Source of the DNA: a virus
Strand: one strand, 5' to 3'
Virus record (IMG/VR): IMGVR_UViG_3300042987_003650
Coordinates: 1 to 28,458 of that record
Length of the DNA: 28,458 nt
The translations under genes were made by a program, and so were the position numbers. Under the pieces are notes generated by a model. That model was not told where the DNA came from and did not search any database. It saw nothing but the letters and a program-made list of their open reading frames with translations. Position 1 is the stretch's first letter; every line of letters starts with the position of its first letter. Below, one piece after another: positions 1-28,458 of this stretch.

Positions 1-153
1 AGGGAGATCACCACCTTCGCCGAGGTGCCTCTCGTGCCGCCCGTCGTCGTTCCGCCGCTCACCTTCTCGCAGGGAGCAGGTCCTGCAGCTGTTCCCAATC
101 CCATTCCCGTTCCCATTCCAAGTCAACCTATCCCGCCCGGAGGCATCAAATGA
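1..153 (+). CDS. C-terminal end of a protein that begins upstream; Pro-rich tail
   Basis: The frame is open from the first base and ends with TGA at 151-153, giving 50 visible residues. The tail is strongly proline-rich (alternating Pro and Ile/Val, e.g. [17 protein letters not shown]), which suggests an extended, unstructured linker or tail. No domain can be recognised in what is left. The stop overlaps the next start as ATGA, the first of several such overlaps in this G+C-rich operon. Function unknown. Confidence 0.7.
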
Positions 154-437
154 TTCGATACAGCTTCTCTGACCTCACGTTCAATGCACGTCGGTGGGGC
201 GACGGCATCGGTGCCCGAATCAGCTTTCCCAACGGATATTCTGCGTCTGTGGTTCGTGGCACGGGCACTTACGGCGCCGACGCGGGGCTCTACGAGCTCG
301 CAGTTCTCCACGGCGGAGAGATCGTCTATGACACTCCCGTTTGTCACGACGTTCTCGGGTACCTCACGGAGGGCGACGTCACTGAGCGCCTCAACGAGAT
401 TGCCCTTCTTCCCCCGAGAGGAGCTCCGAGCAACTGA
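150..437 (+). CDS. conserved phage hypothetical protein, 95 aa
   Basis: The ATG overlaps the upstream stop (ATGA at 150-153), so translation is probably coupled. The protein is a small, soluble, beta-rich sequence containing [10 protein letters not shown] followed by GLYELAVL. I recall this pattern from short uncharacterised tailed-phage proteins, but I cannot assign a function. No signal peptide, membrane segment or cysteine pair is present. It belongs to the 1-1115 operon. Confidence 0.75.
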
Positions 438-616
438 TGACACGGACGGCGCCGCCCGGGTCGACCCTCTACGTCTTTGGACGCCACGAGTTTCTCGTAC
501 AGGAGGTCTTCACGTCTGGAGACTCTGTCGTCTATGTGGGCTTGATCGGCGGCGTCCACCGTGCCTCCGTGGTGGGGGAACACGTCACGACCTCGCGACA
601 GGAGCCGCACCCGTGA
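437..616 (+). CDS. small hypothetical protein, 59 aa, possible SH3-like barrel
   Basis: The ATG starts on the last base of the preceding stop (TGATGA at 435-440). The 59 residues are almost entirely short alternating hydrophobic strands (STLYVFG, FLVQEVF, VVYVGLIGGV), which suits a small beta-barrel. The stop overlaps the next start (GTGA at 613-616). Perfect packing between two coupled neighbours is the main support that this short frame is real. Function unknown. Confidence 0.6.
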   Translation: MTRTAPPGSTLYVFGRHEFLVQEVFTSGDSVVYVGLIGGVHRASVVGEHVTTSRQEPHP

Positions 617-819
617 AGCTCGATCCTACGCCCGGTGACCTCGTGTTGTGGCACACTCCCGACGGTTCCTCCGTGCTGGGACTCATCGTGCACGAGGAGA
701 CGGGCCACGGCGGCGGCGCGACGGGGTGGTTCAGGGTGTTCGCCACGGTGGGCGGTCGATCGAAGAAGTTCCTCGCGCGTGCGGGTCACGTGGAAATACT
801 GGTGGACAACTGCACGTGA
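613..819 (+). CDS. small SH3-like barrel candidate, 68 aa
   Basis: The GTG start overlaps the upstream stop as GTGA. The sequence has the layout PTPGDLVLW, then VLGLIVHE, then WFRVFATVGG, then a final strand before the C-terminus. Many short proteins in this window share this layout: GDLV strand, G-I/V-V strand, a V-x-V/F strand, and a closing strand. The fold is inferred from pattern only. A longer in-frame reading back to 184 overlaps real genes and is not supported. Confidence 0.7.
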   Translation: MKLDPTPGDLVLWHTPDGSSVLGLIVHEETGHGGGATGWFRVFATVGGRSKKFLARAGHVEILVDNCT

Positions 820-1115
820 TCACTCCCAAAGAGCTCATGGAGACCGGTCCAAAGGTGGGAGAGCTCGTTCGAATGGACGGCTGGGTCCGCCGGATGATTG
901 CAGACTATCTTCGTCTGACTGACGTTCCCGTCCCGCCCTACGAGGCCCCCGCCGTGGCACGATTGTGTCGCGATGAAATAGCCGTGGTACTCGACGTCGC
1001 GGTCGTCGAGGTGTCCGACGGAATCTTCTATGACAAGTACTACAGGATCCTCGGGCCCAGCGGCGTCGGCTGGGTGGGATCAAACTACCTGGAGTCTGCA
1101 GAGGCCGACGTGTGA
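816..1115 (+). CDS. hypothetical protein with SH3-like pattern, 99 aa
   Basis: The GTG start overlaps the previous stop (GTGA at 816-819). The body contains KVGELV near the N-terminus, an insert rich in Arg and Pro, then EIAVVLDVAVVEV and a closing GVGWVGSNYLES. The Gly-Trp turn before the last strand recurs in the related small proteins at 17554 and 20087. It is the last gene of the first operon and is followed by a long hairpin at 1125. Function unknown. Confidence 0.72.
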   Translation: MITPKELMETGPKVGELVRMDGWVRRMIADYLRLTDVPVPPYEAPAVARLCRDEIAVVLDVAVVEVSDGIFYDKYYRILGPSGVGWVGSNYLESAEADV

Positions 1116-1124
1116 GATGCAGGA

Positions 1125-1166
1125 GGTGTCGCGTGGGTCCGCCTGGGAGGACCCGCAAGCGACACC
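1125..1166 (+). terminator. long hairpin after the first operon
   Basis: Left arm 1125-1140 pairs with right arm 1149-1166: GGTGTCGC with GCGACACC and TGGGTCC with GGACCC, around an 8-base loop. It begins 10 bases after the operon's last stop. No T-run follows, so it is either a weak terminator or an mRNA-stabilising 3' structure. A second short hairpin, GGACCT-gaa-AGGTCC, lies at 1229-1243 in the same spacer. Confidence 0.5.
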
Positions 1167-1285
1167 GCTGACATCGAATCCGTCGCAAAAAGCAGCTTCT
1201 TGATCGCCTGTAAATAATTTTTCATTTCGGACCTGAAAGGTCCTCAATTTGAAAGTGAAATCTTCGACGCGCCGATATCTATTTT

Positions 1286-1570
1286 GTGAGAGAGATCGGT
1301 GAAAAAAAGAAGCATCCGCGTCCGAAGCCCGGCGACCTCGTGATCGTCAATTCTGCGAATGACTTCATAAATGTTTACACTCCAGGAGAGAAATTTTCTT
1401 TCGCGAGTGTGTCCTTCACGGCGATAAACGGGGAGATGGGAGTCGTTCTTGATTATGCGTCGGACGAGTCGGGATCCATCCTTTATCACTATGTGAAGGT
1501 GCTGTTCCAGCGTGGGGCCGTGGGGATCGCCCACAGCGGTCTCATAAAGATACTCGAGAATATTGATTGA
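1286..1570 (+). CDS. SH3-like barrel candidate, 94 aa
   Basis: The Lys-rich N-terminus leads into KPGDLVIVNSA, then GEMGVVLDYA, then a V-K-V-L-F strand and a final HSGLIKIL. This is the same GDLV / GVV / strand / closing-strand pattern as the proteins at 613 and 1615. The start is taken as GTG 1286 because no better in-frame start precedes the GDLV strand. No clear Shine-Dalgarno site is seen. Function unknown. Confidence 0.7.
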   Translation: MREIGEKKKHPRPKPGDLVIVNSANDFINVYTPGEKFSFASVSFTAINGEMGVVLDYASDESGSILYHYVKVLFQRGAVGIAHSGLIKILENID

Positions 1571-1579
1571 CCAATCCAG

Positions 1580-1608
1580 TGTAAATTATGGCGCCAATTT
1601 AATATGAT
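1580..1608 (+). promoter_or_regulatory. promoter TGTAAA-N17-TATGAT, leaderless type
   Basis: TGTAAA (1580-1585), 17 bases, TATGAT (1603-1608), then 6 bases to ATG 1615. The spacing is identical to at least eight other sites in this window. Transcription should start at or within a base or two of the ATG. Confidence 0.65.
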
Positions 1609-1614
1609 CGTTCT

Positions 1615-1845
1615 ATGATCATTCCTGCGAAAGGTGACGCTGTCACCACAATCGTTGAGACACGAACATTTTCAGATACCGGTCTGAATAAGGGACTCAC
1701 CGTCGCAGAGACCCTCCAGCCGGGCGTGACAGGAATTATAACAGGTGTGTATTCTAATGTCGCCGGTGACGGGCGCATTCTTTCGGTGTCTTTCGAAGTG
1801 GGAATCCGATTTGTCCACGAGTCTTGTCTTAAAGTCATCAAATGA
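1615..1845 (+). CDS. small SH3-like barrel candidate, 76 aa
   Basis: The ATG lies 6 bases after a TATGAT -10 box, with no room for a Shine-Dalgarno site. The protein starts IPAKGDAVTTIVE, later has GVTGIITGVYS, a strand ILSVSFE and a closing HESCLKVIK. It fits the same barrel-like strand pattern as the 1286 gene just upstream and may be a diverged duplicate. Twelve bases separate it from the next gene. Confidence 0.72.
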   Translation: MIIPAKGDAVTTIVETRTFSDTGLNKGLTVAETLQPGVTGIITGVYSNVAGDGRILSVSFEVGIRFVHESCLKVIK

Positions 1846-1857
1846 TCGTGAGGAAAA

Positions 1858-2049
1858 ATGAATAATTTCTCTGTGTTGATCGAGGACCTCGGAGACGCTC
1901 GAATTAGAGAGCAAAAGCTCTTTGAAGCGCTGCGAGATCTTATCGATGAATTTGAAATCAACACACCCAACGAAGCGTTGAAAAATAGTCCGTGTTTTCA
2001 ACGAGCTAAGCGAACGCTAAATGAGCTGTGTAAGAGTGAGGCTGTATAA
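1858..2049 (+). CDS. small acidic helical protein, 63 aa
   Basis: ATG 1858 is preceded by GAGGA, a reasonable Shine-Dalgarno site. The protein is predicted to be all-helical and contains DARIREQKLFEALRDLIDEF, with one cysteine near the middle and one near the end. No known family is recognised. It follows the 1615 gene closely and is probably co-transcribed with it. Confidence 0.65.
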   Translation: MNNFSVLIEDLGDARIREQKLFEALRDLIDEFEINTPNEALKNSPCFQRAKRTLNELCKSEAV

Positions 2050-2086
2050 CGGAAGTCGAAGATTCTGTACTAATTGCGTCAGATGA

Positions 2087-2134
2087 TTCGCGTTGCGCGA
2101 AATTTCTGCGGTGATACGTAAGCTCTCCTATAGA
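2087..2134 (+). promoter_or_regulatory. hairpin plus putative leaderless promoter before 2142
   Basis: TTCGCG-ttg-CGCGAA (2087-2101) can form a 6-bp hairpin followed by ATTTC, a possible weak terminator. TGCGGT (2107-2112), 16 bases, then TATAGA (2129-2134) lies 7 bases before ATG 2142. The -35 box is a poor match to the TGYAAW sites elsewhere. Confidence 0.4.
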
Positions 2135-2141
2135 TATAAAA

Positions 2142-2366
2142 ATGAGCCTTCTGATTGGATCTTTAATATCCGCCTATTCTTTTGCAGGATTGATTTCTTG
2201 GTTAACCACAGCAGTAGAGAGCACAGGTGAGCTAACGCCCGAGACTTATTCGTACGCTTTAAAAGAGTTTTCTAGAAAAGGCTCACTTTATGAATTTATC
2301 GTGTCGCTATACGTTTTTATTCTCTGGCCTGTTCATTTAACGCTCAAGAAAGTTACAAGACAATGA
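2142..2366 (+). CDS. small membrane protein, 74 aa, two hydrophobic segments
   Basis: Hydrophobic stretches lie at about residues 3-22 and 52-67, with a polar, acidic loop (ESTGELTPETYS) between them and a basic tail (LKKVTRQ). Two-pass small proteins of this size in phages include holins, but nothing specific supports that here. The stop overlaps the next ATG (ATGA at 2363-2366), so the two genes are coupled. Confidence 0.65.
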   Translation: MSLLIGSLISAYSFAGLISWLTTAVESTGELTPETYSYALKEFSRKGSLYEFIVSLYVFILWPVHLTLKKVTRQ

Positions 2367-2623
2367 GCTTACAGTACGAAGCCATGGGTGCCATCTTGTC
2401 TTCTTTGTCGCTCGAGAAAAGGGCGACAATTAAGGAGATTACAGCTCTTCTCCTAAAGCTTCAACTGTCGCAAGACTCGGTCGACGTTATCCTTGCAGCT
2501 CTCATTCTAGAAGTCGCCGAAAAACAATTCGTTGACGACGGTGGCGCGATCCCACCAGAGAGAGATTCTTCGGTCGATGCAATGAAGCCGCTGTTTGACA
2601 AAAAGACTACGAAGTCTAATTGA
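2363..2623 (+). CDS. small acidic hypothetical protein, 86 aa
   Basis: It starts in an ATGA overlap with the 2142 membrane protein. The N-terminal two-thirds look helical (GAILSSLSLEKRATIKEIT, then LILEVAEKQFVDD), and the C-terminus is polar and lysine-rich. There is no signal, cysteine pair or known motif. It ends one base before the stop of the convergent minus-strand metalloprotease. Function unknown. Confidence 0.65.
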   Translation: MSLQYEAMGAILSSLSLEKRATIKEITALLLKLQLSQDSVDVILAALILEVAEKQFVDDGGAIPPERDSSVDAMKPLFDKKTTKSN

Positions 2624-3301
2624 TCACTTGCAGCCTGCACCGAGTGGCTCTCTGTTTTTCTTCCCGTGAATCTCGTAGACTTCTTTCAAGTCTCTCTTCG
2701 TTATGCACTTAGCGCCAGGCCAAGATCCATTCATGATGGATGCATCTCCCTCTTGATTGTCTTTCAAGCCCCACATGTGGCCGAGCTCATGCAGCATCGT
2801 CGTATATAGAACTTCTTCGCTTGACATTCTGTCTGCGACAACGGCAATGAATTTATACGCACAGCCCGTGAATGTGAACGCCATCACGTGTCTGTTTTGA
2901 GCCTCGAATTCCTGAACGACGGGATGGGAGGAAGTTATTCTTATGATGTAGAAGGTCTGGCGACAGCCTTTGGACCATGGATCCGGGATCTTTCCGTCTA
3001 CTGCGAGGTCCATTTCGAAAATGTTCATCGTAGGAGAATCTCCCTTCATGATGATGTCGTAGTACAGGCCATCCTTTGCCTCTGGTGGGAGGATCATTAT
3101 GTCGCCGCGGGTCTCGCTCATCCAGCTCAAGATGGCTTTGGTTATGATTGTCCCTTCGATTCCGCTAAAGTCTTCGGTTATCATGGCGTTCGAGCTTAAT
3201 ATGTGAGTTTTTTCAGGCTGCTGAGTCTCTGACGCGCTTATCACTCCAATGAACGACATTACAAAGGCTATTGTTGTAGCATATTTCCCGAACTTGCCCA
3301 T
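2624..3301 (-). CDS. secreted zinc metalloprotease, metzincin-like, 225 aa
   Basis: Read on the minus strand, the chosen ATG at 3301 follows a GGAGGT site by 4 bases and opens a Sec signal peptide (hydrophobic to about residue 20, ISASET boundary). The zinc motif HELGHMWGLKD is at residues 171-181, and SIMN (Met190) can supply the metzincin Met-turn. The third ligand is Asp, as in the snapalysin (M7) type, rather than the usual His. Four cysteines (113, 147, 199, 224) could form disulfides outside the cytoplasm. Substrate unknown. Being exported and oppositely oriented, it is probably controlled separately, with the palindrome at 3384 in its upstream region. Confidence 0.85.
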   Translation of the reverse strand: MGKFGKYATTIAFVMSFIGVISASETQQPEKTHILSSNAMITEDFSGIEGTIITKAILSWMSETRGDIMILPPEAKDGLYYDIIMKGDSPTMNIFEMDLAVDGKIPDPWSKGCRQTFYIIRITSSHPVVQEFEAQNRHVMAFTFTGCAYKFIAVVADRMSSEEVLYTTMLHELGHMWGLKDNQEGDASIMNGSWPGAKCITKRDLKEVYEIHGKKNREPLGAGCK

Positions 3302-3383
3302 TTCGACCTCCAGAAAGTGTATCTTAATTGTAACTAAGTTCTCAGAATAAAAAAAACGAAACTCGAAAAAACTTGCTAGAACA

Positions 3384-3406
3384 TTTGTGTTACGCTGTAA
3401 CACAAA
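3384..3406. promoter_or_regulatory. palindromic operator in divergent spacer
   Basis: TTTGTGTTAC (3384-3393), GCT, then GTAACACAAA (3397-3406) is a perfect 10-bp inverted repeat. It lies between the minus-strand metalloprotease and the plus-strand MazG-like gene. Its position and symmetry suit a dimeric repressor or activator site. The half-site TGTGTTA recurs at 25601-25625. Confidence 0.6.
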
Positions 3407-3436
3407 GACCTACTTCTTAAATTTGAAACACTTTGA

Positions 3437-3459
3437 TGTACATGAAGTACACTTAAGAT
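3437..3459 (+). promoter_or_regulatory. second inverted repeat and -10 box before 3473
   Basis: TGTAC (3437-3441), 5 bases, GTACA (3447-3451) is a smaller inverted repeat. It is followed at once by TAAGAT (3454-3459), a candidate -10 box for the MazG-like gene. A protein bound here would sit in the -35 region. No good TGYAAW box is present. Confidence 0.4.
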
Positions 3460-3472
3460 AAAAGACGAAACA

Positions 3473-4024
3473 GTGAAAAAGATAGACATGTCAGAAGAAG
3501 ACCTAAAGGTTAAACTATTTGATAGCTTGTTATCTGCATACAGCGTTTCTTCGGACACGATAAAGGCGTGGGGAGAGGCAGCACAGCTAGACAAAACTAT
3601 AGAAGAGTGTGCAGAGCTAATCGTTGCTTTACAGCATTCACGCACGAGAACGCTTGATACGAGAATAGTAGCTAGCGAAATAGCTGATGTTCTTGTAATG
3701 GTGATGTGCGCGGCGCGTGTCATAGGCGTAGATCTTGTAACAGACGAAATGTCAAAGAAGCTAACCAGACTGAAAGGTAGACTCGATTCTATTAAACCGC
3801 AGGTTGATCTCGAAGACAGATACAAAAAAGCAGTTCAACAAAATGCGGAAATGGAGAGCAAGTACTACAAAGAGCTTGCTCGTTCAGAAGAATTGCAACG
3901 TCAAATCATCTTATTGCAAGATTCTCTTCCGACGATCAATCGAGAAGACGAGAAGATTGTAGACGGCCTGCTTTTAAATCAACGTAGAAATACAAAAAAG
4001 AGAAAATTGACAAAGCGGAAGTAG
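3473..4024 (+). CDS. MazG-like protein with coiled-coil tail, 183 aa
   Basis: Residues about 30-105 carry the MazG-type all-alpha NTP pyrophosphohydrolase pattern: WGEAAQLDKTIEECAELIVAL supplies the ExxE pair, and EIADVLVMV supplies the ExxD pair, which together bind Mg. These enzymes hydrolyse (d)NTPs, and phage versions are thought to tune nucleotide or alarmone pools. The C-terminal 70 residues are a charged, probably coiled-coil and basic extension (ends KKRKLTKRK) not typical of MazG. GTG 3473 is the longest start; ATG 3488 (MSEEDLK) is an alternative. Confidence 0.75.
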   Translation: MKKIDMSEEDLKVKLFDSLLSAYSVSSDTIKAWGEAAQLDKTIEECAELIVALQHSRTRTLDTRIVASEIADVLVMVMCAARVIGVDLVTDEMSKKLTRLKGRLDSIKPQVDLEDRYKKAVQQNAEMESKYYKELARSEELQRQIILLQDSLPTINREDEKIVDGLLLNQRRNTKKRKLTKRK

Positions 4025-4035
4025 CTGTCCATATT
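4007..4035 (+). promoter_or_regulatory. promoter TTGACA-N17-CATATT, leaderless type
   Basis: A consensus TTGACA (4007-4012) inside the end of the MazG-like gene is followed after 17 bases by CATATT (4030-4035), 6 bases before ATG 4042. It has the same geometry as the TGYAAW promoters but a canonical sigma70 -35 box. Confidence 0.5.
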
Positions 4036-4041
4036 TACTAC

Positions 4042-4122
4042 ATGCTTTACGTTTCTCTCTTTTTGTCTGGTGTCGTCATAGGATTTTTTGGATTAGCAGC
4101 CATTATCCACACTTTTAAATAA
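4042..4122 (+). CDS. 26-residue single-pass membrane peptide
   Basis: ATG 4042 to TAA 4122 encodes an almost wholly hydrophobic peptide (LYVSLFLSGVVIGFFGLAA, then HTFK). It looks like one transmembrane helix with a short basic end. Support comes from the promoter placed exactly 6 bases before the ATG and from similar micro-membrane proteins at 10049, 12815 and 23504. Without homology this remains tentative. Confidence 0.45.
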   Translation: MLYVSLFLSGVVIGFFGLAAIIHTFK

Positions 4123-4151
4123 GCGTGACTTGGTAATATTTTATGATGTTG

Positions 4152-4180
4152 TGCAAAGTTTGTAGACAAAGAGTTATACT
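4152..4180 (+). promoter_or_regulatory. promoter TGCAAA-N17-TATACT, leaderless type
   Basis: TGCAAA (4152-4157), 17 bases, TATACT (4175-4180), 6 bases, ATG 4187. Same boxes and spacer as at 22703 and 27232, which makes it one of the clearest examples. Confidence 0.75.
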
Positions 4181-4186
4181 GAGTCT

Positions 4187-4813
4187 ATGGTTGAGAAGAA
4201 AGACGGCAAGAAGATTATCCTCCCCGTGACCCTCGCTGACGTGCAGTTCGAGCTCGAAGAGGAGCGTGGCAAGCTCTCTGCTTTCCTCAACGGCCTCGCC
4301 GAGGACATCAGGGCTTCTTTAACGAAGTCCTTCAATGCGGCCGGCGGGTGCCAGACCTGCTGGGGTCGTGGTTGGGTTGTCGTTTGGGACACGATGGACA
4401 TGATGGACGGGTCCTGTGCCGAATTCGGTTCATGCACCAATTCTCATTGTACTGAGGAGTCCCGCAGGAAGTCGGGTCTGCATCCTCGACACATTCGATA
4501 CGACTACCGTCAGGGTGTCCGTGACCCCCTCAGCACGAGCGATGCCTACTGTTGCGTCGGTGGTCCTATTGTCAAGCAGCTCGATGACCTCAGCGCTGCC
4601 ATTAGCGACTTGGAATATCAGCGTCGCAATATCGTGAAGGGTGATCGCGTCGTGGTGGTCCGGGGTCGTAAGGTGCCCATTGGCACCGAGGGCAGGGTTG
4701 CGTGGGTATCTTCAAACACCGGCGGCGTCCTTGTGAAACAAGAGGAAAATTGGCAAGATCGCAAGTCTGACGGTATCTGGGTGAATCCACGAAATCTCGA
4801 GAAAATTGCCTGA
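4187..4813 (+). CDS. zinc-finger protein with C-terminal SH3-like domain, 208 aa
   Basis: An N-terminal helical part (about 1-50) leads into CQTCWGRGWV, a DnaJ-type CxxCxGxG half-finger. Further cysteines follow (CAEFGSCTNSHC and YCC), so one or two zinc sites are likely. The last 60 residues, KGDRVVVVRGRKVPIGTEG to NPRNLEKIA, fit a KOW/SH3-like barrel. The combination suggests nucleic-acid or protein binding, but no function is known. The mRNA should be leaderless. Confidence 0.75.
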   Translation: MVEKKDGKKIILPVTLADVQFELEEERGKLSAFLNGLAEDIRASLTKSFNAAGGCQTCWGRGWVVVWDTMDMMDGSCAEFGSCTNSHCTEESRRKSGLHPRHIRYDYRQGVRDPLSTSDAYCCVGGPIVKQLDDLSAAISDLEYQRRNIVKGDRVVVVRGRKVPIGTEGRVAWVSSNTGGVLVKQEENWQDRKSDGIWVNPRNLEKIA

Positions 4814-4823
4814 AATTAGGCTG

Positions 4824-4852
4824 TGTAATCTCGACAAAATGCAAGATAGGAT
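4824..4852 (+). promoter_or_regulatory. promoter TGTAAT-N17-TAGGAT, leaderless type
   Basis: TGTAAT (4824-4829), 17 bases, TAGGAT (4847-4852), 6 bases, ATG 4859. It fills most of the 45-base gap after the previous stop. Confidence 0.65.
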
Positions 4853-4858
4853 AAGAAT

Positions 4859-5095
4859 ATGACCAATCCAAGCCCGAAGGCTCAAGTAGCAAATACCTTT
4901 CTCAGCCTTTTTGGAGAGGAGCACGAGGTCTTCGTCCGTGGCGAAAGGCTTGTTGCAGGCGGCTTATACATCACGGAAATTAACGTGGACGGTGACATTG
5001 TCGCCCGAGCGAGTCATCAAAGCTGGCGCAAATCATATATGATTTTGCGCAATAAAGTTGAAAAACTTTACGTTGACGGTCTCTCTCTCGTGTAA
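4859..5095 (+). CDS. small hypothetical protein, 78 aa
   Basis: ATG 4859 follows the -10 box by 6 bases and has no Shine-Dalgarno site. The protein has a short helical start (AQVANTFLSLFGEE) followed by beta-like strands (EVFVRGERLVAGGLYITEI, GDIVARA) and a basic end. It could be another small barrel, but the match to the SH3-like group is weak. Its stop lies inside the next gene's -35 box. Confidence 0.65.
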   Translation: MTNPSPKAQVANTFLSLFGEEHEVFVRGERLVAGGLYITEINVDGDIVARASHQSWRKSYMILRNKVEKLYVDGLSLV

Positions 5096-5119
5096 TGTGT
5101 GTTCAAAAGAAGTTAAACT
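5091..5119 (+). promoter_or_regulatory. promoter TGTAAT-N17-TAAACT with leader
   Basis: TGTAAT (5091-5096) overlaps the preceding TAA stop. TAAACT (5114-5119) follows after 17 bases. Here the start codon is 30 bases away and has AAGGAG (5134-5139) before it, so this is the leadered version of the same promoter. Confidence 0.65.
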
Positions 5120-5149
5120 AAATTCATCAATTCAAGGAGCATCTATCTC

Positions 5150-6292
5150 ATGTCGAACATGTCCATCAAGACTTTTCTCTCCGTGGCCGAAGTTCTTCCG
5201 GTCGAGACCTCAATCCTCCTCCGCGGACCTCACGGTATCGGAAAGAGTCAAGTGGTTCGACAAGTGGCGAAGTCTTTTGATCTCCCTGTGATCGACCGCC
5301 GCCTCTCTCAGATGACCGAAGGCGATATGGTCGGTCTTCCGTCGACCGACGGCGAGGTGACTCGATTCAATCCACCCGATTGGTATAAGCGTGCGTGCAC
5401 CACTCCTGTGTGTCTCTTCCTCGACGAACTTAATCGAGCGACACCCGAGGTCATGCAAGCAGCCTTCCAGATCGTTCTCGATCGTGAGCTCAATGGCTGG
5501 AAGCTTCATTCTGAAACTCGCGTGTGTGCTGCAGTTAATGCTTCCGCAGCGTACACTGTCAACGAGATGGATCCTGCTTTGCTTGATCGATTCTGGACGA
5601 TCGATCTTGAGCCTACCGTTGAAGATTGGTTGACTTGGGCCCGAACGGAAGGCGCGGATGAGCAGCCGCGAGTTTATGGAATTATTACTGACTTTATTGC
5701 GGGAAATGAAAAGTGGCTCGATTCGCCTAAGGACGCAGAGCCCGGGAAGGTTTCTCCAAGCCGTCGATCGTGGGAGCGTCTCTCGATGGCACTCGACAGT
5801 GCAGGCATTACTCAGCTCGATGAACCTGCGAACAACTCGCTTTTCTATCCTATCTGCCTTGGATATATCGGCACTGAAGCAACCATTGCACTCAATGGTT
5901 TCGTCAAGACCCTTGACGCCCAGGTGTCTGGTGAGCAAATCATTAACGACTATGACAAGTTTAAGAAGAAGATCAAGCGGCTCGGTGCAGAGAAGCAAAA
6001 TATTCTTATCGACAAGGTCACGACTTATGTGACTAAGGAGCTGAAGTCGCTGAACGACAAGCAAGGCAAGAATCTTCAGAATTTTATGAATGATCTTAAC
6101 GAGGAACACAGGGTTTCCTGCTGGTCGAAGATGACTCAAGGCAGCGGAACGGAAAATCTCGAACTCGCTAAGTCGATTCACAAGTGGTGCGTCGAAGGAA
6201 TCCTCGCCTCGTTCGGTGTATCTGCCGACGCGGCTGTTAAGGCTCTTTCTGCGAGCAACGCAAAGAAGAAGGCGTCTACCTCTGACAAGTGA
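5150..6292 (+). CDS. MoxR-type AAA+ ATPase, 380 aa
   Basis: Walker A GPHGIGKS is at residues 26-33, Walker B VCLFLDE at 87-93, a sensor-1 Asn near 130 (AAVNAS) and an arginine finger in ALLDRF (Arg147). The AAA+ core covers about residues 5-230. The remaining 150 residues are helical and lysine-rich. MoxR ATPases act as chaperone-like remodelers, usually with a VWA-domain partner, and phages carry relatives. No VWA gene is visible here; instead a zinc peptidase-like gene follows 10 bases later. ATG 5150 is favoured by AAGGAG 10 bases upstream. Confidence 0.9.
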   Translation: MSNMSIKTFLSVAEVLPVETSILLRGPHGIGKSQVVRQVAKSFDLPVIDRRLSQMTEGDMVGLPSTDGEVTRFNPPDWYKRACTTPVCLFLDELNRATPEVMQAAFQIVLDRELNGWKLHSETRVCAAVNASAAYTVNEMDPALLDRFWTIDLEPTVEDWLTWARTEGADEQPRVYGIITDFIAGNEKWLDSPKDAEPGKVSPSRRSWERLSMALDSAGITQLDEPANNSLFYPICLGYIGTEATIALNGFVKTLDAQVSGEQIINDYDKFKKKIKRLGAEKQNILIDKVTTYVTKELKSLNDKQGKNLQNFMNDLNEEHRVSCWSKMTQGSGTENLELAKSIHKWCVEGILASFGVSADAAVKALSASNAKKKASTSDK

Positions 6293-6301
6293 GCGTCTCT
6301 C

Positions 6302-6856
6302 GTGAGAGAATTTGATCTTCAATACTGGAAGGACAAGGCGTGGAAAAAATATGGCCGCGCCTTGTCTTCAGGCGAGGATCAGTCAAAGAAAGAAATTGAG
6401 TGGGCCCTTGAGGTTTTGTGCATAAGCGATCTGCACGTCATTAACGAGTGGTGCAAAAACAAGGGACTCAAAGTAGTTTTTGGAAAAATTTCTAACGGTA
6501 ATTTCTTTGAAAGCGAGAAGAAGATAGCTGTGGCATCTTCGGCTCCTCCACGAACTCAAGTAATAATTCTTTTGCACGAGTGCGGTCATTATCTTATAGG
6601 AGGAGCTGATGACCACGAAAGATTTGGGATGGGTTATCCGCAAGTGGATCCACAAATCACAAAAACTTTTAAACACAGAATTTCTTGTCTTGAAGAAGAA
6701 ATGGAAGCGTGGCATAGAGGTTGGAAACTTTCTAAGCGTCTTGGCTTGAGGATCGACAAGGACTCATATGATCAATACAAGCTAAAATGCTTAAGGTCGT
6801 ACGTAAAATGGACACTCAGGCCAGGGACTTTCAAGCCAGAAGGAATCGAAGAATGA
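6302..6856 (+). CDS. zincin-like metallopeptidase, 184 aa
   Basis: The central motif LLHECGHYLIGG (HExxH at residues 92-96) and a later EEEMEAWHRGWKL (Glu near 131-135 as possible third zinc ligand) fit the cytoplasmic ImmA/IrrE-like zincins. No signal peptide is present. GTG 6302 starts 10 bases after the MoxR gene, and its stop overlaps the next ATG (ATGA), so the three genes form one operon. The pairing suggests ATP-driven presentation of a substrate to a protease, which is inference. Confidence 0.75.
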   Translation: MREFDLQYWKDKAWKKYGRALSSGEDQSKKEIEWALEVLCISDLHVINEWCKNKGLKVVFGKISNGNFFESEKKIAVASSAPPRTQVIILLHECGHYLIGGADDHERFGMGYPQVDPQITKTFKHRISCLEEEMEAWHRGWKLSKRLGLRIDKDSYDQYKLKCLRSYVKWTLRPGTFKPEGIEE

Positions 6857-7188
6857 AACGTGATATTGTAACAATGTTCCTCATGGAGTCTGTGTTTCAT
6901 GAGGCAGGTCTTGTTCCCATTAAGACAATTCACCACGATTACAATCGAATTCTTGCGAATCTCTCACCCGAAGATGCACGGACCTCGCGGCGAAAGTTTC
7001 GAAAGATGTGGCGGCGCACCGCTAGTCAGCTTATCAAAAAAAAGGTGGCAAGTAGATACATTAAGCAAACTCTCGGCATTGGTTCCGAACGACCCACGCG
7101 GTCTCAGAAGAACACACGTAAGACGATAGTGCTGGGCCACGTACTCGACAAGGTGGTAGTTCCCATGCGAAGTAAGTTGTATAAGTAA
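6853..7188 (+). CDS. basic hypothetical protein, 111 aa
   Basis: It starts in an ATGA overlap with the zincin gene, which places its start at MKRDIVT rather than further upstream. The sequence is strongly basic (RRKFRKMWRRTASQLIKKK; RPTRSQKNTRKT) and helical, which could suit nucleic-acid binding. No family is recognised. It is the last gene of the MoxR operon and is followed by a hairpin terminator. Confidence 0.7.
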   Translation: MKRDIVTMFLMESVFHEAGLVPIKTIHHDYNRILANLSPEDARTSRRKFRKMWRRTASQLIKKKVASRYIKQTLGIGSERPTRSQKNTRKTIVLGHVLDKVVVPMRSKLYK

Positions 7189-7193
7189 AGATT

Positions 7194-7221
7194 TTCCGCC
7201 CCGTGGGTTTGGGCGGAATTT
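7194..7221 (+). terminator. hairpin terminator of the MoxR operon
   Basis: TTCCGCCC (7194-7201) pairs with GGGCGGAA (7211-7218) over a 9-base loop and is followed by a short T-run. It lies 5 bases after the stop of the 6853 gene. Confidence 0.65.
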
Positions 7222-7418
7222 AACGGAGGATCTACTGCGTACCACGCGTTGGCTCCACTATATTATGCGCAGGTGAAATCCCCTAGGATCACGGGGTCAG
7301 TAACCACGAGGCCGGTACGACCTGAAAGATGGGGGTCCGGCCTCACTCTTTGTTTCCATAGAATATTCGAAAAAATAATCAAAGGGTTTACACGTTTCGC
7401 ATGTGTGATTAATCCATG
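7222..7418 (+). other. non-coding spacer with a second strong hairpin
   Basis: No convincing gene is seen here. CTGCG and CGCAG flank a segment at about 7232-7273. Further on, GAGGCCGG (7308-7315) pairs perfectly with CCGGCCTC (7337-7344), followed by ACTCTTTGTTT, a terminator-like end. The spacer might hold a short structured RNA ending at about 7357. The open frame 7249-7449 begins with TTG, lacks a ribosome site and is not accepted. Confidence 0.35.
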
Positions 7419-7447
7419 TGTAAATCTAATAATCAAGGTGATAGGTT
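7419..7447 (+). promoter_or_regulatory. promoter TGTAAA-N17-TAGGTT, leaderless type
   Basis: TGTAAA (7419-7424), 17 bases, TAGGTT (7442-7447), 6 bases, ATG 7454. Confidence 0.65.
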
Positions 7448-7453
7448 GAAAAC

Positions 7454-7786
7454 ATGAACGAAAACACGAAGTATTCATCGTCTGTGGTGCTCGATGAAGA
7501 AAAGAGTCAACTAGATGATTCCTTCGCATCTACTATGTCATCTCTTCCCACAGACAAGATTATCCCTCACCAAGGCCTCGCGATCGAGGTGGCCGACGGG
7601 GAGTGGATCCCCTCCACTCAAGTTCTGTGGCGATCTTGGACAGGACGGCGATCTGTGTGGGGCCTCGAGTGGCACGGGCCCGTGTTCAATGTGGATCGGG
7701 ATGATTCGGTGCCCTATGCGGGGAAGCGAGTGTGCACGTGCACGATTTGTCAGGAACACGTCCACCCCACCGCGAAGCCCAACTGA
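7454..7786 (+). CDS. conserved phage hypothetical protein, 110 aa
   Basis: A low-complexity Ser/Asp-rich N-terminus precedes a conserved block with WRSWTGRRSVWGLEWHGPVF and a C-terminal CTCTICQEHVH. The last part can form a compact zinc knuckle from three Cys plus His. The 'W-TGRR-V-G--HGPV' block is familiar from short tailed-phage proteins of unknown role. The leaderless promoter fixes ATG 7454 as the start. Confidence 0.72.
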   Translation: MNENTKYSSSVVLDEEKSQLDDSFASTMSSLPTDKIIPHQGLAIEVADGEWIPSTQVLWRSWTGRRSVWGLEWHGPVFNVDRDDSVPYAGKRVCTCTICQEHVHPTAKPN

Positions 7787-7787
7787 G

Positions 7788-7816
7788 TGCAAACTCTCCT
7801 TCCGTCATGGTAGGGT
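7788..7816 (+). promoter_or_regulatory. promoter TGCAAA-N17-TAGGGT, leaderless type
   Basis: TGCAAA (7788-7793) begins two bases after the previous TGA. TAGGGT (7811-7816) follows after 17 bases and is 6 bases from ATG 7823. TATAAC at 7816-7821 is nearer the consensus -10, but would give a 22-base spacer. Confidence 0.65.
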
Positions 7817-7822
7817 ATAACC

Positions 7823-8230
7823 ATGAGGAAGATTCGCAAGGTTAACTGGACCCCTGAGGCGAAGATGGAGAAGAAGATCACTCCTCCCCACCCCCTCGTT
7901 CCGGAGCGGCCCCTCGAGGATTACATCAACCATGAATCCCTGAAGGCTGGTATGGAAATCGGCACACTGTGGTTCACCCACTGCCGGCTCTCGGAGGATA
8001 AGCGATGGGTGAACGCAGGTTACATGCCTCACGAGTTTCCTTATATCTCCTATTCCGCCTTCGGTAATCCCATGTTTCCTCCACAAACTCCTGCCATCTA
8101 CATGGGAACGGTACGGGTAGAGGAGGAATCTCGGAACGGCAACCTCACTCGCGTTCTTCGCCACTCCTTCCTCATTGGCGGTCGACGGTACATCACCTAC
8201 GATATCGGAAAATGCTTCTATCCGGCATGA
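7823..8230 (+). CDS. hypothetical protein, 135 aa
   Basis: The N-terminal 35 residues are basic and proline-rich (KMEKKITPPHPLVPERP). A compact region with mixed strands follows (IGTLWFTHCRL, HSFLIGGRRYITYDIG). It has single cysteines only and no recognisable motif. The start lies 6 bases after the -10 box, and the stop overlaps the next ATG as ATGA. Confidence 0.68.
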   Translation: MRKIRKVNWTPEAKMEKKITPPHPLVPERPLEDYINHESLKAGMEIGTLWFTHCRLSEDKRWVNAGYMPHEFPYISYSAFGNPMFPPQTPAIYMGTVRVEEESRNGNLTRVLRHSFLIGGRRYITYDIGKCFYPA

Positions 8231-8487
8231 GACAATTCAATAAATGGCTTCGTGGCGTCTTCGGAGGCTTGAAGCGGTGGCACAAACCTGCTGCGAGGAG
8301 ATGGCCTGTGTACGAGGGCGGCGAACTGGTGGAGTACAACGGGAGGATGTACGTGATCCTTCAGCCTTCTCTTCGAGTTGCCGGACGACCAGGTGCCGGC
8401 CTCGGCGGCCCCGCCTGCTATTTGGCACTCAATTCCTTCGGCGTGATGGAATCTATCAACAACTGGGAAACTCGGAGGCTTCAGTGA
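8227..8487 (+). CDS. small basic hypothetical protein, 86 aa
   Basis: The start is placed at ATG 8227, which overlaps the previous stop (ATGA), rather than at the in-frame ATG 8212. A basic, Trp-rich N-terminus (KWLRGVFGGLKRWHK) precedes YEGGELVEYNGRMYVILQPS, a GELV-type strand pair like that of the SH3-like group. Its stop overlaps the next start as GTGA. Function unknown. Confidence 0.65.
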   Translation: MRQFNKWLRGVFGGLKRWHKPAARRWPVYEGGELVEYNGRMYVILQPSLRVAGRPGAGLGGPACYLALNSFGVMESINNWETRRLQ

Positions 8488-8828
8488 TCGCAGAGATAAC
8501 GTTCGTGGCTTCCCTCGCAACTGCGGCAGGTGCCTACGCTCTGCACCGAAGGGGATCAACGTCTCAATCTCCTCTACCGGAAATTTCACCTGAAATTGAG
8601 GTGCAAGTTTTGGCGGAACGCAAGGTGGGTGAGGTGCTCATGTACCCCTTCGGACCTCACGTGTGTTTCCACGATTGCTATGCGGTGATCGTCCTGGGTG
8701 ATGTGGGCGGGGGATTCTACCGTGTTCGCACTTTCCACGAGAATCCCAAGGAACTCGTTCTCCACACATCACAACTCTACACGAAATCGGAAATAGAGAG
8801 CAGATCACGATTAGTTATCGGCATATGA
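8484..8828 (+). CDS. membrane-anchored SH3-like candidate, 114 aa
   Basis: GTG 8484 overlaps the upstream stop (GTGA). Residues about 4-20 are hydrophobic and could anchor the protein. After a Ser/Pro linker comes KVGEVLMYPFG, AVIVLGDVGGGFYRV and a closing HTSQLY, the recurring small-barrel pattern. The barrel would then be held at the membrane. Its stop overlaps the next ATG. Confidence 0.65.
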   Translation: MIAEITFVASLATAAGAYALHRRGSTSQSPLPEISPEIEVQVLAERKVGEVLMYPFGPHVCFHDCYAVIVLGDVGGGFYRVRTFHENPKELVLHTSQLYTKSEIESRSRLVIGI

Positions 8829-8947
8829 TAGCTGAAATCCTACAATCTTTCCTCTTTGCGACCGCGGCGTACAGCCTCTTGGCTCTTCCTGCAGTATTTC
8901 TAATTAAGGAGTCTCACATCTCAACGATAGGTAAGAAACGAAAATAA
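8825..8947 (+). CDS. 40-residue membrane peptide
   Basis: It starts at ATGA 8825-8828 and ends TAA 8945-8947. The first 28 residues are hydrophobic (SFLFATAAYSLLALPAVFLI), and the tail is basic (GKKRK), as expected for a single-pass peptide with its C-terminus inside. It is the last gene of the 7823 operon. The coupling overlap is the main evidence. Confidence 0.55.
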   Translation: MIAEILQSFLFATAAYSLLALPAVFLIKESHISTIGKKRK

Positions 8948-8949
8948 CC

Positions 8950-9192
8950 TTGATAGATACGCGCCAGAATAGTTCACTGGCTAGTGCTGTCGGGCGCAAA
9001 TGAAGGGGATGAACACCCACCGAATCCTGATCCCCGGGAAAAACAGGGGAGGCAACCCTGCATGCCACACAACCGTGCAACTCGGTGCGCAGGGAAGTGT
9101 TCCACCACGCTGATAAGATAAGTCAAAAGGGCTTGCAGGTGGATAAGCTGCACTCCGCGGGAATGGCCTCCGCTGGGTGCAGTGATCTTTTT
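8950..9192 (+). ncRNA. candidate structured RNA of unknown class
   Basis: No gene fits this stretch, yet it folds as a chain of helices on the + strand. GCGCC 8961 pairs with GGCGC 8993, with CACT/AGTG inside. GGGGAT 9005 pairs with ATCCCC 9030. CCCTGC 9056 pairs with GCAGGG 9089, with CCG/CGG inside. CCACC 9102 pairs with GGTGG 9138, enclosing AAGTC/GGCTT. CTGCAC 9148 pairs with GTGCAG 9177. The last helix is a terminator with a T-run. It does not match tmRNA, RNase P, a group I intron or the cobalamin riboswitch as far as I can judge by eye. No clear promoter is seen, so it may also be a 3' end of the upstream operon. Confidence 0.5.
9148..9192 (+). terminator. intrinsic terminator ending the structured segment
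   Basis: CTGCAC (9148-9153) with GTGCAG (9177-9182), inner GCGG/CCGC, then TGATC and TTTTT (9188-9192). This is the most canonical intrinsic terminator in the window. Confidence 0.7.
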
Positions 9193-9204
9193 AAAGTCGA
9201 GACG

Positions 9205-9234
9205 TGTAAAGGTTCGTGCTAAGTGTAGTATATT
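9205..9234 (+). promoter_or_regulatory. promoter TGTAAA-N18-TATATT with leader
   Basis: TGTAAA (9205-9210), 18 bases, TATATT (9229-9234), about 45 bases of leader, AAGGAG (9275-9280) and ATG 9287. Confidence 0.6.
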
Positions 9235-9286
9235 AAAGAAGTTCCACACATGTGGATCCTATCAAACAACCCGCAAGGAGTTATTC

Positions 9287-10045
9287 ATGAACATCAAGAA
9301 CATCATCATCGCAACCGCACTCGCAACCACCACCTTCGCCCACGCAGACGTGTATGTGCACGGCAAGGGAACCAACACATACCAGCGCGGTCTCACGCAG
9401 GATTATGGATATTGGGGTGGTTATGCCACAACTAACGTTTCAGGTGCAAAGTATGCTTGGAACTGGGATGGTGATAGCGAAGTAATTACAAACAACACTG
9501 TTGTTTCTGCGTACAACTCTGCACTTCCTGCTTCATCTGTTGTAAGGTGTCATAGCGCAGGTTGCCTCATCACTGCTCGAGCAATTTACCTTTACGGTTC
9601 AGGTAAGTTTGCAAGAGTTGTAGCAGGTGCTTCTGCAGAGGGCGGCAGTGAGCTCGCATCCATTGGTTCACTAGGCGGTGCGATTGGCGGTCTCAACAAT
9701 TCTCTCCGACCGAATGTTGCTCGTTCTTTTACGCACAACTCACCTGTTCTAACATATCACGGAGGTGGATCAAATTCATCCGCAGTTCCAACGTGGGGCC
9801 TGCTTCTCAGTCCAGTAACATCCGCAACCCTTCCCGGTGAAGATGATGGTGCTGTGGCATACCACTCCACCCTCGGTAAGGCAACCACTGGAACCTGGTG
9901 CGATACTGATTCTGTCTGGTACAATCCTGCAACATACGGTTGTACAGCATGGAACAAGGGCACGCAGTACAGTGGCCACGTTGTTAGGGAAGTTCAATAT
10001 TGGGGACACTCGCCCTCTGCAGCTTTTGCTGCTCGTGGATGGTAA
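9287..10045 (+). CDS. secreted alpha/beta hydrolase-like protein, 252 aa
   Basis: A clean Sec signal peptide (MNIKN + hydrophobic core + AHA at residues 18-20) precedes a mature domain beginning DVYVHGKG. CHSAG (residues 88-92) is a lipase-type G-x-S-x-G variant in which Cys replaces the first Gly; Ser90 would be the nucleophile. The acid could be Asp186/187 (GEDDG), and the base His231 (SGHVV) or His241 (WGHSP). Cys205 and Cys219 may pair. An exported lipase or esterase could act on host envelope lipids, but the substrate is unknown. ATG 9287 is chosen for AAGGAG 6 bases upstream. Confidence 0.7.
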   Translation: MNIKNIIIATALATTTFAHADVYVHGKGTNTYQRGLTQDYGYWGGYATTNVSGAKYAWNWDGDSEVITNNTVVSAYNSALPASSVVRCHSAGCLITARAIYLYGSGKFARVVAGASAEGGSELASIGSLGGAIGGLNNSLRPNVARSFTHNSPVLTYHGGGSNSSAVPTWGLLLSPVTSATLPGEDDGAVAYHSTLGKATTGTWCDTDSVWYNPATYGCTAWNKGTQYSGHVVREVQYWGHSPSAAFAARGW

Positions 10046-10048
10046 GAC

Positions 10049-10141
10049 ATGGTAACATTCAATCTCTTCATGCTGGGAATCGCCAACATCTTCGCATCGA
10101 TCTTGATAGGAGCGATATTTAATCCCCGTGAAGCTGGTTGA
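10049..10141 (+). CDS. 30-residue membrane peptide
   Basis: ATG 10049 lies 3 bases after the hydrolase stop. The peptide is hydrophobic from residue 3 to 24 (LFMLGIANIFASILIGAIF) with a short polar end. The next gene starts inside it at GTG 10128. It is one of several micro-membrane proteins here; homology is unknown. Confidence 0.45.
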   Translation: MVTFNLFMLGIANIFASILIGAIFNPREAG

Positions 10142-10322
10142 AGGGGTAGATTACGAATGGGATGAGGAGGGGAATCTGGTGTTCTCCTCCTCATTTCTTT
10201 TGACCCGAGGAAAATGTTGTAAAAGCGGGTGTAGAAACTGCCCCTACAGTTTTCGAGGATATAATTACCCGCATGGCGAAGTTAACGGAAGAAGAGATCC
10301 AAGCGATCCGCGAGGCGAATGA
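10128..10322 (+). CDS. small Cys-rich protein resembling DUF5522, 64 aa
   Basis: GTG 10128 opens MKLVEGVDYEWDEEGNLVF, then LTRGKCCKSGCRNCPYSF. The CC-x3-C-x2-CPY cluster preceded by an 'Arg-Gly' is the hallmark I associate with the DUF5522 family, a small probable metal-binding protein of unknown role. It overlaps the next gene by 50 bases because its frame stays open until 10322. The last 15 residues may therefore be a run-on. Confidence 0.65.
   Translation: MKLVEGVDYEWDEEGNLVFSSSFLLTRGKCCKSGCRNCPYSFRGYNYPHGEVNGRRDPSDPRGE
10260..10265 (+). promoter_or_regulatory. -10 box TATAAT, leaderless spacing
   Basis: A perfect TATAAT lies 7 bases before ATG 10273, inside the preceding gene. No TGYAAW box is found at 17 bases upstream, so only the -10 part fits the common promoter. 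Confidence 0.45.
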
Positions 10323-10734
10323 TGCCCACTACATCTCGATCCCCGGCGCACGGAATTGTGCCACACACAGGTTGAGAGTCGATACCTTGCGTAGTATGGT
10401 TCAACAGGAGATCACTGACAACTACACACACATGCTAGGTCCTATTCAGTTTGCTGAAGACTCCCTGTGGGGATTCATCCGCGAGGAGGTTGCTCTCCAG
10501 AAAGAACAGGGTCTGAAGAACCTGCACTCGAAGCACGAGCAAACAGTGGATTCGAAGCGCGTTCTGGAGATGATGGCTAAGAGCAGGGGTGTGATGCAAT
10601 CGATCAAGAAGATCGATAACTCACATGAGCTCCTCGCGCTTCTCCAGGCGATTATTGATGCCTCAGGAGTTGCCGATAAAGGTACCGTGCTGAAGGCACT
10701 CACGAAGTTGCAGGGCCACGAGAAGAAGGGTTAA
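10273..10734 (+). CDS. helical hypothetical protein, 153 aa
   Basis: The N-terminus (MAKLTEEEIQAIREAN) and most of the sequence are predicted to be helical and charged, with LLALLQAIIDAS near the end. No cysteines pair and no motif is recognised. It sits two bases before the next gene, which has its own ribosome site, so the two are probably co-transcribed. Function unknown. Confidence 0.68.
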   Translation: MAKLTEEEIQAIREANDAHYISIPGARNCATHRLRVDTLRSMVQQEITDNYTHMLGPIQFAEDSLWGFIREEVALQKEQGLKNLHSKHEQTVDSKRVLEMMAKSRGVMQSIKKIDNSHELLALLQAIIDASGVADKGTVLKALTKLQGHEKKG

Positions 10735-10736
10735 TC

Positions 10737-11210
10737 ATGAAGATCACAGAAGCGCAGTTACGAGAGATTATCCGAGAGGAAGTTATCAGGGAGCAACGCG
10801 AGTCAATTCGCCAAGAGATGCTCCGCGAAGGTTTGTTAGATGCGATCAAATCTGCTGTGGGTTCCGGCGATGATTCCGGTAGCAATGTGAAGGCTTCGGC
10901 AGGGTTCACAGCTATCGCGAAATTGTTCTCTGTGCTTGCAGAACGCATATCATCGGATGTTAACAAGATCCAAACTGCACTTCCTGCCTCTAAAGAGCCC
11001 ACAGATGCAGTTGGAATTGCCCACGCTATTATCAACGGATTTATCTCGGGTGGCCTCGGATCCCTCGGGCAGATGAACAAAGATCTTGGACTGATCGCAA
11101 AGGCTTTCGAGGGAGCCGCAAAAACGGTGGATTCAGACCCCGAGGGAACGAAGAAGAAGCTCTGGAGTACTATCCAGAACAATCTCGGCAAGGCAACTTC
11201 TTCCGGCTGA
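10737..11210 (+). CDS. protein with N-terminal MKI-LR-IIRE helix, 157 aa
   Basis: It begins MKITEAQLREIIREEVIREQ, an amphipathic charged helix that is also the start of the proteins at 20352 and 20515. After a Gly/Ser-rich linker (VGSGDDSGSN) comes a different, alanine-rich body with AHAIINGFISGGLGSLG. The shared head with unrelated bodies suggests a targeting or packaging tag, by analogy with T4 capsid-targeting sequences. AAGGG lies 8 bases before ATG 10737. Confidence 0.7.
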   Translation: MKITEAQLREIIREEVIREQRESIRQEMLREGLLDAIKSAVGSGDDSGSNVKASAGFTAIAKLFSVLAERISSDVNKIQTALPASKEPTDAVGIAHAIINGFISGGLGSLGQMNKDLGLIAKAFEGAAKTVDSDPEGTKKKLWSTIQNNLGKATSSG

Positions 11211-11211
11211 G

Positions 11212-11240
11212 TGCAAATTGATCTCTCGCCGGTGTAGAAT
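11212..11240 (+). promoter_or_regulatory. promoter TGCAAA-N17-TAGAAT with short leader
   Basis: TGCAAA (11212-11217) starts two bases after the previous TGA. TAGAAT (11235-11240) follows after 17 bases. The leader is about 20 bases and contains CGGAG before ATG 11268. Confidence 0.65.
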
Positions 11241-11267
11241 GGAACCTACAAAGCAACGGAGCGAGAG

Positions 11268-11438
11268 ATGAGTTTTGATGATGTAATGATGGTATGCATG
11301 CTCGGCCTCGGCCTCGCTGTTTTCTACGCGGGGCTATACAAGTTCGGAGCATTCTACCACACTCACCAGATCGAAAAGTCGAAGGAAGTCTTCAAGGAAG
11401 GACTTCACAAGCCGCACTTCTTCGGAGATGGTCAATGA
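11268..11438 (+). CDS. small single-pass membrane protein, 56 aa
   Basis: Residues about 5-25 form a hydrophobic helix (VMMVCMLGLGLAVFYAGLY), followed by a polar tail rich in Lys and His (EKSKEVFKEGLHKPHFF). The start has CGGAG 8 bases upstream. The stop overlaps the next ATG (ATGA at 11435-11438). Function unknown; membrane anchoring is the only inference. Confidence 0.58.
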   Translation: MSFDDVMMVCMLGLGLAVFYAGLYKFGAFYHTHQIEKSKEVFKEGLHKPHFFGDGQ

Positions 11439-11578
11439 GTTCTGTATTTCGTCAACGCGCCATGCTCGCCGTGTTAGGCCTCGGTTTTCTCGGATTGGGA
11501 TCCAGCGATCCTGAAAAGCGAGAACTGGCGATCCAGATGGTATCGTTCTTCGCTGTTACGTTACATGTGATTCCGTGA
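11435..11578 (+). CDS. small hydrophobic protein, 47 aa
   Basis: It starts in the ATGA overlap with the 11268 gene. There are two short hydrophobic runs (about residues 9-21 and 34-46) separated by SSDPEKRELAIQ. It could be a hairpin membrane protein. Two bases after its stop comes the promoter for tRNA-Tyr. The overlap supports the start; function is unknown. Confidence 0.5.
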   Translation: MSSVFRQRAMLAVLGLGFLGLGSSDPEKRELAIQMVSFFAVTLHVIP

Positions 11579-11580
11579 GG

Positions 11581-11609
11581 TGTAAAATCTCTTAAACGTA
11601 ACGTATATT
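11581..11609 (+). promoter_or_regulatory. promoter TGTAAA-N17-TATATT for tRNAs
   Basis: TGTAAA (11581-11586), 17 bases, TATATT (11604-11609). The tRNA-Tyr begins 12 bases later at 11621, so the primary transcript has only a few extra 5' bases. Confidence 0.65.
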
Positions 11610-11620
11610 GTTTCTCACAT

Positions 11621-11702
11621 GGAGGGTTACCCAAGTAGACAAAGGGAGAAGACTGTAAATCTTCCGGCTCCGCCTTCGTAGGTGCAAATCCTTCACCCTC
11701 CA
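11621..11702 (+). tRNA. tRNA-Tyr (anticodon GTA)
   Basis: Acceptor GGAGGGT pairs with ACCCTCC, discriminator A. The D-arm is CCC...GGG, the anticodon stem GAAGA/TCTTC has loop CTGTAAA, and the long variable arm (GGC-tcc-GCC) makes it class II. The T-loop reads TGCAAAT instead of TTCAAAT, and the T-stem has one T-T mismatch. CCA is not encoded. Confidence 0.85.
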
Positions 11703-11712
11703 CTCAATTTCA

Positions 11713-11797
11713 GGAACGTTGGCCGAGTGGCTAATGGCAGCTGTTTACTAAACAGCCGTGGATAAAACCACCGCAGGTTCGAATCCTGCACGTTCCG
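11713..11797 (+). tRNA. tRNA-Ser (anticodon ACT)
   Basis: Acceptor GGAACGT pairs with ACGTTCC, with discriminator G as expected for Ser. The D-arm is GCC...GGC. The anticodon stem GCTGT/ACAGC has loop TTACTAA, so the anticodon is ACT, reading AGT. The long variable arm (GTGG...CCAC) and normal TTCGAAT T-loop fit class II serine tRNA. A34 is unusual, since bacteria normally use GCT. Confidence 0.88.
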
Positions 11798-11813
11798 CGA
11801 AAGAAAGATATCA

Positions 11814-12029
11814 ATGCTGATAGGAATCCTCTTCTACACAACGTACATGCTCGTGGCCGCCTGCACCGCATGGGTATCTCAGACGGTTTTTGGAGCACAC
11901 ATATCTGCACATCCAAAAACACGAGATCTTGGGTTAGAATGGATCTCATGGCCGCTCGGCGTTCTCTCTGGTATTACGTGGCCTATCACTATTCCCGTTG
12001 CAATCATCATCGCAGGAGTTATGAAGTGA
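11814..12029 (+). CDS. two-pass small membrane protein, 71 aa
   Basis: Hydrophobic helices lie at about residues 2-24 and 46-68, with a polar loop (SAHPKTRDLGLEW) between. It follows tRNA-Ser by 16 bases and is probably on the same transcript. Its stop overlaps the next GTG as GTGA. The size and topology would also suit a holin or accessory lysis protein, but there is no direct evidence. Confidence 0.62.
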   Translation: MLIGILFYTTYMLVAACTAWVSQTVFGAHISAHPKTRDLGLEWISWPLGVLSGITWPITIPVAIIIAGVMK

Positions 12030-12280
12030 AAGAATCTAGAGTTCCAAAGGAATCGATCATGAAAGAAGATCGAGAAGAAGCTGCTCGTTTTTATTTTCAT
12101 TCCCTCACGGGACTGCAAAATGACTGGGTCGAAAAGGGTGTCTGTGAAGAGAGCATGGATCCTGATACAGTTGCCCTGGCAGGAATCATCTCAAAGGTTA
12201 GGAGACATGCTTATCGCGAGGGATTTCTTGCAGGTACTGCTGCTCTCGTGAAAACAACTGAGAAGCTTAAAAAGAGATAG
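12026..12280 (+). CDS. helical hypothetical protein, 84 aa
   Basis: GTG 12026 overlaps the upstream stop and has AGGAG 7 bases before it. ATG 12059 with AAAGGA is a possible alternative start. The sequence is charged and helical: REEAARFYFHSLTGLQND, then ISKVRRHAYREGFLAGTAAL. The Tyr-Arg-Glu-Gly-Phe block is seen in short phage proteins of unknown function. No cysteine cluster is present. Confidence 0.62.
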   Translation: MKESRVPKESIMKEDREEAARFYFHSLTGLQNDWVEKGVCEESMDPDTVALAGIISKVRRHAYREGFLAGTAALVKTTEKLKKR

Positions 12281-12284
12281 ATCA

Positions 12285-12557
12285 ATGAGCAAACCATTGG
12301 ATCATTGGGCCTGGGTACGAACGAGCAAAGGGAAGAGTCTACACTGTGTCCCAGACGTTCTCAGCGAGACAGGGTCGTGGACTGATTCATTCGTCGAAGA
12401 TCCCGGGATGGAAGCTGTCGCGGTATGTGGTCGTTCAACCAGATTCTACGCTCCCGGCATCTTCACACGGATGTATGCACCGCGGTGCGCTTCATGCTGC
12501 GACGCTCTCGGTCTGCAACATGGATACGGGACTCCGCGAAATGAGAAGCATGTATAA
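12285..12557 (+). CDS. Cys-rich phage hypothetical protein, 90 aa
   Basis: The body holds HWAWVRTSKGKSLHC and later RCASCCDALGLQHGYGTPRNE. The C-x2-CC-x3-G block followed by GYGTP-N is a pattern I recall from small conserved phage proteins, probably metal-binding. It lies 4 bases after the previous stop. A weak TGAAAA/AGAGAT pair upstream may be a promoter, but it is not convincing. Confidence 0.68.
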   Translation: MSKPLDHWAWVRTSKGKSLHCVPDVLSETGSWTDSFVEDPGMEAVAVCGRSTRFYAPGIFTRMYAPRCASCCDALGLQHGYGTPRNEKHV

Positions 12558-12575
12558 TTATGGGAGAGGTGCACG

Positions 12576-12815
12576 ATGAAGATGGAAGAAGCTCCTGCAA
12601 GACTAGTTGAATCTGTTGCAGAAGGTATGTGGTGTCTCATTAGAGACGTCTGGGAGCATGACTGGGCCTGGTGTATTAAGAATGATCCCACCACTGCCGA
12701 TGAACTACGGCATCGGGCTCGCTGTGCCATTGTCCGTGGCGCAATCTCATCAGCAGGAGATCCACCTGCGAGACTTGATCTTGCTTTTAAGAAAGCATTC
12801 GTGGAGGGAAAATAA
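12576..12815 (+). CDS. helical hypothetical protein, 79 aa
   Basis: ATG 12576 follows GGGAGAGG by about 6 bases, and TATAAT sits at 12553-12558. The protein is helical and charged (ARLVESVAEGMWCLIRDVWEHDWAW; ADELRHRARCAIVRGAI). No known motif is seen. Its last base is the first base of the next ATG (TAATG), so the following micro-protein is coupled to it. Confidence 0.65.
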   Translation: MKMEEAPARLVESVAEGMWCLIRDVWEHDWAWCIKNDPTTADELRHRARCAIVRGAISSAGDPPARLDLAFKKAFVEGK

Positions 12816-12892
12816 TGGATAGATCTACTCTTTCTCTGTGGATTGTTGCAGGAATTGCTCTTTTAGTTCGGTATGTCCACCACAAACGTTGA
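12815..12892 (+). CDS. 25-residue single-pass membrane peptide
   Basis: It starts in a TAATG overlap at 12815 and ends TGA 12892. The peptide is LSLWIVAGIALLVRY in the middle with a basic tail (HHKR), a classic single-pass peptide. Two bases later the next promoter begins. Coupling and composition support it; function is unknown. Confidence 0.45.
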   Translation: MDRSTLSLWIVAGIALLVRYVHHKR

Positions 12893-12893
12893 G

Positions 12894-12922
12894 TGCAATC
12901 TCGCTTAGACAAGCAATACAAT
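12894..12922 (+). promoter_or_regulatory. promoter TGCAAT-N17-TACAAT, leaderless type
   Basis: TGCAAT (12894-12899), 17 bases, TACAAT (12917-12922), 6 bases, ATG 12929. The promoter occupies the whole gap between two genes. Confidence 0.68.
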
Positions 12923-12928
12923 GACGTT

Positions 12929-13183
12929 ATGCCAATCATCGTCATCCTCGTGCTTCCGTTTGTAATTGCATATTTTTCTCCTGCACTCGCTAAGATCTTG
13001 ACCTGGATCTTGGTGCTTGGTTTTATTATTCCTTTTTTTACTTTTGCAGGCGGGACCTTCTTCTGGTCGATTGCAAATCTTTTTACAAATGCGCTGTTCC
13101 TAGACTGGAATGGCTGGTGGGGATTTTGCTTAATTGTCGGACTTCCTGTAGGCCTACTTGCGTCAAAGTGGGTGCTTAGCTAA
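12929..13183 (+). CDS. multi-pass small membrane protein, 84 aa
   Basis: The start MPIIVILVLPF is fixed by the promoter; a longer GTG-type reading from 12893 would cover the promoter. Three hydrophobic helices lie at about residues 2-20, 23-45 and 62-80, with an Asn/Asp/Trp-rich loop (LDWNGWWG) before the third. It could be a holin-like or transporter-like protein, but no family is recognised. Confidence 0.65.
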   Translation: MPIIVILVLPFVIAYFSPALAKILTWILVLGFIIPFFTFAGGTFFWSIANLFTNALFLDWNGWWGFCLIVGLPVGLLASKWVLS

Positions 13184-13195
13184 CTCATCCTCATC

Positions 13196-13501
13196 ATGAT
13201 CATCTACTCACGTGAACTCAAAGCTGGTGACATGTTCCTCGTGGATCCCCTGGGGGTTCCGCCCATCAACCGTGAGAATCTGAAACTCGATCTCTACTTC
13301 GTAATCGATGTGCGGCAGGAAGGCCGAATTGCACACGCGCGGTACCACTTCAAGATCCTGCGCATGGATCACGACGGATCACCGATGATCTTGGATTTAT
13401 CTGCGGGCCGGAACGAGGTCTTCACGAAGGCTGCCATCCCGCTTAGGTTCCAGGAGATGGATCTGACCTTATCAGACCCTATCCCAGAATATTCTATTTA
13501 A
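13196..13501 (+). CDS. hypothetical protein with SH3-like pattern, 101 aa
   Basis: It begins MIIYSRELKAGDMFLVDP and continues with DLYFVIDVRQ, HARYHFKILRMD and a final helix. This is close to the GD-strand / V-strand / V-K-V-strand order of the small-barrel group, though longer. ATG 13196 has no obvious Shine-Dalgarno or promoter, so expression is unclear and may be by read-through from 12929. Confidence 0.65.
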   Translation: MIIYSRELKAGDMFLVDPLGVPPINRENLKLDLYFVIDVRQEGRIAHARYHFKILRMDHDGSPMILDLSAGRNEVFTKAAIPLRFQEMDLTLSDPIPEYSI

Positions 13502-13569
13502 TTCGGGTGAGGTTTCCACCATCCCACTCCCACGATTAATCCTGAAAGATCGAATGTGATCTCTCCCAG

Positions 13570-13598
13570 TGCAAAGTTGGGGCGAGATGTTATATCCT
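13570..13598 (+). promoter_or_regulatory. promoter TGCAAA-N17-TATCCT with leader
   Basis: TGCAAA (13570-13575), 17 bases, TATCCT (13593-13598), then about 36 bases with GAGGT before ATG 13635. Confidence 0.58.
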
Positions 13599-13634
13599 GT
13601 AGTTGTTCAACCCACCAACTCCACGAGGTTTCTC

Positions 13635-13973
13635 ATGATCCGCGAATGCATCCACTGCGAAGCCCCTTTCGATACCGATTCCCCTGCGAAGAAGCGCGCG
13701 GGCGGCCGCATCAACGAGTGTCCCGAGTGCACGGGTGAGGATGTTCCCCGGTACCTCGGTGTGGCCTCGGGTGACGGCAAGATGGCTTCCATTGCAATCC
13801 TAGCCTTCAACAACAAAACCGAGCGCGAGCAGTACAAATCCTTCTGGCAGAACAATTCCGGCCTCCATAAGGGCAAGGAGTGCCAGCTTGGTTCCCATCT
13901 CTCGGTGAACCCAGGAATTAAATTCCGCACTGTTACTCAATCAGGCGCCATGAATCACAAGGGCCGCCTATAG
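13635..13973 (+). CDS. zinc-binding phage hypothetical protein, 112 aa
   Basis: CIHC (residues 5-8) and CPEC (29-32) form a zinc ribbon. The body contains RYLGVASGDGKMASIAILAF and, later, NNSGLHKGKECQLGSHL. This block plus a closing MNHKG is familiar from conserved tailed-phage proteins of unknown role. ATG 13635 has GAGGT 5 bases upstream. A longer reading from 13569 would start at the promoter and is rejected. Confidence 0.72.
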   Translation: MIRECIHCEAPFDTDSPAKKRAGGRINECPECTGEDVPRYLGVASGDGKMASIAILAFNNKTEREQYKSFWQNNSGLHKGKECQLGSHLSVNPGIKFRTVTQSGAMNHKGRL

Positions 13974-13974
13974 T
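13946..13974 (+). promoter_or_regulatory. putative leaderless promoter CGCCAT-N17-TATAGT
   Basis: TATAGT (13969-13974) lies exactly 6 bases before ATG 13981 and overlaps the previous stop. CGCCAT (13946-13951) sits at the standard distance but matches TGCAAT at only four of six bases. Confidence 0.5.
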
Positions 13975-13980
13975 TATGGC

Positions 13981-15174
13981 ATGCCCATAAAGATCAAGAA
14001 GAGTGCTAAGTACTCAGGTGCAACCATCAAGACTCGTGCATCTGCACTGGGAGTTGGTGGTTTCATTTTAATGATTGCATGCTCGTCCGATAGGTACCTC
14101 GAACCTGTTGAGATTAATGCATCAGGCACAGGCTTTCAGCTCTCCAAGTCCCACAGGCCCTTCGAAGTGTGGGGATTCAACTATTTCAGGCGCCCGAGTA
14201 CGTCTGATTCAACAGAGCTAATCCTTGAGGAATATTGGAACGATTACGCGCTGGTCCTCAACGATCTCTTAGAAATTAAGGATCTCGGCGCGAACACAGT
14301 TCGAATCCACTTGCAGTTCGGGAAGTTCTTTCCGAACAGTAATTTGGTTCCCGATTCAGCACAGCTGGGACACCTGCTCCAGTTTGTTACGATGGCAGAG
14401 AACGTTGGTCTCTACGTGCAGATCACAGGCCTCGGATGCTACTACACCTCGGTGAATCCCGCCTGGTACATGTCGCTTGGTGAGGATGATAGACTCACCG
14501 CACAGGAAACTTTCTGGGACACGATATCGTCCACCCTCAAGGGCAGGAACGCAGTTTTCGCATATGATCTAATCAATGAGCCTACGATACCGAATGAGGG
14601 AGAAACTCGCACCAACTGGCTCACTGATAGCAATTTTGGAGGATCTTACTACGTGCAGTACCTCGCTCTCTCGAGGAACGGTAGAACGCCCACGCAGATC
14701 TCCAAGGCATTCTTCGATCGAATGGTGGCTGCAATCCGCCAGCACGATCAGAAAACCCTCATTACGACAGGCATTATACCGATCACCAAGGGATGGTTCT
14801 ATGGAGGCGGAACGGATGCGAGTCTCGACTTCGCAGATTTCCACTACTACCCGACATCCGGAGGAATGGAGAGCGAGATCGCTGAGCTGAACTCCCTCCG
14901 GACAACTTACGGCAAGCCCGTGAGTGTAGGAGAAACATCGAATCTGTTTGTGGGCGGCCCGCAGCTAGAGTACTTCATCGATAGCACTGCGGCAGCCACC
15001 AACGGGTACTTTGCGCACTACTGGGGTTGGCGCCCCGAGGAATACGAAGGAGTACCGGGGATCATACCTGCGATCGTGAAGCAACTCCTCTATGGATGGA
15101 GATCTTGGGGGCCGCGGCACCGTGCTCCCGCTGGGAACGAATTGAAGTACTTTTCGGCCGGGAAGTTCATGTAG
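13981..15174 (+). CDS. lipoprotein glycoside hydrolase, GH5 (cellulase)-like, 397 aa
   Basis: The N-terminus is basic, then hydrophobic (GVGGFILMIACSS), with MIAC ending at Cys34 as a lipobox, so the enzyme is probably a lipoprotein. The catalytic domain (about 45-370) has hallmarks of GH5 retaining glycosidases: TVRIH (Arg108), AYDLINEP (Glu200 as acid/base), ADFHYYP (His288/Tyr289) and VSVGE (Glu318 as nucleophile). GH5 enzymes cut beta-1,4-linked glucans or mannans; the substrate here is unknown. Phage-encoded anchored GH5 is unusual. It could modify host surface polysaccharide after infection. Confidence 0.85.
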   Translation: MPIKIKKSAKYSGATIKTRASALGVGGFILMIACSSDRYLEPVEINASGTGFQLSKSHRPFEVWGFNYFRRPSTSDSTELILEEYWNDYALVLNDLLEIKDLGANTVRIHLQFGKFFPNSNLVPDSAQLGHLLQFVTMAENVGLYVQITGLGCYYTSVNPAWYMSLGEDDRLTAQETFWDTISSTLKGRNAVFAYDLINEPTIPNEGETRTNWLTDSNFGGSYYVQYLALSRNGRTPTQISKAFFDRMVAAIRQHDQKTLITTGIIPITKGWFYGGGTDASLDFADFHYYPTSGGMESEIAELNSLRTTYGKPVSVGETSNLFVGGPQLEYFIDSTAAATNGYFAHYWGWRPEEYEGVPGIIPAIVKQLLYGWRSWGPRHRAPAGNELKYFSAGKFM

Positions 15175-15182
15175 AGCAATCG

Positions 15183-15211
15183 TGCAAAGTTTCACCTCCT
15201 CGATTTATAAT
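15183..15211 (+). promoter_or_regulatory. promoter TGCAAA-N17-TATAAT, leaderless type
   Basis: TGCAAA (15183-15188), 17 bases, a perfect TATAAT (15206-15211), 7 bases, ATG 15219. The upstream in-frame ATG 15210 overlaps the -10 box and cannot be the start. Confidence 0.75.
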
Positions 15212-15218
15212 GGAGGTG

Positions 15219-15941
15219 ATGAAATCCTTCAACATCGATGCGTACACGCCCACGTATGATCCACCCTTCAAGCTTCCGAAGCGGGCAACGAAGACAGATA
15301 AGCTCAATCACGCTCGGGCATCACGAGTTCATACTGCCGGTCCATCGTATCGCAGTACGATTCGCGCGCCTGGAGCGGATCCGAAGAAGGTACTCGATTG
15401 GCGAACCCTCGAGCGCAGATCCTCTCAGTTGTGGGCGCAGTGGCTCGATGCGAACAACAAGTTCTGGGATGCGATTCGTTCCGCTCGGCGTGAGCGCGGT
15501 CTCGCACGAAACCAGGATCTCTACATCTTCGTGGAGCCTCAGTGGGTGCTGCAGTGCCACGAGGATGGATTCTCCCACCAGGATGCAGTGTACATCACCA
15601 ATGAACTCTTAGCAGGGAAACGGAATCACCAAGAATTTTTGGTGATGCGGTTAGAAGAAGGCGGCAGAGAGATCGGCATCCTCAACCGCAAGGCCAACTT
15701 CCTGCAGAAGTGCGCAGGAGTTTACGAGCGAATTCTAGAGCGCGCCCTTCGAGATCGCCTCCAGCTGTACCTCGATTCCATTCGGGATGTGCAGGCATCC
15801 CGCTCTTACTTTCCTCCTCAGATCTACATCATCGAGAACGAAGGGCGAGCTCGTGTTGCCCACTCCGATTCACTCGGGAGGCTCACGTGGATGAACGGAG
15901 ATGTATTGTGCACCTCGAAGGGTGTAGGATGTGAAGCATGA
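15219..15941 (+). CDS. hypothetical protein, 240 aa
   Basis: The start MKSFNIDAY is set by the promoter. The N-terminal 60 residues are basic and Pro/Thr-rich; the rest is mixed, with WRTLERRSSQLWAQWLDANN, LYIFVEPQWVLQ and ERALRDRLQLYLDSIRD. No domain is recognised, and length and composition give no clue. The stop overlaps the next ATG (ATGA), starting an operon that runs to about 17850. Confidence 0.7.
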   Translation: MKSFNIDAYTPTYDPPFKLPKRATKTDKLNHARASRVHTAGPSYRSTIRAPGADPKKVLDWRTLERRSSQLWAQWLDANNKFWDAIRSARRERGLARNQDLYIFVEPQWVLQCHEDGFSHQDAVYITNELLAGKRNHQEFLVMRLEEGGREIGILNRKANFLQKCAGVYERILERALRDRLQLYLDSIRDVQASRSYFPPQIYIIENEGRARVAHSDSLGRLTWMNGDVLCTSKGVGCEA

Positions 15942-16135
15942 AGAAACAGAAGCTGGTTCGCAACGTTGCCCGGTGTGCCAAGTGCAACACTGTGATCGAA
16001 TCTCGCTACACACACGAGTTCGTGTGGTGTGAGTGCAAGGCCATCTTCACCGACGGCGGCACGGATTACATCCGGAGAGGGGGCGACCTCGAGGCCCTCA
16101 TTGATCTCAGTGAGTTCGTGGAGGTGGAGAGTTGA
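15938..16135 (+). CDS. zinc ribbon protein resembling DUF7695, 65 aa
   Basis: The protein has CAKC (residues 13-16), then IESRYTHEFVWCEC and DGGTDYIRRGG. Two Cys pairs, the His-x-Phe-x-x-Cys spacing and the DGG-x-x-Y-x-R end match the small family I know as DUF7695, probably a zinc ribbon of unknown function common in phages. ATGA overlap upstream and TTGA overlap downstream. Confidence 0.75.
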   Translation: MKKQKLVRNVARCAKCNTVIESRYTHEFVWCECKAIFTDGGTDYIRRGGDLEALIDLSEFVEVES

Positions 16136-17028
16136 ACCTGGTATCTCAGCGAAGTACCTGGCTCACTGATGCCCTCATCGGTGGTGGCATTACCTCGCAC
16201 CAGGCTGAAGTGTTCAATGCCGCCTGGGATGCTGGTGGCTACATTGCCGGCGGTTTTGCGCGGATGGTTGGTGTTCTCGATGCCCGGGCGTGCGAGGGAA
16301 TGGCGCTGTATCCCGCGTGGAGGGCTCGCGAAGGCTGGCGGGGTCTTGCACAATACACAGAGATGATGATGGAACCGCCTAGACCCCCGTGGGAGGGTAA
16401 GGCTTCAGGCAACTGGAAGTGGAGGGGAACCATCGGTGATATAGATCTCTTCTTTCCGAACGAGGCAGCCGCATGGGTTGCCATTAATCGAGTGAAATCA
16501 CGTTTTGGAGCAGGAATCTACCACACAGTCACGAAAGCTGGTTACGCTCAGGAGCTTGTAATCGATCGGTGTCGATACCAGTTCATCACGAAGGTGAACG
16601 GAACACCCGAAGAGGTTCTCGGTTCCTTCGATCTCACCAACGCGAAGGTGGCACTCCTACCCGATGCGATTCTCACTGCCCCCGAGTGGAGAGAGCTGGA
16701 AGAGAAACGTACCATCGGGATCGATGTGTGGAGCAAGCCCAACCTGTTGTGGCGAGTGTGGAAGTGGGCGAAGAAACACACTTACCTCAAGCTCCGCTCG
16801 AGCGATGAAGATCGCTTCGTGAATGTGGTGTTCGATGCCCTCGCAGCCACGAAGGATGGCTCTCTTAAACGGTGGGATCGCCCTGTTACGAAGCACGAGG
16901 TCCAGCGGTTCGCGAAGATGTTCATCCATTCCTTCGAACCCTCCTCAGCCCTTAAGGCCGCGATGATTCTCGATGATTACGACAGGATGAACGTGATGAG
17001 AGACGTAATGAGCAAAGGTGTCAAATGA
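16132..17028 (+). CDS. nucleotidyltransferase-fold protein, 298 aa
   Basis: A TTG start overlaps the previous stop (TTGA at 16132-16135). AGGFAR (residues 39-44) and GDIDLFFP (102-109) are the pol-beta/poly(A)-polymerase-type nucleotidyltransferase signature, with the Asp pair for metal binding. A long insert separates them. GSFDLTNAKVAL follows, as in phage nucleotidyltransferase-like proteins. Such proteins may transfer nucleotides to RNA or protein, but no substrate can be named. The C-terminal 100 residues are helical. It is followed by a coupled gene at 17025. Confidence 0.72.
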   Translation: MNLVSQRSTWLTDALIGGGITSHQAEVFNAAWDAGGYIAGGFARMVGVLDARACEGMALYPAWRAREGWRGLAQYTEMMMEPPRPPWEGKASGNWKWRGTIGDIDLFFPNEAAAWVAINRVKSRFGAGIYHTVTKAGYAQELVIDRCRYQFITKVNGTPEEVLGSFDLTNAKVALLPDAILTAPEWRELEEKRTIGIDVWSKPNLLWRVWKWAKKHTYLKLRSSDEDRFVNVVFDALAATKDGSLKRWDRPVTKHEVQRFAKMFIHSFEPSSALKAAMILDDYDRMNVMRDVMSKGVK

Positions 17029-17564
17029 TCAATGACGATGCTGTTAACATCACAGATCTGAAGCTGTGCTACGTTTGTCCCCGTGATCGGTTCGCGTGGT
17101 TCACCTCCATTCCGCTGGAATCGCAGTGGGGTGATGATTGGAACGATGCCCCCTATGAGCACAATGCAGGGGATCCTTACAGTGAACACAAGATTGATGG
17201 GAAGTACGTGTCCCACCATCTCGTGAAGGTGGCGTGGGATGGACCCTACAGTACTCCTGCGGACCTCGCGGGGCTCAACTCTGCCTGGAGCGTGCAAGGC
17301 ATCAATCGTGGATGTGTGGCGTGGCTCGTCCCCGATGGGTGGGGTGCGAAGGATGATGCCCGCCCAATTCCGGCAGGAATCTCTCTCGTCAATTTCATCG
17401 GTGCCGTCGAGGGTGCAGGCGGCAACGTGTATCTACCCCGAAACATCTCCTGTCAGATTAACGCGATCGTTCGAGATGAACGTCTGAACGACTTCGGGTT
17501 TCAAGAACCAGGATCTAATCAGCTTTCTGAAAATCGACTTGTGAATCTTAGTATTGCAACCTGA
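17025..17564 (+). CDS. conserved phage hypothetical protein, 179 aa
   Basis: It starts in an ATGA overlap. It contains AWFTSIPLESQWGDDWND followed by APYEHNAGDPY, a block I recall from conserved proteins of large tailed phages. The later region has VAWLVPDG and GGNVYLPRN. There is no signal peptide, membrane segment or catalytic motif. Its C-terminus overlaps the next gene's candidate TTG start by 11 bases. Confidence 0.72.
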   Translation: MINDDAVNITDLKLCYVCPRDRFAWFTSIPLESQWGDDWNDAPYEHNAGDPYSEHKIDGKYVSHHLVKVAWDGPYSTPADLAGLNSAWSVQGINRGCVAWLVPDGWGAKDDARPIPAGISLVNFIGAVEGAGGNVYLPRNISCQINAIVRDERLNDFGFQEPGSNQLSENRLVNLSIAT

Positions 17565-17850
17565 AAGTGAGAATAGTTATGTATTTGTGGCCCCAAGAAG
17601 AGAAGAGCGTTTCTTTGCAATCGGAGATTTTGTCCGTCCAACCTTTGACAACGAGTCAGTTTACTTGTTTCCACGTGATCCCACACAGACTGTGGTCGTG
17701 GGAGAGATCATCCATGAATTTGGGCCTCCGTGGCCTCGTAATTCTACCGGCATCATTCTGGAGACGAGATTAGGTGGGTGGGTAAAACTTTTAGTCCCGA
17801 GCGGTGGTTCTGGCTGGATAGGTGACTGGAATATAGTCCGTGTAGAGTGA
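17554..17850 (+). CDS. SH3-like barrel candidate, about 98 aa
   Basis: The body is FFAIGDFVRPTF, then TVVVGEIIHEFG, TGIILETRLGGWVKLLV and GSGWIGDWNIVRVE. This is a full set of the recurring strands, including the Gly-Trp turn. The start is uncertain: TTG 17554 or GTG 17587 (87 aa). TGCAAC at 17555-17560 may be a -35 box, but no good -10 follows. Function unknown. Confidence 0.65.
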   Translation: MQPESENSYVFVAPRREERFFAIGDFVRPTFDNESVYLFPRDPTQTVVVGEIIHEFGPPWPRNSTGIILETRLGGWVKLLVPSGGSGWIGDWNIVRVE

Positions 17851-17851
17851 T

Positions 17852-17871
17852 ACTTACCCTTAGAGGTAAGT
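17852..17871 (+). promoter_or_regulatory. hairpin over the ribosome site of 17877
   Basis: ACTTACC (17852-17858) pairs perfectly with GGTAAGT (17865-17871). The AGAGGT that would serve as Shine-Dalgarno for ATG 17877 is partly in the stem, so the hairpin could hide it. Confidence 0.4.
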
Positions 17872-17876
17872 CATCC

Positions 17877-18137
17877 ATGAAGATTGGTTCTCTTGTGACG
17901 TCAACGGAACTTGTTTACCTCGATCCGCCTGACATGGTGGTAGGGGAAGACGGAGAGTCTTCCTGGAGTGAAATTCTTGAAAGAGACTACAGGGATGTTC
18001 CATTTGGTCCCAATCAAATCGGTGTGGTAATTAGAATTAGACCAACAAACATCATGAGCAGAACTTTTTGGATTACGGTCTTGACTCCGAATGGCGTCGG
18101 TGTATGTTTTGCTGATGAATTAATAGAATTAGTGTAA
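17877..18137 (+). CDS. SH3-like barrel candidate, 86 aa
   Basis: It begins MKIGSLVTSTELVYL and continues through a variable acidic insert to NQIGVVIRI, FWITVLTPNGVGV and CFADELIELV. The strand order copies that of the 17554 gene just upstream, suggesting tandem duplication. ATG 17877 is preferred over the overlapping GTG 17847 because the protein start then matches the family. The ribosome site sits in a hairpin. Confidence 0.7.
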   Translation: MKIGSLVTSTELVYLDPPDMVVGEDGESSWSEILERDYRDVPFGPNQIGVVIRIRPTNIMSRTFWITVLTPNGVGVCFADELIELV

Positions 18138-18138
18138 G

Positions 18139-18166
18139 TGTAACTTTTTTAATTTCTGTGTATGAT
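18139..18166 (+). promoter_or_regulatory. promoter TGTAAC-N16-TATGAT, leaderless type
   Basis: TGTAAC (18139-18144) begins two bases after the previous TAA. TATGAT (18161-18166) follows after 16 bases and is 7 bases from ATG 18174. Confidence 0.6.
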
Positions 18167-18173
18167 GGTGAAC

Positions 18174-18614
18174 ATGATCCCAGATTACAAGGACATACTT
18201 TCTCGAATATCAGAATCTCCCGCATGGTGGGATGCACACGGAGTTCCACGATATTGTGAGTTTCATCCGACAGAAGGTTCGAATCCATATGCTAGAGAAG
18301 TAGCGCTTCTTCTCATAGCATGTCAAGGGTGCGGTCATAAATTTAACGTAGAAGTAAGTTGGTGGGAACATTCCAGGCGATGGAATGGAGACAGGGAAGA
18401 TCCGCTTTCTACTCCTTCTCGTCTTAAAGAGATTCACTACGGAGACCCGCCCAATATAAACTGTTGCTCTGCGGGACACACAATGAACTGTATTGATCTG
18501 AAGATTCTTCAGTTCTGGTCTCGCGAGAGGGCTAAGTGGGAGAGATGTCCGGAACTTGAGATAGAACTAGAGAGATTGGAGGATTATTTTGGAGATACGG
18601 TCTCGAAATTCTAA
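18174..18614 (+). CDS. zinc-binding conserved phage protein, 146 aa
   Basis: The start MIPDYKD is set by the leaderless promoter; ATG 18162 would lie inside the -10 box. PAWWDAHGVPRYCEFHP is followed by CQGCGHKFNVEV, then HYGDPPNINCCSAGHTMNC. The Cys/His pairs suggest two zinc sites. The WWD-GVPRY and YGDPPN-CC-AG--MNC blocks recur in conserved phage proteins of unknown role. The next gene starts inside its 3' end. Confidence 0.75.
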   Translation: MIPDYKDILSRISESPAWWDAHGVPRYCEFHPTEGSNPYAREVALLLIACQGCGHKFNVEVSWWEHSRRWNGDREDPLSTPSRLKEIHYGDPPNINCCSAGHTMNCIDLKILQFWSRERAKWERCPELEIELERLEDYFGDTVSKF

Positions 18615-18915
18615 CACTGAAGGTATCTCAGGCTCATACCTTCGTAATGATAATTTCCATAGATTTGAGTGTTCTTGTGGAAGTTTTGATCACAATGTAA
18701 GATTTGAGGTTGATGAGGACATGGGACACATTTCCATCTCTGTGCCTCTAAACCACTGGCTTCCCTGGTGGAAGAGGCTGTGGTTGGCAGTAAAATACGT
18801 ATTCAAGAGAACGGAGAGATACGGTCATTATGACACCGTGATGTTGAACCCACACGATTATGATCGAATCCGGGCGCTGATGGATGATTCACTCGAGAAG
18901 ATGAGGAATTGGTAA
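18589..18915 (+). CDS. conserved phage hypothetical protein, 108 aa
   Basis: TTG 18589 has a strong GGAGG 6 bases upstream and overlaps the 18174 gene by 26 bases. The sequence has FECSCGSFDHNVRFEVDED, then SVPLNHWLPWWKRLWLAVKY and ERYGHYDTVML. A Cys-x-Cys pair may bind metal. The tryptophan-rich middle looks membrane-interfacial. It is another short conserved phage family with no known function. Confidence 0.72.
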   Translation: MEIRSRNSNTEGISGSYLRNDNFHRFECSCGSFDHNVRFEVDEDMGHISISVPLNHWLPWWKRLWLAVKYVFKRTERYGHYDTVMLNPHDYDRIRALMDDSLEKMRNW

Positions 18916-19154
18916 TGAAGTTCTACAAATTGCGTGACATGAGCAACGGTAAATACTCCACCGGCGGCAACGATCCCAAGTGGGATGAGGATGGCGGCAA
19001 GGTGTGGATGAAACTGAAGGACCTGAAGGGCCACCTCACCATGTGGTCGGAGAATAACAAGGCACCTATCTCGCCCTTCTGGGAGGTGATCGAGATGGAG
19101 GTCACCGAGGTTCAGGCCTATCCTGCTGTTGCTCTCACCGGGAAGAAGAAGTGA
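18915..19154 (+). CDS. hypothetical protein, 79 aa
   Basis: ATG 18915 starts on the last base of the previous stop, with GAGGA 7 bases before it. The protein (MKFYKLRDMSNGKYS...) has KVWMKLKDLKGHLTMW and a final VEVQ-type strand. It resembles short phage proteins that keep a 'Y-L-R---G-Y--GG--PKW---GKVW' head, but no role is known. Coupled on both sides. Confidence 0.68.
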   Translation: MKFYKLRDMSNGKYSTGGNDPKWDEDGGKVWMKLKDLKGHLTMWSENNKAPISPFWEVIEMEVTEVQAYPAVALTGKKK

Positions 19155-19534
19155 GTTTCACATCTAAGTTCCCAGGCTTGTATAAGGGTACCTACGAGGA
19201 GGAGAGAGTTGCCTCGTGGCCGGACCTCGCGGAAGTACAACGGGTACAGCATCCCCACCCCGCGGATGCTTTTTGCTACGAAATTCCACGTGAGGATGGC
19301 CAACTTCGACCCACTCACTACACGGTGAAAGTTCCACCTAATACTCTCACAGTGTACTATCCCAATCCAGATGAGCATACAATCTTCTCGCACTTTCGAC
19401 CGGGTGAAACTGTACTCTATCTCGGGGAACTCCAGGGGATGTCAAACCACGGTGTGTTTGTGGATCGCGACGGTCGGATCCGTGACGGATATCATCTGTG
19501 GAGCTTTCGTGTGATTCCTCATGAGGAGCTGTGA
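19151..19534 (+). CDS. hypothetical protein with C-terminal SH3-like part, 127 aa
   Basis: GTG 19151 overlaps the previous stop. The N-terminal half has few features. The C-terminal 45 residues, HFRPGETVLYLGELQG through HGVFVDRDGRIRDG to LWSFRVIP, match the PGE-V / GVFVD / closing strand pattern of the barrel group. It is the last member of the 18174 operon. Confidence 0.68.
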   Translation: MSFTSKFPGLYKGTYEEERVASWPDLAEVQRVQHPHPADAFCYEIPREDGQLRPTHYTVKVPPNTLTVYYPNPDEHTIFSHFRPGETVLYLGELQGMSNHGVFVDRDGRIRDGYHLWSFRVIPHEEL

Positions 19535-19546
19535 TACTTATGGTGT

Positions 19547-19804
19547 GTGGATTACGAAGAGCTGTTAAGATTCTCTCTTGCTTCTAACAATAATTTTGAT
19601 TGTCACATACGACCGGGAGATCTCGTAGTTGTCTCTCAGCGAAGGTCTGGTGTCGAAGAGATTATGCTTTGCATAAAACCAAATCTCAAGCCCGTTTGGA
19701 TTCACGGAGGACCCTGTGTATATTCCCTATTTCTTACACTTGACGGTAAACTCGAAAGAATTCTCAACGAACTACACGTATATACTGTGATACAAGGTGC
19801 ATAA
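19547..19804 (+). CDS. SH3-like barrel candidate, 85 aa
   Basis: It contains HIRPGDLVVVSQRRSG, EIMLCIKPNLKPVW and YSLFLTLDGKLERIL, again with the GDLV strand first. GTG 19547 is the only sensible start. A weak TGTGAT/GATACT pair lies upstream at leaderless-like spacing, and the nearest GAGGAG is too far away (18 bases) to act as a Shine-Dalgarno. Function unknown. Confidence 0.63.
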   Translation: MDYEELLRFSLASNNNFDCHIRPGDLVVVSQRRSGVEEIMLCIKPNLKPVWIHGGPCVYSLFLTLDGKLERILNELHVYTVIQGA

Positions 19805-19827
19805 ACGATTCAATGCAATCGTAGAAT
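19798..19827 (+). promoter_or_regulatory. promoter TGCATA-N18-TAGAAT with leader
   Basis: TGCATA (19798-19803) overlaps the previous stop. TAGAAT (19822-19827) follows after 18 bases. The leader holds ACGGAG before ATG 19854, much like the 11268 gene. Confidence 0.5.
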
Positions 19828-19853
19828 AATCCTCTAAATAACGGAGAATTAAC

Positions 19854-20093
19854 ATGCCTGAAAATAAGAAGAAAATTAAGAAGAAGGAGCTTCTGTTACG
19901 AATTGAAGCTCTTGAAACGAAGCTTCAAATCATGCAGAATGAGGCGATGTCGCAACAGAGACAGGTACAATTACCTGTGATTCCTGACACTCTTTTGACA
20001 AGACCTGTCACAAAATGCAATCAATGTGGAGCTGAGGCAGGTGGAGTTTGCATGAGCGTAAATTGTCCGAACGGTGTAAAGATAACGTGCTAA
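19854..20093 (+). CDS. coiled-coil plus zinc-knuckle protein, 79 aa
   Basis: A lysine-rich, coiled-coil-like N-terminus (KKKELLLRIEALETKLQIMQ) precedes a C-terminal cysteine part, CNQCGAEAGGVCMSVNC, which can bind one zinc. ACGGAG lies 9 bases before the ATG. The role is unknown; a small dimeric adaptor is the most one can infer. Confidence 0.65.
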   Translation: MPENKKKIKKKELLLRIEALETKLQIMQNEAMSQQRQVQLPVIPDTLLTRPVTKCNQCGAEAGGVCMSVNCPNGVKITC

Positions 20094-20347
20094 AGAATCC
20101 GAATATACCTCCCGTCATAGGCGAATTAATACGCTCTAAATTTAGTCATGTTCACATCTGGGATGAAAACCTCGAAGAAGAAATTGATGAAGTTGGTGCT
20201 GGTCATTTTATGATTGTTCTCGCCATAGGCCACCCTCATAGACCAAAGCGACTCAATCCAAATCTCTACAGAAAAGTTCTCACTGCAAACAAAAAGATCG
20301 GTTGGGTCCATTTGGATAACTGTGAGTCCATGGCGCGATATATTTAA
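20087..20347 (+). CDS. SH3-like barrel candidate, 86 aa
   Basis: GTG 20087 overlaps the previous gene by 7 bases. A longer reading from ATG 20048 would overlap it by 46 bases and is less likely. The C-terminal part, HFMIVLAIGHPHRP, LYRKVLTANKKIGWVHLDNCE, has the Gly-Trp-Val closing turn of the barrel group. The N-terminal part is acidic (DENLEEEIDEV). Function unknown. Confidence 0.62.
   Translation: MLKNPNIPPVIGELIRSKFSHVHIWDENLEEEIDEVGAGHFMIVLAIGHPHRPKRLNPNLYRKVLTANKKIGWVHLDNCESMARYI
20339..20344 (+). promoter_or_regulatory. -10 box TATATT, leaderless spacing
   Basis: TATATT lies 7 bases before ATG 20352. No TGYAAW box is present at the right distance. Confidence 0.35.
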
Positions 20348-20351
20348 ATTT

Positions 20352-20534
20352 ATGAAGATCAGGATATCAGAATTAAGAAGAATTATTAGAGAGGCTATTG
20401 TTGAACAGGGATGGGTGCCCGGCAGGTGGTATCCTGGTTCTGCAGAGCCTGTAGAAGACAAAGAGGTCCATTCTATGGAGCACGGAGGGCTGGAAGAAGA
20501 AGAGAAGGACAACGATGAAGATACGTCTCTCTGA
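20352..20534 (+). CDS. acidic protein with MKI-LR-IIRE helix, 60 aa
   Basis: The N-terminus MKIRISELRRIIREAIVEQG is near-identical in pattern to those at 10737 and 20515. The remaining 40 residues are acidic and disordered (EHGGLEEEEKDNDED). ATG 20352 gives the shared head exactly, so earlier in-frame ATGs are rejected. Its end overlaps the next gene by 20 bases. Confidence 0.7.
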   Translation: MKIRISELRRIIREAIVEQGWVPGRWYPGSAEPVEDKEVHSMEHGGLEEEEKDNDEDTSL

Positions 20535-20823
20535 GCTCAGAGAATTAATTCAAAGGGTCCTTGCTGAAGGACCTTCAGGTCCCGGTATTTCTGCTGACCC
20601 TACGGACGTAAAAGGATTTTATCCCTATGAAATCGATCGCGGCACAGACATATTCGGATACTGGTATAAATCTCCAGGTGACAAGGGTAGTAACGACCCC
20701 ATGCGTCCAGAAGACGCCGCGGAATACATTGGCTTTAAGACTAAGGGGGCAACTCCGGAAGACGCCGCAGCGGAGGCTGCTCCCGAAGTAGAAGAAGTTC
20801 CTGCTGAACCCTCTGAAGTGTAA
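20515..20823 (+). CDS. protein with MKI-LR-I-R helix, 102 aa
   Basis: The head MKIRLSELRELIQRVLAEG again matches the 20352 and 10737 proteins. The body is Gly/Pro/Asp-rich with FYPYEIDRGTDIFGYWYK, and ends in an Ala/Glu/Pro repeat-like tail. Two adjacent genes with the same head and different bodies suggest duplication of the head or domain shuffling. Confidence 0.7.
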   Translation: MKIRLSELRELIQRVLAEGPSGPGISADPTDVKGFYPYEIDRGTDIFGYWYKSPGDKGSNDPMRPEDAAEYIGFKTKGATPEDAAAEAAPEVEEVPAEPSEV

Positions 20824-20847
20824 AGTTATATGCACATATTTTAATGT
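20819..20847 (+). promoter_or_regulatory. promoter TGTAAA-N17-TAATGT, leaderless type
   Basis: TGTAAA (20819-20824) contains the previous TAA stop. TAATGT (20842-20847) follows after 17 bases and is 6 bases from ATG 20854. Confidence 0.65.
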
Positions 20848-20853
20848 TGTGAC

Positions 20854-21039
20854 ATGCTCAACGCAAAAGACATTTCTAAGCTAAAGAATTCTGTTTGGGA
20901 AGTTTTAAGATCTCCTAGAACTGTAGCTTTTCTTAAGCTAGGCGCAGCAGTAATTGGTGTAATTCATGCAATCGATGAACTGAGGGAATCACCTGGTGCG
21001 AAGAAGCAAATTGGTTTCCATCTTGATGAAGAAAATTGA
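20854..21039 (+). CDS. small protein with one hydrophobic helix, 61 aa
   Basis: The sequence is amphipathic, with TVAFLKLGAAVIGVIHAI in the middle and a polar end. It may sit in a membrane, though the hydrophobic run is short and flanked by charges. The start is set by the promoter 6 bases upstream. No family is recognised. Confidence 0.6.
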   Translation: MLNAKDISKLKNSVWEVLRSPRTVAFLKLGAAVIGVIHAIDELRESPGAKKQIGFHLDEEN

Positions 21040-21064
21040 ACATCTAGAAGTTATATTGTAGAAT
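21036..21064 (+). promoter_or_regulatory. promoter TTGAAC-N17-TAGAAT for tRNA-Asn
   Basis: TTGAAC (21036-21041) overlaps the previous stop. TAGAAT (21059-21064) follows after 17 bases, and the tRNA begins 10 bases later. The -35 box is closer to TTGACA than to TGYAAW. Confidence 0.5.
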
Positions 21065-21074
21065 AGTTTAATAT

Positions 21075-21147
21075 TGACCGGTAGCCAAATGGTAAGGCAG
21101 GGAGCTGTTAACTCCCCTACGTGTAGGTTCGATTCCTACCCGGTCAG
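21075..21147 (+). tRNA. tRNA-Asn (anticodon GTT)
   Basis: TGACCGG pairs with CCGGTCA, with discriminator G. The D-arm is GCC...GGC, the anticodon stem GGGAG/CTCCC has loop CTGTTAA, and the T-stem GTAGG/CCTAC has loop TTCGATT. All stems pair without mismatch. CCA is not encoded. Confidence 0.92.
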
Positions 21148-21158
21148 CAAAGGTAAAA

Positions 21159-21401
21159 ATGGCAAGAGTTAATAACTTTGACACCAAGGCAGAAACGCCT
21201 CTACCAGAGTTGCAAAAAGCATTGGCTTCTTTAAAGCCTGGTGAAACCGTGAAATGTCCGAGTTCGAAATTAGAAATTCTCAAGATTCAAGAGAACATTA
21301 CGAAAAGAAGACATGAGATACCGGGTGCAGATTCCCATCTCGAATACATTGAAGCAATGATCATTGCAGAAGCAGAAGGTAAGTTAGAGTTTAGGAAGTA
21401 G
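21159..21401 (+). CDS. small hypothetical protein between tRNAs, 80 aa
   Basis: ATG 21159 comes 11 bases after tRNA-Asn, with AAAGG in the gap, so it is probably read from the tRNA transcript. The protein has ELQKALASLKPGETVKCPSSK and an AMIIAEAEGKLEF end, and is otherwise helical and polar. No family is recognised. tRNA-Ser follows 14 bases after its stop. Confidence 0.6.
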   Translation: MARVNNFDTKAETPLPELQKALASLKPGETVKCPSSKLEILKIQENITKRRHEIPGADSHLEYIEAMIIAEAEGKLEFRK

Positions 21402-21415
21402 AAATACTTCGTCTT

Positions 21416-21501
21416 GGAAGTTTGGCCGAGTGGTTTAAGGCGTCAGTCTTGAAAACTGAAGTGGTTAATAGCCACCGCGGGTTCGAATCCCGCAGCTTCC
21501 T
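21416..21501 (+). tRNA. tRNA-Ser (anticodon TGA)
   Basis: GGAAGTT pairs with AGCTTCC (one T-G). The D-arm is GCC...GGC, the anticodon stem TCAGT/ACTGA has loop CTTGAAA, and the long variable arm (GTGG...CCAC) and TTCGAAT T-loop fit class II serine. The apparent discriminator is T, not the usual G for Ser, and CCA is not encoded. Confidence 0.88.
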
Positions 21502-21503
21502 CT

Positions 21504-21550
21504 CCAATTCCCTGAAGGATTGGACACGCGTTCCTTCGTGTTAATTTCTT
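21504..21550 (+). terminator. two stacked hairpins between tRNA-Ser and tRNA-Lys
   Basis: CCAAT (21504-21508) pairs with ATTGG (21519-21523), and ACACG (21524-21528) with CGTGT (21537-21541), followed by TAATTTCTT. They may end the tRNA-Ser transcript or serve as processing signals. CGATC/GATCG further on (about 21562-21582) forms a third small pairing before tRNA-Lys. Confidence 0.4.
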
Positions 21551-21596
21551 GTAGGTGAAAGCGATCAAGGAACAATAGATCGTGAGTAACCAATCT

Positions 21597-21669
21597 GGAA
21601 CCGTAGCTCAGGTGGTAGAGCTGCGGACTTTTAATCCGTAGGTCGTGGGTTCGAATCCCACCGGTTCCA
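21597..21669 (+). tRNA. tRNA-Lys (anticodon TTT)
   Basis: GGAACCG pairs with CGGTTCC, discriminator A. The D-arm is GCTC...GAGC, the anticodon stem GCGGA/TCCGT (one G-T) has loop CTTTTAA, and the T-stem GTGGG/CCCAC has loop TTCGAAT. CCA is not encoded. Confidence 0.92.
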
Positions 21670-21677
21670 CTATAGAC

Positions 21678-21683
21678 TATAAT
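21678..21683 (+). promoter_or_regulatory. -10 box TATAAT, leaderless spacing
   Basis: A perfect TATAAT lies 6 bases before ATG 21690 and just after tRNA-Lys. The -35 position falls in the tRNA T-arm and has no TGYAAW, so the gene may instead be read from the tRNA transcript. Confidence 0.45.
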
Positions 21684-21689
21684 AGAAAC

Positions 21690-21884
21690 ATGCCTACATA
21701 CGATTACAAGTGTTTAGTTTGTGAAAAGGAATTTGAATCAGTTCAGTCAATTAAGGATGATCCTCATTCAACTTGTCCTGAGTGCAAGGTTGAATGTTAC
21801 AATCGACTCATTTCCGGCGGGACAGCCTTTGTTCTAAAAGGCGGCGGGTGGGCATCAGATAATTACGCATCTAAAAAAGATTAA
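21690..21884 (+). CDS. FmdB-type zinc ribbon protein, 64 aa
   Basis: MPTYDYKCLVCEKEFE followed by CPECKVECYNRLISGG is the FmdB / CxxC-CxxC-SSSS zinc ribbon pattern. The C-terminal LKGGGWASDNY is also standard for this family. These are small regulatory or metal-binding proteins without a firm function, common in bacteria and phages. It converges on the endolysin gene; the stops overlap by four bases. Confidence 0.85.
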   Translation: MPTYDYKCLVCEKEFESVQSIKDDPHSTCPECKVECYNRLISGGTAFVLKGGGWASDNYASKKD

Positions 21885-21892
21885 ATCTTTTT
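21874..21892. terminator. bidirectional terminator between convergent genes
   Basis: AAAAAGATT (21874-21882), A, AATCTTTTT (21884-21892) is a perfect inverted repeat with A- and T-runs on the two sides. A second repeat, TTTTTGAT-cgc-ATCAAAAA (21888-21906), overlaps it. Both can act as a terminator in either direction, though the stems are A+T-rich. Confidence 0.5.
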
Positions 21893-22585
21893 GATCGCAT
21901 CAAAAAGTGCTTGCGTGGGAGATGCAGGATCGAACAAGGGTATTCCTGCATTCTTTGCAAACGAAGTAATTGCAGAACTAGTCACAGCTCCCCAAATTCC
22001 GTCAATTTTTCCTTGATACATTCCGAGCTTTTTTAGCTTTATTTGTGCATCAGTAATTGATGATTTGTCCCATGAGACTGCAGGTTTGACACATGTAGGT
22101 CCAAACACGGGTGAAATTCCGCTGTCTAGTAGAAATAAATCTCCTTCAGCTTTTCTTCTATCGTATAGACCTTTCACGATAGTTTTTTGACCGTTCACCG
22201 TGGCTTTGCACCAATCTAAAAGTCGCTCAGGAACTTTTGAGAAATTACTTGCATTGGTTTCACGCGCAACTCCCGAGCTTGAATAAACGCCCACGCCGCA
22301 GTTGAATCCAAACGATACGAGAGCATCGAACATATTCTGAGTTAACTGAACCTTAATGTTCGTCTTGATGGAATTTTCACATTTTTTAACTTCTTCTCGA
22401 AGAAGATCGTAGGCTTTTTCTTTTGTAATTGCAACGCCGTCCGGGAAGTTGTCTGTTGGTTTTATGAGATACCCGATTCCAATTGTGCGAAGACCGGCCA
22501 CATCTTTATAGGGCGTAAGAACACAACCTTCCCAGCGTTCAATAAATTTAAGACCACCAAGAGACGTCACAAGATTATCATTCAT
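21881..22585 (-). CDS. endolysin: GH24 lysozyme plus peptidoglycan-binding domain, 234 aa
   Basis: Residues about 5-165 form a T4-lysozyme-type muramidase. Glu19 (RWEG), Asp28 (YKDVAG) and Thr34 (RTIGIGY) have exactly the 8- and 5-residue spacings of T4 Glu11/Asp20/Thr26. FDALVSFGFNCG and YDRRKAEGDLFL are also typical. Residues about 190-225 (AQIKLKKLGMYQGKIDGIWG) form a PG_binding_1-type wall-binding domain. It cuts N-acetylmuramic-N-acetylglucosamine bonds for lysis. The start is placed at 22585; an in-frame ATG at 22639 adds an atypical basic stretch. No signal peptide, so a holin is needed. Confidence 0.92.
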   Translation of the reverse strand: MNDNLVTSLGGLKFIERWEGCVLTPYKDVAGLRTIGIGYLIKPTDNFPDGVAITKEKAYDLLREEVKKCENSIKTNIKVQLTQNMFDALVSFGFNCGVGVYSSSGVARETNASNFSKVPERLLDWCKATVNGQKTIVKGLYDRRKAEGDLFLLDSGISPVFGPTCVKPAVSWDKSSITDAQIKLKKLGMYQGKIDGIWGAVTSSAITSFAKNAGIPLFDPASPTQALFDAIKKI

Positions 22586-22702
22586 GATTCTTAAGTATTG
22601 AAGACGTACAAAATAAATTTGTACGCCCTTTCGAAACATCTTTAAATTAAAGTTTGTTATTGGAATTTTTCCATTAACTTTATCAATCTAATTCTCCTTC
22701 AG

Positions 22703-22731
22703 TGCAAAGATTAACTCAGAGTAGTTATACT
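22703..22731 (+). promoter_or_regulatory. promoter TGCAAA-N17-TATACT, leaderless type
   Basis: TGCAAA (22703-22708), 17 bases, TATACT (22726-22731), 8 bases, ATG 22740. Confidence 0.75.
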
Positions 22732-22739
22732 GAGTATCC

Positions 22740-23099
22740 ATGGCTTCAGACAAAAAGATGCTAGCAGAGGCAGCCCTCGCCGCAATCAGGAGTAAAGATA
22801 TTAGAACTTTCCTTCTGGGTGCAGTTGGTTTGCGAGCAGACGGTGTTTTTGTTTCTTCAAGAAACATACCGGCTCCTGCTGCAACCTTTGAGAGAAGTCA
22901 CCATGCAGAAACTAGGCTTGCAAGAAAGCTCACGCCAGGCTCTACTGTCTGGGTGGCTCGAGTATCTCGAAAAGACGGATCCTGGGCAATGGCGAAGCCT
23001 TGTGCTGGATGTGAAAGACGTCTGAGGATTGCCGGTGTTTCTCGAATCGTATATACGATTGGACCAAATGAATGGGGAGTAATCTCGTGCGAATCTTAA
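22740..23099 (+). CDS. cytidine deaminase-fold protein, 119 aa
   Basis: HAE (residues 55-57) and PCAGC (87-91) are the zinc-binding and proton-shuttle motifs of the deaminase superfamily, in the usual order and spacing. SRIVYTIG after the Cys pair is the expected strand. Substrate could be a free nucleoside/nucleotide or a base in nucleic acid. The protein is short and lacks the dCMP-deaminase allosteric part, so a specific substrate cannot be named. It overlaps the next gene by 13 bases. Confidence 0.8.
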   Translation: MASDKKMLAEAALAAIRSKDIRTFLLGAVGLRADGVFVSSRNIPAPAATFERSHHAETRLARKLTPGSTVWVARVSRKDGSWAMAKPCAGCERRLRIAGVSRIVYTIGPNEWGVISCES

Positions 23100-23470
23100 T
23101 ATTAGACGACGAGCACATCAGACACGAACAGTTTGCGAAATTTTATACTGGTGAAGATACTGTTCATGTAACAACATATGCACAGTTTGTTCATGAATTA
23201 GAAGCTGGTTCTCCGTGGGATTTGGTCCATCTCGATCACGATCTGGGCCCGGGCGATTCCTACTTGGACGGCTGGGGTGAAATTCAATTCTTTACGGGAC
23301 AGCACGCAGCGAGGCGTGTATGTGAGCTTCATGATCATCAGCTGCCAGGAGAAGTAATTGTCCACAGCATGAACCCGCTGGGAGCACAAAATATGCTCTG
23401 CGATTTAAGCGCTAGAAAAATTAAAGTCAAGTGGTGTCCGTACGGAGAATTCTTAAACTCAAGGAGATGA
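23087..23470 (+). CDS. cyclic-phosphate-processing receiver-like (cREC) protein, 127 aa
   Basis: RILILDDEHIRHEQF at the N-terminus, then DLVHLDHDLGPGD, and VIVHSMNPLGAQNM near the C-terminus match the receiver-derived cREC family, which has been proposed to process cyclic-phosphate ends. Conserved Asp and His residues are present (DDE, LDHD, HS). GTG 23087 is preferred because GGGGAG lies 7 bases upstream. It is encoded directly behind the deaminase, which suggests a shared nucleotide or RNA role (inference). Confidence 0.75.
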   Translation: MRILILDDEHIRHEQFAKFYTGEDTVHVTTYAQFVHELEAGSPWDLVHLDHDLGPGDSYLDGWGEIQFFTGQHAARRVCELHDHQLPGEVIVHSMNPLGAQNMLCDLSARKIKVKWCPYGEFLNSRR

Positions 23471-23497
23471 AAAACAGTGCAATATGAGAACTTAAAT
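23468..23497 (+). promoter_or_regulatory. weak promoter TGAAAA-N18-TTAAAT, leaderless spacing
   Basis: TGAAAA (23468-23473) overlaps the previous stop. TTAAAT (23492-23497) follows after 18 bases and is 6 bases from ATG 23504. A TGCAAT at 23478 has no -10 at the right distance. Confidence 0.35.
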
Positions 23498-23503
23498 GAT
23501 AAG

Positions 23504-23605
23504 ATGCCAAAGAAAAATATCTTGCTAGGACTTGTAGGAGTACTTGCAGTAGCAACAGTGGTTTACGTGATCATCAAGAATAACAATAGCAACCCAAACA
23601 AGTGA
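23504..23605 (+). CDS. 33-residue single-pass membrane peptide
   Basis: MPKKN is followed by a hydrophobic run (ILLGLVGVLAVATVVYVII) and a polar Asn-rich tail. The basic start favours N-terminus inside. It precedes the 23613 gene by 7 bases. Like the other micro-membrane proteins here, it has no known homologue. Confidence 0.5.
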   Translation: MPKKNILLGLVGVLAVATVVYVIIKNNNSNPNK

Positions 23606-23612
23606 GAAAAAC

Positions 23613-23915
23613 ATGAAGAACAAGAAGAAGAACAGCAAGGATTTCGTAGAACTCGAAAACAACAACCTCCCGGATGTCGTCGATATGGACTCTCTTTCTT
23701 ACTACGACGACGATCATCTTGACAAGTATCACAATCATCTTCAGGTCGAGCGTGAAAAGGCTCTTAGAGCTGGATCTGAGGTCACAGCATGGGAAGTTGA
23801 AATCTGTTATGCACAACGCGAGATGAAGATTCGCAACTCTCGCAGGTCTGCTCACGAAAAGTACGTCAGAATGAATCCTGACCTCTTTCAAGATGCAAAT
23901 TTTTCTTACGAATGA
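23613..23915 (+). CDS. charged hypothetical protein, 100 aa
   Basis: A lysine-rich start (MKNKKKNSKDF) is followed by an acidic segment (DVVDMDSLSYYDDDHLD) and a helical, charged rest (LQVEREKALRAGSEVTAWEVE). No motif is recognised. GTGAGAA precedes the ATG. It sits directly upstream of the sigma factor gene, possibly on the same transcript. Confidence 0.65.
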   Translation: MKNKKKNSKDFVELENNNLPDVVDMDSLSYYDDDHLDKYHNHLQVEREKALRAGSEVTAWEVEICYAQREMKIRNSRRSAHEKYVRMNPDLFQDANFSYE

Positions 23916-23947
23916 TTGTTTATAACGCTTAATGAAAGGCAGTCTAT

Positions 23948-24766
23948 ATGTCTTCTAAAGTCGCAGCAAGCGATGCAGGTACGCTTAGCGCTTATCTAAA
24001 AGATCTAAGATCTCATCCTCAACTTAAGCATCCTGAAGTTGTTTCTCTCTTTCAGGCTTACGAAGCAGGAGGAACTGCAGGAGAAAGAGCACGAGCCAAG
24101 CTCGTTGAAAGCAACTTGCGCCTTGTAATCTCTATCGCAAAAAAGCAAAAAGGCCACAGTATTCCTCTAGAAGATCTCATCCAAGAAGGAAACCTCGGTC
24201 TTCTTAAGGCTATTGAGAGATTCGACTACAAGAAGGGCTTTCGTTTCTCGACGTATGCGACGTGGTGGATCAAGCAGGCAATCAGCCAGCATGTACTAAA
24301 GCATAAGAGAATGATTAGATTGCCTGCGCACGTTGCGGGAATTCAGAGAAAGCTTCTTCAAGAAACAGAAAAATTCAAAAAAATGACAGGTGAGGAGCCT
24401 ACTCAAGAAGAGCTTCGCTCTCTTGTTGATGCTTCTGAGACCATCATGAAGGCAACGATAGCATCGGGATATAATATTGTATCTCTTGATCAGACGTGGT
24501 CCGGCGGAGGAAATTCCACGACAGACACAAAGACTATCGGGGAAAGTCTTGAAGATTCAGATAAGAGAAAGGATCCTTTCTACAACGTTTCTTCTAAGGA
24601 GCTTATGGATGTTGTTCGACACGTTCTTTCTGGTCTGACAGAAAAAGAAGCGGCAATTCTGAAGCTTAGGTTTGGTCTTTTTGACGAAGAAGAAGTAGAG
24701 AGAGAAGACTATTCTCTCACGAAAGAAGAGGCAGAGGACCTGTCCAATGGAATCTCTCTCAAATGA
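23948..24766 (+). CDS. sigma70-family factor lacking region 4.2, 272 aa
   Basis: Region 1.2-like AYLKDLRSHPQL is at residues 15-26. Region 2 (about 50-127) is excellent: KLVESNLRLVISIAKK, LEDLIQEGNLGLLKAIERFD, and region 2.3-2.4 GFRFSTYATWWIKQAISQ, which melts and binds the -10 box. Region 3 (about 128-215) follows, then region 4.1 VLSGLTEKEAAILKLRFGL (226-244). The frame then gives an acidic stretch and stops at NGISLK, so the region 4.2 helix-turn-helix that binds the -35 box is missing. No other frame supplies it. A separate protein at 24969 has a 4.2-like HTH. AAAGG lies before ATG 23948. Confidence 0.85.
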   Translation: MSSKVAASDAGTLSAYLKDLRSHPQLKHPEVVSLFQAYEAGGTAGERARAKLVESNLRLVISIAKKQKGHSIPLEDLIQEGNLGLLKAIERFDYKKGFRFSTYATWWIKQAISQHVLKHKRMIRLPAHVAGIQRKLLQETEKFKKMTGEEPTQEELRSLVDASETIMKATIASGYNIVSLDQTWSGGGNSTTDTKTIGESLEDSDKRKDPFYNVSSKELMDVVRHVLSGLTEKEAAILKLRFGLFDEEEVEREDYSLTKEEAEDLSNGISLK

Positions 24767-24972
24767 TTGACACAGTATTGAACTGTCTAGAGCTTGTCAT
24801 ATTGCTAGTTTTGTCGATTCAATACATGGGACTGAAGAAAGAAATTTCCTTTCTTGACCAAAAAATATCTAATCTTATGGAACACCAATCTCATGATTCT
24901 TCTGAAAGAGATCTAAACAGACGACTCACAGAAATACAAAATATGAGATTCTCAAGCATGGTAAGAAAATGA
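24763..24972 (+). CDS. membrane-anchored coiled-coil protein, 69 aa
   Basis: ATGA overlap with the sigma gene. Residues 3-22 are hydrophobic (VLNCLELVILLVLSIQYMG). The rest, KKEISFLDQKISNLMEHQ onward, looks coiled-coil. It also overlaps the next gene by ATGA, so sigma factor, membrane protein and HTH protein are translationally linked. An anchor or anti-sigma-like role is possible but unsupported. Confidence 0.62.
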   Translation: MIDTVLNCLELVILLVLSIQYMGLKKEISFLDQKISNLMEHQSHDSSERDLNRRLTEIQNMRFSSMVRK

Positions 24973-25253
24973 AAAAAATTAAAGAGGGCAAGTCTGTCTA
25001 TGCAACTGTAACCTTCGACGAAGGAGTAAATTACAGAGAAATAGCTGAGATGATGACGGAGATAGGGTTCAAAATGAATCATTCATCCGCCAGAAATTAT
25101 GTCTTGCGAGTGATGAGAAAGTTTGCAGAGGCGCTGTGTGAAAATTGGGATATAGATTTACCTGAACACAAGCTTGATAAGATTGTAAAGTCTCCCGGAT
25201 TTCAGAAGGCCATCTGCGATCTTCTTCAAAGGCTAGAAGAGGAAGAGGAATAA
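24969..25253 (+). CDS. small HTH protein resembling sigma region 4.2, 94 aa
   Basis: Residues about 21-53 (NYREIAEMMTEIG, then SSARNYVLRVMRKFAEAL) form a helix-turn-helix laid out like sigma region 4.2: 'EIA' first helix, 'S-AR-Y' recognition helix, long basic last helix. The C-terminal part is helical and ends in five Glu. The gene is two places downstream of a sigma factor that lacks this very part and overlaps its neighbour by ATGA. It may act as the separate -35-binding piece; alternatives are a plain repressor or activator. Confidence 0.7.
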   Translation: MKKIKEGKSVYATVTFDEGVNYREIAEMMTEIGFKMNHSSARNYVLRVMRKFAEALCENWDIDLPEHKLDKIVKSPGFQKAICDLLQRLEEEEE

Positions 25254-25255
25254 AA

Positions 25256-25603
25256 ATGCGACTTCAAAAGAAAAGTCTTTCTAAGCTAAATTTAACAGAC
25301 CTCTTAAGAAAGAAGCGATCTAATTTAGAGAATTTTCTAAAAGAAACAGGTATTTTCTCTTATGAACTTTTAGTATCGAGGTGTGCCTCGATTGGAGTTG
25401 TACCGCCTTCGGAGACAGAATTTCTCAAGATTAGAGGCAGTGGTCCAGTTGCGAAAGTTTCTTCTCCGACTGAGGGAATTGTTGTCTTGGAGCCTGAGAC
25501 CCCTGAAGTTCAAGAAAATTTAAACCTCTCTGTAGATGAAGTTTTTGGAACTGAAGATCATCTACAGTCTAAAAAGCGCCGAAAAATTCGAACAAAAGAA
25601 TAA
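25256..25603 (+). CDS. hypothetical protein in sigma cluster, 115 aa
   Basis: A basic N-terminus (RLQKKSLSKLNLTDLLRKKR) leads into LENFLKETGIFSYELLVSR, a compact helical part, then a Pro/Thr-rich segment and a basic tail (KKRRKIRTK). It is separated from the HTH gene by only two bases. By position it could be another transcription cofactor, as gp33 is to gp55 in T4, but there is no sequence evidence for that. Confidence 0.6.
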   Translation: MRLQKKSLSKLNLTDLLRKKRSNLENFLKETGIFSYELLVSRCASIGVVPPSETEFLKIRGSGPVAKVSSPTEGIVVLEPETPEVQENLNLSVDEVFGTEDHLQSKKRRKIRTKE

Positions 25604-25629
25604 CACATAGTGCTACACTGTGTTATAGT
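25601..25629 (+). promoter_or_regulatory. inverted repeat sharing the 3384 half-site, with TATAGT
   Basis: TAACACA (25601-25607), 11 bases, TGTGTTA (25619-25625) is a perfect 7-bp inverted repeat beginning at the previous stop. TATAGT (25624-25629) is a possible -10 box for the transglycosylase gene. The half-site TGTGTTA is the core of the 3384 operator, here in the opposite arrangement. It could be an operator or a hairpin. Confidence 0.45.
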
Positions 25630-25656
25630 TAGAAACTCGATTCACAGATTTCATCA

Positions 25657-25704
25657 ATGACAAATCTCAAAGAATCGAACAAGGAGAAGTGTAAAAATGA
25701 CTAA
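25657..25704 (+). other. 15-codon upstream frame overlapping the next start
   Basis: ATG 25657 opens MTNLKESNKEKCKND and stops at TAA 25702-25704, just inside the transglycosylase gene, which itself begins MTNLAIA. It may be a translated leader peptide or an accident. A weak TGTTAT/CAGATT pair lies upstream at leaderless spacing. Confidence 0.25.
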
Positions 25705-26272
25705 TTTGGCTATCGCTCTGATGTTGGCACTGCAAGCAAGCTTGCCAGGTATCAAGCAAGATCGGCTAAGAGTTGTGTCAGAAGACATGGTCTCGGTCGT
25801 AAATAAAGAGTTTTCGAGTGGTAAATTGCGAAGCGGACTTACTCAAAGTGATGCATTGCATATGCTTGCTGCTGTCGCCGTAGGAGAGTCTGCTCTTCGG
25901 AACGATATTGAATCCTGTAAAATTTCAGGCGACGGAGGTAAATCAGTTGGTCTCGGGCAAGTGATGAGAGGACCTAACTGGCAAGGGCATACTCGCAAGG
26001 AGATCTGCGGCGATAGAAAGCTACAACTTAAGCTTGCCTTGCACGTTCTTGACGAGTGCTGGTTTAGGTCTCCTAGCGTGAGGTCGTCTTTTATGTGCTA
26101 TACAACGGGAAATCCGGAGAAAAACTCGTATGCCGCACAACACGAGTACTCTGTCTATAGAAGGGTAAGCTCTAGCATCCGCTCTCACCTAAAAGGTCAA
26201 AGAATTTTGACCTGTAATCTTGAGGGATTATCTACGTTTTACGTCAGAGAAGCAAACACGTGTGATTTGTAG
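25697..26272 (+). CDS. exported lytic transglycosylase-like protein (SLT fold), 191 aa
   Basis: A short hydrophobic start (LAIALMLALQAS) suits an export signal or anchor. Residues about 50-160 resemble the SLT/goose-lysozyme fold: MLAAVAVGESALR with catalytic Glu64, GKSVGLGQVM (81-90) and a C-terminal AAQHEYSVYRRV. Six or so cysteines may pair. It would cut peptidoglycan glycan strands, perhaps for DNA entry or lysis. AAGGAG lies about 10 bases before ATG 25697. It is the second wall-active enzyme in the window besides the endolysin. Confidence 0.7.
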   Translation: MTNLAIALMLALQASLPGIKQDRLRVVSEDMVSVVNKEFSSGKLRSGLTQSDALHMLAAVAVGESALRNDIESCKISGDGGKSVGLGQVMRGPNWQGHTRKEICGDRKLQLKLALHVLDECWFRSPSVRSSFMCYTTGNPEKNSYAAQHEYSVYRRVSSSIRSHLKGQRILTCNLEGLSTFYVREANTCDL

Positions 26273-26283
26273 ACATGTTCTAG

Positions 26284-26312
26284 TGCATTCTTAAATCTCA
26301 ATATGTTAAACC
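26284..26312 (+). promoter_or_regulatory. promoter TGCATT-N17-TAAACC, leaderless type
   Basis: TGCATT (26284-26289), 17 bases, TAAACC (26307-26312), 6 bases, ATG 26319. The -10 box ends in C instead of T, but the spacing is exact. Confidence 0.5.
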
Positions 26313-26318
26313 ATAATC

Positions 26319-26510
26319 ATGAAGACAATTTTCTTTATGGTTATGGTTTTTTCTATTGAATCGTACGCTGGCACCGCGGTGTGTTCACAGATTCGTGATC
26401 ATGATGCAAGAATGATGTGCTTTGCAACTTCGACAGGGAGCTCTTCTTACTGCGGATTCATTAAGGATCATGACTCAAGGCTGAAGTGCTATGCCACCAC
26501 GGGAAAGTAA
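26319..26510 (+). CDS. secreted Cys-repeat mini-protein, 63 aa
   Basis: A signal peptide (MKTIFFMVMVFSIESYA) precedes two near-identical units: CSQIRDHDARMMCFAT and CGFIKDHDSRLKCYAT. Each carries C-x2-I-(R/K)-DHD-x-R-x2-C-(F/Y)-A-T, so the mature protein has four cysteines, likely disulfide-bonded, with DHD acidic/His centres. Similar repeat proteins occur in bacteria, without known function. The leaderless promoter fixes the start. Confidence 0.72.
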   Translation: MKTIFFMVMVFSIESYAGTAVCSQIRDHDARMMCFATSTGSSSYCGFIKDHDSRLKCYATTGK

Positions 26511-26511
26511 A

Positions 26512-27231
26512 ATGATTCAAAACGTTGAATTAAAAGACACGAAGAAAGTTATATCTCGTCTCGTGCTGCAAAAGATCTTGCAGCACGAGGTTTGTAAGTT
26601 TCTCGACAAGGCAAGATATGAAGATGTCAATAGAATTTTTCTATCTAGTGAGCCTGACAGGGAGCTTAGACTAGATTTTAAGCTGCAAAAATCTATTCAG
26701 GACAAATACTATTCAGGCGTCGCAGATTTGACAATCCGCTGGTTGATTGACGATACGGAGCAGGTAGATCCAGAAGGAAATGTCTGGCAGACATGTACGC
26801 TGAAACTGATATCCGGCGTTTCGTCTCGGTGGAACACTAACGTTTATGAAATGCTCGAGAGAGCGGAATGTTTAAATGCGCTTGCATCTCTTCTTTTAGA
26901 GCTTCATGAGATGGCAGGAAATCCTATTCAGATTCAGATCCTCAGCAATGATCAGAGAATTGCACGTGATCTTAAGAGAAAGTATGATGAGACATGTGGA
27001 GAGATATCCCGGCTCATCCGCTGGAGTGCACCAGAGCTTCGTCGAGGATTACGCGCAGGCGGCAAAGCACGCACCTTTCAGCGAGAGATCTTCACGAAGA
27101 TCAAAGTGGATCCTGGACGCTACGAGTTCGAAGTGAACGATGGTTCCAACAGAAACCCGAAGTACAAGAAATACTCCGTCACGATCCCGGAGAATTCCGC
27201 CTATCTCTGTGCGATCAAGCGCGTCTCGTAG
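26512..27231 (+). CDS. hypothetical protein, 239 aa
   Basis: ATG 26512 is one base after the previous stop. ATG 26491 would overlap that gene. The N-terminal 160 residues are mixed and helical (VISRLVLQKILQHEVCKF, ECLNALASLLLELHEMAG). The last 80 are basic and polar (AGGKARTFQREIFTKI; NPKYKKYSVTIP). No motif is recognised. Its stop is immediately followed by the ligase promoter. Confidence 0.68.
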   Translation: MIQNVELKDTKKVISRLVLQKILQHEVCKFLDKARYEDVNRIFLSSEPDRELRLDFKLQKSIQDKYYSGVADLTIRWLIDDTEQVDPEGNVWQTCTLKLISGVSSRWNTNVYEMLERAECLNALASLLLELHEMAGNPIQIQILSNDQRIARDLKRKYDETCGEISRLIRWSAPELRRGLRAGGKARTFQREIFTKIKVDPGRYEFEVNDGSNRNPKYKKYSVTIPENSAYLCAIKRVS

Positions 27232-27260
27232 TGCAAAGTCACACTCAAAGAGAGTATACT
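27232..27260 (+). promoter_or_regulatory. promoter TGCAAA-N17-TATACT, leaderless type
   Basis: TGCAAA (27232-27237) directly follows the TAG stop. TATACT (27255-27260) follows after 17 bases and is 7 bases from ATG 27268. This is an excellent example. Confidence 0.75.
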
Positions 27261-27267
27261 GAGAGTC

Positions 27268-28458
27268 ATGGAATCCGTCATCGACATCCTCGAATCCCTG
27301 GAATCTGACAACTCCCGCCTCTTCAAAGAGGAAGTCCTTCGCAACAACGTGGGTCGGAAGCTCCTGAAGCAGGTCTTCGTTGCAGTCGGCGATCCTTACA
27401 CGAACTTCTACGTCAACAAGTTCAAGGCACCGAAGCCTCTCCCGCAGGCTACGACGTCGGACGACGGAGTAGTCATGGCGTTCCTCGATCTCCTCCACAA
27501 CGATCTTGCTACTCGCAAGCTCACGGGCAATGCTGCCAAGGCTGCTGTGGAATCGTTCTTCTCTGGCCTCGATGCTCGTCAGGCGAAGTGGTGCACTCGC
27601 ATTCTCCTCCGCAACCTGCGAGTCGGCGCTTCCGAGTCGCTCGTGGACAAGACGTGGCCCGGTGCGATCTCCAAGTTCTCTGTTCAATTGGCGGAATCCC
27701 TCGAGGCCCATCACGAGTCCGGCAAGGGCATCGTGATCGCAGAGCCGATCGATTATCCGGTTCGAGTGGAGCCCAAGCTCGACGGTCTCCGTTGCATCGC
27801 CGTCAAGCGCGACGGTTCTGTCACCATGTTCACCCGCAGCGGTTCTCCCATCGAGACGCTCCCTACTATCAAGGCTGCACTTGAGGCGGCGCCTTGGGAC
27901 GACTTCGTCCTCGACGGCGAGGCGATGGGCAAGGATTGGAACGAATCGGCCTCGGTCGTGATGTCCCACAAGACCGCTAAGGACGATTCCAGTATCGTTT
28001 ACAATGTTTTCGATGGCATGTTTTTTGACGATTGGCGTGATCAATCGAACGATTCTCCCCTCGAAGATCGTATTCAGCTCGTCAAGGAGCTCGTGGCTCA
28101 AGTGGCCTCGGAACACGTTGTTCAGGTCGGCGGTATCACTGCGAAGGATCAGGATTCCCTCCTCAAGTTCTATGGCAAGTGTGTGGATGGCGGCTTCGAA
28201 GGCATCATGGTGAAGAAGCTTGGTTCTCCCTATATCTTCAAACGCTCCGATTCCGTCCTCAAACTCAAGCCCGTCACCACCTACGAAGGCGTGATCGTTG
28301 GCCACTACGAAGGCAACCGCGGCTCCAAGCGAGAAGGCCTGTGGGGCGGCTTCCTCGTGGTGATGCCCAACGGTGTGGTCACGAAGGTGGGCGGCGGCTA
28401 CAACGACAAGATCCGCGCTGAGATTTCCATCGATCCGGATTCGTGGCTCGGCAAGATC
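27268..28458 (+). CDS. ATP-dependent DNA ligase, partial (397 aa visible)
   Basis: The frame stays open to the window end. Residues 1-165 are the helical N-terminal DNA-binding part. The adenylation domain has motif I EPKLDGLRC (Lys is the AMP-bound residue), motif III FVLDGEAMG, motif IIIa YNVFDGMFF, motif IV FEGIMVKK and motif V LKLKP. An OB domain follows (EGVIVGHYEGNRGSKREG, then GFLVVMPNG). It seals nicks during phage DNA replication and repair. The start is fixed by the promoter. The gene is visibly more G+C-rich than its 5' neighbours, which could mean a separate origin. Confidence 0.95.
   Translation, partial: MESVIDILESLESDNSRLFKEEVLRNNVGRKLLKQVFVAVGDPYTNFYVNKFKAPKPLPQATTSDDGVVMAFLDLLHNDLATRKLTGNAAKAAVESFFSGLDARQAKWCTRILLRNLRVGASESLVDKTWPGAISKFSVQLAESLEAHHESGKGIVIAEPIDYPVRVEPKLDGLRCIAVKRDGSVTMFTRSGSPIETLPTIKAALEAAPWDDFVLDGEAMGKDWNESASVVMSHKTAKDDSSIVYNVFDGMFFDDWRDQSNDSPLEDRIQLVKELVAQVASEHVVQVGGITAKDQDSLLKFYGKCVDGGFEGIMVKKLGSPYIFKRSDSVLKLKPVTTYEGVIVGHYEGNRGSKREGLWGGFLVVMPNGVVTKVGGGYNDKIRAEISIDPDSWLGKI

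Follow-up and report, generated by a model that had tools for sequence, protein, structure and literature searches.

The 28,458-nt stretch of viral DNA analysed here (IMG/VR record IMGVR_UViG_3300042987_003650, positions 1 to 28,458; hereafter the window) encodes a sigma70-family protein that ends between regions 4.1 and 4.2, and in larger relatives of this virus a genuine region 4.2 is encoded by a separate gene, that of a Cys-cluster protein which we call B. Textbook sigma factors have regions 4.1 and 4.2 folded together as a single compact domain; the sigma anatomy found here and the promoter class that accompanies it in the window, GTGNAA-N18-TAnnnT, are real, conserved and unusual. The original prediction, which proposed a sigma factor cut exactly at this point with region 4.2 supplied by another gene, is borne out through B and not through the protein it had named, the 94-residue product of a gene lying two genes downstream of sigma (protein A); as to which gene carries region 4.2, it was probably wrong. 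The coordinates of sigma, its two coupled neighbours and the promoters are collected in Table 1.

Table 1. Genes of the sigma locus and promoters of the GTGNAA class in the window.
Position	Strand	Feature	Remarks
23948..24766	+	sigma70-family protein, 272 aa, regions 1.2 to 4.1	Pfam, PHROG, homologues
24763..24972	+	69-aa protein between sigma and A	ATGA overlaps both sides
24969..25253	+	protein A, 94 aa, HTH-like core	partner gene of sigma (putative role)
1579..1608	+	promoter GTGTAA-18-TATGAT	6 nt before ATG 1615
4151..4180	+	promoter GTGCAA-18-TATACT	6 nt before ATG 4187
4823..4852	+	promoter GTGTAA-18-TAGGAT	6 nt before ATG 4859
7418..7447	+	promoter GTGTAA-18-TAGGTT	6 nt before ATG 7454
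7787..7816	+	promoter GTGCAA-18-TAGGGT	6 nt before ATG 7823
11211..11240	+	promoter GTGCAA-18-TAGAAT	~53-nt leader before ATG 11294
12893..12922	+	promoter GTGCAA-18-TACAAT	6 nt before ATG 12929
13569..13598	+	promoter GTGCAA-18-TATCCT	next long-ORF ATG 36 nt downstream
15182..15211	+	promoter GTGCAA-18-TATAAT	7 nt before ATG 15219
18138..18166	+	promoter-like GTGTAA-17-TATGAT	7 nt before ATG 18174; weaker, spacer 17
20818..20847	+	promoter GTGTAA-18-TAATGT	6 nt before ATG 20854
22702..22731	+	promoter GTGCAA-18-TATACT	8 nt before ATG 22740 (dCMP deaminase-like)
27231..27260	+	promoter GTGCAA-18-TATACT	7 nt before ATG 27268 (ATP-dependent DNA ligase)

The domain content of the window's sigma agrees with what had been predicted, namely regions 1.2 to 4.1 and an end before region 4.2. 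A strong Pfam match to Sigma70_r2 (E 1e-22) establishes the presence of region 2, responsible for -10 recognition and core binding. The Sigma70_r4 match covers model positions 1-18 of 50 only, as it does in relatives, and in the same search no region 4.2 helix-turn-helix (HTH) was detected within the sigma polypeptide of the window or of its relatives. The protein belongs to phrog_351, an RpoD-like phage family, and aligns with positions 477-694 of 928; regions 1.2 and 3 are visible solely via this alignment, the corresponding Pfam models (r1.2 and r3) giving no significant match. Its C-terminus (...SGLTEKEAAILKLRFGLFDEEEVEREDYSLTKEEAEDLSNGISLK, followed by the stop) consists of region 4.1 and a short tail, and in most homologues a conserved tail of the pattern Y-x-[IL]-[TS]-x-E-E-...-G-x-x-L-[TRK] replaces region 4.2. 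By eye, this tail would correspond approximately to the first HTH helix and the turn, minus the recognition helix. Downstream, sigma overlaps the 69-aa ORF by ATGA, and this ORF overlaps the gene of A in the same way.

The cut between regions 4.1 and 4.2 is a property of a whole family of proteins. Homologues in IMG/VR occupy more than 80 loci and comprise at least 61 distinct sigmas of 253-280 aa, which share a common end point (one being cut by a contig end), and the truncation is kept at 32-36% sigma identity, in G011, G033, G035 and a 306-kb contig in a bacterial MAG. Truncation requires two label changes on the tree of sigmas, with which a single origin may be compatible. The shared end point, together with the constant presence of A downstream, indicates a conserved split and not a broken gene. 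That sigma is decaying or mis-assembled and its HTH neighbour coincidental is ruled out by the common end, the conserved tail and the conserved neighbour, which recur in at least 61 different sigmas recovered from many separate assemblies; nothing in favour of this explanation came to light, and we give it practically no weight. The uncultured giant phage group with the truncated sigma is widespread.

Protein B, of ~90 residues, was found via a Sigma70_r4 search of the larger relatives. The first finds lie on seven contigs; their scores exceed the curated cut-off, and the matches start at model positions 12-21 and reach positions 49-50. Invariant cysteines (C..C..C..NC) are combined in B with a true sigma HTH (TLQxIGxIYGLTRMRICQIEK); all aligned members match Sigma70_r4 (30/30), the B profile finds SigA/RpoD region 4.2 among PDB entries (E 5e-7), and hhalign against RpoD region 4.2 gives E 4e-14. 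Within phrog_351, B spans positions 687-726, starting where the span of the truncated sigma ends. Among the 15 contigs with the truncated sigma that reach 130 kb or more, 14 also encode B, tens of kb away from the sigma gene, the exception being a 216-kb contig (G008) in which sigma and A are present and B is absent. Small contigs with the truncated sigma mostly miss B, as expected for fragments. B was not seen in the nearest relatives of the window, whose contigs are all at most 74 kb, and the 28 kb of the window do not extend far enough to reveal it; the window's own virus presumably carries B. In the isolated phages searched, B was not found.

Our preferred explanation, held with a little less than even confidence, is that B supplies the sigma core with its region 4.2 in trans, A being an obligate cofactor. 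Homology to region 4.2, the complementary phrog_351 span and the co-occurrence on large contigs support B in this role, whereas its lack of linkage to sigma, compared with the constant linkage of A, and the one large contig without B weigh against it. B could instead be a stand-alone regulator or a partner of a gp55-like sigma encoded on these contigs (see below). In RpoD, E585 and R588 have been tied to -33 specificity (PMC2613000). Compared with the RpoD recognition helix (TRERIRQ), that of B (TRMRICQ) keeps R584 and has M in place of E585 and C in place of R588, and the -35 box, when written as TGNAAA with a 17-bp spacer, has an unconstrained base at -33. The fit between the changed residues of B and this free base is suggestive only.

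Protein A is the constant companion of the truncated sigma. A homologue lies downstream of sigma at every sigma locus examined, typically at a distance of 190-590 nt and directly adjacent in diverged lineages (10-35 nt), so that the predicted coupling of a 94-aa HTH gene to sigma holds, both by the ATGA overlaps and across all loci, although the identity of its product as region 4.2 finds no support in homology. The HTH-like core of A (NYREIA..M...G..MNHSSARNYVLRVMRKF) is nearly invariant across lineages, an alignment of 21 sequences contains 20 invariant columns, and an alignment-based AF2 prediction yields four helices with a pLDDT of 86. A match of A to Sigma70_r4, which the original prediction had put forward for checking, did not appear in profile searches: none of the 21 family members matches any Sigma70_r4 model, the profile-profile comparison of A with RpoD region 4 (hhalign) is not significant, neither A nor its family significantly matches a PDB sigma structure, Pfam and PHROG yield no match for A, and sigma-4 structures are absent among the matches of an AlphaFold/Foldseek search. 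Descent of A from region 4.2 is thus unsupported, since none of these searches revealed any sigma-4 similarity. A also has no homology to B, and no relatives of A were found in the genome_contigs or isolated-phages collections.

A failed profile match does not, however, amount to absence of the domain, as CBB-like jumbo phages illustrate. The sigmas of CBB, XbC2, phiKp21 and SE_PL carry a C-terminal long-turn HTH without significant Pfam match, which by its position must be their region 4.2; it sits inside sigma and yet misses the canonical 4.2 model as well. Compared with this CBB-type 4.2 by hhalign, A reaches E 0.05, which is not significant, though suggestive by eye; A might represent a relative of this non-canonical region 4.2 that has become detached. 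The main rival to our preferred explanation, which we hold conceivable though less probable, is therefore that A itself is the -35 reader, its long-turn HTH docking on region 4.1 or the beta-flap and contacting GTGNAA while B serves another purpose. Such a role would agree with the operon linkage of A to sigma, which holds in all lineages, even where the two genes nearly abut, with the parallel between its near-invariant core and the invariant -35 box of the main clade, and with the capacity of a diverged region 4.2 to escape searches that also miss the CBB-type HTH. The -35 element of CBB and GAP32 promoters, TGAAACG (PMC5259590), is close to GTGNAA, and A is more diverged in G035, G031 and G011, where the promoter spacing seems shifted by one while the recognition helix of B is unchanged. 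Against A as the reader stand the lack of detectable homology to sigma region 4 or to the CBB-type 4.2, the Foldseek result, and the existence in B of a genuine region 4.2 complementary to the truncation.

The protein encoded between sigma and A has a hydrophobic N-terminus (a probable single transmembrane segment) and the C-terminal motif DLN.RL..(L/I)Q.M(R/K)FS. In the main clade, 50 of the 54 distinct sigma-A spacers contain an ORF of 65-149 aa, and those inspected mostly have this layout, ending in RL..LQ.MRFS. The 69-aa hydrophobic protein could be a membrane tether or an anti-sigma.

The promoters of the window had been described as combining a normal -10 box with an unusual -35 box, and our screens confirm this. 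TGCAAA-17-TAnnnT occurs at eight plus-strand sites of the window, and the extended pattern GTGNAA-N18-TAnnnT-N6..8-ATG was observed 10 times compared with 0.01 in shuffles, with none on the minus strand of the window. An unbiased hexamer-by-spacer screen of related loci returned GTGCAA at spacer 18 (TGCAAA at spacer 17) as the top combination, TGCAAA at spacer 17 being counted 34 times versus 0-5 at any other spacer. The class recurs genome-wide in the main clade: the peak of GTGNAA at spacer 18 is also present in the sampled DNA of most large main-clade relatives, in which no TTGACA peak at spacer 17 was found, and in 800 kb of eight relatives 38 sites combine spacer 18 with 6 nt from the -10 box to ATG, most cells of the scan holding 0-2. 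In G031, G035 and G011, where the spacing appears displaced, the promoters are less clear, as they are in a second, more diverged lineage (G033, TMED69). The hexamer screen of related loci also brought up a recurring element, TAAATTATCG, ~12-17 nt upstream of TATAAT-like -10 boxes, which may be the promoter of one conserved gene in close relatives.

The position of these promoters relative to the genes they serve is constrained as well. The -10 box lies 6-8 nt, usually 6 nt, before the ATG, leaving no room for a ribosome-binding site. Transcription normally starts ~6-7 nt past the -10 box, and the mRNAs should therefore be leaderless. From this we infer a phage-wide set of leaderless mRNAs, predicted to start at the ATG, that originate from GTGNAA promoters. 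Among the genes placed behind such promoters are those of a DNA ligase and a dCMP deaminase-like protein, as well as a PolIII-like gene whose name is based solely on its sequence; immediately ahead of the capsid gene, no promoter of the class was detected. The regulon looks like a middle-type one.

This gene content also bears on a further possibility, an unlikely one in our judgement, in which A is no sigma part but acts as an activator or coactivator of the MotA/gp33 type, the sigma core uses the -10 box only, and GTGNAA is a site at which A (or B) stabilises the complex. T4 middle genes are driven by MotA/AsiA, and the presence of DNA-metabolism genes (ligase, deaminase, PolIII-like) in the regulon is reminiscent of them; an HTH-like core without sigma homology would also suit an activator. 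However, A shows no match to MotA, AsiA or the gp33 family (phrog_254), and pairwise BLASTP against T4 gp33 is empty. A search with the T4 gp33 family, in which the controls gave no signal either, carries no weight in this respect. Moreover, the spacer and the distance to the start match a sigma -35 element in their rigidity, and a -35 box is absent from T4 late promoters.

Returning to the preferred explanation, trans-supply of region 4.2 by B, we propose the following mechanism. The sigma core (regions 1.2-4.1) would bind host RNA polymerase and melt the -10 box, with its region 4.1 docking near the beta-flap, while B, through its Cys cluster and sigma 4.2 HTH, would supply the lost -35-reading region in trans. 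A, always made beside sigma, would anchor, position or gate the complex. The assembled holoenzyme would read GTGNAA-N18-TAnnnT and start on the ATG or within a base or two of it, giving rise to leaderless mRNAs, including those of DNA-metabolism genes, whereas late genes would be served by the separate gp55-like sigma. We infer both that the sigma core, A and B associate physically and which of them touches the -35 box. According to work cited in PMC2613000, the rigid spacer dependence of sigma70 needs regions 2 and 4 to be linked, so that the -35 reader would probably be tethered to the sigma core or the flap. The more encompassing picture of a three-part sigma factor, composed of a core of regions 1.2-4.1, a zinc-type B and an obligate A, with a new ATG-start promoter class and a leaderless regulon, is put forward more tentatively. 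If true, rigid spacing with region 4.2 on another polypeptide would test what sets the distance between the -35 and -10 boxes, a separate region 4.2 would constitute a swappable -35 reader, and a large leaderless gene set from one promoter class would allow leaderless initiation to be studied as a whole programme and not case by case.

Several known systems share elements of this arrangement. In SigO/RsoA of B. subtilis, promoter-reading domains encoded by separate genes must act together, as is predicted for the present sigma; its split, however, falls between sigma-2 and sigma-4, whereas here sigma-2 to region 4.1 remain together and the cut lies inside sigma-4, the 4.2 homologue is encoded away from the sigma gene, and A adds a third conserved protein. 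The late transcription system of T4, gp55 with gp33 (and gp45), likewise represents a sigma without the usual region 4, working with a small HTH-type partner and the host polymerase in a phage with a T4-type capsid. In contrast to that system, the truncated sigma here falls in phrog_351 and not in the gp55 family, a gp55-like sigma being encoded separately, a -35 box stands at a constant spacing in the promoters, and A does not match the gp33 family. T4 MotA/AsiA also replaces normal -35 reading for middle genes by a phage DNA-binding protein, but does so by remodelling the host sigma, whereas the present phages bring a truncated sigma of their own.

Among jumbo phages, those like CBB, GAP32 and Rak2 come close in having an RpoD-like sigma and a -35 box similar to GTGNAA, combined in CBB and GAP32 with a normal -10 box (PMC5259590), but region 4 of their sigmas, with its non-canonical long-turn HTH, is still fused. 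According to a review (PMC7824862), jumbo phages of the gp23 type have either single-HTH 'minimal' or RpoD-like sigma factors, and B could be of the broad kind represented by the 'minimal' sigmas of group 2; a sigma truncated after region 4.1, its complementarity with B, and A are not described in the passages considered. The sigma of Vibrio phage VAP7 and its neighbouring 'XRE regulator' were rejected as a parallel, region 4 being intact and the neighbour unlike A.

By their gene content, the relatives carrying the truncated sigma are T4-superfamily jumbo phages; a Gp23 capsid protein is encoded by 11 of 12, whereas the 28-kb window itself does not extend far enough for this feature to be seen. 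RNA polymerase beta was found in none of 12 viral contigs of relatives, which must therefore use the host polymerase. A separate gp55-like sigma (phrog_234) is present in 11 of 12 large relatives (G001-G007, G031-G035); it has about 250-310 aa and its own C-terminal HTH-like stretch, and its gene lies roughly 25-45 kb from that of B, two of these distances assuming a circular contig. Three records from human faeces filed as 'Bacteriophage sp.' (MT835471, MT839976, MT837549) were discarded as relatives because they encode a full-length RpoD beside housekeeping-type genes, and they are probably contaminating bacterial DNA. Conversely, NHDW01000006.1 (305,838 bp), filed under a Methylococcaceae MAG (TMED69), encodes the truncated sigma, A and B, and is thus probably a jumbo phage binned with bacteria.
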